From positions 1-64,000 of the forward strand of contig JAXHMK010000015.1 in NCBI GenBank assembly GCA_034521495.1: a stretch of DNA of 64,000 bases, in the 5' to 3' direction. Position 1 is the stretch's first letter. Every line of letters starts with the position of its first letter. The DNA comes from Balneolaceae bacterium (lineage in GTDB: Bacteria; Bacteroidota; Rhodothermia; Balneolales; Balneolaceae). Under the pieces are notes generated by a model. The model ran no database searches. It worked only from the letters and a program-made list of their open reading frames with translations, and was not told where the DNA came from. Of this stretch, positions 1 through 64,000 are shown one piece after another. A program made the translations under genes and the position numbers.

Positions 1-2
1 AA

Positions 3-174
3 AAAGAAACCAATCCCCTAGTCGATACCAGCGAATTAGAAGCGGAAATAGACCGGCTGGTGTATGAGTTGTATGGACTGAGTGAGGAAGAGATTGGGGG
101 TTGTGGAGAGAATTCTTCCAGACAAAGGACGTGATTGTCCTCGCCACGATGCTCCGCTCCGGGATGCCCAGTAG
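3..174 (+). CDS. C-terminal end of a DNA methyltransferase / type IIG-like restriction protein, partial and frameshifted
   Basis: The frame is open from the window edge and ends at a TGA at 132-134. It contains the phrase EIDRLVYELYGLSEEE, which is the typical last helix of TaqI-like/Eco57I-like N6-adenine methylases and of type IIG restriction enzymes. The family normally continues with an I-x-x-V-E ending. The frame read here gives IGGCGENSSRQRT instead. Dropping one G from the GGGGG run at about 108-112 restores IGVVERI and moves the stop to 172-174, so a one-base insertion is likely. Only about 45 residues are visible. The family call rests on this one signature, and substrate and system type cannot be told. 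Confidence 0.6.
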
Positions 175-564
175 AGGCTCCGCTCTCAAACTGAATTTTT
201 TGGACATAGCTTTAGTTCCAACTGAAAGTTCTTCTTGTCAGATATATTTAACGACATATCTGACAGAAAATTAAAATACAGTCCGCGATACAAACGAATA
301 GAAATACAAATACGTAGGAATATTATCCTGAAATCCGGCATTGAAGGCTGATTTTATTGAATAACAAATTCCTGAAAAGCCCAATAGCAGGTTTCAAAAG
401 TACAGGCGTCACTCGAGCTTGGAAAAGCGTATAAGAAAAAGCATAATCATCAACTTTTTTTAATCTGACACACAAGCATCGGGAATATTCACGAAGCCGG
501 GCGGAGTGTTATGGTTTCGGTGCGGGTGAAAATTTGAGGGGATGGAAATTAACTCTCCTCTAAT
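135..564. other. Intergenic stretch without a recognisable gene
   Basis: No credible reading frame is seen on either strand. The only clear structure is a 9-bp inverted repeat, GTCAGATAT and ATATCTGAC, at about 237-265. It has no adjoining T-run, so it is not a typical terminator. Confidence 0.5.
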
Positions 565-1717
565 TCAGGAAGCATCAACAAGGTGAATTAACAGAGCCAT
601 ACGTTCCAGCGTTTTGCCCAGAAAGATCTTTTCAGTAGGACTGTGTGCACCGTCTCCCACAGCTCCCAGGCCATCCAGGGTTGCGGTAAACAGGCTCGTA
701 AAACTGCCGTCGGACCCACCGCCGGATATGCCTTCTGAAAGATTGAGATCCAGCCGCTTTCCAATCTCTTTCGCTTGCTCCCAAAGTTCCCGGTTTCTGC
801 GGTTTCGCACCAGGGGCGGGCGCTTAAACCCTCCTGAAATATTGAGTTTCACCCCGGGTGTTGAAGGTTCAATTTCCATTATTTTTTGTTTGATCCGCTT
901 CGCATCCTTTTTTGTTAAAACCCGAACATCAACGGCAGCACTGCTCTCACCTGCTACCACATTTGTATTTGTACCCCCGCCAATTTTACCCACATTAACT
1001 GAAATACCATTTTCAGGATCATTAAGATCATTCAGTTTTTGAATCAAATAGGATAGTTCTATAATGGCACTTCTGCCTTTTTCAGGTTCGATACCTGCGT
1101 GAGATGAAACACCTTTTAATTCAACATCAAAATGGCCCACCCCTTTTCTGCGCGTTTTAAGTTTCCCGTCGGGATCAAGTGAGGGTTCCAGTACAAACAC
1201 CCTGTTCATTGCCCTTGCCAGGTTTCGTATTCTGTAAACGGATTCACGGCTGCCGGTTTCCTCATCCGAATTGATAAACAGAACAGGCTGTACTTTTGGT
1301 TTCAGATCCAGGTCTTTTATAATTTTCAGGGCAAGGATCATCATCACAATACCCGCCTTCATATCGTAAATACCGGGTCCCGTATAGGTATCTCCTTCAT
1401 TGTTGAAAGGCATTCTTTCGAGTGTGCCTTCCGGCCATACCGTGTCAATATGGCCAAGGAGAAGCTGATATTTGCTCCCGTTGTCAGTTGCAGGGCGTGA
1501 AAGAATCTGCCCCCCGCTTTTTAAGCCCGGGTAGTGATTTGTTTGGTAATCCAGAGGCTGAAGTTCATCTTTTAGCCGGTTAAAAAGCTTTTGGTGGGAA
1601 GGCTGCATCAGCCGGTGGAGTTTCAATATTTACCAGCTCTTCGAGCAGCGAGAGGAACTCCTGTTCACGCGAGAGGCACTCATTCAATACGGTTTCGGTT
1701 TCTGCTTTCGAAATCAT
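565..1717 (-). CDS. M20 family metallopeptidase (carboxypeptidase G2-like), frameshifted near its start
   Basis: A dinuclear zinc amidohydrolase/exopeptidase of the M20 family, which usually cleaves C-terminal amino acids or acyl-amino acids. Visible marks in the rejoined protein are GHID (about 88-91), the second metal site in GIYDMKAG (Asp about 118), the DEETG catalytic glutamate (about 151-155) and the late GDGAHSP histidine. The long frame covers 565-1626. An in-frame N-terminus, ending LLEELVNIETPPADA, lies in another frame at 1580-1717, and its ATG overlaps the stop of the upstream gene in an ATGA. Removing one base near 1603-1608 joins the two into 383 residues, a normal family length. 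This is either a sequencing error or a recent lesion. The exact substrate is unknown. Confidence 0.8.
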
Positions 1718-2325
1718 GGGTCATTTCTTAAAGTCTTTTGGAAACGGAAATGCCTGTGTCTCATCAATGACGGCATAACGGCCGGGGCGATATAGGCCAG
1801 TTGCGGATGATTGTAGATTGTTTCATTGTCAGAATGCGAGGGATTTTTAATCACATCACTCCAGGCCCTCGCTGCAACAATTTCGGCAAGAATCAGGCTG
1901 TTTTCTCCAAAGCCATCCACAAATTTCTTTAATTTACATTCAAGAAAAACATACCCGTCTTCAATAAAATGTCCGTCAATCTTTTCAGCCGGAAATGTTT
2001 TGATCGGTTTTAGATCGGGTTTGGTTCCGTCATCACACCGGGGGGATGCTGTTAAACTGGTGATGACAACCTGGTCAGGCTTTGGGTAGGTTACCGTAAA
2101 AACCCCGGTTTCTTTGATGTTTTGATAGGTTGTATGTTTGGGAGTGCATACAAACCCAAAATAGTTTTTCCAGCCCAGCGGAAATGCCATATGTTTGGGG
2201 GCAAAATTCGGGGATGTATCCGTGCCCATTGAACCGACAATGACCAATGGGTGAACCGTAAAAATCTGTTCCCAAACCGGGAAATCAAGGTTAAGTGAGG
2301 TTAATATCGATTTGTTTTCTTCCAT
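1714..2325 (-). CDS. Flavin reductase-like (FMN-binding split barrel) protein
   Basis: 203 residues with the look of the flavoredoxin/flavin reductase-like family: an N-terminal HPLVIVGSMG strand, a PKHMAFPLGW segment where this family contacts FMN phosphate, then TYQNIKETGVFTV and SLTASPRCDDG. Such proteins bind FMN and pass electrons from NAD(P)H or ferredoxin, and many family members have no known partner. No signal peptide is seen, so it is probably cytoplasmic. Its TGA overlaps the ATG of the downstream M20 peptidase (ATGA), so the two are probably translationally coupled. It starts 12 bases after the STAS gene ends, which makes it part of one minus-strand operon with the partner-switch genes. 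Confidence 0.75.
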   Translation of the reverse strand: MEENKSILTSLNLDFPVWEQIFTVHPLVIVGSMGTDTSPNFAPKHMAFPLGWKNYFGFVCTPKHTTYQNIKETGVFTVTYPKPDQVVITSLTASPRCDDGTKPDLKPIKTFPAEKIDGHFIEDGYVFLECKLKKFVDGFGENSLILAEIVAARAWSDVIKNPSHSDNETIYNHPQLAYIAPAVMPSLMRHRHFRFQKTLRNDP

Positions 2326-2337
2326 AGAATGCGGGGA

Positions 2338-2637
2338 TTAAGGTTCTACAATCTCATCGAGGTTCCATTTTTTGTGAAGCCCAAGTATCTGCAAAAGTTT
2401 AAAAAATATTTTAGGGGGATTTTTTAATCGAACCACAACCGGCGGGTTCCTGTGCATCAGTTTATTCAGAAAAATAATCGCTTTACTGTTTACAAAACGT
2501 GCATTTTTCAGGTCAATATCCAGTTCGCTCCTGTCATTCAACAGGTCAGAAATTTTTCTCACTGCTTTGAGGTTAAAATCACCGGTTAAGATAATTTCAA
2601 GCTTATTACTGGTTTTTTTGTAGTTCATCGTATTCAT
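2338..2637 (-). CDS. STAS-domain protein (anti-sigma factor antagonist-like)
   Basis: 99 residues with the STAS fold pattern: an N-terminal strand LEIILTGDFNL, a helix KISDLLNDR, a strand ELDIDLKNARFV, then NSKAIIFLNKLM, where antagonists usually carry the phosphorylated serine (Ser of NSK here). STAS proteins act in partner switching by binding an RsbW-type kinase. The gene overlaps the 3' end of the upstream RsbW-like/GNAT gene by 32 bases, which fits a cognate pair. A second ATG three codons in (MNYKK) would shorten the overlap. Whether it is still phosphorylated is unclear, because the partner's ATP-site motifs are degenerate. Confidence 0.7.
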   Translation of the reverse strand: MNTMNYKKTSNKLEIILTGDFNLKAVRKISDLLNDRSELDIDLKNARFVNSKAIIFLNKLMHRNPPVVVRLKNPPKIFFKLLQILGLHKKWNLDEIVEP

Positions 2638-4087
2638 CTTGAATCACTTTTTTTAGCTTTCCGGCCATCTCTGAATAGGTCTGAATCTCATCAAAATCCA
2701 CATTCATGTACAACCGCTGCATGCGAAGGTAATCCTCCTCCTGGTGGAAAAAGGGAACAAGGCCGGAGAGAATAAATTGCTGTTCTTTGAGCCAGTTTAT
2801 GGCAGAATCGATGTAGGGATCATCCAAAGGGAGGTCGATATACAGGGAGGTCAGCGTTAATTCTTCTGTACTTTTCAGCATTCTCATACAGCTTCCCATA
2901 AAAGTGGAGCCATAAGTTTTAACGGTAATGAGTGCTGATTGACTTTCATAATTGATAGACAGGCTCATATCCGTTTGCTTCGACTTGCTGCGGGACGGGT
3001 TTTGTTTTTCAGGGCTTTCTTCCGGTTCTTCAAACTGATCATAAATTTCAGAGAACAACCCGGCATAATCTTTCGGTAAACAGGGCGGACGCTGCCACTG
3101 TTTTGTTAACGGCAAAAAGTCCAGGATCACACTTACCATATCCAGTTGACTCTTTTCCATCCCTTTTAAGGTTCTCTTGCCGGTTTTAGAAATGATCAGC
3201 GCTGTGCTCTTAAAGCCATACCGGCTGTTTACTTTTTGACTAAAGAGATGGTTGGTCATTGCCATACCAAAGAGTCCCGACAATCCCCGCGAATGACTCA
3301 TCTCTATCAAATTCAGCATCATTTTTTTCATTAATCCGCGGTTACGGTGTCTTGGCGAAACCACCGCCTCGGTTACTTCGCCGATCATAGAGTCGGTACT
3401 CTTTACAACGGCAAAGTACCCGACCGGCCTGCCGGATTCAGTTCGGACTATGGTGCCATACTTATATTCATTGTGAATGGCTGTTTCAATCCGGCGTGGG
3501 AAATAGAGATCCTCTTTGGGATAGCTGTAGCGATATGACCGGTAGATCAGTTTTGCGATATCTTCAGCATCCTCGCTTGTAGCCGGGGTTACCAGGTAAT
3601 TGGATTCGGATTTTGAATCATCAGCTTCATCGTCATCTTCAAAGTCATAATCGGAGGGGACGAGGTCAAGAATATGGGGAAAACTGTATTTTTGTACCAG
3701 CCTGTACTCTTTGCCATCTTTTCCCCGGTTCAGAAACAGAAAATGATCGGTCATTTTTTGGACCGTTTCATGAGATGCCCCTTTAAAATCATTCTCTGTG
3801 ATCGCTTTTTCCTTATTATAGCTGTGTCTTTCAGGATCAAATGGCTCGCCCTTTTCCTGGATAATAATCTCTATTTCCGAGGGGGTGTATTGATACCAAA
3901 TTTCCACATATCCTTTCTCATCTTTAAATGCATAGAGTACCACATCTGTAAGGATCTCATCCACTGAAAGAGCCATCTTTGCAGCACTGTACTCATCGAA
4001 CCCCATGTTTACACACCATTTGTATGTAAAATCAGTTACCGAGCCGATCATCTCCAGTTTTGCTTCCAGCAGCAGGTGTGCTTCCAT
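2606..4087 (-). CDS. RsbW-like ATPase domain fused to a GNAT acetyltransferase domain
   Basis: 493 residues in three parts. Residues 1-135 resemble the RsbW/SpoIIAB-type HATPase fold (SVDEILTDVVLYAF as N-box, EKGEPFDP as G1 box). Residues about 160-310 form a GNAT fold, with the acetyl-CoA motif area VSPRHRNRGLMKKMM and a late SRYGFK strand. The last 160 residues are unassigned. In the N-box the usual asparagine is Asp48, and in the G1 box the usual Asp is Glu, so ATP binding may be altered. Overlap with the STAS gene suggests a partner-switch module whose output includes an acetyltransferase. No membrane segments are seen. The target of acetylation is unknown. Confidence 0.72.
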   Translation of the reverse strand: MEAHLLLEAKLEMIGSVTDFTYKWCVNMGFDEYSAAKMALSVDEILTDVVLYAFKDEKGYVEIWYQYTPSEIEIIIQEKGEPFDPERHSYNKEKAITENDFKGASHETVQKMTDHFLFLNRGKDGKEYRLVQKYSFPHILDLVPSDYDFEDDDEADDSKSESNYLVTPATSEDAEDIAKLIYRSYRYSYPKEDLYFPRRIETAIHNEYKYGTIVRTESGRPVGYFAVVKSTDSMIGEVTEAVVSPRHRNRGLMKKMMLNLIEMSHSRGLSGLFGMAMTNHLFSQKVNSRYGFKSTALIISKTGKRTLKGMEKSQLDMVSVILDFLPLTKQWQRPPCLPKDYAGLFSEIYDQFEEPEESPEKQNPSRSKSKQTDMSLSINYESQSALITVKTYGSTFMGSCMRMLKSTEELTLTSLYIDLPLDDPYIDSAINWLKEQQFILSGLVPFFHQEEDYLRMQRLYMNVDFDEIQTYSEMAGKLKKVIQDEYDELQKNQ

Positions 4088-4392
4088 CTTTTGAATGCAT
4101 TTATAGTCACTAAAAATGCAACCTATTCATTTTAGGGATAAAGAACCATAGGAAGGAACCTACATTCCCGGTGGTGGGAAATCCTATAAACAGAGGTGTC
4201 GAATCAGCGACTGAAGATCTGCTATTAATCCTAAGTGGTTTAATTCCCCGACCTCTGGGTCGGAAAAGATTAAAGTCCCCCTTTGAAGGGGGAAGCGAAC
4301 GGAGTGAGCTGGGGGATGGCTTTCTAAGTTCTGAATTGACAAACTCTTGGTTCTGAGGCATTACACCCCTCCCGGCTAAAGCCGTACTCCCC
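4088..4392. repeat. Cluster of palindromic repeat halves (R1-type) left of the IS110 element
   Basis: No gene is supported here, and the frames across it are made of repeats. A hairpin CCGACC...GGTCGG near 4248-4263 is followed by CCCCCTTTGAAGGGGG at 4274-4289 and a GGGGGATGG block. A second, inverted half-element starts near 4366 (ACACCCCTCCCGGC, then AAGCC and ACTCCCCTC) and stops at 4394, where the IS110 element begins. Its missing half resumes at 5684. Confidence 0.7.
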
Positions 4393-4409
4393 TCTTTTAG
4401 ACTTCCTGC

Positions 4410-4600
4410 GAAAAGTTTCGTTGGTTTAAACCAACGAAAAAAAGCTACCGAACCCCGACAGGCAACCTCTGTTCCCCTTTGGGAAAAACCCATCCCTTGA
4501 ACCGAAAGCCTGTCGGTGGCAGGTAGTTATCTTAACCCAAATAGTATGGGAAGATCACCTTCATAAAAGAGGCGGGAAGATAACTACTCGGCAGCTTATT
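4410..4600 (+). ncRNA. Candidate bridge RNA of the IS110 element
   Basis: The non-coding left end has three successive stems. First is a perfect 24-base palindrome at 4416-4439. Next is CCGACAGGC (4455-4463) pairing with GCCTGTCGG (4508-4516) around a 44-base loop. Last is GTAGTTATCTT (4523-4533) pairing with AAGATAACTAC (4577-4587) around a 43-base loop. Loop 1 carries TCCCCT (4473-4478), equal to the left target, and CCCTTGA (4494-4500), the reverse complement of core plus right target (TCAAGGG, 5684-5690). Loop 2 carries ATAGTAT (4541-4547), equal to the last bases of the element (5677-5683), and TAAAAGA (4564-4570), the reverse complement of core plus first bases (TCTTTTA, 4393-4399). The order target loop then donor loop is that of known bridge RNAs. 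The transcript ends are guesses. Confidence 0.75.
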
Positions 4601-4625
4601 CATTCAAACTTAAAATAGGTGAATC

Positions 4626-5660
4626 ATGATGAAAATTACAATTATATGGCGTTTTATTGTTGGCATCGATATCTCAAAAAAACAGTTGGACTGCTATTTG
4701 TTGGATCGAAAAACCGGCGGAGGCTATGAGTGTCAGGTTCCAAATACCTGCGAGGGATTTGAGCAACTGGCCAGCTGGTTGGCCGATCACGAGGCCGATC
4801 CGTCCCAGACAAAGCTCATCAGTGAGCATACCGGACGCTATGGGGAGCATCTGCTGCGGTGGACCACAACCAACCAGTGGGCGCATGCGGTCGTAAAAAC
4901 CACGGCGCTGAACAAAGTCGGCAACGAGCACCATCGCAAGACCGATGCCGTTGACGCCGAAGACCTGGCAGACTACGGGGTTCGCTACAGCGACGAAATT
5001 TCGCTGACGAGGGCCCCAAAACCGGCCATAGGGCAGATAAAGCGCCTTCAGGCCGAACGACGTGCGATGGTGGATCGGCGGGCCGCTTTGAGGAGTAAAC
5101 TCACCGAAGCCGACATCCACGACGCCGACATGGAGCGTCTTACGGGCATGTGGTCCCAGCAAATCGCCCTGCTCACCGAGCATATCACTGAGATCGAAGC
5201 CCGCATCAAAGAGCTGATCAATGAGGACACGGCTATAAAGAATCGGTATCAGATGATGCGCAGCGCACCCGGAATAGGAAAGGTACTGGGACCTTTATGG
5301 ATAAGCCTGTTCGCTGGCCAGCAGACCCTGGATGCTCGCAAGATTTCTTCCCGCTTCGGGTTTGCTCCACACCCGTACCAATCCGGCAGCTCGGTGAAAC
5401 GCACCGACTATAGTAGCGGATTTGGCAATTCTGAAGTCAGGCGGGTGATGCATCAAGTAGCCCTGAGCGTCAAAACCCATTACCCGCATTACCGGGAGTA
5501 TTACGAGAAAAAACGGGCCGAAGGAAAAGAGCATCTGTTGGTGATCAATAATATTATAAATAAATTGATTCGGCTGTACTGCGCCATGTGGAATAACCGC
5601 GCAGAATACGATCCCGACTACATTCAAAAAAATAAACACAAATGGAAAAAATCCGCTTAA
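4626..5660 (+). CDS. IS110-family transposase (DEDD/serine recombinase)
   Basis: 344 residues. The N-terminal RuvC-like DEDD domain shows Asp15 in GIDISKK, Glu67 in ISEHTGRYG, and Asp107 and Asp110 in KTDAVDAEDLA. A coiled middle (about 135-205) follows, then the C-terminal transposase_20 region with APGIGKV (214-220) and PYQSGSS (about 250-256), which holds the candidate catalytic serine. All named motifs are present and the length is normal, so it may be active. It would work with the bridge RNA encoded just upstream. The start at 4626 is the first ATG. An initiation further in would remove residues ahead of the first Asp but not the fold. Confidence 0.93.
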   Translation: MMKITIIWRFIVGIDISKKQLDCYLLDRKTGGGYECQVPNTCEGFEQLASWLADHEADPSQTKLISEHTGRYGEHLLRWTTTNQWAHAVVKTTALNKVGNEHHRKTDAVDAEDLADYGVRYSDEISLTRAPKPAIGQIKRLQAERRAMVDRRAALRSKLTEADIHDADMERLTGMWSQQIALLTEHITEIEARIKELINEDTAIKNRYQMMRSAPGIGKVLGPLWISLFAGQQTLDARKISSRFGFAPHPYQSGSSVKRTDYSSGFGNSEVRRVMHQVALSVKTHYPHYREYYEKKRAEGKEHLLVINNIINKLIRLYCAMWNNRAEYDPDYIQKNKHKWKKSA

Positions 5661-5683
5661 ACCACTTGATTTAGTCATAGTAT

Positions 5684-5731
5684 TCAAGGGGAGATTGATC
5701 ATCCCCCATTGCCCCCTTCGAAGGGGGACAC
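5684..5731. repeat. Right half of the R1 repeat interrupted by the IS110 element
   Basis: Begins TCAAGGGGAG at the IS core and continues into CATCCCCCATTG and the palindrome CCCCCTTCGAAGGGGG (about 5711-5726). The same CCCCCTTCGAAGGGGG plus CAATGGGGGATGATC order recurs, inverted, at 54997-55025. Confidence 0.7.
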
Positions 5732-5895
5732 TTCACAATAAGGGCATAGATTGTTAAAAAATTTGGATTATAAGTTGATACCTCTTGGGCTCCGCACCGG
5801 AGTAGTTCATTGAAGGGAGTATAAGAACCTTAGAATGGATATATAATATTTGCAATCTTTCCTATATCGAAACAGATAATGTCAGGCTGATTGTT

Positions 5896-6822
5896 CTAAT
5901 CGTATTTCTGATAGACCTGGTTGGGAATTGGGATTTCAATTGTGATTTTTGTCCCCTGGTTCAGTTCAGATTCAATCCACATTCTGCCATCCAGTTCTTT
6001 AACTACAAAATAGGCTTTTGTAAGTCCAAAGCCACCGCCCATGGTACGAACCTTATCTTTTACGTTACTTCCCCGAGTACCATATTCTACGACTTTTGTG
6101 ATCTCATCTTCAGGAATACCCATTCCATTATCTTCAATAACGAATTTAAACAGATTATTTTTTTGAGAGATGCCGATATTGAGTTCTCCGCCGGGTGGTG
6201 TGTATTTCCTGGCATTTGCAATCAGGTCGCGAATCACATCCTTGAGCATCAGGGGAAGATAGATCCTGTTTTTATTCCCATCGCTGTTGATGGCAAAATG
6301 GACCAGGTAATCCTTCTCTTCCTGATCCGCGATATTGTAGATGATTTTATACCTGCCATTACTGTTTTTCTCCATCGCATAGAAAAATTTCTTGAAATCG
6401 CCGATGAAGCTGTTCACATTAAATGCTTCCCAGGCTCCCGGACTCTCCCACCTGTGCAGAATTTCCATCATTCTTACATCAAAGACATTAAAAATATTGA
6501 CCAGGTTTTCCCGGTGTTCAGATACAGAGGAGCCGTCGTTGAGAACTGAGTTACGATTTTCCAATTCATCCAACGCCGAAAACACAGATTTTCTCAACTC
6601 CCTGATCGATTCGAGTGTTAAAACTTTTTTTTCTTTGGAAGAACATGCAGCAGCGAGCGTTTTACATTTTTCTACAGGAGGATTGAACAGGTCATCATGA
6701 TCTGTTTCCATTTGAATGAGTTGCAGTTGTCCTGAAATAACGGACAGGATATTGATAACAGAGTGCATTTCGAGACTGGCAATTTGCTCTGCCGAAACTG
6801 ATAGTTCGTTTGTAATTTCCAA
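5896..6822 (-). CDS. Soluble sensor histidine kinase (HATPase)
   Basis: 308 residues with no transmembrane segment. Near the N-terminus SLEMHSVINILSVISGQL resembles an H-box, with His20 as the likely phospho-acceptor. The C-terminal half is a clear HATPase_c domain: N-box DVIRDLIANARKY, G1 DNGMGIPEDE, then a G2 box GGGFGLTKAYF, and a final GTKITIEIP strand. It therefore probably autophosphorylates and passes the phosphate to a response regulator encoded elsewhere, since none is adjacent. The middle third has no recognised sensor domain. It is transcribed toward the IS110 element, about 210 bases from the repeat that flanks the element. Confidence 0.82.
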   Translation of the reverse strand: MEITNELSVSAEQIASLEMHSVINILSVISGQLQLIQMETDHDDLFNPPVEKCKTLAAACSSKEKKVLTLESIRELRKSVFSALDELENRNSVLNDGSSVSEHRENLVNIFNVFDVRMMEILHRWESPGAWEAFNVNSFIGDFKKFFYAMEKNSNGRYKIIYNIADQEEKDYLVHFAINSDGNKNRIYLPLMLKDVIRDLIANARKYTPPGGELNIGISQKNNLFKFVIEDNGMGIPEDEITKVVEYGTRGSNVKDKVRTMGGGFGLTKAYFVVKELDGRMWIESELNQGTKITIEIPIPNQVYQKYD

Positions 6823-6955
6823 AAGCCCAAAAGTAGTTTGAAAGTTTTTATAATTGAAATCTAAGATACACCCCGCCTAATTCCTAATTTTGAGTGATTT
6901 ATGGAGATTTCAGTTGATCACATTTTGATGGCAAAATTATTGGAGGCTTTGAAAT

Positions 6956-7032
6956 ACCCATCTGTCGGTTGTTTTTACCGGCTGATGGGTGTCCCCAACC
7001 CGTCAGCCCGCACATACAGCGTGCAGACGGGC
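6956..7032. repeat. Two adjacent imperfect hairpins
   Basis: Arms ACCCATC/GATGGGT (about 6956-6990) and CCCGTC/GACGGG (6999-7031) form two hairpins side by side. They lie between the starts of the histidine kinase and the 3' end of the DUF4143 ATPase. No T-run follows, and function is unknown. Confidence 0.5.
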
Positions 7033-7054
7033 AGTAATGCAAATCCCTCTTATA

Positions 7055-8191
7055 CTATTCAAGAACAAAATTTTGATAGTTTTTTTGAGAAATCACCTCA
7101 AATTCGGCATTGTTATAAGTCTCCAGCCATTCTTTTGGTGATTTGACTTTGTGGTTGGGATTCCATTTGAATTCAAATCCTTTTAGTTTACCACCGCTTT
7201 CCTCAATCAGATCGATCTCTTTCTGATCATACGTTCGCCAATAGTAATAATTGGTATGTTGACGTTCAAAAGCATTCCGTTTCATTCGTTCGATCAGCAT
7301 AAAGTTTTCCCAAAGCTGCCCCACATCGTTTCTGAGATTTAAGGGATTGAAATTTGCAATCATCGCATTTCGAACGCCCAAATCCATGAAGTAGTACATC
7401 TTCATTTTTGAAACCTCCTTTCTGAGATTTCTGGAGAACCCCCCAAGGGAGATCAAGACAAATGATTTTTCCAATAAATCCAGATATCGTTGTACAGTTT
7501 TTTTATCGAGTCCAAGCTGTTTTCCAAGCTCTACCGTAGATACCTGATTGCCAACTTGAAAAGCGAGTAATTTTAAAAGATTAAGAATTACGTTCGGACG
7601 TTTCAACCGTTGAAATTCCAGTATATCTTTGATCAGATATGAATTCTTTATTTCTGTAATTCGGTCTTTTTTCGCCCCGTTATCATTTAATGTCACGACT
7701 TCCGGGTAGGAGCCGTAAATAAGATGTTTTTCAATCTGTTTATCCAATTCGTAGGGTGTGGTGGACTGACTGAGCTCTTTTAAACTTATTGGATATAATG
7801 TGATCACGTTTTTTCTGCCGGTCAGTGGTTCTTCCGTTGAATTGGCAAGATCGAACGATGAGGAACCGGTGACAATCACATATTTATCGGGAAAATGATC
7901 CACTACAAGTTTCAGAGCTGTTCCAACATTTTTAATTTTTTGCGCTTCATCAATAACTAAAAGATCAATTCCCGACACTAATTGTTCAATCAACTGCAGT
8001 TCGCACTTGGCAAAATCCGAAGAAAATGAAAGGTCATCCCCAGTATAGAACTGATACTTGAGATCAGACTTTTTCAGAAAAGACTTCACGAGGGTGGTTT
8101 TTCCTACCTGACGTGCGCCATATATGATCAACACTTTTCCTTTGTGAAGATGTTCTGTAATAGTGACTGTTCGTGGTATTTCGCGGTTCAT
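7055..8191 (-). CDS. AAA+ ATPase with DUF4143 C-terminal domain
   Basis: 378 residues. Walker A is GARQVGKTT (25-33), Walker B is LLVIDEAQ (about 76-83), and a sensor-like IVTGSSSFDL follows. The C-terminal half is DUF4143: a winged-helix-like stretch (STVELGKQLGLDKKTVQRYLDLLEKSFVL), then YYWRTYDQKEIDLIEE and FEFKW, which looks like a restriction-endonuclease-fold core. Such genes are common stand-alone accessory genes in Bacteria and Archaea with unproven function, possibly toxin-antitoxin-like or defence. Tandem palindromes upstream suggest control of its own promoter. No partner gene is next to it. Confidence 0.85.
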   Translation of the reverse strand: MNREIPRTVTITEHLHKGKVLIIYGARQVGKTTLVKSFLKKSDLKYQFYTGDDLSFSSDFAKCELQLIEQLVSGIDLLVIDEAQKIKNVGTALKLVVDHFPDKYVIVTGSSSFDLANSTEEPLTGRKNVITLYPISLKELSQSTTPYELDKQIEKHLIYGSYPEVVTLNDNGAKKDRITEIKNSYLIKDILEFQRLKRPNVILNLLKLLAFQVGNQVSTVELGKQLGLDKKTVQRYLDLLEKSFVLISLGGFSRNLRKEVSKMKMYYFMDLGVRNAMIANFNPLNLRNDVGQLWENFMLIERMKRNAFERQHTNYYYWRTYDQKEIDLIEESGGKLKGFEFKWNPNHKVKSPKEWLETYNNAEFEVISQKNYQNFVLE

Positions 8192-8234
8192 GGACGCATT
8201 TTAATTGCTGAATAAATAGAAATACTATGGATTT

Positions 8235-8326
8235 CCCTCAATTTATACAAATTAGGGGAATTATACTCCCTCAATTTATACAAAATAGGGGATTACTATT
8301 CTCTTAATTTAAAAACAGGTACAGGC
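8235..8326 (-). promoter_or_regulatory. Tandem operator-like palindromes upstream of the DUF4143 ATPase
   Basis: Two near-identical 26-base units at 8235-8260 and 8268-8293 (period 33) differ at one base. Each has the form TCCCTCAATTT, ATAC, AAATTAGGGGA, an imperfect inverted repeat. A decayed third unit with the same period starts at 8301 (TCTCTTAATTTA). The units begin 44 bases before the ATG, where a promoter or operator would be expected. Confidence 0.6.
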
Positions 8327-8359
8327 TTCAAAGTAAATAGTGTTTGTAAGAAAATTCAT

Positions 8360-8504
8360 AGTGTCCTAAGAAAACGTCAAGATCAAGGCGCGCGAAGTCC
8401 CAAAAAGCGCAGTGTACTATGTGTACATGAGCAGTTTTGGGGCAAGCGCTCCTCTTTTATCCCGCGAAGCGAAACGCAGAGATTGGCGTTTTCTTAGAGA
8501 CACT
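8360..8504. repeat. Palindromic MITE-like element, about 145 bp
   Basis: Terminal inverted repeats of about 21 bases: left AGTGTCCTAAGAAAACG (8360-8376), right CGTTTTCTTAGAGACACT (8487-8504). An inner stem is formed by CAGTGTAC and GTGTACATGAGC around the centre, so the whole element could fold as one hairpin. No coding potential. It lies just downstream of the copper island. Confidence 0.65.
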
Positions 8505-8567
8505 AAATAAAGTCCTCTACTCATGTTCAGATCTCCGGGCTTTTCGAAATCCCGGAGATCTTTTCGA

Positions 8568-10569
8568 TCACTCAATCCTCAGATACCTTGCATTCACAGC
8601 CACAATTACTGTACTAAGCGACATCAAAATAGCGCCAACAGCGGGACTTAAAATGATGCCCCAGGCATACAATGCACCGGCGGCCAGCGGTATCGCCCCG
8701 ATGTTGTACCCGGATGCCCACCAGAGATTTTGAACCATTTTCCGGTAGGTGGCCTTAGACAGTTTAATCAATGCGGTGACATCCTGGGGATTGCTTTTCA
8801 CCAGCACAATATCCCCGGTTTCCACGGCTACATCCGATCCGGCGCCGATGGCAATCCCTACATCTGCCTGGGCCAGGGCAGGTGCGTCATTTACGCCGTC
8901 ACCGGTCATGGCCACGAGCTTGCCTTGATCTTGAACCTCTTTCACTTTATCGGCTTTTTCATCGGGCAGTACTTCGGCAAATACCTGGTCGATGCCCAGC
9001 TCTTTGGCTACATAATCGGCCGTTTGCTGGTTGTCGCCGGTCAGCATAATGCACTCAATTCCCATATCGTGCAGAGCTTTGATAGCATTTTTGGATGATT
9101 CCCGGATTTCATCTCCCAACGCAATCGCACCAACCAATATGTCCTCAATAATTACAAAAACCACGGTTTTCCCTTGCGATGAAATTTCCTCAACATTCTC
9201 TTCCGGGTAATCCATTTCTTGTTCTTTCACATAGCCGGGACTCACCACTTTCACCGATTTTCCATTCACTTTACCCTGAATGCCTTTGCCGGTAATGGAA
9301 TCGAATTCGTCAGGTTCCCAGATTTCGTCCGCTTTTTCGAGGATTCCTTTTGCAAGCGGATGTTCGGAATTGGATTCAAGTGATGCTGCGTATTTCAGTA
9401 TTTCTTCGTCGGAAAATTCAGAATCAAAATTCAGGATATCTGTCACGCTAAACGTCCCTTCCGTCAGGGTTCCGGTTTTGTCGAAGATAACGGCATCGAG
9501 ATTTCGGGCTTGTTCAAATGCGGCCCGCTCGCGGATCAGGAAACCGTTGGAAGCGGCAATACTGGTAGACATGGACACCACAAGAGGAATGGCAAGACCC
9601 AGCGCATGCGGACAGGTAATGACCATCACCGCAACCGTGCGATTCATTGCAAAATCGAAGGATTGCCCGGTGAAGAAGATCCATGCTCCAAAGGTGATGA
9701 GTCCGGCAGTGATGGCCACAAGGGTCAGCCAAAAAGCCGCGCGGTTTGCCAGGTCCTGCGTTCTCGACTTACTTTGCTGAGCCTCTTCCACCAGGTTCAT
9801 TACCTGAGACAGAAATGAATCGTCGCCCGTCTTGGAAATTTCAATGGTCAGGGAGCCTTTTTCATTCACTGAACCGCCAATGACTTCATCATCTTTGGTT
9901 TTATTCACGGGTTTGGACTCCCCGGTCAGCATCGCTTCATTTACACTCGACTCTCCTTTAACGACATTTCCGTCCGCCGGTATTTTTTCTCCCGGTTTGA
10001 TGAGGACCTTATCGCCCTTTTTGAGTTCATCAACAGGAACATCTTCGGTTGAACCATCCTCATTCACACGATGAGCTTCACCGGGCAGCAGTTCTGCAAG
10101 TTCTTCCAGGGCTGAAGAAGCACTCATCACCGAACGCATTTCGATCCAGTGCCCAAGCAGCATGATGCCTACCAGGGTTGAAAGCTCCCAGTAGAGCAGA
10201 TCGCCCTCAAATCCAAAAACAACCGCTGTACTGTAGAGGTAAGCAATGGAAATAGCCAGCCCGATGAGTGTCATCATACCCGGTTGCTTTTTCTTGAGCT
10301 CATCATACAATCCTGTGAGAAATGGCCATCCGCCAAAGAAATAAACCACCGTAGACAGAGCGGCAAGAATCCACTGAGTCGCCCGTAAATCGCCAGTCAA
10401 CACCCATAAAGGTTTGAATCATAGGCGAGAGCGCCATGATGGGAATGGTCAGTGCCAGTACCCACCAAAACCGGAACTTAAAATCCTCGACCATCTGCTT
10501 GTGATGCTCGCGGTGGTCATGATGTTCGTGGTCTTTGTGCTGACTGTGTTTATGATTTGAGTGGTCCAT
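8568..10569 (-). CDS. copB: CopB-type copper-exporting P1B ATPase, frameshifted near residue 60
   Basis: Uses ATP to export copper (or silver) across the inner membrane. The first 26 residues are His-rich (10303-10569 frame). The main frame (8568-10403) has an actuator TGES motif, the CPH metal motif in ITCPHALGLA typical of CopB (P1B-3), the phosphorylation motif DKTGTLT, SEHPLA, MLTGDN and GDGVNDAPALA. The two frames overlap, and removing one base between about 10365 and 10395 gives a continuous 666-residue protein with the expected WILAALSTVVYFFGGWPF membrane helix. The N-terminal frame alone would give only 88 residues. It is the last gene of the copper island. Confidence 0.88.
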
Positions 10570-10688
10570 GATTGTGCTCTATGTGTTCGTTTTGATGTTC
10601 CATAAATCTCTTTGTGGAATAGATATTATTTTAAAAATAAAACCTTCTCAGCGAAGCAAGTAAATAGATCAGAAATTATTTGATTTTA

Positions 10689-11120
10689 TTACTCTGGATT
10701 TTTCAACATCTGTAAGCAGTTCATATGCATACCCATCATGGGGGATTGATCCATTATTTCACGCATACGGTCTCGGTCAAATGTATCGCTCTCCAGCATT
10801 TGCATCATTCTCTGCATATGAGCTTTCATCTGTTCTCGCTGTTCCGGATTGTTCATCATCGTTTCCATACGGTCCAGCATCTGATCCTGATAATCACCAC
10901 TCATCATGGTTGAGTGCATTTGGTTCATAAACTCATCACGCATTTCCGGGTTTTGCATCATTTGAGTCATCATCGCCTGACGTTGTTCACTATTTTGCAT
11001 CATTTGGGACATCTGTCCCTCGTTCATCATATGCTGTCGTTCGCTATCCTGGGGTTGATTACACTGAACTAATAAAAAGGATGTAATCAAAAGGGTCGTA
11101 AAAGCTGTTAATTTTTTCAT
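10689..11120 (-). CDS. Methionine-rich lipoprotein, probable periplasmic Cu(I)-binding
   Basis: 143 residues. The signal peptide MKKLTAFTTLLITSFLLVQC ends in a lipobox with Cys20 as the lipidation site. The mature protein is built of Met-, Gln- and Asn-rich motifs such as MMQNSEQRQAMM and MMNNPEQREQM, with more than twenty methionines. Methionine clusters of this type bind Cu(I) or Ag(I) in periplasmic resistance proteins, so a metal buffer is likely from composition and its place between a CopB ATPase and the cus genes. No named family was recognised. Confidence 0.7.
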   Translation of the reverse strand: MKKLTAFTTLLITSFLLVQCNQPQDSERQHMMNEGQMSQMMQNSEQRQAMMTQMMQNPEMRDEFMNQMHSTMMSGDYQDQMLDRMETMMNNPEQREQMKAHMQRMMQMLESDTFDRDRMREIMDQSPMMGMHMNCLQMLKNPE

Positions 11121-11194
11121 ATTATTTTTCCTGTTTTAATTATTATTAATTTCGATTAAAAAATTTACACGCGTGTATTTTTAAAATGGGAGGT

Positions 11195-11536
11195 TCAGTT
11201 AATTACTTTCGCCCCACGTTCACCATCCCGAATTCTGACCATCTCTCCAATGGGCATCACAAAAATAATCCCGTCTCCCCGTGATCCCGTGGATGCAGTA
11301 TCCTGAATGATGTTAATAATCGAAGGCACATCTTCATCTACTGTGGCAATTTCAATTTTAACTACCTTCGAATGCATAGCAGGAAAGTTCAGAGAGCCGT
11401 GAGCATGTTCAGGATCTGTATATTGCCCCGCTCCTTCTCCCCGGAACACTGTAATGCAACAATGTCCATTTGAACGCAATTCTTTATACACATCCTCCAG
11501 TAAAATGGGTCGGATATAAGCTTTAACCAATTTCAT
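11195..11536 (-). CDS. PII-like signalling protein of the metal-efflux-linked type (PII-NG-like)
   Basis: 113 residues from the ATG at 11536, chosen because AGGAGG lies four bases before it; an earlier in-frame ATG at 11572 has no such site. The order MKLVKAYIRPILLEDVYKEL, then CCITVFRGEGAGQY, KVVKIEIATVDED and GDGIIFVMPIGEMVRIRDGERG matches the trimeric PII (GlnB-like) fold, with a short and altered T-loop. A PII subgroup linked to heavy-metal RND pumps has been described (PII-NG), and this gene sits in such an operon. Its likely role is to sense a metabolite or metal and modulate efflux. Uridylylation is unlikely without the usual T-loop tyrosine context. Confidence 0.75.
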   Translation of the reverse strand: MKLVKAYIRPILLEDVYKELRSNGHCCITVFRGEGAGQYTDPEHAHGSLNFPAMHSKVVKIEIATVDEDVPSIINIIQDTASTGSRGDGIIFVMPIGEMVRIRDGERGAKVIN

Positions 11537-11588
11537 AACTCCTCCTGTTTTATTATTGCTAATTTTCTTCATCCACGGAACCGCATTT

Positions 11589-11681
11589 TCACATCATCTT
11601 GCCGTAATATGGATTTTCGATCTCTTCATTTTGAACGTAAAATCCTCTGTCATCTGCTTGTGATGATCTGAGAGCCGTCTG
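11589..11681 (-). pseudogene. Remnant C-terminus of a DUF3347-like protein
   Basis: An in-frame stretch ends YVQNEEIENPYYGKMM, then a stop. It copies the ending of the two intact DUF3347 modules nearby (KIENPYYGAKMHSCGE and QVQNPYYGDQMHNCGE). Upstream it runs straight into the inverted repeat of a MITE-like element at 11673, so only about 30 residues remain. Confidence 0.55.
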
Positions 11682-11876
11682 ACCGCTCCAAGCGGGTACA
11701 TGTTTAGCGACCTGGCAAACGAAAAAGCCAGTCTCTTCAGGCACAGACCGTTGTTTCGCCCTCACCCCTTCGCCCCTCTCCCGCGGGAGAGGGGTTGGGG
11801 GAGAGGGCGAAACAATGAATGGCCTGAATTAGTGAGTCTTTTAGTGCTAAACACATACCCAAGCGGTCTGACGGCT
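11673..11876. repeat. MITE-like element with GTTTAGCG inverted ends (family R3), copy 1
   Basis: Left end AGCCGTCTGACCGC...GGGTACATGTTTAGCG and right end TGCTAAACACATACCC...GCGGTCTGACGGCT are inverted over about 35 bases. A second palindrome, GTTTCGCCCTC...GAGAGGGCGAAAC, lies inside at 11752-11814. Related ends occur at 33442-33813 and 63485-63677. The rest of the 11573-11999 gap shows no gene. Confidence 0.7.
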
Positions 11877-11999
11877 GACTATGTTGACTGTGATTCTAAG
11901 TCATGAGATTATCCTCATTACATTTTAGTTCTGTTACATTACTTATTCGATCACTTTGAATCCTCAGGATATTGGGATGATGACGAATGAAGCGTACAC

Positions 12000-12236
12000 T
12001 TATTGGATACCTTTAAACTCATAACCGGCTTCTTCGATTACCCGCTTAAAATCATGAGTAGAAACAGAATTCGAATCATAGGATATCAAAGCCGTTTCAT
12101 TTTCGAAATCAACGGTTGCTGATGTTATGCCTTCTTTGCTTTCAAGAGCTTCTTTTATGGTTTTGGCACAACCTGTACATCCCATTCCGCCAATAGTTAC
12201 GGTTGTTTGTTTGGTTGATAGTTCTTGCGTGCTCAT
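12000..12236 (-). CDS. Heavy-metal-associated (HMA) domain copper chaperone
   Basis: 78 residues forming a single HMA domain. The GMGCTGC motif places the metal-binding cysteines at Cys20 and Cys23 after the first strand, followed by a helix KTIKEALESKEGI and a strand TSATVDFENETALISY, closing with a helix FKRVIEEAGYEF. CopZ-like proteins of this size carry Cu(I) in the cytoplasm to P-type ATPases or regulators. Its position between the DUF3347 gene and the PII-like gene supports a copper role. There is no signal peptide. Confidence 0.85.
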   Translation of the reverse strand: MSTQELSTKQTTVTIGGMGCTGCAKTIKEALESKEGITSATVDFENETALISYDSNSVSTHDFKRVIEEAGYEFKGIQ

Positions 12237-12268
12237 ATTTATATGTTTAATAATTCGAATTATAGTTT

Positions 12269-12778
12269 TTACAGTGCTTTCATTGTTTCTCCGCAGCTGT
12301 GCATTTTGGCTCCGTAATATGGATTTTCGATCTTTTCATTTTTGCTAATCCATTTAGCGCCATTGCCATTATCAGCCATCGGACAATATTGTACATACAA
12401 CTCTTCCTTATAACCCTGATTCTTCAAAGCTGTGGTTAAATGGTCCGATATGTCATCAAATGAGTTTCGCAGCTGACTGATATTTTCAGATTCTAATGCA
12501 GAATTGATTGCTGAAGTCATTTTATTATGGTGTGTTTTATGCATTTCGGAATGTTCCGGATGATGATTCATCTCCTTGCTGTTTATCACTTCATCCGCGA
12601 ATGCTTGAAGTGCAGATTGGGCCTGCTCAAAATCGTCGTTTACAAGAGCGTTTTTTATTTCAAGATAGGATGAAACCATTGCATCAAGATGCTCTGTGTG
12701 TTGATGAGTCGAATCCTGTGCAAATGAGAATGTTGAGAGTACAAATAAGATGATAGCTGATAATGTTAGTGTCTTCAT
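12269..12778 (-). CDS. Exported DUF3347-domain protein
   Basis: 169 residues with a signal peptide (MKTLTLSAIILFVLSTFSFAQ). The mature part is a DUF3347 helical domain: SSYLEIKNALVNDDFEQAQSALQAF, a His-rich stretch (MNHHPEHSEMHKTHHNK), a second helix pair, and the family ending CPMADNGNGAKW...NPYYGAKMHSCGE. DUF3347 is usually found in periplasmic proteins of Bacteroidota metal-efflux loci or fused to CusB-like adaptors, as in the next gene upstream. Cys, His and Met positions suggest metal binding, which is inferred. It lies 18 bases after the CusB stop, in the same operon. Confidence 0.8.
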   Translation of the reverse strand: MKTLTLSAIILFVLSTFSFAQDSTHQHTEHLDAMVSSYLEIKNALVNDDFEQAQSALQAFADEVINSKEMNHHPEHSEMHKTHHNKMTSAINSALESENISQLRNSFDDISDHLTTALKNQGYKEELYVQYCPMADNGNGAKWISKNEKIENPYYGAKMHSCGETMKAL

Positions 12779-12796
12779 TTTTTGATGGATTTAAAC

Positions 12797-14597
12797 TTAA
12801 AATTCAATTCGTTCAACGGTTTCTCCGCAGTTGTGCATTTGATCGCCGTAGTAGGGATTTTGAACCTGTTCGCTATCGCTGAGCCAGGTCGCGCCTTCTC
12901 CGTCATTGGCCATGGGACAGAACTGTTCAAATACCACTCCCGGCACCTGGAATGTCCTGACAGATTCTGTGAGAGACATTGAGAGCCCGATAAATGCAGA
13001 TCGTTGCTGTTCAATTTCATCACTATTGGCAATGGCTTGATTATTGTTTCGAATGGTTTCAAGCATGTCCATCCATTGAATGTGCACCTCACCGGTAAGC
13101 AAACTCATTTCTACATTTTGTAGAGATGTATTCAGACTCTGTGCGGCTGTTGAGGCTGCATCGGGTTTGGATTCAAAAAGTGCATTTTTGATCTCCAGGT
13201 AGTCAGCCAAAACCTCTTTTAGTTGATTTTGAAATTCGGTTGGTATTACATCCATTTCCTGTTGAATTGTATTCATAGACTGCTCCTGTCCCGATGATTC
13301 CACCGGCATGGTGTGTCCTTCATGCCCGGTTTGGTTTGCACCGGTTCCCGGCTCGCGGTTCATCATGCTGAGTTTATCTGAGAGCTGAGCAGCACTGTCG
13401 ATCTTGAATGTTCCGTGAGTTACGACCTGCTCGCCTTCAGAAAGACCGGATTCAACCACATATTGATTTCCGGCACGAGTTCCCAGAACGACTTCCCGCG
13501 CTTCAAAAGAGGGCCGGTCAGAATCAGATAACTTGTACGTACACAATAGATCGTTTTCCGGTCCACATAACGGCAGATCTTGGTACAAGCAGATGAGGTT
13601 CACTTGAAAGGCCAGATTGAACTTCTGCGGTTGCAAGCATACCGGGTTTTAACCGGTTATTGGGATTATCAACCCTCGCCCGAATGGTTGCCGTCCTGGA
13701 GTTATCATCTAAAAATGGATCTACATATATAACGGTCGATTCAAAGGACTCACCGGGCAAAGCCTCAACTGTAAAACGAACCTGATCTCCCTCTTCAATC
13801 GCAGAAATATTTGATTCAAATGCCTGGAAGTCCACCCAAACAGAGGATAGATCTACAATACGATACATCACATCTCCCTCCATAATGTGATCCTCCCGCG
13901 ATACTTCAAGTTGTGTTACATATCCACTGACCGGCGAGTAGAAATCAAGTTCGTTCATAATTTCACCACTCTCTTCTATCTCATTGATTGTGCTTTCCGG
14001 GAATTCCCAGAGAATAAGTTTGCGCCGGGAAGCTTCGTAAAGTCTTGGATTCTGATTCTTGTATTTAACGGTTTCAAGAAGTTCCTGCTGCGCGGCAATC
14101 AGCTCCGGCGAATAGATAGAGGCCAGTCTCTCTCCTTTAGATACAAATGTGCCTTCATAATCCACATACAAATTGCGGATTCGACCCGGAAAATGTGCCG
14201 TAATATTGGAGACGTTATTTTGATTCTCCGTTACTTTTCCAGGCAGTGTGAACGTACTTACAGCCCGATCTCTGACTACAGGAGTCGTCTGAATCTCAGC
14301 CAGTTTCATAGATGCCTCCGTCATGGTTAGGGTATAAGGATTGTCCGCCGCTTGATCGGAGTCATCGCCGGCAGGAATCAGTTCCATTCCACAAATCGGG
14401 CAGTTACCCGGTTCATTCTGACGAACCTGCGGATGCATGCTGCATGTATATACAATATTTCCCTGTTCATCGGTATGAGCTTCCTCTATATGTTCATCTG
14501 TGGATTGATTTGAACGGGTACCTCCAAAGAAGAGATATCCAAGGAATAGGCCGAGAACCAGAAGACCGGCGTAGAGAAGTATGTTTTTTGTATTCAT
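12797..14597 (-). CDS. cusB: CusB-like RND efflux adaptor fused to DUF3347, frameshifted
   Basis: Membrane-fusion adaptor linking CusA to CusC. Start at 14597 (MNTKNILLYAG), because the longer frame only adds translated repeat. Order: a membrane anchor (5-25), a heavy-metal-binding domain YTCSMHPQ...CPICGMELIP (about 50-75), a CusB barrel/hairpin body, and a C-terminal DUF3347 module ending NPYYGDQMHNCGE. The N-terminal frame stops at 13524 after RSIVYVQVI, and the rest (SDSDRPSFEAREVVLG...) is in the next frame. Dropping one base near 13535 restores VYVKLSDSDRPSFEA and gives 599 residues. Two short inverted repeats (GGACAG/CTGTCC-type, GGGCAG/CTGCCC) lie upstream at about 14628-14745. Confidence 0.87.
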
Positions 14598-14769
14598 TGG
14601 TTTTTTTGATTTAGTAATGTGATGTACGCCGGACAGCTTGTCCGGCACTTATAAATTTGATAACGATATAAACCGAATTTTATATCTGGAGGTAACGGGC
14701 AGGCTCAACTTCGCATAAAGCTACGATGAGTAAACTGCCCGTTGTACAAATCTCAGTTCTCACATCTGT

Positions 14770-16269
14770 TTAAAGTTCGTTTGGGTTGATATTATTCTTT
14801 CCGGTTAAATATTCGATGTAGGCCGATGCTTTATGCATATCCGCAAGAGCCTGAATTCGGTTTAGTTGATAGTCCAATAATTTTCGTTGCATGCGTAAAA
14901 TCTCTTCAAAATTGGAGCTGTCTGCTGAATAGGCCTGCATCATAATTGTCAGAGCTTGGTTGACTCGCTGGATCTGTGTTTGATCGTACAACTCAAACCG
15001 TCGCTCTGCATCGTAAAAGTCACGCAGGGAGGCATCCAGATCCGTTTGGAGTGAATTGGTTTTAGATGAAATCTCCATTTGTGCTGATTGAATATTTTGT
15101 TCTGCCTGCTGAACCTGCGCGTTGTACTTATTTCTGAACAGCGGAATCCTGAAACTTGCACGTGCAATTAAAGCGTCTTGGCCATTATTTGTTAGGGCAG
15201 TTACATCAGTACGTTCTCCTGTAAAGATGTAATCCATGCCAATTCCGAATGATGGTTTCCCATCTTTTGCTGCTAATTCCTTCATCTCTCTTGAAGATTT
15301 TTCCCGGTACTGCAAGCGAGACAATGTTGGGTTTTGTTGAATCAGCTGATTTTTCAGTGTTTGAGAATCATCAAGCATAATATCTGCATTCAACGTATCC
15401 GGAATCTGAATATCTTGCGGATCATTAAGCAATTCTCTGATTTTCTGCTCCATTACAGACCGGTTATCCCGAAGAAGTGCCAGTTGTGTTTTTAAATCCT
15501 CTTGCTCAATTTGGGCTCGAAGTACATCCACCTGGGTGGCCTGGTTTGTTTCATATCGGCGAAGGCTGATCTCTACCAGTGAGTTCAGAATCTCAAGATT
15601 TTCTTCTGTAATCGCGATGGTTCTGTTGATCTCATATAGCTCTAAAAATGCTTTTTCGGTTTGATAGAAAATTCGATTCCGTGTTTCCCGGAATGTCTCG
15701 AAATGAGCTTTTGACTGGACAGAGGCGATTTCCCTTTTATTTCCAAGTGTTCCAAACCACGGAAACATCTGTGTGAGAGAGATTCGCGCCTGCTGAGGTC
15801 CCAGCCGGGTCTCAATCGGGCTGATGAAATAGGCAAACGCCACTTCCGGATCAGGCAAAGCTCCCATTTGATCCGGTTCTTCTAAACTGGCAAGGTATTC
15901 ATGAAAAGCTGAACGTACCTCCGGGTTATTTTCTGCCGCGATTTGCTGGTAATCTTCGATGGATTGGGCTTTAACAGAACTCCCGAGAAGAAAAATTAAG
16001 AGCAATGCAGATAAAATGATTGAAAAAGGAGTTCTTCGAGGCTGGACAAAAAGGATGTTGGACAAGCAACTATACTTAATCTTGTCATGCCGGGCCCCGA
16101 CCCGGTATCTCCAAACTTGACAAAAAATCGGAGATTCTGAATCGAGTTCAGAATGACATCCTTTTTTTACAGCTCCTACTCCCTTCGAAGGGAGATTTTT
16201 ACTCTCCCCTTGAGGGGAGCGCGGCGAAGCCGGAGGGGTGTTCAATTTTTGACTATTCATTCTTCTCAT
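14770..16269 (-). CDS. cusC: CusC/TolC-like outer-membrane efflux protein with a repeat-derived N-terminal extension
   Basis: 499 residues; the outer-membrane channel of the RND pump. From about residue 80 a normal signal peptide (RRTPFSIILSALLLIFLLGSSVKAQ) leads into a TolC-type body with two helical repeats (IFYQTEKAFLELYEINRTI; DFYDAERRFELYDQTQIQRV). The first 75 residues read as translated intergenic repeats (TPPASPRSPQGES; CHSELDSESPIF; RYRVGARHDK). The ATG at 16269 overlaps the CusA stop as ATGA, so it looks like the original start with repeats inserted behind it. A TTG at about 16073 is a possible later start. Export of the long form is doubtful. Confidence 0.85.
   Translation of the reverse strand: MRRMNSQKLNTPPASPRSPQGESKNLPSKGVGAVKKGCHSELDSESPIFCQVWRYRVGARHDKIKYSCLSNILFVQPRRTPFSIILSALLLIFLLGSSVKAQSIEDYQQIAAENNPEVRSAFHEYLASLEEPDQMGALPDPEVAFAYFISPIETRLGPQQARISLTQMFPWFGTLGNKREIASVQSKAHFETFRETRNRIFYQTEKAFLELYEINRTIAITEENLEILNSLVEISLRRYETNQATQVDVLRAQIEQEDLKTQLALLRDNRSVMEQKIRELLNDPQDIQIPDTLNADIMLDDSQTLKNQLIQQNPTLSRLQYREKSSREMKELAAKDGKPSFGIGMDYIFTGERTDVTALTNNGQDALIARASFRIPLFRNKYNAQVQQAEQNIQSAQMEISSKTNSLQTDLDASLRDFYDAERRFELYDQTQIQRVNQALTIMMQAYSADSSNFEEILRMQRKLLDYQLNRIQALADMHKASAYIEYLTGKNNINPNEL
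16085..16242. repeat. Two palindromic repeats lying inside the CusC reading frame
   Basis: One half of an R1 element (CTCCCTTCGAAGGGAG at 16189-16204 and CTCCCCTTGAGGGGAG at 16204-16219, then GGAGGGGTGT) adjoins a second element, with arms CATGCCGGGCC/GACCCGGTATC and TCTGAATCGAGTTCAGAATG, at about 16085-16160. Relatives of the latter are at 36450-36475 and 53515-53540. Confidence 0.65.
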
Positions 16270-19200
16270 TTGAAACTCCGTTTGATTTGAAATTCTTTCC
16301 AGATGAAGTAGAGGACGGGAACCACGAACAGTGTGATGACCTGTAAAAGCATCCCACCCACACTTGGTATGGCCATGGGAACCATAATATCCGAGCCCCG
16401 GCCGGTGGATGTTAAGACGGGCAGCAGGGCGAGAATAGTTGTGGCGGTGGTCATCAATGTTGGCCGGATTCGGCGTGAACTCGCTTCAACAACTACTTCC
16501 CGAAGTTCTTTTATATCGGACGGCCGTTTTCGGTCATACAGTTGATCGAGATAAGTGGCCATCACCACACCACCATCAGCGGCAATTCCAAAGAGGGCGA
16601 TAAACCCGACCCAGACCGCGACACTTAAATTGACGGTTCCCATCTGGAAGAGATCCCGCAGATTTTGCCCGAACAGTTCGAAGTTGAGAAACCATCCCTG
16701 TCCGTACAGCCAAATCAATACAAATCCTCCGGCCCAGGCCACAAAAATACTGGTGAAGATCATCCCGGTGGTGGCAACGGACCGGAACTGGAAATACATG
16801 ATCAAAAAGATAATGATCAGCGCAATCGGCAAAATAATGCTGAGTCGTTTTTCAGCCCGAACCTGGTTTTCATAATTCCCGGCAAATTCAAAACTGATGC
16901 CGGCCGGTACCGATAAATCACCAGTGTCGATTCGATCCTGAATGACGGTTCTGGCGTTTTCAACCACTTCAACCTCGGCGTATGAGTCCTGCTTGTCAAA
17001 AATCACATATCCAACCAGGAATGTATCTTCACTTTTGATCGCCTGCGGACCCTGCCGGTATTCAATCTCAGCAAGCTGTCCCAGCGGAATTTGAGTACCG
17101 GTTTTTGTAGGAACCAGCAGTTCGGAGATCGATTCGGGATCACCCCGCAGTTCACGAGCAAAACGGACGCGGATGTCATAGCGCTCCCGTCCCTCAACAG
17201 ATGTAGAGATCGGCATTCCCCCAATTCCGGCCGTTACAAAATGCTGAACGTCCTGCATGGAGAGGCCATAGCGGGCGAGAGACTCACGGTTCCAATTAAT
17301 TTCGAGATAGGGTTTCCCGACAATACGTTCTGCAAAAACGGACGATGCATTCACTCCGGGAACTTCTCTCAAAATGTCCTCCAACTGAAGTCCAAAAGAT
17401 TCAATGGTTTCGAGATTATCCCCTTTTACTTTCACACCCATCGGTGCCCTCATCCCGGATTGCAGCATTACGAGCCGGGTTTGAATGGGCTGAAGTTTGG
17501 GCGCTGATGTTGTTCCGGGTATGCGGGACGCTTCAACAATTTCATTCCAGATGTCGTCGGGAGATTGGATATGGTCCCGCCACTGCCGGTAATATTTTCC
17601 ACCGGAATCGGGAATCAATTCGCCATTTTCGTCCCGTACAAATTGATCATTGTCATCAATCCGGTATCGGATACGTCGTCCGTTTTCATCAGTTTTATAC
17701 TCAGATTTATAGAGGATTACGTTTTCAAACATGGAGATGGGAGCGGGATCAAGAGCAGAGTTGGTGCGTCCCATTTTCCCAACCACTGTTTCCACTTCCG
17801 GGATGGAAGCGACCGACATATCCAGCTTCTGCATCACATCCATCGCTTCTTCAACGCCGGCATGAGGCATGGTTGTGGGCATCAGCAGGAAGGCGCCTTC
17901 ATCGAGTGCGGGCATAAACTCTTCGCCTAAACCCGGCAAGGCGTGTGTTGCTGAAGACCAGAATGTAGTGGTTCGAATATTTACGCCGACCGCATCAAAA
18001 CCGGTAGCTATGAATCCGAATACCGATGAGAATCCCAGCCATACCATCAACCCGAAAACAACAAAACCGGAGGGGATGGCAAGGAACACTTTTTTATGAT
18101 CCAGGCACCAGGAGATCAGTTTGTCGTAATAACGGATAATCAGCCAAAAACTTAACAGTATAGCGGCAATCAGAATCACTATAAAAACCAGGTTGCCTGC
18201 AAATGAAACAGACGGACCGAACGGCAGCCAATACTCAGTCAGAAGCCAGGTCACTACAACCACCGAAAGAATGTTATTCAACAATGGGACTCTCTGCCGA
18301 TATTTCTCATCTAAAAAGAGTGAGGCTCCGTTAATCAGGCCAAAGCCTAAAATCAGGAATCCGGCCCAGCCTGAAATGGTGAGCAGTACAAAAAGTCCAC
18401 CGGCAATAAGCAGGCCATTCCAGCCGATTCTAATTTTTCGGCTGTTGATTTTGAATCCAAAGAACCAATGGGCAAATGGCGGGATGAGTGTAATGGCAAT
18501 GATGATGGATGCGATCAGCGCAAATGTTTTGGTGTATGCCAGTGGTTTGAAGAGTTTGCCTTCGGCGGCGATCATCGTAAAGACCGGCAGGAAACTGACG
18601 ATGGTCGTGGTGACAGCTGTAATTACAGCGGATGCAACCTCAACAGTTGCCCGGTAAATCACTTCCAGGAGGGATTCATCGTCATCCATATCCTCCATAT
18701 GGCGCAGCATATTTTCTGAGAGAATCACTCCCATATCGACAATGGTTCCGATGGCAATCGCAATTCCCGATAGAGCAACAATATTGGCATCCACTCCAAA
18801 ATATTTCATCCCGATGAAGCACATCAGAACGGCGAGTGGAAGCATACTCGAAATCAGGATGGAGGTTCGAAGATTCAGAACCATAATGACGATCACAATA
18901 ATCGTAATCAGGATTTCCAGAGAGAGTGCTTCTTCAAGAGTTCCGAGTGTTTCGCCGATCAGTTCTGAGCGGTCGTAAAACGGAACAATTGTTACTTTTG
19001 AAACCGAGCCATCAGAAAGAGTTTTTGATGGCAGGCCGGATGAAATCTCCGTGATTTTACCTTTCACATTATCAATCACCTGCTGTGGATTGGCACCCTG
19101 ACGGGCCACCACGACCCCGCCTACTGCCTCAGCCCCTGCTTTATCCAGGGCACCCCGTCGCTGTGCAGGTCCCATCGTCACGAAATGCAACATCCTGGAT

Positions 19201-20025
19201 TCGAATGGGAGTGTTATCCACCACTTTCACAACGGCCGATTCGAGATCTTCGATGTTTTCGATGTAACCCAGACCGCGAACCAGGTATTCGGCATTATTC
19301 AATTCGAGGGTACGTGCACCGGTTTCCACGTTACTCTGTCGAACAGCTTCAAAAACATCGGAAAGAGTAACATCATAAACCATCATTTTATTGGGATCTA
19401 CATCTACCTGGTACTCGCGAACATATCCGCCAATAGATGAGACCTCAGCTACTCCCTGGGCACTTGAAAGTCCATAGCCCACATAAAAATCCTGGATCGA
19501 TCGCAACTCCTGCGGATCCCATCCGCCGGTTGGATTCCCGTTTTCATCGCGGCCTTCCAGTGTGTACCAAAATACTTGCCCGAGAGCAGTGGCATCAGGA
19601 CCCAGTGCAGGTTGAACGTTTCCGGGAAGTGTGCCGGCGGGAAGAGCGTTCAGTTTTTCGAGGATACGCGAGCGGCTCCAGTAGAACTCTATATCCTCTT
19701 CAAAAATCACATAAATGCTGGAGAGGCCGGTCATGGATGTACTGCGAACCGTCCGAACGCCGGGAACGGTCAATAGTTGGGTTGTAAGCGGATAGGTGAT
19801 CTGATCTTCCACATCCTGCGGCGACTGCCCGGGCCATTCGGTATACACAATCTGTTGATTTTCACCCAGATCGGGAATAGCATCCACCGGTACGGGATCA
19901 CGAGGAATAGAATCCAGATCCCAGTCAAACGGAGCCGTTGCAAGTCCCCAACCAGTCAAAACCAGTAGAAGCAGTACTGCTACCAGTTTATTTTCAAGAA
20001 AAAAGCGAATGATTTTGTTAGTCAT
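16266..20025 (-). CDS. cusA: CusA-like heavy-metal RND efflux pump, frameshifted
   Basis: Proton-driven inner-membrane transporter that moves Cu(I)/Ag(I) through the CusCBA complex. The N-terminal frame (19141-20025) has the first membrane helix, PVDAIPDLGENQQIVYTEWPG and porter-domain sequence. The main frame (16266-19193) carries the remaining helices, the TM4 charge motif region (GIAIAIGTIVDMGVILSEN), a large second porter domain and the last six helices. The frames meet at a TTT at about 19183-19185. Dropping one T gives IQDVAFVTMGPAQRRG, which matches the family, for 1,252 residues. The stop overlaps the CusC start in ATGA. This is a long version of the family, with extra membrane segments between about residues 500 and 640. 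Confidence 0.9.
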
Positions 20026-20106
20026 GAGATATTAGTCATGAGTCGTGAGATACCGATATAGAATCGGTTTTTAAGTTTGTTAGAGAGAGTTGGGTAGGGA
20101 GGAAAT

Positions 20107-20265
20107 TCCCCCTTTGAAGGGGGCAAAGTGCCTTTAGGCACTTGGGGGATGACTCGTATCAGCAGATGATAATCATAGGTTCAAATACTCAATTGCACAG
20201 CGAGGAACACACCCCTGATAACTCCGCTAAACGCTTCGTTATCTGTCCCCTCTCGAGAGGGGAGT
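20107..20265. repeat. R1-family palindromic element, 5' of the cus operon body
   Basis: Left end CCCCCTTTGAAGGGGG with a stem AAGTGCC...GGCACTT and GGGGGATGA. The right end has ACACCCCTGATAACTCCGC and CCCCTCTCGAGAGGGG. It sits between CusA and the exported metal-binding protein gene, inside the presumed operon. The rest of the gap holds no gene. Confidence 0.65.
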
Positions 20266-20289
20266 TTATCCTTCCCTAAAAGAGAAATG

Positions 20290-20730
20290 CTATTTCAAAA
20301 AAGTATCGTATTGGAGATAGAGAGGCGGGAAATGTTCGAGGGCAACAGCAAAATAATCTTCATAGAGGAACTCATCCGGGGAGGTAACCATGTATTGAAA
20401 TCCAATACGAGATAGTATCACAGCGGATGATTCGGCAGTTGGTACTCTGAACTGATTGTTGGTTACAGAAGTATCTACCGAACAGGCACATATTTGAACT
20501 CCTTCGCAGTCGTGATGATTTTTGTGAGTTGCTTCATGATCAGCCCGATCTGAAATGCAACAGTCGTGAGAATCACCCATCATTTCGTGATGATTCATCT
20601 CCATCATACAAAAATCCACAAGCTGTTTGGCTTGCAGTGCAGACGGTAATAATAATCCGATTACCAGCAGAAGAGCTGCTGATTTTGTAAGGATTTTATA
20701 TGGATAAGATTTTCTTTTCACAACTTTCAA
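20290..20730 (-). CDS. Exported His/Met/Cys-rich protein at the head of the cus operon
   Basis: 146 residues. A signal peptide with a Lys/Arg-rich start and hydrophobic core (SAALLLVIGLLLPSALQA) precedes a stretch dense in metal ligands: CMMEMNHHEMMGDSHDCC, then HEATHKNHHDCEG and CACS. The C-terminal 70 residues lack such ligands and end PPLYLQYDTFLK. No family was recognised. Similar small ligand-rich proteins often precede cusCBA-like operons in Bacteroidota and are thought to bind Cu or Ag in the periplasm; that role is inferred from composition and context. Its upstream region ends at a MITE (20771). Confidence 0.65.
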   Translation of the reverse strand: MKVVKRKSYPYKILTKSAALLLVIGLLLPSALQAKQLVDFCMMEMNHHEMMGDSHDCCISDRADHEATHKNHHDCEGVQICACSVDTSVTNNQFRVPTAESSAVILSRIGFQYMVTSPDEFLYEDYFAVALEHFPPLYLQYDTFLK

Positions 20731-20758
20731 AATACAAAAAATTCAGAAAAAGTAATAT

Positions 20759-21121
20759 CTATTTAAAATCGAGGACTTACCCCATTTTTTGATGTAAAAG
20801 TATTACAAGTTCTATGTTCTTTTGGCTTGACCCAAAAGGAACCAAAAGGTCAAGGCTGTGAATCCTTGGCGGCGGACACGAGTTCACCGTGGAATCCTTT
20901 CAATGGTCCACATCGCTTATAGCCCTTTAATTCCGTTTCTCGCCGGTATGAAAGGATTCTTCTCACGGTTCAATCGGTGTCCTTTTTTCCGCCAACGATT
21001 CAAGGCCAACTATTCTTCCAAAATCATTATTTCCACTTAAAGGATATTATAAAATACTGTTTATATGGATCTTAAATATTATAGTTTGAAAATATTGGGG
21101 TAACTTCTCCTATTTAAAATC
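20759..21121. mobile_element. MITE with 12-bp target duplication (family R2), copy A
   Basis: The element at 20771-21109 is flanked by identical 12-base direct repeats CTATTTAAAATC (20759-20770 and 21110-21121). The ends are inverted: left GAGGACTTACCCC, right GGGGTAACTTCTC. Inside, a long hairpin pairs about 20857-20908 with 20950-21012 (for example ATCCTTTCA with TGAAAGGAT). It has no coding potential and no transposase. Confidence 0.85.
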
Positions 21122-21124
21122 AGG

Positions 21125-21877
21125 CTAATAATTTAATAAATTCTCGATTTTAGGCTGCATCGCTTCTGCCCAGAGCTGATACCCATATTCATTCGGATGA
21201 AGCAGATCGGGCATGATCTCTTCAGACAAAACCCCATCTTCATCCAGGAATGTATCGTTGATATTTAGAAAGTGAACGCGTTCGCCATCTGCAAATTGCT
21301 CGATTCTATTATTAATTTGATTGTTCAGTTGACGCAATTCACCATCGGGAGAAGCTTCTCTCGGGAAGATAGCTAACAGCAGTACTTTTGTGTCGGGCAA
21401 GCGGTTCTTTAACTCATCCAAAATCATCTCAATTCCTCTGGCTGTGCACTCGGGCGGGTCTTGCCGGTGGCCGGTATTATTTGTGCCGATCATTAGAATT
21501 GCCAGCTCTGGATCAATTCCATCTATTTCCCCATGCTGGAATCTCCACAACACGTTTTCTGTCCGGTCTCCGCTGAAGCCGATATTGTATCCACCAAAGT
21601 CGGCGTAATATTCATCCCAAACTTCTTTGCCTGTGTTTTCCCATCCGTGAGTGATGGAGTTTCCAATAAAGAGCAACCTTGCATCTTCTCGTCCTTCTTC
21701 TTCCAATTTGGCTTCATGGCGGGGCATCCACCATTCCACAGCCCAATCTTCCTGCAGAGTTGCAGGAGTTAAAGCGGGTGAATCAGCCGGACAGGTTTGG
21801 GCCGATACTTGCGTGCAGGTTAGTATGAATAGAAAAAATAAAAATGCCGGCAAACGGTTTGAGATATTCTCTTTCAT
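21125..21877 (-). CDS. Secreted SGNH/GDSL-family hydrolase
   Basis: About 250 residues from the ATG at 21877, preferred because it starts directly with a signal peptide (MKENISNRLPAFLFFLFIL...VSAQ); the longer frame adds 14 residues before it. SGNH blocks are all present: the FIGNSITHGW nucleophile Ser74, the FSGDRTENV glycine, GTNN with Asn134, and the DLLHPN dyad with Asp224 and His227. This resembles the platelet-activating-factor acetylhydrolase-like branch, which often removes acetyl groups from carbohydrates. It is exported to the periplasm or outside; the natural substrate is unknown. A MITE sits four bases beyond its stop. Confidence 0.85.
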   Translation of the reverse strand: MKENISNRLPAFLFFLFILTCTQVSAQTCPADSPALTPATLQEDWAVEWWMPRHEAKLEEEGREDARLLFIGNSITHGWENTGKEVWDEYYADFGGYNIGFSGDRTENVLWRFQHGEIDGIDPELAILMIGTNNTGHRQDPPECTARGIEMILDELKNRLPDTKVLLLAIFPREASPDGELRQLNNQINNRIEQFADGERVHFLNINDTFLDEDGVLSEEIMPDLLHPNEYGYQLWAEAMQPKIENLLNY

Positions 21878-22010
21878 AGCGAGTATATAATTAAAGGGAT
21901 CGTCGATTTGTAATTTCAATCAACCTAAAATACTAAAATCCCTCTTTTAGTAAACTGGAAAGATGAACCTCAAATTTTCACCGGCATTCGCTGCACCAAC
22001 TCTTTCAACT

Positions 22011-22694
22011 CTACGAGTCTTCTTGAGCTTCCTGCAGTTCAGAGATATATTCATCGCTGGCGTAGATGGCCACCTCAACCCGTCGGTTTTCCTGCCGACC
22101 CGCTTCGGTATCATTATCAGCGATCGGTTCGCTTTCTCCACGGCCTTCTGTATCTACACGAACAGCTCCGATTCCCTGCGAAATAATATAGTCGGCGGCT
22201 GAGTCTGCGCGTCGTTCACTTAAATTCTGGTTGTAACTTTCCTCTCCAACAGAATCAGTGTGGCCAACAATCAGGAGTTCAGTATTGTCATCCTCACCCA
22301 TGATTTCCGCCAACTGCCTTAAATTTTCCTTTGCTTCTGGCCTCAGTTCGGCTGAGTCAAAATCATACAACAGGCCGGTGTCAAAACTGACAGCAATTCC
22401 CTCTTCAACCCGTTGGATTTCGGCACCTTCAAGGTTTTCTTCGAGTTCTGCAGCCTTCTTATCCATTTGGCGTCCGATAATAGCACCGACCGTACCACCA
22501 ACCGCTGCGCCGGCAATAGCACCAGCCGCTGTGTTTCCAAGAGTTTTACCAATAACCGCACCTGCTGCTGCACCGGCACCGCCGCCAATAACGCCGCCCT
22601 TAGCCGTTTTGCTCCATTCAGAGCACCCGGACATAAGAAGTGAAAAAACTAATATTGCTGAGATGATAAAAGATAATTTTGATGTTCTATACAT
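22011..22694 (-). CDS. OmpA-family lipoprotein with glycine-zipper
   Basis: 227 residues. The lipoprotein signal has Cys24 (LLMSGC). Residues about 33-75 are a Gly/Ala zipper (GGVIGGGAGAAAGAVIG and similar) that may insert in a membrane. The C-terminal OmpA-like domain has YDFDSAELRPEAKENL, GHTDSVGEESYNQNLSERRA and the RRVEVAI ending, with the Asp and Arg that bind peptidoglycan diaminopimelate. It probably ties the outer membrane to the cell wall. It is monocistronic by spacing. Confidence 0.88.
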   Translation of the reverse strand: MYRTSKLSFIISAILVFSLLMSGCSEWSKTAKGGVIGGGAGAAAGAVIGKTLGNTAAGAIAGAAVGGTVGAIIGRQMDKKAAELEENLEGAEIQRVEEGIAVSFDTGLLYDFDSAELRPEAKENLRQLAEIMGEDDNTELLIVGHTDSVGEESYNQNLSERRADSAADYIISQGIGAVRVDTEGRGESEPIADNDTEAGRQENRRVEVAIYASDEYISELQEAQEDS

Positions 22695-23666
22695 ATTTTT
22701 TCAGTTCGTTAATATCTCATTCGTTGGTTCTAAACCGCTATTAATCCAGATTGTTTCTCAATCACAGCATTAGAATCGTCAAAATCTTCGAAGAGTGATG
22801 TGATTTTGCGAGTTTGCCTGAAGCCGACTAAGAATCAATTGTTAAGAAATGAAGAATAGTGTCGAGTCAATAATCAAATGTTGGTTAAAAAGTACACTAC
22901 TTTCTAAGGAGGGGATTTAGAGGTGATATTACCCATGTAATCTTAAATCTTTAAAAATTACGGGTATGGGTGGCCCCGACATTGAGTTCATCAAATTTTT
23001 TGGTCATAAGATGTTAAAAATCCTGTGAAGTTATGAAGGCCAGATATCCGACTCTGAAAGAGTCTAAAGAGCACAGCCCCAGGCAGAGTGAGGAGATAAT
23101 CCGAACGCCGCCTGGGGGTAGGAGGCAGCAAACAACCCAAACCCGAGCCGCCGGATGTTGAAAAGCTTCGTATGAGTTCGAGGGTTGGATTGACCGGCGT
23201 ATTCGGGATTCGGAGGGGATAGCCTTTGCCACGGTATTTCCGGAACCCCTCGATAATAAGTGTTGCCCGTCCGTGGTCCACCGTCTCGGGGTCTCTTCTC
23301 ATGCTTCTTTATCCCCGGGCGTCGTTCGTACACTCACTCTGCCCGGGGCTATGTTCTTGCGCTCTTTCAGAGCTTTTCGTTATAGCTGCAAATCTACAGT
23401 TCTCTGTTTGTACAGATGGATCAAGACCAAATAAAAACCTAAAGACTTTATCTATTGGCTGGCAACAGTTTACATCAAAAATAGAATATATGGGTGATAT
23501 CAGGGATTTAGGGGTGGTTCAAATTTCTTACCATTACCATAATTTATTCAGAGCAAAATACCTCTTTCATAATGAGGGGAAAATTATAATTCCATACAGT
23601 AAACCGAATTTTAATACTCGACATAGCACCAAAGGCTGCGATAAATAGAGGATGAGTGCCTTTTGA
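22695..23666. repeat. Gene-free stretch with a long inverted repeat (about 320 bp)
   Basis: Arms near 23053-23093 (CTCTGAAAGAG, then AGCCCCAGGCAGAGTGA) and 23333-23375 (TCACTCTG...CCGGGGCT, then CTCTTTCAGAG) are inverted copies. GAACGCCGCCTGGGG and CCCGGGCGTCGTTC form an inner pair. Frames across it are repeat-derived. The sides (22695-23050 and 23380-23666) show nothing recognisable. Confidence 0.6.
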
Positions 23667-24047
23667 TTAAACGAACCATTTTCCAATCTCAATTCCGGCC
23701 CACACTGCAGCAAAACCGGCGACCACCTGGAAGCCCATATAGATGATTCCTTTTTGAAGTGAAAGAGTTGCAACTTCAAATCCTTCAAGGCCGAAGGAGG
23801 AAAATGTTGTGAATCCACCCAGAAAGCCCACAATCAGAAAGAGCTTGAGGGTGTTGTCCATCATCCCTTTTTCCTGCAGAACGGTTGCAACAATTCCTAT
23901 CAAAAGGCAGCCAGTAATATTTACAGCAGTGGTTCCTGAAACGAGCCAGTTCGGTCCGAGTAGTTTGAGGGTCCACACAGATGTCAGGTATCGAAGAACA
24001 GACCCGATGGCACCGCCAGCTGCAATGAAAAGGAGATTGCGAATCAT
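23667..24047 (-). CDS. crcB: Fluoride exporter FluC/CrcB
   Basis: 126 residues with four membrane helices. Family marks are the N-terminal GGAIGSVLRY (11-20), Asn43 in NITGCLLIG, and GFLGGFTTFSSF (74-85) with the Na+/F- path Thr/Ser/Phe residues. It forms an antiparallel homodimer that lets F- leave the cytoplasm. It begins three bases after the Gfo/Idh gene ends, so the two are probably cotranscribed although functionally unrelated. No fluoride riboswitch was seen upstream. Confidence 0.92.
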   Translation of the reverse strand: MIRNLLFIAAGGAIGSVLRYLTSVWTLKLLGPNWLVSGTTAVNITGCLLIGIVATVLQEKGMMDNTLKLFLIVGFLGGFTTFSSFGLEGFEVATLSLQKGIIYMGFQVVAGFAAVWAGIEIGKWFV

Positions 24048-24050
24048 GAA

Positions 24051-25388
24051 TTAGAGCACTGGAAATTTCCAGGGATTTCTGTAATCAGATGTCAAGAGCT
24101 CATTCGGTTGATTTACATTGGTAATTTTTCTGGCTTGATGATCCCATTCGAGTCGTTCTCCGGTTCGATAAGCAATATTACCAAGGTTAGCCACAACTGC
24201 TGTATTACTGGCGAGTGCAATATCTGCATTGGGCCGTTCACGAGTTTTGATGCATTCAACAAAGTTTTTCATGTGATTAAACAGGTCTTCTCCGTTGCTT
24301 TGTGTGGTTTCTACTCCGGAGATAATATTTTGAGGATTCCCATCTGAATCGGTTTCCGTCTCTGAAATTACTTCCCAGCCACCACGGTCTATAACGAGAG
24401 TTCCGTTATTCCCAATAAAAGCTACACCATGATTACGTCCATAAGGACCGCCATCAATTCCAGCTGCATGTTCCCAAATCATCGAAAAGTCATCAAATTC
24501 ATAGATCGCTTGCTGTGTATCGGGTGTTTCCATCGCATCATCGGGATATCCGAATTTCCCGCCGGTTGACATGACAGTATTTGGTGCATCTACATTCATG
24601 CCGTAGAGAATGATGTCTATCAGGTGAACGCCCCAGTCTGTCATCAAGCCTCCGGCGTAATCCCAATACCATCGGAAATTAAAATGAAAACGGTTTGGGT
24701 TAAAAGGTCGGTCCGGTGCCGGGCCCAGCCAGGAATCGTAATCTACCCCTTCAGGTACGGGTTGATCCGGTTTTACAGGAATAGACTCCATCCAACCTTG
24801 GTAAGCCCACGATTTGGTTACCCGGATGTTCCCCAAAGCCCCACTTTGCAGGTATTGGATGGCATCATTCCAGTGTTTGCCACTTCTTTGCCACTGTCCC
24901 ACCTGTACCACGCGATTGGTTTGTCGGGCTGCCTTCACCATTACATCACACTCATCGGTATTTTTCCCGAGAGGTTTTTCAACATACACATCCTTTCCGG
25001 CCTGGCAGGCATGCACGGTTTGCAGGCAGTGCCAGTGGTCGGGTGTGGCTATGATCACTGCGTCGATGTCGGGATCTTCGAGCATGCGCCTGTAATCATT
25101 ATATAGAATGGCTTTCTGACCGGTCATTTCTTCAAAATCAGCAGCACGCTGATCCAGTACATTTTGGTCTACATCACATAACGCTTTGCATTCTATATTT
25201 TCTACTCTCAACAGATTTTGGAGATTGTTCCAGCCCATCCCTTTACAACCAATGAGTCCAATGACCAGCTTTTCGTTGGGTGAGCCCGATAAAATTGAAA
25301 ATGATGAGGAGGGAAGAATAGAGGATGCGCTAAGTCCCATAATTAATTTTCCCGAGTTTGAGAGAAATTGCCTTCGTGTTGCCATATT
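24051..25388 (-). CDS. Gfo/Idh/MocA-family oxidoreductase with Tat-like signal
   Basis: About 445 residues from the ATG at 25388 (MATRRQFLSNSGKL). A RRQFL twin-arginine-like signal and hydrophobic stretch (IMGLSASSILPSSSFS) suggest export; an upstream extension of 36 residues is unlikely. The NAD(P)-binding Rossmann motif is VIGLIGCKGMGWNN, followed by DAVIIATPDHWH and the catalytic EKPLGKN. The second domain has a WDYAGGLMTDWGVHLID segment. Exported members in Bacteroidota and relatives often act on sugars or glycosidic bonds. CrcB follows directly. Confidence 0.85.
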   Translation of the reverse strand, partial: NMATRRQFLSNSGKLIMGLSASSILPSSSFSILSGSPNEKLVIGLIGCKGMGWNNLQNLLRVENIECKALCDVDQNVLDQRAADFEEMTGQKAILYNDYRRMLEDPDIDAVIIATPDHWHCLQTVHACQAGKDVYVEKPLGKNTDECDVMVKAARQTNRVVQVGQWQRSGKHWNDAIQYLQSGALGNIRVTKSWAYQGWMESIPVKPDQPVPEGVDYDSWLGPAPDRPFNPNRFHFNFRWYWDYAGGLMTDWGVHLIDIILYGMNVDAPNTVMSTGGKFGYPDDAMETPDTQQAIYEFDDFSMIWEHAAGIDGGPYGRNHGVAFIGNNGTLVIDRGGWEVISETETDSDGNPQNIISGVETTQSNGEDLFNHMKNFVECIKTRERPNADIALASNTAVVANLGNIAYRTGERLEWDHQARKITNVNQPNELLTSDYRNPWKFPVL

Positions 25389-25456
25389 TCTGAATTGAGT
25401 TTTGGGATCAATAGTTACCTGTAATATAATCTCAAAATCACCAATAGGAAATGTAA

Positions 25457-25487
25457 TAAAAAAAGCCGCCTCAAATAGAGACGGCTT
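25457..25487 (-). terminator. Rho-independent terminator after the rhodanese gene
   Basis: In minus-strand reading, AAGCCG-CTC pairs with GAG-CGGCTT around ATTT, and a run of seven T follows at 25463-25457. It lies 25 bases beyond the rhodanese stop. Confidence 0.8.
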
Positions 25488-25511
25488 CTCAATCAATCAA
25501 ATATGTCTTCG

Positions 25512-25862
25512 TCAGGCTTCTTCCCCAACCAGGTTGAATCCGGCTGATCTCCATCCGGCAAGGCCTTCCGGGAAGTCCTTTACGTTGGTATAGCCCATAT
25601 CTTCAAGTTTTTCTGCAAGTTCGGGTGATGCTGTACAGTCAGCATTTGCACAATAGACAACAATTTCAGCGTCTTTATAGGGGATGACATTTTGAGCCAT
25701 CTCTGCATTTTCGGTTGGAATGTTGATGGAACCCGGAATATGCCTGGCGATGAATGCATCTTTACCCAAAGCGTTGATAAGAATGGGTGGCTGAGTTCCT
25801 TTCAGTCTCTGATTGAGTGTCTTAGCGTCAATTCTTTGGAGTGTTTTAACAGTAGTAGTCAT
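25512..25862 (-). CDS. Single-domain rhodanese-like protein
   Basis: 116 residues. One rhodanese domain: ILINALGKDAFIARHIPGSINIP, then EIVVYCANADCTASPELAEKLEDMGYTNV and the FPEGLAGWRSAGF ending. Cys71 is the expected persulfide cysteine; the loop CANADC is close to the usual CxxGxR type but less conserved. It may carry sulfane sulfur in thiol or sulfide metabolism. No signal peptide is seen. It is transcribed divergently from the DUF3095 gene and has its own terminator. Confidence 0.85.
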   Translation of the reverse strand: MTTTVKTLQRIDAKTLNQRLKGTQPPILINALGKDAFIARHIPGSINIPTENAEMAQNVIPYKDAEIVVYCANADCTASPELAEKLEDMGYTNVKDFPEGLAGWRSAGFNLVGEEA

Positions 25863-26017
25863 AATCTAAAGGGTTAGATTCAACTTCCTGTTCTAATGTG
25901 AATAACAAATGAGATGGAAATGACATTCATGAATAGTTCCAAACGGATTCGATCGCCGAAAACTATTTTTGCTCTATTTGATTCACACAAAAAGTGTGGT
26001 ATCATTTTGGAAGAATT

Positions 26018-27190
26018 ATGACTGACAACTCGAATTTTTACGATAATCTTCCTGAATTTTCTGATTTCAGAAAGGTATCAGACGGGGCACTTTATCATCC
26101 CGTCCCGGATGATTGGTGGATCATAGCCGGGGATATTCGAAACTCTACAGAAGCGATCGAAAACGGGAAGTACAAAGAGGTGAATATGGCGGGGGCGTCC
26201 ATCATTGCAGGAATCTCAAACCTCTTTAAAGATTTTGGTTCGCTGCCTTTTACGTTTGGCGGAGACGGGTCAATTGTACTTGTACCCGATCAAAAACACT
26301 CTGAGATCAAACAAACTCTGGCATTTTGCAGGCAGGCCATTCAAGATAGTTTTGGGTTGGATATGCGCACAGGTTCAGTTCCTGTTGCCGATGTGCGAAA
26401 AGAGGGGCTCGATGTGAAAGTGGCTAAAATGAGGCTATCGGAAACCACCAGTCAGGCGGTTTTTTGGGGTGATGGACTGGAGTACGCTGAATCACTCATC
26501 AAAGACAAGGAAAAAGATGAGGATGAACCACAAGATGGGTATGTAGCAAATTTGGAGGGACTGGAGTGCAGATGGCAGGAGATACCGCCGGACCAGGAGG
26601 AGATTACCTCATACATCATCAAAGCAACGGGAAAAAACGACACTGAAAATTCGGAGATCTATGAAGAGTGTCTGAAAAAAATTGATGATATTTACGGATC
26701 GCTAAATGATCGAAACCCAATTTCGGAGGCGAAACTTATTTTCAAAAAAAGCTGGAAGAAACTGGCGGTTGAGTGGAAAATAAGAACGTGGAAACCCACC
26801 CTGAAAAAGAAGCTGAAATACGCCTGGAAACTTCTGTTTCAGCTAACCTCCGGCATCTACCTGATGAAGAGTAATACGGAGACGAAAAATACCGATTGGG
26901 GCCGCTATAAATCGGACCTGATTAAGCATGTGGATTTTCGAAAATTTAGTGAAGCTCTGAGATTTGTAGCTTCGGGAACATCAGAAGAGAGGATGAAAGT
27001 GGAAGATTTTTTAGAGGAGATGCATAATAAGGGAAAACTGTTTTATGGTGTGCACAGCTCCAACAGCCTTATTATTACCTGCTATGTAACGAACTATCAC
27101 AGGGAGCATATCCACTTTGTGGATGGTATGGATGGCGGCTATGCCATGGCTGCTAAAAAAATGAAAAAACAAGTTAAAGAGAGTCGTTAG
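26018..27190 (+). CDS. DUF3095 (adenylate cyclase-like) family protein
   Basis: About 390 residues from the ATG at 26018 (MTDNSNFYDNL). The N-terminal half shows the family pattern WWIIAGDIRNSTEAIENGKYKEVN, then FTFGGDGSIVLVP, which mirrors the metal-binding and GGDG segments of class III cyclase or GGDEF-like folds. The C-terminal half has a basic helical stretch (KLIFKKSWKKLAVEWKIRTWKPTLKKKLKYAW) and ends with CYVTNYHREHIHFVDGMDGGYAMAA. DUF3095 proteins are annotated by similarity as cyclase-like, and activity is not proven. The GAF kinase gene follows on the same strand about 105 bases downstream, which hints at signalling. Confidence 0.78.
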   Translation: MTDNSNFYDNLPEFSDFRKVSDGALYHPVPDDWWIIAGDIRNSTEAIENGKYKEVNMAGASIIAGISNLFKDFGSLPFTFGGDGSIVLVPDQKHSEIKQTLAFCRQAIQDSFGLDMRTGSVPVADVRKEGLDVKVAKMRLSETTSQAVFWGDGLEYAESLIKDKEKDEDEPQDGYVANLEGLECRWQEIPPDQEEITSYIIKATGKNDTENSEIYEECLKKIDDIYGSLNDRNPISEAKLIFKKSWKKLAVEWKIRTWKPTLKKKLKYAWKLLFQLTSGIYLMKSNTETKNTDWGRYKSDLIKHVDFRKFSEALRFVASGTSEERMKVEDFLEEMHNKGKLFYGVHSSNSLIITCYVTNYHREHIHFVDGMDGGYAMAAKKMKKQVKESR

Positions 27191-27295
27191 AGTCGTTAAT
27201 TTTCAGATCAACCAATTCATTGATACATTTACACACTCGTTATCGTAAACGTTTACTAAATATGGCTTCAAAAAGCCCCGCAATTATCCTGAACT

Positions 27296-28459
27296 ATGGA
27301 CGAAAACCAATCGAGTGATTTTCAGAACAACGAGAATCTGAATCATCTACTGGAGCTTATTGGCCAGATTAATTCTAACCTGGAGATTAATGATGTTCTT
27401 CAAAATATCATTGAAGCGGCCAAAACAATTACTAACAGCGAAGCCAGCTCTGTCTTTTTGTTAGATAAAGAGACGGATGAACTGATTCTTACCGTACCGA
27501 CGGGGCCGGTTCGTGAGAAAGTTCACGGACAGCGTTTCCCAAAAGACCAGGGAATTGCCGGTTGGGTAGCTACGAATGCAAAAGCTCAAATTGTAAATGA
27601 CGTATCATCGGACGAACGATTTTACGGTGACTTTGATCCCGGCGCTTTTACAACCCGAAATATTTTATGCGTTCCAATGAAAAATCAATCCGAAGAGGTC
27701 ATTGGAGTCTTGCAGGCCATAAACAAAAAGAATGGAGCCGGTTACCGGGATAGCGAGGTGTATCTTTTCCAGGCACTGGCACACCAGGCCGCTATTGCTA
27801 TTACGAATACGCGCCTTCATGATGAACGAAAAACGTTGCTGAGTGAAATTCACCACAGGGTAAAAAATAATATGGCTATAATATCCGGTTTGATTCAGCT
27901 TGAAGCTCTGAATGAACCGGATGAAGCTGTTCAAAGAAAGTTGTTGAAAAGTGTTACGCGCATCTCCAGTATGGCGGCCGTACATGAGCAGCTTTACGAA
28001 TCGGAGAGTTTATCGCGGTTGAACTACAAAAAAAATCTGAAGAAAGTTGTACAAGAAACCATTCAAACTTTATCAGCTTTGGGGGATATCTCAGTTTCTT
28101 ACGAATGTGAACCTGTCGTTATAAATATTAATCAGTCTATTCCCTGCTCGCTGATTGTAAGTGAGGTTATTTACTTTCTTGCGAAGTTTGGTTTCCAGGA
28201 GGTGGAAGATCCGGCAATAATTATCTCGCTATTTGAGAAGGAGAAAGAGGATGTTCAGGTTAACATTCAGGATAACGGAACCTCTATCAAAAAATATCTA
28301 ACTGACGAGGAAGGTGACGGAGTTGGTTTTCAGTTGATCCAGGTATTGTCCCGGCAATTAGAAGCGGAGTTTGATTATACCGAAGGAGATGCAGAGAACA
28401 AGTTTACGTTACGGTTTAGTAAGTCTGATCGAGGAGGAGCGGGAAGCCACTTTTTGTAA
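27296..28459 (+). CDS. GAF-domain sensor histidine kinase (HisKA_2 type) with degenerate ATP domain
   Basis: 387 residues with no membrane segment. The GAF domain spans about 20-172 (EASSVFLLDKETDELIL; GIAGWVATNAKAQIVNDV). The HisKA_2 dimer/phosphotransfer helix is LLSEIHHRVKNNMAIISGLIQLE, with His187 as acceptor. The C-terminal HATPase fold is weak: the N-box reads SEVIYFLAKFGF and lacks the usual asparagine, the G1 box is DNGTS, and the glycine-rich lid is GVGFQLIQV. It may bind ATP poorly or act as a phosphotransfer or sensing partner. No response regulator is adjacent. Confidence 0.82.
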   Translation: MDENQSSDFQNNENLNHLLELIGQINSNLEINDVLQNIIEAAKTITNSEASSVFLLDKETDELILTVPTGPVREKVHGQRFPKDQGIAGWVATNAKAQIVNDVSSDERFYGDFDPGAFTTRNILCVPMKNQSEEVIGVLQAINKKNGAGYRDSEVYLFQALAHQAAIAITNTRLHDERKTLLSEIHHRVKNNMAIISGLIQLEALNEPDEAVQRKLLKSVTRISSMAAVHEQLYESESLSRLNYKKNLKKVVQETIQTLSALGDISVSYECEPVVININQSIPCSLIVSEVIYFLAKFGFQEVEDPAIIISLFEKEKEDVQVNIQDNGTSIKKYLTDEEGDGVGFQLIQVLSRQLEAEFDYTEGDAENKFTLRFSKSDRGGAGSHFL

Positions 28460-28465
28460 GTTTTT

Positions 28466-29983
28466 CTACTCCGTTCGAACTTTAAAAACAATCGCTTTCT
28501 CATCCGGAGTTTTATTGGGCATTGTAACTGTTAATGAGTTATCGTTCTGATTCCAGGCAATCTCTTCAGAACTTCCTAAGACGGATATTTCTGAAATGGC
28601 TTTTCCATCTAAGTTACCGGCGTTGAGTTCATCAAATTGAAACTCTGTATTTGCTCCCGGCCATCCGAGGATCATCGCATAAAGAATATCACCCCGTCGG
28701 GTGTATCGAACGTCTTCTGCTGTAAATCCTTCGGCATCCGTCACTCCTCCAAATTGCCCTTCCTGTAGTTGAGTGGGTCCTTCTCCGTACACTATCCAGG
28801 GACGGCTGCCATAGATCGCCTCGCCATTTATTTCGAGCCAATCTCCGATTTCAAGAAGCACTTCTTTCTGATTTTCGGGAATGGTTCCATCAGCCATTGG
28901 AGAGATGTTTAACAACAACTGACCATTTTTACTAACAATATCAATCAACGAATGCAGCACAATGGATGTACTTTTAATCCCGAGCCCTTCCGTGTAGCAC
29001 CAGCTTCCCATGCTGATGGTGTCATCCGTTAAAAAGGGATGCTCATTGATCTCGCTGGCACGGCCTTTTTCATAATCCAACACACTTACACTCAGGGGAA
29101 GGTCCTCCTGTTTTCGGGTCACAACCACATCCTTATCCCACTCTTGAGCCTTATTGAAATAGTATGCCAGGTAATCTGTCTGAACGCTATCCGGGATTTC
29201 ATCCAGCCAGGAATCAAACCACATAATATCGGGCTGATATTTATCGATTACCTCTTTCAACTTATTATTCCACATTTTAAGGAACTCCTCCCGGGGTAAA
29301 TATCCATATAGGATGGCTCTTTTCGGATCATCCAGCAGGGATGGATAATGCTCCATCACATAAGAATAATGCCCGGTCCACTCATCTTCTCCTTCCGGTT
29401 TCCAAAGGTTATTTCGTGCATGGTGAAAGCTGGTGATCAATTTCATGCCGTGCCCTCGTATAGCTTCAGCTAATTCTCCTGTGATGTCTCGTCTGGGACC
29501 CATATCGGCGGCATTCCAGGGAGTGATTTCGCTGTCCCACATCGAAAAGCCATCGTGGTGTTCGGCTACCGGGCCTGCAAATTGTGCTCCGGCTTTTTTA
29601 AAAAGCGAGGCCCACTCCTGTGGATCAAAATTTTCGGCTGTGAACATCGGTACAAAATCAGGATAGCCGAATTCAGAAGGGGAACCATAATTTTCAGTAT
29701 GAAATTCGAATACTTCTTGTCCCCATGTTTCCTCTCCCTGCTCTTCTAAATCTGGTGCATACATGTGGCGGGGATACCACTCATTGTTAAAAGCCGGCAC
29801 CGAGTACACTCCCCAGTGGAAGTAGATTCCAAATTTAGCATTCCGAAACCAATCAGGGGCTTCTGTATGTTCGGACAGCGATTCCCAATTGGGTTCATAT
29901 ATTTTTTCATCATCTGCAGATTGTGCTAAAATAGCTGTGGGGATTAAACCCAGAAAAACGAGAGTCAGAATCAATTTATTCAT
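28466..29983 (-). CDS. Secreted alpha-L-fucosidase (GH29)
   Basis: 505 residues with a signal peptide (MNKLILTLVFLGLIPTAILAQ). The GH29 barrel begins WFRNAKFGIYFHWGVYSVPAF and EWYPRHMY. The nucleophile region is PDIMWFDSWLDEIPD, with the Asp after WF. SPMADGTIPENQKEVLLEIGDWLEING is the family's later barrel segment, followed by a C-terminal beta-sandwich. It removes alpha-linked L-fucose from glycans, probably algal or host polysaccharides, outside the inner membrane. It converges with the GAF kinase gene with only six bases between stops. No other polysaccharide-utilisation genes are beside it. Confidence 0.92.
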   Translation of the reverse strand: MNKLILTLVFLGLIPTAILAQSADDEKIYEPNWESLSEHTEAPDWFRNAKFGIYFHWGVYSVPAFNNEWYPRHMYAPDLEEQGEETWGQEVFEFHTENYGSPSEFGYPDFVPMFTAENFDPQEWASLFKKAGAQFAGPVAEHHDGFSMWDSEITPWNAADMGPRRDITGELAEAIRGHGMKLITSFHHARNNLWKPEGEDEWTGHYSYVMEHYPSLLDDPKRAILYGYLPREEFLKMWNNKLKEVIDKYQPDIMWFDSWLDEIPDSVQTDYLAYYFNKAQEWDKDVVVTRKQEDLPLSVSVLDYEKGRASEINEHPFLTDDTISMGSWCYTEGLGIKSTSIVLHSLIDIVSKNGQLLLNISPMADGTIPENQKEVLLEIGDWLEINGEAIYGSRPWIVYGEGPTQLQEGQFGGVTDAEGFTAEDVRYTRRGDILYAMILGWPGANTEFQFDELNAGNLDGKAISEISVLGSSEEIAWNQNDNSLTVTMPNKTPDEKAIVFKVRTE

Positions 29984-30064
29984 AAAAGTTAGGATGGTAT
30001 GATGGGTAAAATTTCAGGTATACCTTGGCTAACGTTCTGTCAACATCGGATTCACAGATCATCA

Positions 30065-30165
30065 TAGACTTCCGAAGTCTGCCGAAACGTTGCTAAAGTT
30101 AGATCCTTGTTTCAATAACGAAAGTATTGATGTTGTTCTGTAAGACTTCGGAAGTCTTATCAAAT
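30065..30165. repeat. Two inverted copies of a GACTTCCGAAGTC palindrome
   Basis: AGACTTCCGAAGTCT near 30067 and AAGACTTCGGAAGTCTT near 30147 lie in the gap between the fucosidase and DUF4159 genes. The two could pair with each other or fold singly. Confidence 0.55.
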
Positions 30166-30267
30166 TCAATTATACTGAAATAGTTAGTAGATTTCGTGAG
30201 TAAAATATGAAGAGACGATTACTTCCGTTATTTGAAAAGAATTAATGATACTTGAAAGATCTTTTGC

Positions 30268-30942
30268 ATGTATAAAAAACTTTTTTACTCAGTACTGCTT
30301 ATTTTTTTGATGTTTCCTTCCACCTATCTGTTTGCACAAAATGATGATGGATTCAAGATTGCCAGAGTGCAATATCGCGGAGGCGGGGATTGGTATAATG
30401 TGCCCTCATCTCTAACGAATCTGATTGAGTTCACCAAAAACCGTGTACCGATCAGTATCAACGCGGAGTATGATGATGTACAGCTTGGAAGCCGGGATAT
30501 CTTCAACTATCCATTTTTGTTTATGACGGGGCATGGCAATATCACCGTGAATGATGCCGAGATGGAAAATCTTCGAACCTATCTCGAGAACGGTGGTTTT
30601 CTGTATGTGGATGATGATTATGGGATGGATCAATATGTTCGAGAAATTCTGCAAAATATTTTTCCGGAAGAACGGTTTTTTGAGCTTCCGGCCAATCACC
30701 CCATCTACAGCAATGTCTATAATTTTCCCGATGGCCGTCCGCCAAAAGTGCATGAGCATGATGGCGAGCCTCCACAGGCATTTGCCGTTTACAAAAATGG
30801 CCGCATGGTTTTGCTCTACACCTACGAATCCAATCCCTCTGATGGCTGGGCATTTGATGAATTTGATAACCCCCAGGATGTGACCGATGCGGCGCTGCAG
30901 TTTGGTGTGAATTTGCTGGTGTATGCGTTGACGAATCCTTGA
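30268..30942 (+). CDS. Exported DUF4159-domain protein
   Basis: 224 residues with a signal peptide (MYKKLFYSVLLIFLMFPSTYLFAQ). The DUF4159 body shows FKIARVQYRGGGDWYNVPSSL, then NYPFLFMTGHGNI, LRTYLENGGFLYVDDDYG, a DQYVREILQNIFPE helix and GRMVLLYTYESNPSDGW. The domain is glutamine-amidotransferase-like (flavodoxin-like) and is common next to Bacteroidota MoxR/BatA-type operons, but none of those genes is here. Its function is not known. Confidence 0.85.
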   Translation: MYKKLFYSVLLIFLMFPSTYLFAQNDDGFKIARVQYRGGGDWYNVPSSLTNLIEFTKNRVPISINAEYDDVQLGSRDIFNYPFLFMTGHGNITVNDAEMENLRTYLENGGFLYVDDDYGMDQYVREILQNIFPEERFFELPANHPIYSNVYNFPDGRPPKVHEHDGEPPQAFAVYKNGRMVLLYTYESNPSDGWAFDEFDNPQDVTDAALQFGVNLLVYALTNP

Positions 30943-30954
30943 TTAGATCTCAAG

Positions 30955-31157
30955 AACCTGACAGAGTACGAAGCGGAGCGAAGTTCCTGAGAGTTCGCAT
31001 CTCCAAAAAGATTCATTGCGAAACAAAAGTACAACTCTGGCAGGAATCCAAAAAGCGGATACTCTGCCAGGTTGTTTGACTTGAAGAATGCTTGTGGAAA
31101 GTTTTTCACGGCTCAGGCGAGCCGTGTTACATAGATCGGCTCGCCTGAGCCGATTAA
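30955..31157. repeat. CCTGRCAGAG palindrome (family R7) and an adjoining GGCTCAGGCGAGCC hairpin
   Basis: AACCTGACAGAGT (30955) and ACTCTGCCAGGTT (to 31073) are inverted ends, with GAAGTTCCTGAGAGTT and CAACTCTGGCAGGA inside. Relatives are at 47833-47937 and 63530-63640. CGGCTCAGGCGAGCCG and CGGCTCGCCTGAGCCG near 31113-31154 form a second hairpin. Confidence 0.65.
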
Positions 31158-31192
31158 TTGTTTGGAAGTTCTCTCTTGCCTGTCCCGAAACT

Positions 31193-31555
31193 TCCTATCG
31201 TGTGGACACATCTTCTACATTATTCAATTATATACCAAGATCCTTGTGAAGCCGTGCAGGCATAATAAGCTTATCATGAGATCCCTCCATGCGTTCGCTA
31301 CGCTCTTTAGTCGGGATGACACAGGATGTGGTGGGTATCAGCGGCGGGCAGTACATGACCGTGTTTGCCAAACACGACCCTGTATGCCCGCCGCTTCCAT
31401 CACCCCTTGTCGTCGTCATCCCGACTAGAGAGCGCGAGCGAACGCATGGACGGGATTTTACTGATCAGGGTCTGCAGCTGGAGGGATCTCTGATAACTAT
31501 TGATCATTGATTCCGGTAAATGTCTTAAAGATAAACTTGTGTCCACACGATAGGA
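31193..31555. mobile_element. Non-coding element with 18-bp perfect terminal inverted repeats
   Basis: TCCTATCGTGTGGACACA (31193-31210) is exactly inverted at 31538-31555. A second inverted repeat inside pairs CCATGCGTTCGCTACGCTC (near 31289) with GAGCGCGAGCGAACGCATGG (near 31430). No transposase and no clear target duplication are seen. An IS remnant or MITE is likely. Confidence 0.65.
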
Positions 31556-31560
31556 CCATT

Positions 31561-31685
31561 CGGGGAGAGGGGATTTAGGGGTGTGTCAGAATTAAGCTGA
31601 AAAAAGAGCAAATGATGGTTTCACATGAACCCACCCCTGATAGCACGCTGAACGCTTTGCTATCTGTCCCCTCCCAAGAGGGGAG
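31561..31685. repeat. R1-family palindromic element beside the NhaC gene
   Basis: Starts CGGGGAGAGGGGATTTAGGG and ends with CACCCCTGATAGCACGC, then CTGTCCCCTCCC and AAGAGGGGAG. The end lies six bases from the NhaC stop codon. Confidence 0.6.
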
Positions 31686-31691
31686 TTTTCA

Positions 31692-33257
31692 TCAAACAAA
31701 GAAAACAACCATCAATGCATAGCTAATAATTGCCAAAAGTCCTGCCAAAATTGCCAAAGGAAACTGCGTGGTTACGTGGTCCATCAGATCGCAGCCGGTA
31801 GCCAGCGAGCTCAAAATGGTTGTATCGGAAATGGGCGAGCATTGATCGCCAAATACGGCGCCTCCGATTACGGCGGAAAAACAGAGTGTCAGAAAAAACG
31901 GATCGGGTACAACCGCCCAGGCCAGCGGAACGGCAACCGGGAACACCACTGCGTATGTGCCCCATGAGGTTCCGGTTGAGAAAGCAATAATCATACAGAG
32001 AACCATCAAAACACCGGGGAGAAAAGCGGGAAGTACGAGATCACCCAGGATAGAAACCACATAGGGGGCTGTCCCCACAGCATCTGCCACTTCTTTAAGA
32101 GATACTGCCAGAGCCAAAATAATAGCTCCGATTGTAACCCCTTTACACCCGTCAATAAATCCATCAATTACCTCCTGGAGTTTCATCCCTTTCGCCATGG
32201 CAATGCCTAAACCTACAAGAACGGCCATCACAAATGCTTCGGCGATGAGAAGTGTGGGATCTTCTCGCTGCCCCATAAAGAAATAAGAGACCACAAAGGG
32301 AATGATCGCAACTCCAAGCAAAGCCCCAATCGGACCAAAGAAATCAATCAGGCCGGGATTGTAATCTTCGGGGACTCTTTTTTGAGTGAGTTCATCGGCG
32401 GCCATTGGGGTAGCATCGGAGCGATCCAGCGGACCGCCTTCCCTTGCCCGTTTAATGGCAGTGCGCATCTTTTTACCGGGAACCCACGGCAGTTTCTCCC
32501 ACGCAAAAAGAAGAGTAATCAGGATGGCAAAAATGGCGTAAAAGTTGTATTTGATCGCATCAAAAAAGAAGATCACACCATCCATCGGTTCCGAAAACAT
32601 CGGAAGGGTTCCCACAACTAATCCGCTCACATAAAATGGCCACACGTTAAAGGGTATCAAGGTGGCGGCTGGAGAGGCTGTAGAATCGACCATGTAGGCC
32701 AGCTCCTCGTGGGAAACCTTGTGCTTGTCGGCTACCGGGCGAACTGTTGCCCCTGTTAATACCGTGCTGATGGTTCCGCCCTGGTGAAAAATGAGGCCCA
32801 TAATCCAGGTGAAAAACTTTGCGGTTTTAGGGCCGCGTACCATCTTGTTACTGGCCCATGTGGCAAACTCTTCTGCTCCGCCGGTGCGGGTCCAGATTCC
32901 AATCAAACCGCCCAGTGCCCACAGGTAAACCAGCAAAATAAGCGCAAAACTTTCGGTACCGATGGAGGGAATTAAAAAACTCTGAACAATATTGACCTCT
33001 CCGGCAATCACCCCGCCCAGGCAAACGCCAATAAAAAGTGCACTCACAACCTCCCGGGTCCAGAATGCCAAAACAATGGCAACAAGCGGGGGCATGACAG
33101 ACCAAAAACCGTAATGCCCATCCTGTTCGGGGAAAGCATCTGTAAATCCGAGATAAAACCCGGCAATAATCAAAGCGATAAAAAAACCGGTAATAATACG
33201 CCGGCGGTTTTTAGGATCCCCAAATCGGCTCTGAATGTAGTTTTCGGTTTGAGTCAT
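31692..33257 (-). CDS. NhaC-family Na+/H+ antiporter
   Basis: 521 residues with about a dozen membrane helices. It has the NhaC/YqkI-like pattern: VMPPLVAIVLAFWTREVVSALFIGV, LWALGGLIGIWTRTGGAEEFA, the re-entrant-type HQGGTISTVLTGATVRPVADKHKVS and DSTASPAATLIPFNVWPFYV, and the later GDQCSPISDTTILSS. It probably exchanges Na+ for H+ at the inner membrane; some relatives exchange organic ions instead, so the substrate is uncertain. It is monocistronic. Confidence 0.85.
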   Translation of the reverse strand: MTQTENYIQSRFGDPKNRRRIITGFFIALIIAGFYLGFTDAFPEQDGHYGFWSVMPPLVAIVLAFWTREVVSALFIGVCLGGVIAGEVNIVQSFLIPSIGTESFALILLVYLWALGGLIGIWTRTGGAEEFATWASNKMVRGPKTAKFFTWIMGLIFHQGGTISTVLTGATVRPVADKHKVSHEELAYMVDSTASPAATLIPFNVWPFYVSGLVVGTLPMFSEPMDGVIFFFDAIKYNFYAIFAILITLLFAWEKLPWVPGKKMRTAIKRAREGGPLDRSDATPMAADELTQKRVPEDYNPGLIDFFGPIGALLGVAIIPFVVSYFFMGQREDPTLLIAEAFVMAVLVGLGIAMAKGMKLQEVIDGFIDGCKGVTIGAIILALAVSLKEVADAVGTAPYVVSILGDLVLPAFLPGVLMVLCMIIAFSTGTSWGTYAVVFPVAVPLAWAVVPDPFFLTLCFSAVIGGAVFGDQCSPISDTTILSSLATGCDLMDHVTTQFPLAILAGLLAIISYALMVVFFV

Positions 33258-33441
33258 GAGTGTTGATAATTATGAGTTCGGTCTGAAAATTTGTTAAAGA
33301 TATCCGAACGGGAATAAAATAGCTATCAAGCTACAGCTTTCAGAATGAATAACTGAAGGATGGTTGTGAGTTGTTCTAAAGTTCGAAGTTTGGGATGAGA
33401 TTTTACAGAGAGAATCACACCTGTCCAAAACGTTTCTCCCT

Positions 33442-33813
33442 GATCAGCTAATGCGGAGTACTTATTTAGCGCGAAAGACGCTCGGTTCAAGACCATTCAT
33501 CGTTTCGCCCTCTCCCGCGGGAGAGTATGTGTTTAGCGAATGACTGTCAATCTAACCGTTGAATAGAGAACCTTGTAGAGTATGGAATACCGATATGCGA
33601 TTGGAGATATTCGATCTCAGATATACGATCTGAACCTCTTCTTCTAGATCTGCAATCGAATATCGCATATCTCCAATCTGAGATCAAAAAAATTCTGCAT
33701 TCAGCCGCTAAACAGATACGCGGGAGAGGGGCGAAGGGGTGAGGGGGACACACCGGTTTTGCCAGTTGATTCGATTTTTATCTACAGATCGCTAAACAAA
33801 TACAATGCTGATC
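33442..33813. repeat. Three palindromic elements nested in one another (family R3 and others)
   Basis: Outer ends GATCAGC...TTATTTAGCG (33442) and CGCTAAACAAATAC...GCTGATC (33813). Inside, GTTTCGCCCTCTCCCGCGG at 33502 and its partner GCGGGAGAGGGGCG near 33720 form a palindrome that is split by a second R3-type unit, with ends GTGTTTAGCG (33530) and CGCTAAACAG (33715). That unit holds a third hairpin around ATATGCGATTGGAGATATTC and its inverted copy (33592-33686). No gene is seen in 33258-34057. Confidence 0.65.
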
Positions 33814-34057
33814 CGTTGAATAACGTTTATTAGAAATTTTCTCGAAAGTTTTTTTAAGTGTATTTTAACCCCCTATTTTTGAACTGTTGTATTCGCTAAA
33901 ATGGAAATGGGTTTAAAGATTCCATTCAGTTAACTTTACAAAACATCTCTAATTTTTTGATGCTTTTATTCAGGCATTTTTTTTAACAGACTAAGCGTCC
34001 CGTATTTGTACTGCAATTTTACCGGTTCGCACTAAATTTTTTAACATACTATTTTAA

Positions 34058-36295
34058 ATGAAGAATCCTTTTCGAAGAAATGCTCCTGATCAGGAGCATG
34101 TAATATCGCCACACAAAGGCGGTTTGGGTACCTTTGGAGGTGTATTTACTCCCTCTATTCTTACCATACTTGGGGTTATCATGTACCTTCGCTTTGGTTG
34201 GGTCGTTGGTAATGTCGGGCTGATAGGAACCCTTCTGATTGTTACGATAGCAACATCCATTACCTTTCTCACAGCCCTTTCCATAGCTGCTATTGCAACG
34301 GATCAGCGTGTTCGTATTGGCGGGGCTTATTATATGATCAGCCGCTCCCTGGGTATTGAATCGGGTGGGGCTATCGGAATTCCGCTTTATATTGCCCTGG
34401 CTTTTTCCGTGGCTCTCTACACTGTTGGTTTTGCCGAAAGTGTAGTCGGTGTATTTCCATCACTTGATATGCAAGTAGTAGGTATAATTACTACGGTTGG
34501 AGTAGCCGCATTGGCGCTAATCTCTGCAAAAGTGGCCATCCGTGCCCAGTACTTTATCATGTTTGGGATTGTATTATCGCTGTTATCCCTCGCTTTCGGG
34601 AGCCCGATTGAACAATCGAACATAGAGATGTGGGGGGCCTCTAATCAGAATTCGGAAGGATTCTGGGTTGTGTTTGCTGTGTTTTTCCCCGCTGTTACAG
34701 GTATTATGGCCGGGGTTAATATGTCGGGTGACCTGGAAAATCCGGCCAAATCAATACCCCGGGGTACATTTTATGCCATTGGGGTGGGATATCTGGTTTA
34801 TATGGCTTTACCCATTATTTTGGCAAACAGGGCCGATGCACTCACCCTGATTGAAGATCCGCTGATTATGCGCAGGATGTCGTATTGGGGAGATGCCATT
34901 CTGATTGGTGTTTGGGGAGCCACCTTGTCCAGTGCGGTGGGAAGCATTCTGGGAGCTCCGCGGGTGCTGCAGGCCCTTGCAAGAGACGGTGTGTTACCCC
35001 GCTGGCTCAGGTGGCTGGGGCGCGGCGACGGGGAAGACGACTCCCCCCGTATCGGTACTCTTCTTACATTAGCTGTTGCACTCGTTGCAGTATGGTTTGG
35101 GGATTTGAACCTGATTGCCCCTGTACTTACCATGTTTTTTCTAACCACCTATGGCGTATTAAATATTGCGGCCGGTATCGAACGGTTACTAAAAAGCCCT
35201 TCATTTCGTCCCAAATTCGAGGTCCACTGGTTTTTCTCCCTTTTGGGTGCTGTAGGATGTATCGCTGTTATGTTTTTAATCAATGCAGTGGCAACCGGTA
35301 TCGCATTTTTGTTCGTAATTATAATTTATACGTGGCTGCAGCAGCGGGAAATGAAAGCGGCCTGGGGAGATGTTAAAAATGGCATCTGGATGGCGATTAC
35401 TCGTGCAGGACTAATGCGTATCAGTGAAAGTGAGGAATCAAAAACCTGGCGGCCGCATCCCCTCGTACTTTCCGGAGCTCCAACGAAACGCTGGCATTTA
35501 ATTGAGCTTGCCTCTTTGCTAACCCACAATCGGGGAATCTTAACCACTGCCACTATTTTAACGACCAAGAATATTAGTTCCGAACGAAGAAAAAATATGG
35601 AGTCTAATATCCGAGAATTTTTAAATAAGCGAAGTGTCCAGAGTTTAGTCAGAGTAACAACGGCTCCCGATGCTTTTGAGGGCGGCAAACGACTGATAGA
35701 GTCGTATGGATTAGGTGCCTTGGTTCCAAACACGGTGATTTTAGGTGACAGTGAAAATGAAGAACACCGGGAAAAATATTGCGATATGATCGCCCATATT
35801 CACAACCAGCAACGGAATGTGATGGTGGTTCATGATAATGAAGAGAAAGGGTACGGAAATCGCAAATATATTGATATCTGGTGGGGCGGCTTAAAAGGGA
35901 ATGGCGGACTGATGATTATTCTTGCCTACTTGTTGCAAAGCAGCCGGAACTGGTATGACGCGGAAGTACGCCTCAAGATGGTGGTGGACGATAAAAAAGC
36001 AGAAGAAGATGCAAGAAGAAACCTGATACAAATTACGGATAAAATCCGTACCGGAGCTAAACCTGAGGTAATTGCTGCAAACGGACGTACTTTTAATGAA
36101 ATACTCCACGAATCATCCAGTGATGCTGATTTGATATTTCTTGGAATGGCCGAACCAGATAACAATTTTCCTACCTATTATAAAAGTTTACAGCAACGTT
36201 TAAGCGGGTTGCCTACCACTATTATGGTTTTGGCCGCTGAAGAAATTTCGTTCGGAGAGGTATTAATGCAGCAGGATAATTTCCAGGAAGAGTAG
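34058..36295 (+). CDS. SLC12-like cation-chloride cotransporter (APC superfamily)
   Basis: 745 residues. An N-terminal cytoplasmic start (KGGLGTFGGVFTPSILTILGVIMYLRFGWVVG) leads into about twelve membrane helices with ATDQRVRIGGAYYMISRSLG, PAVTGIMAGVNMSGDLENPAKSIPRGT and APRVLQALARDGVLP, hallmarks of the Na-K-Cl cotransporter family. The last 300 residues are a soluble regulatory domain (VQSLVRVTTAPDAFEGG; DIWWGGLKGNGGLMIILAYLL) as in that family. It probably moves K+ or Na+ together with Cl-, fitting a saline habitat. A possible C-terminal tail follows in another frame. Confidence 0.88.
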   Translation: MKNPFRRNAPDQEHVISPHKGGLGTFGGVFTPSILTILGVIMYLRFGWVVGNVGLIGTLLIVTIATSITFLTALSIAAIATDQRVRIGGAYYMISRSLGIESGGAIGIPLYIALAFSVALYTVGFAESVVGVFPSLDMQVVGIITTVGVAALALISAKVAIRAQYFIMFGIVLSLLSLAFGSPIEQSNIEMWGASNQNSEGFWVVFAVFFPAVTGIMAGVNMSGDLENPAKSIPRGTFYAIGVGYLVYMALPIILANRADALTLIEDPLIMRRMSYWGDAILIGVWGATLSSAVGSILGAPRVLQALARDGVLPRWLRWLGRGDGEDDSPRIGTLLTLAVALVAVWFGDLNLIAPVLTMFFLTTYGVLNIAAGIERLLKSPSFRPKFEVHWFFSLLGAVGCIAVMFLINAVATGIAFLFVIIIYTWLQQREMKAAWGDVKNGIWMAITRAGLMRISESEESKTWRPHPLVLSGAPTKRWHLIELASLLTHNRGILTTATILTTKNISSERRKNMESNIREFLNKRSVQSLVRVTTAPDAFEGGKRLIESYGLGALVPNTVILGDSENEEHREKYCDMIAHIHNQQRNVMVVHDNEEKGYGNRKYIDIWWGGLKGNGGLMIILAYLLQSSRNWYDAEVRLKMVVDDKKAEEDARRNLIQITDKIRTGAKPEVIAANGRTFNEILHESSSDADLIFLGMAEPDNNFPTYYKSLQQRLSGLPTTIMVLAAEEISFGEVLMQQDNFQEE

Positions 36296-36410
36296 AAAAA
36301 GATTTGAAAAAATTACCAAAGGGTGGAAAACGAAAGCGAGCGAGGGAATTAAACGTGTGAAAGAACAGCTTGGGCTAAGCACATCTCCGGATACAAGCGG
36401 AGAGAATTGA
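36288..36410 (+). pseudogene. Probable frameshifted C-terminal tail of the SLC12-like transporter
   Basis: The frame one base ahead of the transporter reads RKRFEKITKGWKTKASEGIK, then RVKEQLGLSTSPDTSGEN and a stop at 36408-36410. It looks like ordinary helical protein sequence, begins where the transporter stops, and has no start codon of its own. Dropping one base near 36287-36292 would fuse it to the transporter. Confidence 0.4.
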
Positions 36411-36488
36411 GCAAAACCCTCTTTTACAGACCCTGAAAAAAATCATTCTGAATTGAATTCAGAATCTCTAAGTTTTTTTTAGGCAGAT

Positions 36489-36566
36489 GGATAATGGGTG
36501 AATACTGAGATTTAATTGCAGTGAGGTGGATAATGGGTGAATACTGAGATTTAATTGCAGTGAGGA
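36489..36566. repeat. Two tandem copies of a 39-bp unit
   Basis: The unit begins GGATAATGGGTGAATACTGA and repeats at 36489 and 36528, differing only at the last base. It is non-coding. Confidence 0.85.
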
Positions 36567-36615
36567 GGTCTTCGGATGAATGCGTTAGCTAAGATTGACA
36601 GTGAGTTCTCGCACT

Positions 36616-36643
36616 CATCCGGTATTTGCCGGGTGGCTTTTTT
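36616..36643 (+). terminator. Terminator-like hairpin with T-run
   Basis: CATCCGG and CCGGGTG pair around TATTTG, then six T follow after GGC. It is downstream of the SLC12-like gene. Confidence 0.5.
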
Positions 36644-36661
36644 CTTTGAGGAAGGGAAATA

Positions 36662-36759
36662 AGACATGGTATTTTTAAGAAGTGGCAATGTATTTCTTAG
36701 CTGATAAAAAAATCTTGTTCAAAACAATACATTTATTTGGCAAGAAAAATACCATGTCT
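36662..36759. repeat. Hairpin element between convergent genes (family R4), copy 1
   Basis: Ends AGACATGGTATTTTT and AAAAATACCATGTCT are inverted. A sister copy at 40663-40759 has AGACATTGTATTTTT and AAAAATACAATGTCT, so the stem base pair changes on both sides together. Both copies lie between the 3' ends of convergent genes and may act as two-way terminators. Confidence 0.7.
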
Positions 36760-36770
36760 GATAAGGCTAC

Positions 36771-37412
36771 TTAACCAAATTCACATCTTACAAACAAAAA
36801 ATTCCACCAGCGATAGCCCCAGGTATCCTCCTCAATCACATCAAAATCATTTTCCGTCAACAGGTCTTTCAGTTCAGGAAGGGTCCGGCTGTTGATATTT
36901 TGAGGGGTGAGCCAGTCGATAAGTTTATTAGCAATTTTGAAGGAACCAACCCGATTCCAGTCCAGCAACCAAAGAGTTCCTCCGGGTTTAATAATCTTGC
37001 TGAAATTTTCCAGTACACGGGATTGATTGGTATAATAATGAAAGGAGTTCAGGCAGATAATTTGAGAAAATGAATCTTTATCAAAAGGTAACTCTTCCGA
37101 ATAGTAGCTGGTAAACTCAACCTCATCCCGATATCTCAATCGGTATTTTGCGCGTTCCTGCATATTAGAAGAGGGGTCATTTAGCACCAATCGTTCAAAC
37201 GGGCCAAACTTCTCCAGTATCTCCTGCGCCAACAGCCCGGTTCCGGCACTGCTATCTAAAATTTCATCACTTGAAGAGAGCTCTATTTTATCCAGAAATT
37301 TTTCATGCGTGTGTTGCAGATACGATTTGTATTGCCTGTCGTACTTTTCGGCAAGCTTGTCGTAATAGTGAACGGTTTTTTCTGATGCAGTATTCAAGAG
37401 CATTTGGTGCAA
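36771..37412 (-). CDS. Class I SAM-dependent methyltransferase
   Basis: 213 residues. Motif I is ILDSSAGTGLLAQEIL (about 51-66), an acidic turn LVLNDPSSNM follows, then FSQIICLNSFHYY and LENFSKIIKPGGTLWLLDW, which give the usual seven-strand Rossmann order. The protein opens with KTVHYYDKLAEKYDRQYKSYL, common to small-molecule and ubiquinone/menaquinone-like methyltransferases. The substrate is not visible. It converges with the SLC12-like transporter, with hairpin element R4 just beyond its stop. Confidence 0.82.
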   Translation of the reverse strand: MHQMLLNTASEKTVHYYDKLAEKYDRQYKSYLQHTHEKFLDKIELSSSDEILDSSAGTGLLAQEILEKFGPFERLVLNDPSSNMQERAKYRLRYRDEVEFTSYYSEELPFDKDSFSQIICLNSFHYYTNQSRVLENFSKIIKPGGTLWLLDWNRVGSFKIANKLIDWLTPQNINSRTLPELKDLLTENDFDVIEEDTWGYRWWNFLFVRCEFG

Positions 37413-37500
37413 ATTTGATTTGCTATCGCTAATGTAGTAACAAGTAAATTAATATAGTGTCAGGATCAATAAATCAATTTAATAGCCCACCTGAGAAGAG

Positions 37501-37552
37501 GCCACAAAAGCACAAAAACACTAAAAATTTTGTGATTTCGTGTTTTTGTGGC
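37501..37552. repeat. GCCAC-AAAGCACAAAAACAC palindrome (family R5), copy 1
   Basis: GCCACAAAAGCACAAAAACAC and its inverse GTGTTTTTGTGGC close a hairpin. A longer sister is at 38873-38958. It lies upstream of the methyltransferase start region. Confidence 0.7.
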
Positions 37553-37636
37553 TACCTGATTGGCTATAATTTTGTAAAGATTGTACCACTAACGATCTAT
37601 GTCCATTTTTTGTTCTGCAAAAAACTCCATTATTCC

Positions 37637-38683
37637 TCAAATAGTTTCAAAAGCTTCCGATGCAGCCTTAAAAGAACTGATGGAACCGGCCGCAACTTTT
37701 TCCTCTAAAACGGGGAGTTCTTTTTCAACTTTTGGATCCTGGAAAAAAGTCTCTTTCAGTTGGCCCTGGATCGCCTCATGCATCCAAAATACAGATTGTT
37801 CTTTTCGGTTTGATTCGAAATAGCCATTTTCTTTTGTGAGGGTAAAATACTTTTGAATTTCAGTCCACAACTCTTCAAGCCCAACTCTTTCAAGTGCTGA
37901 ACAGGTAACGACAGGCGGTTTCCACCCTGACTCGTGGGCGGGAAAAAGGGAGAGTGCATTTTTATACTCCTGCTTCGCCTGGTTTGCTTTCTCAATATTT
38001 TTTTCATCCGCTTTGTTAATGGCAATCATATCTGCCATCTCCATAATGCCGCGCTTGATGCCCTGTAACTCATCCCCGGCACCTGCGAGCATCAGCAGCA
38101 GAAAAAAATCGACCATCGACTGTACCGTGGTTTCGGATTGGCCCACCCCCACAGTTTCAACAAAAATGATATCGTAACCGGCCGCTTCACAGAGCAAAAT
38201 TATTTCGCGGGTTTTTCGTGCTACACCACCTAACGTGCCGCCGGTTGGTGAGGGGCGGACATACGCATTTTTATGTGCCGATAATTCCGGCATACGTGTT
38301 TTATCACCCAATATACTACCCTTGGATCGGCTGCTGCTGGGATCAACCGTGAGGACTGCCAACTTTTTGCCCTCCTCAAGCAGCTTCTTTCCAAGACTTT
38401 CGATAAATGTACTTTTCCCCACTCCCGGCACACCGGTAATTCCAATCCGGATAGAATTTCCCGTATCTTCAAGACAATCTTCGAGGATCTCCTCGCCCAA
38501 TTTACGGTACTCACCACGAGTGCTTTCAATCAGCGTGATAGCCTGGGAAAGTACGGTTCGATTGCCGGTCTTTATTCCATCCACAAACTCCTTCTTACTC
38601 TTCAGGGAACTTTTTTGTGCCCTAAAGTTTGGGTTGATGGAATCGGTAAATTTGGAATTAGATTTTTTGTCGGGTTTTGACAT
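37637..38683 (-). CDS. meaB: MeaB-like GTPase chaperone of methylmalonyl-CoA mutase
   Basis: 348 residues. G3E-family P-loop GTPase: Walker A GITGVPGVGKSTFIESLG, then AVLTVDPSSSRSKGSILGDKTRM, the Walker B/switch FVETVGVGQSE, and INKAD as the guanine-specificity motif. MeaB/ArgK proteins use GTP to protect methylmalonyl-CoA mutase and to gate loading of adenosylcobalamin. Both mutase subunits are encoded 4-9 kb away on the same strand, which supports the assignment, though TerC, DUF559 and other genes lie between. Confidence 0.92.
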   Translation of the reverse strand: MSKPDKKSNSKFTDSINPNFRAQKSSLKSKKEFVDGIKTGNRTVLSQAITLIESTRGEYRKLGEEILEDCLEDTGNSIRIGITGVPGVGKSTFIESLGKKLLEEGKKLAVLTVDPSSSRSKGSILGDKTRMPELSAHKNAYVRPSPTGGTLGGVARKTREIILLCEAAGYDIIFVETVGVGQSETTVQSMVDFFLLLMLAGAGDELQGIKRGIMEMADMIAINKADEKNIEKANQAKQEYKNALSLFPAHESGWKPPVVTCSALERVGLEELWTEIQKYFTLTKENGYFESNRKEQSVFWMHEAIQGQLKETFFQDPKVEKELPVLEEKVAAGSISSFKAASEAFETI

Positions 38684-38707
38684 AATGTAAAAAATGGTTT
38701 TAAAAAT

Positions 38708-38958
38708 TCTCCCCTTGAGGGGAGTCCGCCTTTAGGCGGGAGGGGTGTAAACGTGTGTATCCGAATTCACGTGAACACCCATCAAATAACTCCGCTGATC
38801 GCTCTGTCATTGTCTCCCCAAGGAGACATTATTACATCTTATTTAAAGTACAATCTTTAATACATTCATTTTGCCACTAAAGCACAAAAACACGAAAAGG
38901 TACATAGGAATTTAAACTTGATAATTTTTTCATTTTTGTGATTTCATGTTTTTGTGGC
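38708..38958. repeat. R1-family element followed by an R5 palindrome
   Basis: R1 copy at 38708-38829: CTCCCCTTGAGGGGAG, stem CCGCC-TTTA-GGCGG, GGAGGGGTGTAA, then GAACACCC and GTCTCCCCAAGGAGAC. R5 copy at 38873-38958: GCCACTAAAGCACAAAAACAC and inverted ATGTTTTTGTGGC. No gene is seen in 38684-38991. Confidence 0.72.
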
Positions 38959-38991
38959 GATTCTTAACAAAGTGTTAAATAAAGTGATTTT

Positions 38992-39597
38992 ATGATATTT
39001 AAAAGCTCCGAAATTCGATGGTTCTCGACAGGCAAAGAGATGCTGTGGAATTTTTATGTAAATCTGCAGGAGAAAGGTGAGGGTAACAGGGAGCCGGATC
39101 GGACCGATTATTATTTGAATTCACACAGCATAAACACGGGAATTAAAATCAGAGAGGGGAATCATGAGCTGAAAGTGAAGTGTGCGGAAGACGAAGAGCT
39201 TGATTTTGGGATCATGGAGCATTGGATCAAGTGGAGCAGATCCGAAGAGAAGAATATTCTCAACACGATTGACGATTCTATGCTCGGGGATTGGATATCC
39301 GTTAAAAAGAAACGTTTTAAGAAGACATACAAAATCATCAGCCAGGATAAAATTGAAATGAGTAAGGAGGGTTTTCCCGCCGAAGGTTGTGGAGCTGAAT
39401 TTACCGAGATTCAAATTCAGGGATTGGAAAAACCGTTTTACACTGTTGGACTTGAGGCTTTTAGTTCATCGAGCCGTGAGCGTGATAATTTGTTGAGTTT
39501 GATTAATCACCTGGATCTCGATTTTTCATCCTTCGATAAAAAAGATTCATATGGATATCCTGAATTTCTGAAAAGACTTGATCGCAAATCTGAATAA
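38992..39597 (+). CDS. Hypothetical protein, possibly CYTH-like
   Basis: 201 residues without signal peptide or membrane segment; not firmly recognised. Charged strands alternate (GIKIREGNHELKVKCAEDEE; IMEHWIKWSRSEE; WISVKKKRFKKTYKI), in a pattern that recalls the CYTH/triphosphate tunnel fold, with many Lys and Glu on successive strands. The C-terminus (FYTVGLEAFSSSSRERDNLLSLINHL) reads like a closing strand and helix. It lies 17 bases before the App1-like phosphatase gene on the same strand, so the two are probably one operon and may act on related phosphorylated substrates. Confidence 0.5.
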   Translation: MIFKSSEIRWFSTGKEMLWNFYVNLQEKGEGNREPDRTDYYLNSHSINTGIKIREGNHELKVKCAEDEELDFGIMEHWIKWSRSEEKNILNTIDDSMLGDWISVKKKRFKKTYKIISQDKIEMSKEGFPAEGCGAEFTEIQIQGLEKPFYTVGLEAFSSSSRERDNLLSLINHLDLDFSSFDKKDSYGYPEFLKRLDRKSE

Positions 39598-39614
39598 CCG
39601 CTCGAAACCCGAAT

Positions 39615-40661
39615 ATGCTGAAAGATTTAATCATAAAAGCAGAGAGGAGATATGATAAGGTAAAATACAGGGTGAAGAGCAGGCTCAATCTATTTAACGA
39701 CGTTATCCTGTTTCCATATCGCGGGTTTGGCAACCAGGACGATGCATTTCTTCGAGGGCGCGTGCTTGAGAAGGAGGAGATTATTCACGGTGATAAAGTT
39801 GTGCCAAATACGCTCTATTATAACCTGAAGAAAACATGGAAGCGATATGCCAGCGATGAAATTCCGGGCGTGGGTGTGAAGGGTACATTGAATGGAGTAG
39901 AGGCAGATTCCGTCAGTGATCATGAAGGCTATTTCGATCTTCATTTTAAAGATCTCCAAGCTATGAATCTTGATGATGGCTGGCATGATGTTGAATTAGA
40001 GATTACGCATATGCCGTTTAATCTGGATTTTGAACCGGAAACTATCGGCGAGATTTTCATCTCAAAACAAATAAATCCATTCGGCATAATTTCAGATATC
40101 GATGACACGATTATTCACACCGATATTATCAATAAAATTCAAATGGTATTGAATACAATTCGATACGATTCGGAAAATCGGGTGGCTTTTGAGGGGGTTC
40201 CCGAACTTTATCGGGCGCTGACCGTTGATAATGAAAATCCGCTTCTTTTTGTATCTGGCAGTTCGTACAACCTGTATGAAATGCTGGATACGTTTTGTCA
40301 GCTCAATGGTATTCCCAAAGCACCTTTTATGCTTCGTGATTTGGGATTTGGTCCAAGCCAGTGGATTAGGGAGAGCTCGTATTCTTTCAAAACCAAAAAT
40401 ATTAAAAAGATTCTGGAGGTTTACGATAGGTTGTCATTCATCCTGATTGGCGACAGTGGCGAACAAGACCCGGAGATTTACCTCAATATCCATAGAAAAT
40501 ATCCCGGCCGGGTGAAGGCGATATATATCCGCCATGTACACTCCGATGCCAGAAGGCGGGAGATCGCAGAGATGACAAAAGATCTGGATATTCCCTTTCT
40601 GTTGATGGAGGATTCTCATCAAGCGCTGGAGCATGCTGAGAGCAAGGGATGGGTTTCGTGA
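39615..40661 (+). CDS. App1-like (DUF2183) phosphatidate phosphatase family protein
   Basis: 348 residues. The HAD-like catalytic motif DIDDTI has the nucleophile Asp161 and Asp163 (IISDIDDTIIHTDI). Then come PLLFVSGSSYNLYEML, with the motif II serine, and SFILIGDSGEQDPEIY, the motif III/IV acidic pair. The first 150 residues form a beta-rich domain with FLRGRVLEKEEI and VGVKGTLNG, normal for DUF2183. Yeast App1 is a phosphatidate phosphatase; the bacterial substrate is not established. No membrane segment is seen. Confidence 0.87.
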   Translation: MLKDLIIKAERRYDKVKYRVKSRLNLFNDVILFPYRGFGNQDDAFLRGRVLEKEEIIHGDKVVPNTLYYNLKKTWKRYASDEIPGVGVKGTLNGVEADSVSDHEGYFDLHFKDLQAMNLDDGWHDVELEITHMPFNLDFEPETIGEIFISKQINPFGIISDIDDTIIHTDIINKIQMVLNTIRYDSENRVAFEGVPELYRALTVDNENPLLFVSGSSYNLYEMLDTFCQLNGIPKAPFMLRDLGFGPSQWIRESSYSFKTKNIKKILEVYDRLSFILIGDSGEQDPEIYLNIHRKYPGRVKAIYIRHVHSDARRREIAEMTKDLDIPFLLMEDSHQALEHAESKGWVS

Positions 40662-40662
40662 A

Positions 40663-40759
40663 AGACATTGTATTTTTTCTTATCAGCAAGCAAACTTGAT
40701 CAGCAGAAAAATACCTGCCAATTTTTAATCTTTTTAATTGCAAGAAAAATACAATGTCT
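40663..40759. repeat. Hairpin element between convergent genes (family R4), copy 2
   Basis: Ends AGACATTGTATTTTT and AAAAATACAATGTCT. It starts one base after the App1-like stop and ends 11 bases from the TerC stop. It is followed, as in copy 1, by CTGATAAG and then ACTTA. Confidence 0.7.
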
Positions 40760-40770
40760 GATAAGCAAAC

Positions 40771-41529
40771 TTACTCCGCCGGCCCATCCTCAAAACGTTT
40801 CCTTAATTTCACAGGCTCATCGGCATCTTTGTTTTTGCGGATTCGCATGTTGACCAGTTCAACTAAAAGCGAGAAAAATACCGCAAAGTAGATGTATCCT
40901 TTTGGTACGTGGAACTCAAACGCTTCAATCATCAGCATGAAACCGATCAAGATCAGGAAGGAGAGAGCGAGTACTTCCAGAGCAGGATGTTTTTTGATAA
41001 AGCTGCTGATTTTTTCGGCAAAGACAATCATCACACCGATTGCAATGGTGATGGCAATGATCATTAGCAGGACTTCCTCGGTTAAACCAATGGCGGTGAG
41101 GATACTGTCAAATGAAAAAATCACATCCAACGCCACAATCTGGAAAATAACCTGGCCAAATGTTGCGAGTTCTTTCTGTCCCTTTTCATCATGTTGCCCC
41201 TCCATTTTATGATGAATTTCAATTGTACTTTTAAAGATCAGGAATATCCCGCCAATAAAAAGAATGAGATCACGAAGGCTGAAACCCATCTCGAAAATAG
41301 TGAAAACAGGTTCTGTAAATCCAATAACCCAGCTGATACTGAGTAACATTGCAATACGAAATACGAGGGCCAGAACCAATCCGGTGGTACGTGCTTTTTG
41401 CTGCTGATGAACAGGCAGCTTGTTCGATACAATGGAGATGAAGATGATGTTATCGACTCCAAGAACAATTTCAAGAAAAGTTAAGGTGAGGAGAGCAATC
41501 CAGCTTTCGGGAGTCAGAAAAATTTCCAT
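40771..41529 (-). CDS. TerC-family membrane protein
   Basis: 252 residues with seven or so membrane helices. Family marks are LTFLEIVLGVDNIIFISIVSNKLP near the start and IVALDVIFSFDSILTAIGLTEEVL in the middle, two inverted halves with conserved acidic residues inside the membrane, and KHPALEVLALSFLILIGFMLM near the end. TerC proteins are tied to tellurite resistance and, in several bacteria, to export of manganese or loading of secreted metalloenzymes. The ion moved here is not visible. It is monocistronic. Confidence 0.88.
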   Translation of the reverse strand: MEIFLTPESWIALLTLTFLEIVLGVDNIIFISIVSNKLPVHQQQKARTTGLVLALVFRIAMLLSISWVIGFTEPVFTIFEMGFSLRDLILFIGGIFLIFKSTIEIHHKMEGQHDEKGQKELATFGQVIFQIVALDVIFSFDSILTAIGLTEEVLLMIIAITIAIGVMIVFAEKISSFIKKHPALEVLALSFLILIGFMLMIEAFEFHVPKGYIYFAVFFSLLVELVNMRIRKNKDADEPVKLRKRFEDGPAE

Positions 41530-41609
41530 GAATATAGATACTTGATATTAGGGTCAGTTTAATAAGCGAATATACAGATTGAGCGGGAGTTTTACAGGGC
41601 GCAAATAGA

Positions 41610-41733
41610 TCTCCCCTTGAGGGGAGTACCGCCTTTAGGCGGGGAGGGGTGTAAGGTACACATCCAAAATCACGCGGACACCCCTCAAATAACTCCGCTG
41701 AACGCTCCGTCATTGTCTCCCCTCAAGGGGAGA
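41610..41733. repeat. R1-family element at the 3' side of the DUF559 gene
   Basis: CTCCCCTTGAGGGGAG, stem CCGCC-TTTA-GGCGG, GGAGGGGTGT, then ACACCCCTCAAATAACTCCG and GTCTCCCCTCAAGGGGAG. It carries two perfect copies of the 12-base target core of the IS110 element (41614-41625 minus, 41718-41729 plus). Confidence 0.8.
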
Positions 41734-42102
41734 TCAGGTATTCAGCTCAATCCAGTCTTCAATGATTTTGACAACTTCATCTATGTTTTTACGAACGTCT
41801 ATTTCTTCAAATCTCAGAAATCGAATTCCGAGATCCTCTAATTCACTTTGTCTTTCTAAATCCTCTTCAGAAGTTTTAGAATGATCATGTGAACTTCCAT
41901 CAATTTCAATGGCTAATTGAAGTTCATGGCAAAAGAAATCAACAATATACTCGTGTATTGGAATTTGCCTGTGAAACTGATATCCAAGTTTTTTCCCTCT
42001 GATTTCCTGCCAAAGAAGGACTTCACCCAATGTCATATTTTTTCTCAGCTTCCTTGCCAGCTTCTTTAGTCTGGGGTTATAAGGATGAACTTTGTTTGGC
42101 AT
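41734..42102 (-). CDS. DUF559 endonuclease-like protein flanked by R1 repeats
   Basis: 122 residues. The PD-(D/E)xK core of the DUF559 family is seen as EYIVDFFC (Asp55) and LAIEIDGSSHD (Glu66, Asp68), followed by the typical ERQSELEDLGIRFLRFEEIDV helix-strand. The first 45 residues are the usual KKLARKLRKNMTLGEVLLWQEIRGKKLG. DUF559 relates to Vsr and other small endonucleases, and function is unproven. The stop codon lies inside the edge of an R1 repeat, and another R1 copy stands 28 bases upstream of the start, so gene and repeats may travel together. Confidence 0.85.
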   Translation of the reverse strand: MPNKVHPYNPRLKKLARKLRKNMTLGEVLLWQEIRGKKLGYQFHRQIPIHEYIVDFFCHELQLAIEIDGSSHDHSKTSEEDLERQSELEDLGIRFLRFEEIDVRKNIDEVVKIIEDWIELNT

Positions 42103-42129
42103 AGATTTCTTTATTGTTGTGATAAAAAT

Positions 42130-42250
42130 CTCCCCTCGAGGGGAGTACTCCGCTTTGCGGAGGGTGGGGTGTAGAAGTCGTGACTCAGTTGAACACCCCT
42201 CTGATAGACTCGCTGGACGCTCGCTAATCTGTCTCCCCTCGAGGGGAGAT
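42130..42250. repeat. R1-family element at the 5' side of the DUF559 gene
   Basis: CTCCCCTCGAGGGGAG, stem CTCCGC-TT-GCGGAG, GGTGGGGTGT, then AACACCCCTCTGATAG and GTCTCCCCTCGAGGGGAG. It ends eight bases from the mutase stop. Confidence 0.78.
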
Positions 42251-42257
42251 CAGGTGT

Positions 42258-44411
42258 TCATGTAGAGATCTGTGGTTTCTTATCCAACATTAGCTTTAAA
42301 ATTTTCTTTGCTGCTTCGGGAATCACAGTTCCGGGTCCAAATACGGCAGCCACGCCTTTGTCATACAAATATTGATAATCCTGGTTGGGAATGACACCGC
42401 CGACGATGACCATGATATCTTCACGTCCATAATTTTTCAGCTCTTCCATCACTTGTGGCACAAGGGTTTTGTGCCCTGCAGCCAGGCTTGATACACCAAG
42501 GATATGCACGTCGTTCTCCACGGCTTGTTTGGCGGCTTCTTCGGGTGTCTGGAAAAGCGGACCGATATCCACATCAAAACCAAGATCGGCGAAACTGGTG
42601 GAGATCACTTTTGCGCCGCGGTCGTGTCCGTCCTGACCCATTTTTGCAATCATAATTCGGGGACGACGTCCTTCCTGCTCTTCAAACTTATCGGCAAGTT
42701 TCCTGGCCTCATCAAATACTTTATTCTGTTTCATTTCGGATGAATACACCCCGGAGATTGATTTTATGGTTGCCTGGTATCGGCCGAACTCTTCTTCCAT
42801 CGCCATGGATATTTCGCCTAAAGAAGCGCGTTTACGGGCGGCATCTACGGCCAGTTCAAGAAGATTTCCATTGCCTGTTTTTGCACATTCGGTGATGGCA
42901 TCCAGCGATTGCTGAACCTTCTCTTCATTCCTCTCAGCCCGTAACTTTTTAAGCCGTTCAATCTGAGACTTTCGGACTTTTTCGTTGTCCACTTCAAGAA
43001 TATCGATTGGTTCCTCTTTTTCCAACCGGTATTTGTTTACACCCACAATGGTTTCCTTCCCGCTGTCAATTCGCGCCTGTTTTTTAGCGGAGGCCTCTTC
43101 AATCCGCATTTTTGGAATGCCTGTTTGAATTGCTTTTGCCATTCCGCCGAGCTCTTCAACTTCTTCAATCAATTCCATGGCTCGCCGGGCAAGCTGATCG
43201 GTCAGGTATTCCACATAGTAGGAACCGGCCCACGGATCAACAGACTTTGTGATTCCGGTCTCTTCCTGAAGAACCAATTGTGTATTTCTCGCAATTCGGG
43301 CGGAGAAATCGGATGGCAGCGCAATCGCCTCATCAAGCGCATTGGTGTGCAGTGATTGAGTGTGTCCCAGTGCGGCGGCCATCGCTTCAATGGCTGTACG
43401 TGCTACGTTATTAAAAGGATCTTGCTCCGTGAGGCTGTACCCTGATGTTTGACTGTGTGTTCTCAGGGAAAGCGACTTCGGATTTTTGGGGTTGAACTGT
43501 TTCATTAATTGCGCCCAGAGCAAACGTCCTGCACGGAGTTTGGCAATCTCCATAAAGTGGTTCATTCCAATCGCCCAAAAGAAAGAGATACGCGGGGCAA
43601 AATCGTCGATATCCAAACCGGCTTTAATTCCCCTGCGAACATATTCCAATCCATCAGCAATCGTGTAGGCCAGCTCAATATCAGCGGTAGCACCGGCTTC
43701 ATGCATGTGATAACCGCTCACACTGATAGAGTTAAATCGCGGCATTTTTTGGGAGGTATACTCAAAAATATCCCCTATAATTTTCATGGACGGCTCCGGC
43801 GGATAGATATATGTATTTCGAACCATGAACTCTTTCAAAATATCATTCTGTATGGTTCCGCTCAGTTTTTCCGTCGGAACACCCTGCTCTTCGGCGGCTA
43901 CAATGTAAAACGCCATAATCGGGATTACGGCACCATTCATGGTCATAGAAACCGACATCTCATCCAGCGGAATCTGATCGAACAGGATCTTCATATCCAG
44001 AATGGAATCGATGGCTACCCCCGCTTTTCCCACATCGCCGGTTACGCGTGGATGGTCAGAATCGTATCCCCGGTGAGTGGCCAAATCAAACGCAACGGAA
44101 AGGCCTTTCTGCCCGGCCGCCAGATTTCTGCGATAAAAGGCGTTAGATTCCTCTGCTGTTGAAAATCCTGCGTATTGACGAATTGTCCAGGGCCGAACGG
44201 TGTACATGGTAGAATAGGGTCCGCGAAGATAGGGCGGAATGCCGGCAGCAAAATCGAGATGCTCAACAGATTTTATATCATCTGCTGTAAATTGATCTTT
44301 AACCGAAATCTTTTCAGGTGTTTCCCAAATATTCTCTTTTGTAGTCGAAGAACGGCTCTCTTTTTTCTTCGTTGGTTCGAAAGGTATTTTTGAAAAATCA
44401 GGTCGTTTCAT
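42258..44411 (-). CDS. mutB: Methylmalonyl-CoA mutase, large (B12-binding) subunit
   Basis: 717 residues from the ATG at 44411 ([13 protein letters not shown]), chosen for GGAG seven bases ahead; the upstream ATG would overlap the previous gene by 32 bases. It interconverts methylmalonyl-CoA and succinyl-CoA with adenosylcobalamin. The TIM-barrel part has YPTM-equivalent [24 protein letters not shown] and [27 protein letters not shown]. The C-terminal B12 domain has the DGHDRG motif in [15 protein letters not shown], placing the His that replaces dimethylbenzimidazole, then a GGVIPNQD loop. It follows the small-subunit gene with a short overlap. Confidence 0.96.
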
Positions 44412-46392
44412 GGTCTTTCTCCATTTCAAACAGGTCGTTTTGAATGTTTAACAGCATGGCCGGGATATTCATGCTTTTGTGTATGAACAGATCTATTCCT
44501 GCAGTTCGGTATCTCTCTTCGTTGTCTCCCGGATGCCCGGCAAGGATACAGATTCCCTTATCTGCAAACGCCTCGCAGAAGGGTTCAATTAAATTTTCAT
44601 ACTCTTTATCCGAACTGCAAAGAACAAAGATATCAGCATCGCCGGTTTCAATTTTCTCAGTTGCTTTATTGATAGAATCATAACCGGTCGGGTGATCGAT
44701 TGTAAATCCGCCGCAACCCAGTGTGTTATGTGAGAAGGTAGCTCGGGCGTTTCTCCATTTCACGTCTCCGACCGGAATAAGATGTACAACAGGTTCAATG
44801 CCGGTTTTCTCAGAAAGTGAATCGGTTCGGAGCCGGATTTCATCAAAAATGGCTCCGATTCTTGTTTCTTCAATTGTCTGGTAGAGTACTTTTTCTGGTT
44901 TAAGCATCGACTCTATAACATCTCCAACGGTAGCTTCTTTTTTAAAAGCTTGTTGAAGAGATTTGATCAGCTTATTCCCGGCTTCGTTAAACTCGTAATC
45001 TGTCAACTTGAGTGAATCTGCGAAGGAGCGCGGGTCGCTCACATCGGGAAGTTCCTCTTCTGCATTCGCATAATAAGTAGTACCAACCAGTATATTTTTT
45101 CCGCGGTTGACGGCATCCTCACGCTCTTGTTCAGAACGATTGATCACTTCCTGGATGGATCCGTTTTTAAGGGATTGCAGAATTCCGCCCTCATTTTCAA
45201 TCGATTGAAAATATTCCCATGCTTTTTTGGCGATGGTGGAGGTCAGGTTTTCGATGTAGTATGATCCGGCAGATGGATCGGCCACCTTATCAAAATGGGA
45301 CTCTTCGCGCAGAATGTACTGAACATTGCGAGCAATTCTCCTTGAGAACTCTCCGGGTGTGGATTCAAGAAAATCATATGGATGAACCATCAGTTGATTG
45401 ACTCCGCCCAGAACGGCCGACATCGATTCGGTAATGGTACGAATCAGGTTGTTATGCTGATCGGTCAGGGTTTTATTTGTTTTTGAAGTTTCTGCTATGA
45501 CAGTTAACTCAGGTGAATTTTTAAATCCATAGGCTGCCATCAGCTGATTCCACAAAAGTCTGATCGCACGGAATTTGGCAATTTCCGGAAAATAAAGTGG
45601 TCCGGCGGCCAACCGTACAAATAAGGTATTTACCGCGTTTTCTTTATTCTCTTCATCAATTAAAGACAAATACTCACTGGCAGCAGCAAGAGCTATTCCC
45701 AACTCCTGCACAATAGTTGCACCGGCACGATGATAAAACAGTCCGTCTGCACAGAGAGTTTTCATATTCTTCTGAGAGGCAAGATCGTTTACAATGGCTT
45801 TTAATTTTTCTTCTCCTATTGGCAGCCGTCCGCGTTCTGCAATGTATGCGAACGGATCGAAGATAAACTTTGAGTTTGAAAAATTCTTTGAATGATTTTT
45901 CATCATTGCCACGAGTGCGGGTGTGGTCATTCCCGAATCGAATGTGAAATCAACATTTTCCACTTCAATCCCATCCATGAATCGATCGAAATCAGTTTGT
46001 TTTTGAATTTGGGCACCGTGCATATCGCCCCCAAGCATTCCGGATTTCCATGAAGATTTCGATTGGATGTAAAACGATCCCGATTCTTTGCGGATCGCTT
46101 TTTTGATTGCTCCATTTACTTTTTCGGGGGTAGTTTCATAAATGGGTTCGCAACAACTCCATTTCGCTTTGCTGAGGATGGTGTCTTCGGCATTATGCTC
46201 TAAATCCTTTAAATCCTCTCGTGTGTAGAAGGGAGCGGCTTTGAAACCTTCGTGAGGATTCCAGGAAAGTTTGGCTTTATAATCAGCCCCTTTCAGGTCT
46301 TCTTTTACCTGTTCTTCCCACTTGATTTTAGATACCGGCTCAAAATCCCACAACCTTTTTTTCTGTCCATTCTTGTTGGTTGTCATGGTCAC
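44398..46392 (-). CDS. mutA: Methylmalonyl-CoA mutase, small subunit
   Basis: 664 residues. Partner of the large subunit in the heterodimeric enzyme. It has a mutase barrel ([52 protein letters not shown]) and a C-terminal flavodoxin-like domain where the cobalamin histidine motif is replaced by [16 protein letters not shown], so it should not bind B12, as is usual for this subunit. The gene ends inside the start of mutB. It is read divergently from the acyl-CoA dehydrogenase, with a shared 268-base regulatory region. Confidence 0.94.
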
Positions 46393-46519
46393 TCTGTATT
46401 TAATAAACCTTATTAATTTAAGATAATCAGACCCGTTGTCTTTCGCTAAAAAATTGCACGATTAAAAAGCGACAAACCGGACTGAAATACATATATTTCT
46501 AACACATTTAGGAGTAGAG

Positions 46520-46547
46520 TGTTAGCAATCTTCTTATTATGCTAACA
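46520..46547. promoter_or_regulatory. Operator-like inverted repeat between mutA and the acyl-CoA dehydrogenase
   Basis: TGTTAGCA and TGCTAACA form perfect 8-base arms with a 12-base spacer, in the divergent promoter region of two acyl-CoA metabolism units. A dimeric repressor site is plausible. The regulator is not in the window. Confidence 0.45.
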
Positions 46548-46660
46548 AAGTTGACTGGCTAACCATTTTCGGAAATCAACAAGAGGTAATGGTTGTTTCA
46601 AAATCAAGACCAGGTATTGAACAGCCGAGAAAGCCAATAATGAATTAAACTCATATAGTT

Positions 46661-47827
46661 ATGGCGGAGAATACAGAAAAAATGCATCCACTTACTCACT
46701 TAACGGAAGATGAACAGATGCTGAAAGATGCGGCGGCAGAATTTGCTGATTCAATCATTCAGCCCAAAGTTGAGCAGATGGAGGAGGAGGCAAAACTCGA
46801 TCCCGAATTGATTCAGTTATTTTTTGAAATGGGATTTATGGGAATTGAGATTCCTGAAAAGTATGACGGCGGTGGCGGCACATTTTTTATGAGCATCCTG
46901 GCTATCGAGCAGATTTCCCGTGTAGATGCATCCGTAGGAGTGTTTATGGATGTGCAAAACACTCTCGTGAATAATGCTTTTTTACGATGGGGCTCGGAGG
47001 ATATTTTAGAAAGATTTTTACCCCAGCTGGCGGCGGAAAAAGTAGGAGCGTATTGTCTTTCAGAAGCGGGATCGGGTAGTGATGCGTTTGCTCTGAAATG
47101 CTCGGCAAAAGAAGAGGGGGATTCCTATATACTTAACGGTACCAAGCTTTGGATTACCAATGCCGCTGAGGCAGATATATTCCTGGTATTTGCCAATATT
47201 GATCCCGAAATGGGCTACAAGGGGATCACCTGTTTTATCGTGGAACGGGGAATGGACGGATTCTCCATATCCAAGAAAGAGAATAAACTGGGAATTCGGG
47301 CCAGTTCAACTTGTGAACTGACGTTTGAAGATGTGAGAGTACCGAAGGAGAATATTCTCGGTGAGGTGGGCAAAGGCTACAAAGTGGCTATGGAAACCCT
47401 GAATGAAGGACGAATTGGAATTGGCGCACAGATGATCGGGATTGCCCAGGGCGCGTATGATGCAACAATTCGATACACAAAAGAGCGTCAGCAGTTCGGC
47501 AAGACTATTTCGGAGTTCCAGGCCGTTCAGTTTCAGCTTGCAAAAATGGCTACCGAACTGGAGATGGCACGTCTGTTAGTGTACAATGCAGCAAGAAAAA
47601 AAGAAGCCGGTCAATCCTTTCTGAAGGAAGCAGCGATGGCTAAATATTACAGCTCAGAAGTGGCGGAGAATGTAAGCTCTATGGCGGTGGATCTGTTTGG
47701 CGGGTATGGGTACGTGAAAGACTATCCCGTGGAGAAATATTACCGTGATTCAAAAATCGGCAAAATTTATGAAGGCACTTCTAACATGCAGCTTCAGACT
47801 ATTGCTAAGATTATTTTGAAGGAATAG
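46661..47827 (+). CDS. Acyl-CoA dehydrogenase
   Basis: 388 residues. Flavoenzyme that makes a 2,3-double bond in acyl-CoA and passes electrons to ETF. N-terminal helices lead to the FAD/substrate segments AYCLSEAGSGSDAFALK and LNGTKLWITNAAEAD. The C-terminal domain has RQQFGKTISEFQAVQFQLAKM and the catalytic-base region KIGKIYEGTSNMQ, with Glu of YEGTS. Short-chain or branched-chain substrates are likely from the length and the neighbouring methylmalonyl-CoA mutase, but chain specificity cannot be read. Confidence 0.93.
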   Translation: MAENTEKMHPLTHLTEDEQMLKDAAAEFADSIIQPKVEQMEEEAKLDPELIQLFFEMGFMGIEIPEKYDGGGGTFFMSILAIEQISRVDASVGVFMDVQNTLVNNAFLRWGSEDILERFLPQLAAEKVGAYCLSEAGSGSDAFALKCSAKEEGDSYILNGTKLWITNAAEADIFLVFANIDPEMGYKGITCFIVERGMDGFSISKKENKLGIRASSTCELTFEDVRVPKENILGEVGKGYKVAMETLNEGRIGIGAQMIGIAQGAYDATIRYTKERQQFGKTISEFQAVQFQLAKMATELEMARLLVYNAARKKEAGQSFLKEAAMAKYYSSEVAENVSSMAVDLFGGYGYVKDYPVEKYYRDSKIGKIYEGTSNMQLQTIAKIILKE

Positions 47828-47832
47828 ATGAA

Positions 47833-47937
47833 GAACCTGGCAGAGCACGAAGCGGAGCGGAGTTCCTGCCTGAGTTCGGATTTTTATCAATAACGTAATC
47901 AAGATCAACCATACTACGCAATTCTTGCAGGAGATCG
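47833..47937. repeat. R7-family palindrome after the acyl-CoA dehydrogenase
   Basis: AACCTGGCAGAGCACGAAG with GAGTTCCTGCC begins six bases after the stop and matches 30955 onward. The right arm is decayed (TTCTTGCAGGAG near 47925). Confidence 0.5.
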
Positions 47938-47945
47938 AAAAGCAC

Positions 47946-48853
47946 AATTACTGCTGAGATGTTACCCCGAAAATTATTTTATTTGAACGATATGTGATAT
48001 AAAATTTATAGAAAATGCTTTAATAAAGTGGGATACCTTATTGTGGAGTTACCCCATTTTTTACTCCACCCTATAGAACCTAATCCCAAGTGCTCTGCTC
48101 GTCATTGTTCATCCGACATATATCACGTTTTGTGGTAGTCTCTTTTTTAATGCGAAAAAAGGACTACTACGCTAAAGCTTTGAAGACCAAGTGACGAAAA
48201 ACGCATGGGAATAGAGATGTTCACGGTCTATAGTTTTAAACTATGATTTGCTTTCACTTCTTTTTTGTCGTTTCTAACGGCTTTCCCGCTATTCCCGTAA
48301 CCTCTGAAGATCGATCATAGGTCTCCAATACATTCGGCCTTGAAGAATCTGTGGGAACAGGATGGATTGTGAAGCGCTGTGGCAGCCTTCGTTACCGGTG
48401 ATACACTTGATTCTACTTACAAACGAAATGGACCATTCGAAGGGTGCCGCGCTGAACAATCAGCCGCCACAGATTCTTCACAGCCGGGAGGTTTTGGATA
48501 CTTTTGCTGGTACAAAAGTATCAGGAAAGAAATGCTGTAGGGCTGTTTATGTTGTATCAAAGCACATTCGTTCTCTTTTTTCCAGTTTCCACTTGTAAAA
48601 TTCTACAATTTGTTGATACTATTTGGTTTATGAATTATTAAGTAAAAATTTCGGGGTAACTTCTGGATACCTTATTCCCTTGTTTCACCGCTCTGCTGTA
48701 AAACAAAATGCAGGCGGTGCTCTGCCCCACCGTGTATTGGCCTTATACGGGCAGCAGAGCAGCCCTGAATACCATCCCGGAGCAGACCATCGAAGAGAAC
48801 ATATTGCAGTTCGTCTTGCATTAGAAAATGGGATAACTCCACAATCGCTGCCA
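47946..48853. mobile_element. MITE (family R2), older outer copy X, in reverse orientation
   Basis: Ends AGATGTTACCCCGAAAATT (47958) and GGGATAACTCCA (to 48841) are the two R2 end types in reverse. Flanks CAATTACTGCTG (47946-47957) and CAATCGCTGCCA (48842-48853) match at 8 of 12 bases, and all four differences are transitions, as for an aged target duplication. Copy B splits it. Confidence 0.6.
48031..48676. mobile_element. MITE (family R2), copy B, nested in copy X
   Basis: The element at 48043-48664 is flanked by identical 12-base repeats GGATACCTTATT (48031-48042 and 48665-48676). Left end GTGGAGTTACCCCATTTTTT; right end ATTTCGGGGTAACTTCT. The last 80 bases resemble those of copy A (both have TTTCCACTT). 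The interior has inverted GAAGAATCTGTGG/CCACAGATTCTTC and no gene. Confidence 0.85.
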
Positions 48854-48866
48854 AGTTGCTAATTTG

Positions 48867-48930
48867 AGAACCTTGCAGTAAAAGTACTGATATGCGATTG
48901 GAGATATTTGATCTCAGATATCCGAATTTT
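48867..48930. repeat. Partial copy of the ATATGCGATTGGAGATATT repeat
   Basis: GAACCTTG, then GATATGCGATTGGAGATAT and GATCTCAGATATCCGA, match 33569-33620. The inverted half found at 33650-33686 is missing here. The rest up to 49079 shows nothing recognisable. Confidence 0.55.
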
Positions 48931-49079
48931 TTCTGAATTACTTAATTTTTTTGGAATGATTTGCAAACGAAAGAGTGTTTTGATCTTGTTTAAGTATACA
49001 AAGTTGGACGAAATGTTGGGAAAACAGCCTTTCGGTTATTAAATAGCATCTTTTAGTAAAAACAATCACGCGCAAGATT

Positions 49080-50345
49080 ATGTCGAATATCCAGGAATTT
49101 TTAAAATCGTGCAGTAAAGACGACGAATCATATCAAAAACTCATTGAGTTTGTAAAGGAAATTGTTGAGGAGAAAGAAGAAACGAAAAAACAATTGAAAT
49201 TGCTGGAGAGTGCCATACGAAGCGATTACGATTCCATACTCATCACAACACTTGACCTGGAGAAGCCCGGCCCCAAAATTGTTTATGTGAACGATGGTTT
49301 TACCCGAATGACCGGATACTCAAAAGAAGAAGTAATTGGCAAAACACCACGAATACTGCAGGGCCCTAAAACCGACCGGAAAGTACTGGATACATTAAAG
49401 AGACGACTTAAAGAAGGACAAGCATTTTTTGGCCATACTGTAAACTACAGAAAAGATGGATCTGAGTTCATCAACCAGTGGGATATCCATCCGTTAACAA
49501 ACGAAGACGGTGAAATCACGCACTGGGTTTCTTATCAGCACGATATTACCGAGAGAAAACGATCTGAGAAAAAGGTTGTAGACTCCAAAATTGAGTTCGA
49601 TAGTCTTACTGAAGAATCGAAGAAAACTTTGATTGATATTGATGAGCAGGGAAATATTATCACATCAAATAAAGCATTCAGAGATCTTGTAGGGTTCGAA
49701 GACGAAGAACTGAAGAAACGTAAAATCTGGGACCTGCTTGCCGACGAACAGATAGAAAATTTTAAACACCGGTTCGATAAATTTAAACCCAGTGATTTTG
49801 ATGGCTCATCATATGAACTGAAAATTGCAAACAGCAAAGGGAACTTTATTGAAGTGAAAATGAAAACCCGGCTGCTGGAGATCGACGATCAAAAAGTTGT
49901 TCGGGCTTCGTTTGAAAATAAATCGCTGCAGAAACGAATTGTGGCAATGCTGAATAAACGGAATGAATCGTATAGAAATATGTTCGATACGATGCGTGAA
50001 TTCCGCTACAAGTTGGTTTTGAATGATGATAAGAAATATGAATTTGAGTACGTATCAGATACATTTTCAAATATAACCGGAATATCTAAAGAAGATGCAG
50101 AGGAGATGCTGCTAAAAAACCTGGTTCATCAGGAGGATACTGAAAAAGTTGAGGCGCACCTTAAAAATGTATTGGATGGCAAACCGGATACTGCTCAGTA
50201 TCGGATTAAAGGAAAAGATGGTGGATACATGAATGTTATCGATTATGCCAAACCGGTTTGGGATGCAGAAAATGCAACGGTGGTGGCAATTAAAGGTGCA
50301 ATCTCTACAGAAATTTCATCAGCTCAGAAATCTACTAAAGTCTAA
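49080..50345 (+). CDS. Multi-PAS sensor protein without an output domain
   Basis: 421 residues with a coiled start (about 5-45) and three PAS domains: about 46-160 (VNDGFTRMTGYSKEEVIGKTPRILQG, ending VSYQHDITERK), about 175-285 (ITSNKAFRDLVGFEDEELKKRKIWDL) and about 300-415 (YVSDTFSNITGISKEDAEEML). The first PAS resembles LOV domains, but the flavin-binding cysteine of the usual NCRFLQ is missing (TPRILQ), so it is not a classical photoreceptor. No kinase, cyclase or regulator domain follows; the protein may pass signals by binding partners. The SufE gene follows about 50 bases later. Confidence 0.8.
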   Translation: MSNIQEFLKSCSKDDESYQKLIEFVKEIVEEKEETKKQLKLLESAIRSDYDSILITTLDLEKPGPKIVYVNDGFTRMTGYSKEEVIGKTPRILQGPKTDRKVLDTLKRRLKEGQAFFGHTVNYRKDGSEFINQWDIHPLTNEDGEITHWVSYQHDITERKRSEKKVVDSKIEFDSLTEESKKTLIDIDEQGNIITSNKAFRDLVGFEDEELKKRKIWDLLADEQIENFKHRFDKFKPSDFDGSSYELKIANSKGNFIEVKMKTRLLEIDDQKVVRASFENKSLQKRIVAMLNKRNESYRNMFDTMREFRYKLVLNDDKKYEFEYVSDTFSNITGISKEDAEEMLLKNLVHQEDTEKVEAHLKNVLDGKPDTAQYRIKGKDGGYMNVIDYAKPVWDAENATVVAIKGAISTEISSAQKSTKV

Positions 50346-50396
50346 TCTTTTTCGTTAACAATTCGACACCTGTACTAAGAATCCTTACTTTAGAGT

Positions 50397-50831
50397 ATGA
50401 ATATTGAAGAAAAACAGGACCGGATTGTACGACAATTTGAATTGCTGGGCGACTGGCAGGAACGCTATAAGTATATCATAAAGCTTGGGCAGAAACTGGA
50501 ATCGCTTGACGACAAACACAAAGTAGAAGAAAACCTTGTTCGTGGATGTCAATCTCAGGTATGGCTGGTGACCGAGCAGGATGATGATCGTTTAATTTTC
50601 AAAGCCGATAGTGACGCCGCCATTACCAAAGGACTGGTGGCGATGCTTGTAAATTTCTATTCCGGCGAAAATCCTGATACAATTCTCCAGACAGATCCCG
50701 AGTTTATTGATAAGATTGGCATGCAGCAGCACCTTTCGCCAACGCGATCAAACGGGCTGGCATCTATGGTGAAGCAGATGAAAATTTATGCCATGGCATA
50801 CAAGAGCAAAATGGGCCAATCGGTACAGTAA
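50397..50831 (+). CDS. sufE: SufE-family sulfur acceptor protein
   Basis: 144 residues, full family length. SufE takes persulfide sulfur from the cysteine desulfurase SufS and hands it to SufBCD for Fe-S cluster assembly. The acceptor cysteine is Cys51 in LVRGCQSQVW. The preceding QERYKYIIKLGQKLESL and the following FKADSDAAITKGLVAMLV segments are typical, as is the C-terminal LSPTRSNGLASMVKQMK. No other suf genes are in the window. Its start lies about 50 bases after the PAS gene. Confidence 0.94.
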   Translation: MNIEEKQDRIVRQFELLGDWQERYKYIIKLGQKLESLDDKHKVEENLVRGCQSQVWLVTEQDDDRLIFKADSDAAITKGLVAMLVNFYSGENPDTILQTDPEFIDKIGMQQHLSPTRSNGLASMVKQMKIYAMAYKSKMGQSVQ

Positions 50832-50930
50832 TTCATCATTATTTTCAGTAAACTTTAGTCGCCTGACTGTAGAACGTTTATTTGGGTCTATAGAAACAGG
50901 TTGTGAACTTATAATCGGAAGTTATCTATC

Positions 50931-51551
50931 ATGAATAAAAAAGTAATACAATCAGTTGCGTTTATAGCTTTTATTGGGGTTGCCATTACAGCACTCTATT
51001 ACGGCGGAGTTTTTGGAAATTCCTCAAGTCAATCGCAAGACAATACACAGCGTACTGCTCAAAAAGTACACATTTTAAAATACAGCGATTACCAGTGCCC
51101 GGCATGTAAAGCGTATATTCCGCTTCAGGAGCAGCTTAAAGCAGAATTTGGTGATATGATAGAGATTGAATATCGATATTTCCCGTTGAGAGGTCACCAA
51201 TATGCCGATCTTGCGGCGAGAGCAGCTGAAGCAGCCCGGCAACAGGGAAAATTTGAGGAGATGCATGACCTGATTTTTGAATACCAGGAGCAGTGGTCTC
51301 AGGGAGGTGCCCGTGATTATTTCTTTGATTTTGCCGAACAAATTGGATTGGATATGGATCAGTTTGAAAGCGATCTCGAATCTGAAGAGGTACAGCAAAC
51401 GGTGAACAGTCAACTCCAGGAGGGTATTCGGCGTACCGTCAACTCAACACCAACATTCTTTTTAAACGGACAAAAGCTGCGGCAGAATCCACAAAGTTAC
51501 GAGCAGTTTAAAGCGATTGTTGAGTTATATATGTACCGCTCTGATGGATAG
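50931..51551 (+). CDS. DsbA-like thiol-disulfide oxidoreductase, membrane-anchored or exported
   Basis: 206 residues. A single hydrophobic segment (VAFIAFIGVAITALYYGGVF) is the anchor or signal. The thioredoxin fold has the CPAC active site (Cys56, Cys59) in YSDYQCPACKAYIP, a long helical insertion (QYADLAARAAEAARQQGKFEEMHDLIFEYQEQW) and a cis-Pro loop at NSTPTFFLNGQ. Members oxidise or isomerise disulfides in the cell envelope. Its cytoplasmic neighbours (SufE, gamma carbonic anhydrase) give no partner. Confidence 0.88.
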   Translation: MNKKVIQSVAFIAFIGVAITALYYGGVFGNSSSQSQDNTQRTAQKVHILKYSDYQCPACKAYIPLQEQLKAEFGDMIEIEYRYFPLRGHQYADLAARAAEAARQQGKFEEMHDLIFEYQEQWSQGGARDYFFDFAEQIGLDMDQFESDLESEEVQQTVNSQLQEGIRRTVNSTPTFFLNGQKLRQNPQSYEQFKAIVELYMYRSDG

Positions 51552-51558
51552 GTAGTAC

Positions 51559-51588
51559 AACGGGCAGCTTGCCCGTTCCCTGATTTTT
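51559..51588 (+). terminator. Rho-independent terminator after the DsbA-like gene
   Basis: AACGGGCA and TGCCCGTT pair around GCT, then TCCCTGA and six T. The stop codon is eight bases upstream. Confidence 0.65.
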
Positions 51589-51696
51589 TAATCCGGCTGG
51601 ATTCCATTCCGGTGTATTCACATTTATTCGAAATTAACGGAAGCCGGACAAGCCCCGACGGTTCGGGATGGCTTGGCCACTGTACGGCGTACTTTT

Positions 51697-52245
51697 ATGA
51701 TCTACGAATTTCTTAAAAAATCCCCACAGTTCGATGATACTGTTTTTGTAGCCCCCAGTGCAGATATTATCGGGGATGTGACGATTGGCAGTGATAGCTC
51801 CGTTTGGTTTAATGTAACGATCAGGGGAGATGTAAACTGGATTGAAATTGGTGAAAAAAGCAATGTCCAGGATAACAGTTGTATTCATGTAACCAATCAA
51901 ACGAACCCAACAAAATTAGGAAACCAGGTTACTATAGGACACAATGCTACCATTCACGGATGCACCATTCACGACAGGGTTTTGGTTGGAATCCAGGCTA
52001 CAATTCTGGATGATGTTGTGGTTGAACCGGATGTGATGATCGCCGCCGGCAGTCTTGTACCGCCGGGAAAAAAGTTAGAGTCGGGATTTTTGTATATGGG
52101 CACCCCGGCAAAAAAAGTGAGAGAGCTTACCGAAGAGGAGATTCAGCATATTGCCCAAAACGCCGACAATTATGTGAAGTATCAGCGTACTTATCGACAG
52201 GTGGATACATACGATGAAAATCCTTTTTATAAGAGTAAAAAGTGA
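51697..52245 (+). CDS. Gamma-class carbonic anhydrase-like protein
   Basis: 182 residues from the ATG at 51697 (MIYEFLKKSPQFDD); an ATG eight codons earlier adds only repeat-like sequence. Left-handed beta-helix hexapeptides run from APSADIIGDVTIGSDSSVWFNVTIRGDV through VLVGIQATILDDVVVEPDVMIAAGS. Zinc ligands of the trimeric family are His64 (SCIHV), His82 and His87 (IGHNATIHGC). It ends with LTEEEIQHIAQNADNYVKYQRTY, a helix typical of YrdA/PaaY-like members. It may hydrate CO2 or act as a related acyl-carrier enzyme. Confidence 0.88.
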   Translation: MIYEFLKKSPQFDDTVFVAPSADIIGDVTIGSDSSVWFNVTIRGDVNWIEIGEKSNVQDNSCIHVTNQTNPTKLGNQVTIGHNATIHGCTIHDRVLVGIQATILDDVVVEPDVMIAAGSLVPPGKKLESGFLYMGTPAKKVRELTEEEIQHIAQNADNYVKYQRTYRQVDTYDENPFYKSKK

Positions 52246-52346
52246 AGAGAAACCCGCGAAGTTTAGTTCTGAAAGGTCTCCATTTTTGGGAATAGTAGCT
52301 CATGTTGAAAGAAAACTTCGCGGATTTAAGAATCATCAATCCAAAA

Positions 52347-53486
52347 ATGTCCGGAATCTACATCCATATACCGTTTTGCAAGCAGGCGTGCAGTTACTGC
52401 GATTTTTATTTCTTAACGCGAGGTGAGCTTCGTCAGCCTTTTGTAGATGCTCTTGTTTCTGAGGTTGATTCGTACCGGAATTCTGCATTCACAAAAGAAA
52501 CCGTTCAAACCATTTATCTGGGCGGCGGAACACCATCTCTGCTGAATCAACAGCAGCTTGCAACCATTTTTGATGCATTACACGAAGTATTTAATATTGA
52601 TGCTGTTGAGGTTACGATGGAGCTCAATCCGGATGATGTAACCCCCGATTATCTCTCCATGATCCAGAACCTGGGCGTGAACCGTGCAAGCATGGGTGTG
52701 CAATCTTTTGATAAGAACCTACTGGAATTTATGCATCGGGCGCATACTCCTGAAGAAGCATTTACTGCATTGGAGGCTTTGCAAAAAACAGGATTTCCAA
52801 CTTTCACGGCTGATCTGATTTACGGAAATCCGGGCCAATCATTGAAAACTCTTGAGAAAGATATCAGTCAGCTTCTTCGTTTTGATCCGCCTCATATCTC
52901 GGCCTATTCACTAACTGTAGAGCCCAGGACCCGGCTGGGCAAACAAGTTGAGCTCGGGCGGCTCGATCCACCGGATGATGATCGCGTATCAGATCAGTTT
53001 GACCTGGTACGTAAGAAATTGGCAGAATTCGGAATTGAGCAGTATGAAGTCAGTAATTTTGCAAAACCAGGCAAGGAAGCTGTACATAACAGCAATTATT
53101 GGAATCACAAAAATTACATTGGATTGGGGCCGTCCGCTCATTCATTTTGGTGGGATGAGATGGGGGCAAGACGCTGGCAAAATGAAGCCAATCTCAAAAA
53201 ATATTTGAATGAAAAGCCCAGAGACTATCGCGAAGGCGAGGAAGAACTCTCAAATAAAACACTCGCAGAAGAGCGGCTAATGCTGGGCCTGCGAACCAAA
53301 TGGGGCGTTTCAGAACAGAACCTTAAACAAAAGTATGAGTATCATTTTATTGATTCTCAAAGAGAGTGGATTGAAAATCAGATAGAAAAGGGATTCATGA
53401 ACAGAGAGAACGATCTTCTGAAAATGACACCGGAAGGCTTAAAAATATCCGATCATTTGATTGTTGATTTGTTGTCTCATACATAG
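52347..53486 (+). CDS. hemW: HemW-like radical SAM protein (heme chaperone)
   Basis: 379 residues from the ATG at 52347 (MSGIYIHIPFC); the longer frame adds 15 residues with no family match. The radical SAM cluster motif is CKQACSYC (Cys11, Cys15, Cys18). Then come GGGTPSLL, the VTMELNPDDV strand, GVQSFDKNLLEFMHRAHT, and the heme-linked HNSNYW motif that marks HemW rather than HemN. HemW binds heme and passes it to target proteins of the respiratory chain. The C-terminal HemN domain (LMLGLRTKWGV) is present. Confidence 0.93.
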   Translation: MSGIYIHIPFCKQACSYCDFYFLTRGELRQPFVDALVSEVDSYRNSAFTKETVQTIYLGGGTPSLLNQQQLATIFDALHEVFNIDAVEVTMELNPDDVTPDYLSMIQNLGVNRASMGVQSFDKNLLEFMHRAHTPEEAFTALEALQKTGFPTFTADLIYGNPGQSLKTLEKDISQLLRFDPPHISAYSLTVEPRTRLGKQVELGRLDPPDDDRVSDQFDLVRKKLAEFGIEQYEVSNFAKPGKEAVHNSNYWNHKNYIGLGPSAHSFWWDEMGARRWQNEANLKKYLNEKPRDYREGEEELSNKTLAEERLMLGLRTKWGVSEQNLKQKYEYHFIDSQREWIENQIEKGFMNRENDLLKMTPEGLKISDHLIVDLLSHT

Positions 53487-53617
53487 AAGGCTTTGCAAAA
53501 CCGTGGGTATGCGTCAATCTGAACTCGATTCAGATTCTCCATTCGTCTTTATAGCCAGTATCAGGAGATCCTGAATCCAGGAGTTCAGGATGACGGTCAT
53601 AGTTTTGCAAAGCCTTC
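53486..53617. repeat. Palindromic element with GAAGGCTTTGCAAAAC ends
   Basis: GAAGGCTTTGCAAAAC starts at the last base of the hemW stop and is exactly inverted at 53602-53617. Inner arms include ATCTGAACTCGATTCAGAT and TCCTGAATCCAGGAGTTCAGGA. It may serve as the hemW terminator stem. Confidence 0.75.
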
Positions 53618-53677
53618 ACATAAGTGAGACGGCAGAAATTAAATCTATTTGTGATTATACGCATTAATCAAAGGATC

Positions 53678-53944
53678 ATGAAAGAAAAGTTAAATCTTAC
53701 CATAGAAAGAGAGGTCAAAGAGCGGGCAAAAAAGCTTGCAAAAGAAAGAGGAATAAGTGTCTCAAAAATGGTTGAGAAAATGTTGAAGTCGGTTTCAGCC
53801 CCGAATGATAATTGGACTCCAAAAGAAGGGAGTATAGTTTCACAGATGTCAGGAAGCATACCCGCACCAGAAGGAATAGAATACGATGAATTATTGACGG
53901 AAGCGCGTTTAGAAAAAGAAGGGTATGGAAAAAATATTGATTAA
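53678..53944 (+). CDS. Ribbon-helix-helix antitoxin-like protein (DUF6364-like)
   Basis: 88 residues from the ATG at 53678. The first 40 residues, MKEKLNLTIEREVKERAKKL and AKERGISVSKMVEKML, form a ribbon-helix-helix DNA-binding fold as in small antitoxins. The tail (MSGSIPAPEGIEYDELLTEARLEKEGYGKNID) is the usual toxin-wrapping arm. The next frame, which overlaps its last 20 bases, is a truncated PIN toxin, so this was probably a VapBC-like pair and the antitoxin is now orphaned. Confidence 0.8.
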   Translation: MKEKLNLTIEREVKERAKKLAKERGISVSKMVEKMLKSVSAPNDNWTPKEGSIVSQMSGSIPAPEGIEYDELLTEARLEKEGYGKNID

Positions 53945-54050
53945 CAGCGATGTTTGCCTGGATTCTATAACGGGTCGTATTCCGTATTCAAATGCAGCAA
54001 GTCAGTTACTTGAACTGTTGAAGATAGAGTTTATCCGTTTAATTATTTGA
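53925..54050 (+). pseudogene. Truncated PIN-domain (VapC-like) toxin
   Basis: An ATG inside the antitoxin gene opens a 41-residue frame, MEKILINSDVCLDSITGRI, then PYSNAASQLLELLKIEF and an early stop. The start matches PIN toxins (INSDVCLD holds the first catalytic Asp, followed by the PYSNAASQLLEL helix), but the remaining 90 or so residues with the other acidic sites are absent. Confidence 0.7.
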
Positions 54051-54152
54051 AAAGGATTAAAATTTTTTAAATATATAAGGGATTCAAGTTTTAGCAGAGA
54101 ATCAAAAGAGAAGTGAGAGAACCCGAATCCACAACCTTAAAGCCCTTCAATT

Positions 54153-54806
54153 ATGACTCCTCCAAACGATCAGTCTCCTATTTCTCAACCACCCAAAGAA
54201 TTTTTTGATGATGCCTCCTTCAAAACGCTGTATGGAGGCGTAGTTGTTACCTGGGTTGCCACCAGTGCCATTGCTGATGTTTTGGGGGATGGTATCGATT
54301 TGAAAATGCTGGGATTTATAGTTGCTTTGACTGTAGCATTTGTTGGATTTTTTTTAAGTGAGCAGCGAAATATGAAAAAGCTGGTGATCACCCCTTTCAA
54401 CGGGTTGCTGATCTATCTGACAATTATGGGAGGTACCTCGTTTTTGCCCGCTGATATTGAGGACAGGCAAGTTACAGCCGGACCGGACACCACTCAAACT
54501 GAAGTTACAGAACCGGGAGAGTCAATACCTGTCAGCCAGTCTTCCGCTTTCTTGCGGGCATGGAATCCCGACAGGGATCTGGTGGAAAAAACAAATACAC
54601 TGCAACAGGAAAATGTGCAGTTAGAGGTTAGAACGAAACAGCTACAGCAGGTAAATCAAACCTACGAAACAAAACTGGATTCAACGCGACAGGTCATTCA
54701 AACGCTCCAGGTTTCACCGGAAATCAGAGAAAATTTGATGAGAACTCTGGATGTGAATGCAACTCAAAATTTTGAACTGAGGGATAACAGTTTAATCAAC
54801 AATTAA
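54153..54806 (+). CDS. Hypothetical membrane protein with a coiled-coil tail
   Basis: 217 residues, not recognised. Residues about 25-105 hold up to three hydrophobic helices (TLYGGVVVTWVATSAIADVL; MLGFIVALTVAFVGFFL; PFNGLLIYLTIMGGTSFL). An acidic Thr/Glu-rich linker follows (DTTQTEVTEPGESIP), then a coiled coil rich in Gln, Glu and Leu from about 145 to 200 (KTNTLQQENVQLEVRTKQLQ). Such a layout often scaffolds other envelope proteins. The neighbours, a broken toxin-antitoxin pair and a convergent secreted protease, say little about its job. Confidence 0.6.
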   Translation: MTPPNDQSPISQPPKEFFDDASFKTLYGGVVVTWVATSAIADVLGDGIDLKMLGFIVALTVAFVGFFLSEQRNMKKLVITPFNGLLIYLTIMGGTSFLPADIEDRQVTAGPDTTQTEVTEPGESIPVSQSSAFLRAWNPDRDLVEKTNTLQQENVQLEVRTKQLQQVNQTYETKLDSTRQVIQTLQVSPEIRENLMRTLDVNATQNFELRDNSLINN

Positions 54807-54988
54807 GAAATCTCGTGTTTTTTATGATGACGAAAGTGTTTAGTAATAAACCAAAGAGAGGCTGCCAGAAAAGGCGGAATACCATAAAACGGAAGATATA
54901 GTTTGAAAATTTGTTCAAAGAGAGAAAATTGGTAGGCGGCAGAATCATCAGCCAAAAAAATATGGTAATCCACAACTCTATTTTTTGG

Positions 54989-55110
54989 TGGGTGTCCCCC
55001 TTCGAAGGGGGCAATGGGGGATGATCATTTATGCTTCTTCACCAACATAAGGTTACCCCTTCAAAGGGGGACTTTTATCTTTTTTTCGACCCAGAGGGTC
55101 GGGGAATTAA
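54989..55110. repeat. Composite of R1-type palindromes between convergent genes
   Basis: CCCCCTTCGAAGGGGG with CAATGGGGGATGATC at 54997-55025, CCCCTTCAAAGGGGG near 55055, and a CGACCC-AGA-GGGTCG hairpin near 55087. The order, reversed, equals that seen on the two sides of the IS110 element. Confidence 0.65.
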
Positions 55111-55153
55111 ACTACTTTAGATTAAAGCAGTGAATAAGAGAGAGTGTAAACAA

Positions 55154-56983
55154 TCATTTTACCAAAACCATCTTCCGGGTAATGGCGGCCTGGTCGGTTA
55201 CAATCCGGTAAAAATAGACACCTGATGCAAGGCCGGTTCCGTCAAACTGAACGGTGTGAAAACCGCGGCCGAGCTGATCATCAACCAGAGTTGAAATTTT
55301 TCGCCCGATCCGGTCGTACACCTCAACCGTGACATCTTTTTGTTCAGTTAGTGAGAATTCGATATTGGTTGTAGGATTAAAAGGGTTCGGATAGTTTTGT
55401 GTGATAGTATCTTCATCCGGAATTGTAGAGCTGACGATGAGATTATAGGAGCCGCTGCTGTCCCTGTGGGTGTTTACGACTGCAATTCTCATATCAACCA
55501 AATTATCCCAAGACCATGTGGTTTGAAGTGTTTGAATGTTGGAAAGAGGATTCACTGTGAAATCAACGTCAATCTCCCCGTTTTTGAAAAAACCGATCAC
55601 TCCAAAACCAATTCCATTCACATCCGATTCCAGTGAGATAGAGGGCTGGCCGGGTGTAATATTTGATGGCATAACCTCCAGGTAATGAGCAGCATTTGAC
55701 TGCAAATATTGATTTGTAACACTGTCCGGCGGCTGGGTGAGAGTTTCAGTAAACTTCGCAGACGGATATTCCGTGCGTTCTTCGAATCCAAAACCGGGTG
55801 TGGTAAAATTGGGTCCCGCCGTCATATGCCAAAGGTGATTCATCAAATGTTCCTGCGGGAAGTTCATGTTTTCTAATTCCAATGCCTGTCTCACAGCGTC
55901 CAGAAACGGGATCAGATCTTCGGGGTTATCAGAATTCAGATAATCGTTACGGATTATATTCCATACATCCACCCAAAAATGAGTCCCAAACATTTCTGAA
56001 AAATAGAGCATCCAGGTAATATGATTATAGGAGCCGGGGGTTGGATTTTCCGGATTTCCAAAAATAGATGAACTTCTGGCTTTTCCACGGTCCCAGTCAT
56101 TCATTTCATTATCATATTGCATAATGTAGTTGTAGTAGTCGTTCACGTCATCAAAAACAATCTCCTCCATCAGAGTGGCATCCATTTCAGACCAGGCAGT
56201 ATTTCCTGCTTCTCCCTTCCAGCGGTTGGTTGCATATTGAATGGCATGTTTTATTTCATGGGCTATGGTAGCATACAAAGCTCCAATTTGGTCTCCTTCC
56301 GGATGTGTATTCGCAGGAAAACCTTCAAAATTTCTGTGGACATTAATAGATGTTGTTGATCCTGAAGAGCGTGTTGTTCCATAAAATCCAAAATCTAAAA
56401 AATAGATTTCATACGGATCGGATTTCAAAAAATCCATAAATCCAATCTCATTCACTTCATGCCGATAGGAAGAATCAGCAGCAAAAGCAGCTTTTTCAAT
56501 GTAATCCGGGGTGCCGTTGCCATCTGAATCTTCAGTTGGAACAGCATCCTCACCCTCAACCTCGTAATAGAGAATAAAGTTGCCGGAGGGAGACTTATGC
56601 GATTGCATATCAGCAGAAGATTTTGGCGCAGTTAACGCTTCAATTTCTGATACAGTTGCTGCATGTAGTTGGTCTTTTACATTTTCGAACTCCATCAAAA
56701 CGGGTGTTAAGCAGCGGATTGGGAGATTTTCTGTGCTCTTGGCAAGATATCTCTTATTCATTCGTTCTGGTGCAAATCCCGCATAAACAGATTGGAGTAA
56801 CGCTTCATCTTTGGAGATTTTACCGGATTGAACTTCCTGCTGAATGGCCGAAAGTATGGGGTGATTAGTACCTTCAACGTGTTGATTGGGGAGTACTTGA
56901 GCAAACAGAGTTTCTCCGGGGAGTGTAAAAACACAAATAAATATGAATATAAAAAAGCCGGCCTGTTTGATCATTTTCTCCAT
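55154..56983 (-). CDS. Secreted putative metalloprotease with a T9SS-type C-terminal sorting domain
   Basis: 609 residues. Signal peptide up to about residue 28 (AGFFIFIFICVFTLPGETLFAQ). The middle resembles the MXAN_6640-type protease family: DGNGTPDYIEKAAFAADSSYRHEVNEIGF, then TIAHEIKHAIQYA, a zinc HExxH-like motif, and a second helix ATLMEEIVFDDVNDYYNY. The last 85 residues, starting QNYPNPFNPTTNIEFSLTE and ending TRKMVLVK, form a type A sorting tail that sends proteins through the type IX system. It is probably secreted or surface-bound; the substrate is not known. Confidence 0.87.
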   Translation of the reverse strand: MEKMIKQAGFFIFIFICVFTLPGETLFAQVLPNQHVEGTNHPILSAIQQEVQSGKISKDEALLQSVYAGFAPERMNKRYLAKSTENLPIRCLTPVLMEFENVKDQLHAATVSEIEALTAPKSSADMQSHKSPSGNFILYYEVEGEDAVPTEDSDGNGTPDYIEKAAFAADSSYRHEVNEIGFMDFLKSDPYEIYFLDFGFYGTTRSSGSTTSINVHRNFEGFPANTHPEGDQIGALYATIAHEIKHAIQYATNRWKGEAGNTAWSEMDATLMEEIVFDDVNDYYNYIMQYDNEMNDWDRGKARSSSIFGNPENPTPGSYNHITWMLYFSEMFGTHFWVDVWNIIRNDYLNSDNPEDLIPFLDAVRQALELENMNFPQEHLMNHLWHMTAGPNFTTPGFGFEERTEYPSAKFTETLTQPPDSVTNQYLQSNAAHYLEVMPSNITPGQPSISLESDVNGIGFGVIGFFKNGEIDVDFTVNPLSNIQTLQTTWSWDNLVDMRIAVVNTHRDSSGSYNLIVSSTIPDEDTITQNYPNPFNPTTNIEFSLTEQKDVTVEVYDRIGRKISTLVDDQLGRGFHTVQFDGTGLASGVYFYRIVTDQAAITRKMVLVK

Positions 56984-57075
56984 ATTTTCAAACGGAGAGA
57001 GAGTTTAAAACTTATTTGAAATCATCGTAAATTATGAATTCGTGAAGGTTAAACGAATTCTATTTACAAAATTGT

Positions 57076-58047
57076 ATGAAATCTATGAATTACGAAGTAA
57101 TACTATATTATAATTTTGAGCCGATTGCCGACCCTGAGGCGTTTTGTAAAGATCATAAGCGGGAGTTGAAAAATCTTGGCCTCAAGGGACGTGTGTACAT
57201 CGGCAAAGAGGGAATTAACGGAACCCTGGGCGGCACTCCCGAACAGATTCAACAGTATAAAGAATACTTATGGAGCATCGGGGGGTTTGAAGATACCGAG
57301 TTCAAAACGGACAGAGATGATACCGTGCCATTTGCAAAACTAATCTGTAAAGTCCGTGACGAACTGGTGGCCATTCATATGGATGGGCTGAATCCGGAAA
57401 ATGGCGGAAATTACCTGGAACCGGAAGAGTGGCGAAAGGTGATGGAGAATGAAGATGATTATGTATTGATTGACGTGCGGAACAATTACGAATCGAAAGT
57501 GGGCCATTTTGAAGGAGCGATGACACCCGATGTAGATAATTTTTATGATTTTCCTGAATGGCTGGATGAAACCGCGCAAAAGATTCCCAAAGACAAAAAA
57601 GTGCTGATGTACTGCACGGGTGGAATTCGGTGTGAGAAGTTTTCTGTTTTAATGAAGCAGAGAGGCTGGGATGATGTGAATCAACTACACGGCGGAATTT
57701 TACGATATGCCAAAGAGGAAGGTGGTGAACATTTTAAAGGCAAATGCTTTGTGTTTGATGATCGGCTGGTGGTGCCCGTGAATAAGGATAATCTTCAGCC
57801 AATCGCCCGGTGTGAAATAACCGGTAAGCCTGCTGACAGTTATATCAATTGCGCGAACATGGAGTGCAATAAGCTGTTTGTCTGTTCAGAAGAGGGTGCC
57901 AAACAGATGGATGGCTGTTGCAGTGAAGAGTGCAAACAGAGCGAGTTTAAACGTCCGTTTGACTCTGATAACGCCTTCCGTCCCTTCCGAAAATGGTACA
58001 ACTATTTTGATGATGAGTTTAAGGAGCGGGAGTTGCAGGAGCAGTAG
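57076..58047 (+). CDS. trhO: TrhO-like tRNA U34 hydroxylase (rhodanese family, YceA)
   Basis: 323 residues. TrhO makes 5-hydroxyuridine at tRNA position 34 with O2. The N-terminal acylphosphatase-like part has GLKGRVYIGKEGINGTLGG. The central rhodanese domain has YVLIDVRNNYESKVGHFEGAM and the loop MYCTGGIRCEKFS, with the essential Cys180. The C-terminal cysteine-rich segment, CEITGKPADSYINCANMECNKLF...CCSEECKQSE, looks zinc-binding. An alternative ATG four codons in (MNYEV) is possible. It is divergent from the secreted protease. Confidence 0.92.
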   Translation: MKSMNYEVILYYNFEPIADPEAFCKDHKRELKNLGLKGRVYIGKEGINGTLGGTPEQIQQYKEYLWSIGGFEDTEFKTDRDDTVPFAKLICKVRDELVAIHMDGLNPENGGNYLEPEEWRKVMENEDDYVLIDVRNNYESKVGHFEGAMTPDVDNFYDFPEWLDETAQKIPKDKKVLMYCTGGIRCEKFSVLMKQRGWDDVNQLHGGILRYAKEEGGEHFKGKCFVFDDRLVVPVNKDNLQPIARCEITGKPADSYINCANMECNKLFVCSEEGAKQMDGCCSEECKQSEFKRPFDSDNAFRPFRKWYNYFDDEFKERELQEQ

Positions 58048-58600
58048 AGAAAAGATAGCGCGAGCGTCTCGCTCGTGCTTCGTTATACTACACTTTGGCA
58101 CAAGCGGCACCCCTTAAACTTGCGCAAGTGTTAAATCCGGTATTTCAAAGTATAAATTGGAATAAAGTCAGATAGTGTCTTTCTGGAAAAAAACTTTCTA
58201 CAATTAGTAAGCAAAGGATGTCACTTGTGCCAATCTTTTTGCAAAGGGAAAGGGGCACAAGTGACGCTTCGCTTAACACTTGCGCCAGACGGGGAAAATG
58301 ATCTTCGGCTGCTGAATTCACTTCTGCCGAATGGTTGAGGCAAGAAACAACAAAATAACCAGCCGAAAAAGTCAATCGGCAGGCGAGGTTCGTGATTGAT
58401 CTCATTACCGGCGCAAGTTTGGAACTTGTGCGAAAGTGAACGCAGGTACAAGTTACCTCGAAGAGATCCCTTTACGGGGCAAACTTGCACCAGTCGGGAA
58501 TTTAGCGATTTTGAGATTTTCGATTTCTGATGCCGCGATCTTTTTAATCCAAATCGAAAATCGCTACATCACTAAATCTCAAAATCATTAAATCGATCTT
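58048..58600. repeat. Gene-free stretch with several palindromic repeats
   Basis: A GCGCGAGCG/CGCTCGTGC palindrome at about 58058-58080 is the same type that lies inside the reading frame at 63860-63912. CACTTGTGCC and GGCACAAGTG near 58210-58264, CTTGCGCAAG at 58120 and AATCGAAAATCGC/GCGATTTTGAG pairs near 58505-58560 add further hairpins. No gene is seen; frames here are repeat-derived. Confidence 0.55.
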
Positions 58601-58608
58601 TCACCAAA

Positions 58609-58643
58609 ATAAAAAACCCCAACCCGGAAACCGGATTGGGGTT
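58609..58643 (-). terminator. Strong rho-independent terminator of mdh
   Basis: In minus-strand reading, AACCCCAATCCGG pairs with CCGGGTTGGGGTT around TTT, then six or more T follow. It lies about 45 bases after the mdh stop. Confidence 0.9.
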
Positions 58644-58686
58644 AGTGCAAGTAGTGAAGAGCCTTATGTCTTCGTTTATTTGCGGT

Positions 58687-59646
58687 TTATTTGTCTTCCA
58701 TCAGCTTTTTGAATTCGTCCAGTGTGGATCGAACCGCATCAGCTGATGAGTTTAAAAGATCCTGTTCTTCATCGTTTAAATCAACCTCGATAATCTCTTT
58801 GATTCCTCCGTGCCCCAGTTTTACGGGTACGCCGAGGAAGAGGTCGTCAATTCCATACTCACCGTCTAAACGCACGGCACATGGAAATATTCGATTTTGA
58901 TCAAGCATAATGGCCTCAACCATCTGTGCGGCTGCAGCTCCCGGTGCATACCAGGCAGAAGTTCCCATCAACCCGACAATTTCGCCGCCGCCTTTCTTGG
59001 TACGGTCTACAATAGCATCGAGCTTGTCTTTGCTAATGAGTTGTGTAACGGGAATTCCGGCTACGGTTGTATATCTTGGCAGCGGAACCATCGTGTCGCC
59101 ATGGCCGCCCATCAGAAGTGCCTGAATGTCTTTCGGTGATACGTCGAGTTCTTGTGCAAGAAACGCTCTGTATCTGGCTGTATCCAGGATTCCGGCCATT
59201 CCCATCACCTTGGTGGAAGGGAGGCCGCTGTTTTCGTGTGCCACGTAAGACATCACATCAAGCGGATTAGAAACCACAATAATAATGGTATCCGGTGAGT
59301 GTTCAATTAGCTTCTTAGTAACCTCTTCAACAATGTTACTGTTAATTTCCAGCAGATCATCACGGCTCATACCGGGTTTTCTCGGAACACCTGCAGTAAT
59401 CACGCAGACATCAGAATCTTTTGTGTCTTCGTAATTTACAGTCCCGTTCAGCCGGGTATCAAACCCGGATATGGGAGATGTTTCCCACTGGTCCAGCGCT
59501 CGTCCTTTTGATGGATAAAATGTTTTATCTCCGTCTTTTTTTTCGATATCGACCATTACCACTTCTTTGGCAAAGTCGCGTTCGGCAATAGCAAATGCCA
59601 CCGTTGAGCCTACATTTCCTCCGGCTCCTACAACTGTTACTTTCAT
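58687..59646 (-). CDS. mdh: Malate dehydrogenase
   Basis: 319 residues. It oxidises malate to oxaloacetate with NAD+ in the TCA cycle. NAD-binding VVGAGGNVGSTVAFAIAERD lies at the N-terminus and MVDI closes the second strand. The substrate loop GVPRKPGMSRDDLL has the arginines that favour malate over lactate, NPLDVMSYVA follows, and the catalytic His lies in MGGHGDTMVPLPRYTTVAG. This is the LDH-like MDH type common in Bacteroidota and related phyla. It has its own strong terminator. Confidence 0.95.
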   Translation of the reverse strand: MKVTVVGAGGNVGSTVAFAIAERDFAKEVVMVDIEKKDGDKTFYPSKGRALDQWETSPISGFDTRLNGTVNYEDTKDSDVCVITAGVPRKPGMSRDDLLEINSNIVEEVTKKLIEHSPDTIIIVVSNPLDVMSYVAHENSGLPSTKVMGMAGILDTARYRAFLAQELDVSPKDIQALLMGGHGDTMVPLPRYTTVAGIPVTQLISKDKLDAIVDRTKKGGGEIVGLMGTSAWYAPGAAAAQMVEAIMLDQNRIFPCAVRLDGEYGIDDLFLGVPVKLGHGGIKEIIEVDLNDEEQDLLNSSADAVRSTLDEFKKLMEDK

Positions 59647-59744
59647 GATTTTATCTGTTTTTTTATGAGTGTTTTATTGAAAGTGTTTGGAATTCAAAAT
59701 TTACAGAATCTCTGTGTTCATTGAATGAATTCCAAAACTGTTAG

Positions 59745-60614
59745 TTAATCTTTTCGTTTGTCGTAGCCCCACATCAGTTTATTTCGCAATGTTTCAAAAT
59801 AGTTTTGGTCTGGCAATTGTATAAGATCTACTGAAAAATCGCTCTGAATTATTTCGATGTCAAGTTTACTGTTATGGGGTTGTACAATTCCATCATAAGA
59901 AAATAAAATATGTTCGGATCTGCCCACACTTCGCACCGTAAGCGGACGATTATTTGGCAGTACAAGTGGCCGCGTAGTTAAGGTATGCGGATTGATGGGT
60001 GTGAGGACCATAACAGGTGTATTGGGCAGAACAATGGGCCCGCCGGCCGAAAGATTGTAAGCCGTTGAACCTGTAGGTGAACTTATTATCAACCCATCTG
60101 CCCAGTAATGATTAATCAGAGAACCATCGTACTCAACTTCCAGTTTAATCATTGATGAGGTATCCTTTCTCGAAAACAGGAACTCATTGAGAGCGTAGAA
60201 CGGATCGTTATTTTCGGTTTTTGCCTTCAGCATCTGCCGCTTATCGAGACGGTACTCCTCCTTGATTACGCATTGAAGAGCCTCCTCAATTTGAGAGGGC
60301 TGAATGTTGGCCATAAAACCAAGCTTTCCTGTATTAATACCCAGTACCGGTTTTTTAATCTCTTTCATGAGATGAGCAGTATGGAGCATCGTTCCGTCTC
60401 CACCCATCGCAACGATAACATCAGCAGATTGCACCGCTTTTTGCTCATTTTCTACCACAGAAATAGTATCTCCAGTTACAATTTCAGGGAATTGGTTTTT
60501 GATTTGTTGGGCGATAAATATATCCGTTCCGTGTGCCTGGCACCATTTTATCACTCTTTCCAGAGGATCTTGAATAGAATACTTTTCGGGATTTGCTACG
60601 ATGCAAAAATTCAT
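59745..60614 (-). CDS. nadK: NAD kinase
   Basis: 289 residues. It phosphorylates NAD to NADP. The kinase motif GGDGTML is at 71-77 (IVAMGGDGTMLHTAHL), followed by GINTGKLGFMA, ALNEFLFSRKD with the NE pair, and the glycine-rich GLIISSPTGSTAYNLSAGGPIV loop. All family landmarks are present and the length is standard. Its ATG overlaps the stop of the upstream peptide-binding lipoprotein gene by four bases, which places both in one operon with ddl. Confidence 0.95.
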   Translation of the reverse strand: MNFCIVANPEKYSIQDPLERVIKWCQAHGTDIFIAQQIKNQFPEIVTGDTISVVENEQKAVQSADVIVAMGGDGTMLHTAHLMKEIKKPVLGINTGKLGFMANIQPSQIEEALQCVIKEEYRLDKRQMLKAKTENNDPFYALNEFLFSRKDTSSMIKLEVEYDGSLINHYWADGLIISSPTGSTAYNLSAGGPIVLPNTPVMVLTPINPHTLTTRPLVLPNNRPLTVRSVGRSEHILFSYDGIVQPHNSKLDIEIIQSDFSVDLIQLPDQNYFETLRNKLMWGYDKRKD

Positions 60615-62083
60615 TCAGTGCTTGTTTCAGTATTTTGTACCCTTACTTGGTCAATATGCAGTAGCCAGGGTATGGTTGTTGGTTCGATACCGCTGACCCG
60701 ATCTTTATAAACTCCCAGGATGTCTGTTTCCATCTGCATCCAATAATCTGTATCGATGGGTTTAATATTGTGATGCAGCGAACTGCTGTTATGAGTATAG
60801 ATGGAGGTTTGTTCAGTTGGCACCCGAATATCAAAAAGAACCAGTGATGAATTGGGCATAAAAATAGTGTTATGCAATTCTGTTAAAATTCGCCGGGTTA
60901 GTGCATCTTCAGTGTAGCTGACAAAATAACGTTCAAGCGGTTCGGCCTCTTCGGTGATTTCAAATTCATCCACGTTTAAAACCAATTCTCCGCGTGTGGA
61001 AATGTCCTCTTCCGTAAGATAGGCCAGGCGGTTAATTAACCAATCATGATTCACCCCGGCTTCTTCATTCAGGTAAAATGCTGCTATTCGGGATGCGTTA
61101 TGTTGTACAAGTTTAAAATCTGATTCATAAGAAGACTGAAGATCACCGTTCTCTGTTAAAATTTGGGTTGATATTTCTGGTCCAATTTCTGGAATCCAGT
61201 CAGTTTCATTTGTGGTAAACTCCTGGAACAGCTCCACTTCATCGGAAAAGCTTTGCAGGTTGATTCGGTTTATGAGCGGATTTTGCTGATCATTGCCGTT
61301 ATCTCGGCGCATCAACACAATTTGCCCGTTGTTGTCAACCCGGTTGAACTGATAGGAACCTGTGCCAATGGGCCGATCAGCCAGGATTGAACTGTTTCCA
61401 CGAATAGCCTCCTGGGGATAGATCAACAAATATGGCGATGCAAGCTTCGTAAGAAATTGGGGATCTTTCTCTTCTAAAACAATGCCCAGGGTTTGACTGT
61501 CAATTACCTGAATTCCGGCAACCTCTTGCAGTACACGTTGATTGGGATCGTAAACAGCTCGCTGTTCGAGATAATAGTTTCTAAAACCACGAATACCCAT
61601 CAGCAACTGCGCAGCGTGATCGGGGACGGTTAACCGGGCTGTTCGCTCAAAAGCATTTTTAATGTCCGAGGCATTTACCCTTCGTCCAATTCCGGAGTTA
61701 AAGATGGAGCTGTTGTGGAAATATTTATTTTGTTTGAGCGTGAAAACATATTCAAGGCTGTCTTCAGAAATCTCCACACTGCTTACGATATCAGGAATGG
61801 GATTTCCCTGTCGATCCAGCGTAAATAAGCCGTCATAGATAAGATTTAGTGTTCTCTGCGTACTGAGATTTTCTGCAAATAGCGGATCAAAATTCGTTAC
61901 CGAATCAATCAACCCGATATTTAATTGAGTAAATTCTTCAGCAACTGTGTCTTGCCGGGCTGCCTCTTTAGTGGCAGGTTCATCTTCTACAACCACCACC
62001 GTAGATTCTGATGAGCTGCACGCATAGGCTACAGTTAATAATAAAATGAAGAGGGCAAAATTTCGTAAGGAGTTCTGTTTCAT
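60611..62083 (-). CDS. ABC transporter substrate-binding lipoprotein (family 5, peptide/nickel type)
   Basis: 490 residues. The lipoprotein signal ends VAYACSSSE, with Cys22 as the lipid site. The SBP_bac_5 fold is seen in NIGLIDSVTNFDPLFAENLSTQRTLNLIYDGLF, the usual SVEISEDSLEYVFTLKQNKYFHNS and VNASDIKNAFERTAR. Such proteins bind oligopeptides or small chelates outside the inner membrane, but no ABC permease or ATPase is next to it, so the partner is elsewhere. The gene abuts ddl upstream and overlaps nadK downstream. Confidence 0.85.
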   Translation of the reverse strand: MKQNSLRNFALFILLLTVAYACSSSESTVVVVEDEPATKEAARQDTVAEEFTQLNIGLIDSVTNFDPLFAENLSTQRTLNLIYDGLFTLDRQGNPIPDIVSSVEISEDSLEYVFTLKQNKYFHNSSIFNSGIGRRVNASDIKNAFERTARLTVPDHAAQLLMGIRGFRNYYLEQRAVYDPNQRVLQEVAGIQVIDSQTLGIVLEEKDPQFLTKLASPYLLIYPQEAIRGNSSILADRPIGTGSYQFNRVDNNGQIVLMRRDNGNDQQNPLINRINLQSFSDEVELFQEFTTNETDWIPEIGPEISTQILTENGDLQSSYESDFKLVQHNASRIAAFYLNEEAGVNHDWLINRLAYLTEEDISTRGELVLNVDEFEITEEAEPLERYFVSYTEDALTRRILTELHNTIFMPNSSLVLFDIRVPTEQTSIYTHNSSSLHHNIKPIDTDYWMQMETDILGVYKDRVSGIEPTTIPWLLHIDQVRVQNTETSTE

Positions 62084-63268
62084 CTATTTATTGGTTTTTA
62101 ATCCTTTGATCCCCTTAACAGCTTTTTGACTCAATAAGTTTGTATCGTAGCTCTGTATTCGCCGGGCTTTTTGGTTCTGCTCTTCCACGGCAATCTCAAT
62201 AAGTTCAAATAAGAGATCTTTGAATGTTATGTCTGATTCTTTCCAAAGATAGAACGAAAAAGAACCCGGTATGGTGTTAATTTCGTTAAAATAATATTGA
62301 CCCGTTTCTTCATTTACCAAAAAATCCAGCCGGGCCAGCCCGCTGCAAGCAAGTAGTTTAAAAACATCAACAGAAGTTTTCTGAATTGACTTGGCCAGCT
62401 CATTTGGAATATTTGCCGGTATTTCGCGATCAGCCGAAGCCATTCCTTTCGCCTCCTGGTCATTCATATATTTGTCCTGGAAGGAGAGCAGTTCCTCTTT
62501 GCCAAGCGGGCGCTCGCAAACACTGGTTCGCTGTTCCCTGGAAGACCCTAAAACCGAGCAGTTAATCTCCATCAGGGGAGTGACCACTTTTTCTACCAGC
62601 AGGTGATTGTCATATTTAAAAGCTGTTTCTACTGCATGAACCAACGATTCCTGGTTATTCACTACTTCAACGCCAATACTGCTCCCCAGGTGGACCGGTT
62701 TTACAATGACGGGATATTTGAGCGATTCAATATTTTTGATGAGGGCTGGCTGATCCTCAATCCACTCCTGTTCTACGAAATCAACACCATCCACAACCGG
62801 GATATCATGAGCGCGGCAGATTGTTTTTGCCATCACTTTATCCATCCCTATGGAAGAGCCCATCACCCCGCTGCCGGTACAGGGGATATTGAACATTTCA
62901 CACGCTCCCTGGAAAGCTCCGTTTTCTCCTTTTGAGCCGTGAAAAGCATCTAACACAGCATAGATTGGAGTGCGTTTCTGTTTTGAGAAAAAGCCGGTTT
63001 TTTGTTCTTGAAGTACAGGCTGCCCAAACTCATTCTGACTAAATGTACAGGGTGTACAGCTGTTTTCAAGCTTTTTCAGATCCTCAAAATTTTTCAGATC
63101 CAGCAGATCTTCCCCGGTTAGCCACCGCCCGTTTTTTGTTATGTACAGCGGGCTGATTTGATACTTTGATTCTTCGAGGGCAGCGATAGCTTGATGAGCT
63201 GTAATTACAGAGACCTCATGCTCCGGTGAAGCGCCTCCAAATGCTACTAAGACAGTTTTTTGCTCCAT
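62084..63268 (-). CDS. ddl: D-alanine--D-alanine ligase
   Basis: 394 residues from the ATG at 63268 (MEQKTVLVAFGGASPEHEVSVITA); the longer frame adds 18 residues without match. It joins two D-Ala for peptidoglycan using ATP. Landmarks are FGGASPEHEVSV, YAVLDAFHGSKGENGAFQGAC, TGSGVMGSSIGMDKVMAK, PVIVKPVHLGSSIGVEVV, and the metal-binding FNEINTIPGSFSFYLW. It is longer than the 306-residue DdlB type and closer to the long DdlA/VanA style. It starts the operon ddl - binding protein - nadK. Confidence 0.94.
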   Translation of the reverse strand: MEQKTVLVAFGGASPEHEVSVITAHQAIAALEESKYQISPLYITKNGRWLTGEDLLDLKNFEDLKKLENSCTPCTFSQNEFGQPVLQEQKTGFFSKQKRTPIYAVLDAFHGSKGENGAFQGACEMFNIPCTGSGVMGSSIGMDKVMAKTICRAHDIPVVDGVDFVEQEWIEDQPALIKNIESLKYPVIVKPVHLGSSIGVEVVNNQESLVHAVETAFKYDNHLLVEKVVTPLMEINCSVLGSSREQRTSVCERPLGKEELLSFQDKYMNDQEAKGMASADREIPANIPNELAKSIQKTSVDVFKLLACSGLARLDFLVNEETGQYYFNEINTIPGSFSFYLWKESDITFKDLLFELIEIAVEEQNQKARRIQSYDTNLLSQKAVKGIKGLKTNK

Positions 63269-63484
63269 AAAAAAGAAATCTTGTATGTCTATAACCTGAG
63301 TTCGATTCTTAATCTGTATCAAAGTTCCTCAAAAGTCCCCTCCTTTTCCAAGGAGGGGAGCCTCTTTTATTGATTTTTAGAATCGAACTGAGGTCTATAG
63401 ATGATACGAAGTTAGCCTGTTAATTAACAACGAGAGTCGTTGTTGTTTGTAGTCTGTTGTCAGTTGTTTGTTGCATCGATTTCC

Positions 63485-63677
63485 AGCCGTCAGACCCCTT
63501 CAGTACATGTTTAGCGGTTTGAGTCAAACAACCTGACAGAGCACCGTGCTTTTCGGTTCCTGTCAGAGTTGTGGGATAAGGTATTCCCCTCGAAAACCGA
63601 TCCACGCGACTCTGGCAGGAGCTATCGCACTCTGCCAGGACGCTAAACAGATACCCGCTTCAAGCGGTCAGTCGGCT
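63485..63677. repeat. MITE-like element (family R3), copy 3, with an R7 palindrome inside
   Basis: Left AGCCGTCAGACC...AGTACATGTTTAGCGG and right CGCTAAACAGATACCCGC...GCGGTCAGTCGGCT are inverted ends related to 11673-11876. AACCTGACAGAGC and CTCTGCCAGG (63530-63640) form an inserted R7 palindrome. No gene is seen in 63323-63711. Confidence 0.68.
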
Positions 63678-63711
63678 AAGCCCTAACGATCTACTTACAA
63701 CGATCTACTAC

Positions 63712-63996
63712 CTACTGCTCAAAATCGCAACTCTCTCCGCGGCAACACTCCTCAATATTAATTCCGCATGAAGCGCACTGTCCGTGGCCGTGAACCCAAA
63801 CTAACGGTGCAGGCTGTCCGCAGTAAATGCATCTTCGTTGGTCATTGGAGGTGGAGATAGCGCGAGCGTCCCCTGTCAACGAAGCTTTAGCGTAGTTGAC
63901 TCGCTCGTGCTTGGTAGACCGGGGCACAAACGAGGACGTTTGCGCCATCTCAGTCTCTGCGTCTGATCTTTCCTTATTCCTCTTCGGTAAGCTCAC
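63712..63996 (-). CDS. Small zinc-ribbon protein with a repeat-derived insertion
   Basis: 94 residues from a GTG at 63996, at the window edge, so the true start may lie outside. The C-terminal half is a compact zinc ribbon, RRCIYCGQPAPLVWVHGHGQCASCG, with two CxxC pairs, then CCRGESCDFEQ. The middle, TKHERVNYAKASLTGDARAIS, is a direct translation of a palindromic intergenic repeat (CGAGCG type) also found at 58058 (TKHERDARAI there in the same frame). The repeat seems to have entered the gene without breaking the frame. Function is unknown; similar ribbons are often minor RNA- or DNA-linked proteins. Confidence 0.6.
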   Translation of the reverse strand: MSLPKRNKERSDAETEMAQTSSFVPRSTKHERVNYAKASLTGDARAISTSNDQRRCIYCGQPAPLVWVHGHGQCASCGINIEECCRGESCDFEQ

Positions 63997-64000
63997 GATA

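Follow-up and report, generated by a model that had tools for sequence, protein, structure and literature searches.

Guide sequences of a putative bridge RNA in a Balneolaceae IS110-group element and their match to host repeats

Can the target and donor guides of a bridge RNA be read from a genome at an unstudied locus, and how far can such a reading be trusted? The question arises from an insertion sequence in Balneolaceae contig JAXHMK010000015.1, of which we analysed the first 64,000 nucleotides (hereafter the window). An initial annotation had described an IS110 element with four readable guides, and comparison of 11 related elements supported that description. We consider it very probable (roughly 0.95) that the window element is an IS110-group insertion sequence guided by its own bridge RNA. 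All features lie on the + strand.

Anatomy and boundaries of the element

The element is intact and, counting one core copy, 1,291 bp long as inserted. TC, present at 4393..4394 and again at 5684..5685, is the only sequence common to both junctions and was therefore taken as the core. The genome also holds uninterrupted copies of the insertion site, which fix the boundaries; one of them, L042, is 91.4% identical to the joined flanks over 301 bp and contains a single TC. These paralogous empty sites are an end mapping independent of the initial annotation, and they agree with its placement of TC at 4393-4394 and 5684-5685. The left target flank, TAAAGCCGTACTCCCCTC (4377..4394), and the right target flank, AAGGGGAGATTGATC (5686..5700), are the two halves of a host repeat, CTCCCCTCAAGGGGAG. 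The target sequence of the element reads CTCCCCTCAAGGG and its donor sequence ATAGTATTCTTTTA; the left donor, ATAGTAT (5677..5683), forms part of a conserved right end, ACTTGATTTAGTCATAGTATTC (5664..5685).

The gene (4626..5660) encodes a DEDD recombinase of 344 aa, with 231 bp of non-coding sequence upstream and 23 bp between stop codon and core. A long non-coding left end with a short right end is typical of the IS110 group; a shared core dinucleotide with an exact empty site, found here in paralogues, is a mark of IS110 bridge RNAs. The recombinase matched PF01548 (DEDD_Tnp_IS110, N-terminal; E 5.8e-19, 68.8 bits, cut-off 29) and PF02371 (Transposase_20, C-terminal; E 1.2e-10, 42.1 bits, cut-off 21.3), and scored 137.6 bits against NCBIfam NF033542, slightly below the cut-off of 140. 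All the catalytic residues are present: D15, E67, D107 and D110 align with the RuvC-like DEDD set of IS621, and S253 with its SG serine. By sequence, the closest solved structures were ISCro4 (9t56, E 9e-23) and then IS621 (8wt6, E 5e-22). The NCBIfam model of TIGR-Tas endonucleases also matched the C-terminal half of the product weakly, at E 1e-4 and far under its cut-off.

A predicted two-loop RNA in the left end

The 226-nt left-end region folds with a z-score of -5.6, and none of 200 shuffled sequences folded equally well. Its fold consists of a 5' hairpin (4416..4439) followed by a body (4442..4597) closed by an outer stem, AAGCT.CCGA / TCGG.AGCTT. Within the body lie the target-loop hairpin (4453..4516; stem 1 4453-4463 / 4508-4516, 44-base loop 4464-4507) and the donor-loop hairpin (4523..4587; stem 2 4523-4533 / 4577-4587, 43-base loop 4534-4576). 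Both the 5' hairpin and the body recur in a consensus fold of six relatives, which has compensatory changes at 11 of its 50 pairs, and an RNA model of the body (R1) recovered the bridge RNA in related elements and their fragments. A 5' stem-loop followed by two stem-loops with internal guide loops is the layout of IS110 bridge RNAs. No Rfam family reached its gathering score anywhere in the window.

Four guides can be read in the two loops. In the first, the left target guide (LTG), TCCCCT (4473..4478), is identical to 4388-4393, and a second T facing the core, at 4479, lengthens it; the right target guide (RTG), CCCTTGA (4494..4500), is the complement of 5684-5690, that is, of the core plus AAGGG. 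In the second, the left donor guide (LDG), ATAGTAT (4541..4547), equals the right end at 5677-5683, and the right donor guide (RDG), TAAAAGA (4564..4570), is the complement of the left end at 4393-4399. Every coordinate that the initial annotation gave for the loops, guides and TC boundaries was correct, and the fold confirms its order of target loop then donor loop, as in IS621.

The four matches differ in how readily they arise by chance. Of the dinucleotide-shuffled loops, 0.23% contained the LDG word, 1.4% the RDG word, 18.6% the LTG word and 9.9% the RTG word; the target words are common because loop 1 is C-rich. At the window locus alone, the donor guide pair is thus strong evidence and the target guide pair weak. 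The initial annotation had read the guides correctly, but its claim that they fix specificity without a homology search was overstated for the target side, where 19% and 10% of shuffled loops hold the words. The same frequencies favour the view that the hairpins are ordinary structures, regulating the transposase gene for example, and that the guide matches are coincidences of C-rich sequence. A single locus is weak against that view, which the relatives described below make highly improbable.

The position of the RNA bears on whether the element could instead be of the IS1111 type, with a seekRNA downstream of the transposase. The two types share a protein superfamily, and IS1111 elements too target REPs and attC sites (PMC11187229). 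Here the long non-coding region lies upstream of the gene, with only 23 bases from stop codon to core; the bottom-strand match comes first in the guide order; and IS621 and ISCro4 are the solved proteins nearest to the recombinase. The downstream guide RNA that marks the IS1111 group is thus not what this locus shows, its RNA lying upstream of the gene. We regard IS1111 affiliation as very unlikely.

Joining of the element ends in a circle would create a promoter-like pair, TTGATT-N17-TAGACT, with identical spacing in 11/11 elements; taken singly, the junction scores no better than shuffled sequence. Promoter formation at the circle junction has been reported in kind for IS621 (PMC11208160).

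Guides, flanks and ends in related elements

Relatives were found by protein searches in Balneolaceae-like genomes and beyond, and both guides and flanks could be read in eleven elements of 29-88% protein identity. L007 and L014 were left out since their upstream DNA is N; a protein search across the phylum (395 genomes) added one distant relative, L093. A plasmid search returned relatives all below 60% identity, those listed being at 26-31%.

With a fixed register and the core excluded, the LTG matched its own flank at 5.03 of 7 positions (2.06 when flanks were swapped) and the RTG at 4.55 of 5 (2.10 when swapped). The observed sum of the two was reached in none of 200,000 permutations, in a test that used registers chosen visually on the alignment and elements that, being related, are not fully independent. 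A register-free version gave 1/200,000 for both guides together; over 8 bases beyond the core its left side was clear and its right side weak (9,243/200,000), as the right guide does not span 8 bases, and the flank of G033 was cut wrongly in this version. We therefore prefer the fixed-register test. Guide and flank agree closely in individual cases (right guides pairing as complements): in G111, LTG GCTGCGC faces left flank GCTGCGC and RTG GGCCT faces right flank AGGCT; in G073, CGTGAGT faces CGTGAGT and ATCTC faces GAGAT; in G177, CGTTCGT faces CGTTCGT and ATCGC faces GCGAT. In G015, CTACCCC likewise faces CTACCCC, with RTG GATTC against right flank GAATA. One G057 element is present in 8 identical copies, whose left flanks end in CTC and whose readable right flanks all start with TCGCAATGAC; the right flank was read only where the sequence extends beyond the contig end.

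The initial annotation had proposed that loop 1 of homologues should follow their own flanks. That holds overall, the first loop pairing with both target strands and varying with the target, but with exceptions. In an internally deleted copy (G019:C106) neither guide matches well; G086:C46 has the guides of G083 and a left flank one base out of register; a second G057 element fits its right flank and not its left; and the right guide of G071 mismatches its own flank.

Donor guides followed the element ends, as had also been proposed. The LDG agreed with the right end in 10/10 elements (70/70 bases) through three states, ATAGTAT, ATAGCAT and ATAGACA, and the RDG with the left end at 49/50 bases over 10 elements (TTTTA, TATTA, TGTTA). 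In permutations, agreement as good occurred 122 and 68 times per 100,000 for LDG and RDG, respectively. These states track the protein tree and so represent few events; the tree, from which G083 is absent owing to an early stop codon, holds too few independent donor changes for an event count. The second loop is conserved and pairs with the element ends. A guide-flank match over 11 elements never equalled in 200,000 permutations, together with donor guides that track three different end types, argues against ordinary hairpins with fortuitous matches and for a bridge RNA.

Even G015, whose protein is 87% identical to that of the window element, differs from it in the target guides. The donor guides of the two are identical; 8/10 bases agree in the LTG zone and 4/8 in the RTG zone, and no part of the RNA has changed more than the right target guide.

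Several further loci carry remnants or variants. In L078 / L016 (G086:C10, 66077-66252) the target-loop hairpin is wholly lost, apparently by deletion between direct repeats CATGGCAGG, and the gene is truncated too. At L079 (G039:C174) and L081 (G063:C60) the left end of an element of this family survives as a decayed fragment, and the left flank again reads CTCCCCTC, the window element's target. G008 (L080, L085, L087) holds at least three copies of another element with its own target loop, which was excluded from the guide-flank test as its contigs end inside the element and right flanks are unreadable. Four related elements (L018, L019, L020 and L021) all lie after TAACCCGCGCA and before TTCAAG, with TT at the left junction and TC at the right; this context may resemble an integron attC end.

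Host repeats as targets, and comparison with known systems

The initial annotation did not notice that the element sits in a repeat that is abundant in its host. Joined through a single TC, the flanks spell the 16-mer CTCCCCTCAAGGGGAG, of which the window's genome (G000, about 4.57 Mb) contains 34 exact copies; in several copies the similarity to the joined flanks reaches beyond the 16-mer, as in L042. With two mismatches allowed there were 129 matches over both strands against 2 for a reversed control, many sites being counted on both strands because the word is nearly palindromic. Copies of this genome-wide repeat within the window lie at 16204-16219, 38709-38724, 41611-41626 and 41717-41732. 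Its constant arms, ACACCCCTC ... ACTCCCCTCAAGGGGAGA, enclose an inner hairpin that is widely variable yet mostly palindromic; there were 20 distinct inner segments, most of which fold well.

In several relatives the target is likewise a host repeat, different from that of the window element. The G083 target had 29 near-copies in its own genome, against 1 in that of the window; the corresponding counts were 130 and 4 for the G111 target and 12 and 6 for that of G019 (controls 0-2). The G015 target is weakly repeated (6 against a control of 2) and is itself a palindrome, ATTATTCG...CGAATAAT. Across the clade, target loops vary around a donor loop that stays the same; lineages therefore insert into different palindromic host repeats.

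The window element is the only copy in its genome despite the 34 exact target sites, and several relatives have decayed. Both facts would suit an element that has been read correctly, with guides that still fit, but that is dead or dormant and no longer moves. Against this, nothing is broken in its reading frame, its catalytic residues, its two ends or its two loops, and a relative at 65% identity, present in 8 identical copies, indicates that the clade was recently active. We judge loss of movement unlikely, though it is the most credible of the alternatives considered.

The mechanism of the bridge-RNA-guided element is best read as that published for IS621, with circle excision, donor and target pairing, and exchange at the core. 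Transcription of the long non-coding left end would yield the bridge RNA, which the recombinase would bind. The donor loop of this RNA would pair with the joined ends of an excised circle, ATAGTAT-TC-TTTTA, and its target loop with both strands of the host repeat, CTCCCC-TC-AAGGG; the DEDD/serine recombinase would then exchange strands at the shared TC core.

More tentatively, the bridge RNAs of this Balneolales clade may have adapted repeatedly to the palindromic repeat that happens to be abundant in each host, with the donor loop fixed. Off-register copies and half-changed guides, as between the window element and G015, might then be intermediates in which the two target guides change stepwise; we hold this to be somewhat less probable than its negation.

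From genomes alone, bridge-RNA guides were readable at an unstudied locus and consistent with the insertion sites of relatives. The elements form a compact natural series for guide evolution, about ten in number with one donor code per subclade and many target codes, which adds new recombinases with a TC core and suggests that, in this group of bacteria, such elements usually land in palindromic repeats of the host. A literature search outside ISfinder found no paper on these elements. Bridge RNAs (the machinery in 2024), target and donor co-variation, natural reprogramming and REP targeting are all already published.

Among the known systems closest to the window element is IS621 (PMC11208160, PMC11208158). 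In both, the bridge RNA lies upstream of the gene and has a 5' stem-loop, then the target loop and last the donor loop; the four guides overlap a core dinucleotide, the recombinase belongs to the IS110 group and insertion is in palindromic host repeats. The window element differs in its core (TC, as against CT in IS621), in its distant protein and different guides, in an RTG that extends 5 bases past the core, and in its Balneolaceae host. ISCro4 (PDB 9t56), a distant relative compared here at the protein level, is the best solved one by sequence. RNA-guided target choice is shared with the seekRNAs of ISEc21 and IS1111, and natural retargeting between related elements has been described for ISEc11 / ISXne4 (PMC11187229). 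In IS1111 elements the RNA lies downstream in reversed order (PMC11187229). The present elements also differ in forming a series, about ten of them across related hosts. The targeting of host repeats parallels IS621 (PMC11208160) and the REP-targeting ISPpu9, ISPpu10, ISPa11 and ISRm22, which also insert in abundant intergenic palindromes (PMC1525189); unlike in those elements, the RNA guide for each repeat can here be read and compared between hosts.

Follow-up and report, generated by a model that had tools for sequence, protein, structure and literature searches.

A short segment of a Balneolaceae contig, with inverted ends, flanking direct repeats and no transposase gene, raises the question of whether it belongs to a mobile family and, if so, what moves it and what it carries. 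We studied it within the window, i.e. the whole 64,000-nucleotide stretch of DNA that was analysed, which is part of contig C15, and in the corresponding Balneolaceae genome, a 22-contig draft of 4.57 Mb that is 97.4% complete. A sequence-only reading had described two copies, A and B, with shared end motifs and perfect 12-base direct repeats, and both features were confirmed at the positions given here. Copy A (20771-21109, + strand) belongs to the main family (kind A), is 339 bp long, begins with GAGGACTTACCCC and terminates with GGGGTAACTTCTC. Its left terminal inverted repeat, GAGGACTTACCCC (20771-20783, + strand), is followed by a T run, its right terminal inverted repeat is GAGAAGTTACCCC (21097-21109, - strand), and the perfect 12-base target-site duplication CTATTTAAAATC lies at 20759-20770 and 21110-21121. 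Copy B (48043-48664, + strand) is a 622-bp element flanked by the perfect duplication GGATACCTTATT at 48031-48042 and 48665-48676. Both copies start with a TTACCCC-type end and finish with GGGGTAACTTCT. The interior of B differs from that of A and is also structured.

To determine the size of the family, we searched the genome for the ends. The whole inverted end comprises 13 bases, GAGRASTTACCCC, and occurs exactly 79 times, compared to once for the reversed control; the 12-mer AGAAGTTACCCC was found 38 times and its reversed control not at all. Copy A has 41 matches in the genome, from which more than 30 are full length (333-345 bp). Its two nearest relatives (98-99% identical) are located at unrelated sites with different flanks and have their own perfect 10-bp duplications, which points to recent movement. 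Copy B has three long relatives with 79-96% identity, among them C22:8782-9403 (96%) and C22:192532-193122 (86%). Further elements of 186, 195, 211, 235, 388-392, about 414 and about 725 bp are found behind the same ends. Several different interiors without coding capacity share one end type. The span between paired ends is 186-729 bp with no transposase gene inside, and the 339-622 bp between the ends of A and B are too short for an open frame of transposase size. In total, the genome carries at least 40 short, enzyme-less elements with 8-12 bases duplicated at their landing sites.

Next, the duplications were scored with the element ends fixed, using mismatched flank pairs as background. Target duplications were present in 34 of the 43 delimited copies, which belong to several kinds, compared to 2 of 1,806 mismatched flank pairs. 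They range from 8 to 12 bp and are mostly 9-10 bp long (8 bp in five copies, 9 in 12, 10 in 13, 11 in three and 12 in one), and the sites that were duplicated are rich in AT (29% GC, compared to 44% for the window). The 12 bases first noted are therefore correct for copy A and represent the upper limit, not a fixed length, of the family; for copy B, where the final base of the right end has changed, either 11 or 12 bases can be counted. Nine copies lack a clear duplication, perhaps through age or recombination, and these count against the transposon reading.

Copy B has inserted into an older element (47956-48842, GAGATGTTACCCC ... GGGATAACTCCAC) that belongs to the same end family. When B and one duplication were removed in silico, the joined flanks aligned through the junction with four uninterrupted elements (L135, L024, L134 and L089) in which the target region is present once. 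Judged by this alignment, these relatives represent a paralogous, not an orthologous, empty site for B. Together with the shared ends and the duplications, this supports the initial assignment to a non-autonomous transposon family. One of the four, L134 (C9:745075-746220), itself consists of two end-family elements placed head to tail, and the 8-base spacer between them, TGATTTAT, doubles as the duplication of the first element.

The two ends of the elements are consistently distinct: GAGGAC/GAGGAG-TTACCCC-ATTTTT on the left and GAGAAG-TTACCCC-GAAATTT on the right. In addition, right ends contain a subterminal motif, AAGTGGAAA, which in copy A lies at 21030-21038 (- strand), starting at position 72 from the right end, and in copy B at 48586-48594 (- strand), at the same distance. 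Among the 46 right ends carrying AAGTGGAAA, it begins at position 72 in 44, while the intervening sequence has diverged. This spaced pattern occurs at 43 places in the genome (control, 0) and also in a few relatives. At position 47-59 of the right end, a few representatives show an IHF-like match, which was not significant compared to shuffled sequences (37/500) and is only a hint.

We also searched for the ends in 92 genomes of the family and for the right-end layout in 128 genomes of the order. The same ends are present in several other Balneolaceae genomes with duplications of 8-11 bp, and all clear element pairs in these relatives are 182-383 bp long. Kind A is mostly 338-340 bp long in other Balneolaceae, with one exception of 330 and one of 383 bp. 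Its length and fold are kept between species at 66-77% identity, a degree of constraint beyond what a plain defective transposon requires. Neither the family ends nor the interior motif were found in the viral contigs and phages searched, and our literature searches returned nothing on either of them.

The structured interior of kind A was absent from the first sequence reading. From an alignment of 35 kind-A copies of this genome and relatives, a fold emerges in which a pseudoknot-like motif precedes a long hairpin. In copy A, the motif comprises 36 nt (20819-20854, + strand; CTTTTGG-CTTGAC-CCAAAAG-GAACCAAAA-GGTCAAG), and the long imperfect hairpin with many compensatory pairs extends over 20854-21007 (+ strand; outer arms 20854-20872 and 20989-21007). 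In general form, the motif has the stem CTTTTGN/NCAAAAG and a 6-nt loop, CTTGAN, pairing with a downstream NTCAAG. Over the 61 named pairs, 98.4% of cells were paired, compared to 39-54% in slid versions, a figure that is favoured by the structure having been derived from the same alignment; stronger evidence comes from the 19 of 61 pairs that changed on both sides, compared to 7.5 in shuffles. Copy A gave fold z-scores of -5.1 and -6.9 on the two strands.

The 36-nt motif was matched in 34 of 395 Bacteroidota genomes, with 0 control matches throughout, and both stems covary across this phylum. At positions left free by the pattern, stem 1 pairs in 57 of 59 distinct sequences (25.8 in shuffles) and the loop pairs with the downstream strand in 55 of 59 (36.5 in shuffles), where the 59 sequences are related to one another and the shuffle count is not a probability. 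The motif followed by the long hairpin was also found in Parabacteroides plasmids, in Aureibacter and in Ilyobacter (Fusobacteriota), and on sequence inspection the module lacks the transposon ends at several loci of relatives. Rfam gave no match up to E 1 for 20700-21200, and six other loci had no match at gathering score. At one locus (L253, G307:C1:3516500-3520500), four copies of motif and hairpin are arranged in one orientation with 309-485 bp spacing and adjoin two identical 65-aa open frames. Another genome harbours four near-identical motif copies in the same orientation within 10 kb (L255, G030:C4:257, 6143, 7243 and 9710).

It is quite possible, if short of probable, that the kind-A interior is an undescribed structured element, composed of an H-type pseudoknot-like motif and a long hairpin, that is dispersed as a repeat in Bacteroidota and Ilyobacter, acts as RNA or single-stranded DNA, and rides on cut-and-paste transposons in Balneolaceae. 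The two-sided changes, the high proportion of paired cells, the phylum-wide covariation and the z-scores favour the idea that the elements mainly carry a functional module of structured RNA or single-stranded DNA, with selection on this module, besides transposition, preserving the elements and their length. We consider this a possible but rather doubtful account. Members with the same ends of 186-235 bp and 414 bp, as well as B, have other or shortened interiors and yet show duplications, and neither a promoter nor a consistent gene neighbour was found for the module. Because both strands fold far better than shuffles, neither RNA nor a particular strand is established for A. Elements with different interiors move by way of shared ends, and for this reason we take the module to be cargo or a co-selected structured element, not part of the transposition ends.

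The sequence-only reading further predicted a helper element elsewhere. There is indeed no transposase inside the elements, and a search for one with these ends gave nothing in the genome, at its contig ends or, in the relatives covered, behind matching ends. Unpaired perfect ends on C4, C7, C8, C9, C10, C14, C18, C19 and C21 had no transposase in view, and for 32 open reading frames near unpaired ends, the 25 Pfam families listed, out of 61, did not include a transposase. At 39 of the 44 contig ends, no convincing element end was detected within 2.5 kb. Matches to the IS256 type (PF00872) were lacking in the genome, as were matches to the IS1 type (PF03400) in all 28 genus genomes. A 467-aa frame behind an end in L224/L242 was rejected, as by eye it resembles a Y-family DNA polymerase and not a transposase; the end at C4:217846 probably does not bound an element, given that a paralogous stretch at the start of C4 does not have it. 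In the window itself, an open frame at 4626-5660 resembles an IS110-type transposase, again judged by eye.

The duplications had been likened to those of some IS4-group elements, and the elements could be miniature derivatives of an IS4-family insertion sequence (e.g. IS231 or ISH8) mobilised by a resident IS4 transposase. The genome does contain 17 PF01609 (IS4/IS5-type) loci, and the 8-12 bp duplications found here lie within the 7-13 bp typical of the IS4 family and are similar to its values of around 10 bp (IS231 10-12, ISH8 10, IS4 10-13; PMC2266710). However, the ends of the IS4 subgroups are CAT/CA/CT/CW/-AATR/YT (PMC2266710), whereas those of the present family start with GAG, and none of the 17 loci is bounded by TTACCCC ends at both sides. 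The single PF01609 match beside a TTACCCC-type end (L182) adjoins a truncated kind-A copy. This copy (C10:15572-16436; L045, L182) is without its last 35 bases next to the PF01609 transposase gene and was perhaps truncated by the adjoining insertion sequence. Kinship with the IS4 group is therefore not supported, and an origin from this family is unlikely. A separate PF01609 element (L184, C21:176308) has perfect 16-bp ends, CTTATCATTACCC, and an 8-bp duplication; its ends are partly similar to those of the family (TTACCC) and not identical.

A further explanation is that the Y1 (RAYT/IS200-type) transposases of the genome, for which there are 13 loci, mobilise the interior motif as a REP-type sequence. 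In its favour, at some loci in relatives (L256-L258, G428) the motif is located at both ends of long palindromic stretches, forming BIME-like inverted pairs of hairpins. The motif was nevertheless absent from all 13 Y1 loci examined. To our knowledge, Y1 transposases make no target duplications, and they therefore cannot explain the finding for A and B, which makes this explanation highly improbable. Although AT-rich DNA commonly holds short two-copy repeats, the view that these are ordinary intergenic repeats with coincidental direct repeats can be set aside as having next to no probability, refuted by the excess of duplications over mismatched flanks and by the nested insertion with its joined empty site.

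We conclude that A and B very probably belong to a large, non-autonomous, MITE-like family of Balneolaceae DNA transposons, moved in trans by a probable DDE transposase and with kind A carrying a structured cargo. That the family is MITE-like, with its helper not found in the assembly, is well supported. Inverted ends with duplications of constant order are the usual signature of a DDE transposase, and the enzyme class proposed here rests on this analogy, because neither the genome nor its relatives yielded a transposase bounded by the ends of the family. In the proposed mechanism, a DDE-type transposase supplied in trans would bind the inverted ends, perhaps assisted by the subterminal motif AAGTGGAAA and a DNA-bending protein, and would excise or copy the element. 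The element would then be joined to target DNA cut with a stagger of about 9-10 bases, the repair of which would leave the direct repeats. The kind-A interior, whose strongly conserved fold is also present elsewhere in the absence of the ends, would travel as cargo. Autonomous relatives of MITEs are often lost, and their presence is not strictly required for membership. Since the helper is missing from the assembly, it has probably disappeared or is acquired occasionally with mobile DNA; in a 22-contig draft, there is also a small chance of a collapsed helper copy.

Transposons without a transposase are common. The A/B family is unusual in its rigid end architecture and in having no detectable helper despite its apparently recent movement. 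Its most unusual component is the structured module of kind A, with a fold kept by compensatory changes between species and, in its core motif, throughout a phylum; that the folded sequence also stands alone in many other Bacteroidota is the more unusual part of the finding. Should the cargo prove functional, the family would be a case of a structured repeat and a selfish transposon moving jointly, and the covarying motif would offer a new RNA or DNA structure, open to testing, in one of the major bacterial phyla.

Among known systems, REP/BIME sequences with RAYT resemble the interior in being dispersed hairpins that sometimes form inverted pairs, whereas the present motif is not next to the Y1 genes of this genome. 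REP systems, as far as we know, produce no target duplications. The BrickBuilt MITE of Porphyromonas gingivalis is, like the A/B family, short, non-coding and multi-copy, is bounded by terminal inverted repeats and presumably relies on a helper elsewhere, and it also has an unusual interior cargo (a minisatellite) and an end common to another MITE (PMC4596501). Its ends, however, correspond to those of IS5-type elements in the same genome, and its short duplications are irregular (PMC4596501). The A/B ends, on the other hand, match no transposon found, and duplications of 8-12 bp accompany most delimited copies. With the IS4 family, the A/B family shares a duplication of about one helical turn, but the end sequence differs and no IS4-type gene was found between A/B ends. 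The ends of IS231 start with CAT, and the cargo of its MIC231 cassettes is usually protein-coding. These cassettes (cited in PMC2266710) are similar to the A/B family in that the same ends enclose varied interiors, the helper acts in trans and the duplications are about 10-12 bp, as for IS231. In contrast, the A/B ends start with GAG and enclose, in kind A, a structured non-coding module.
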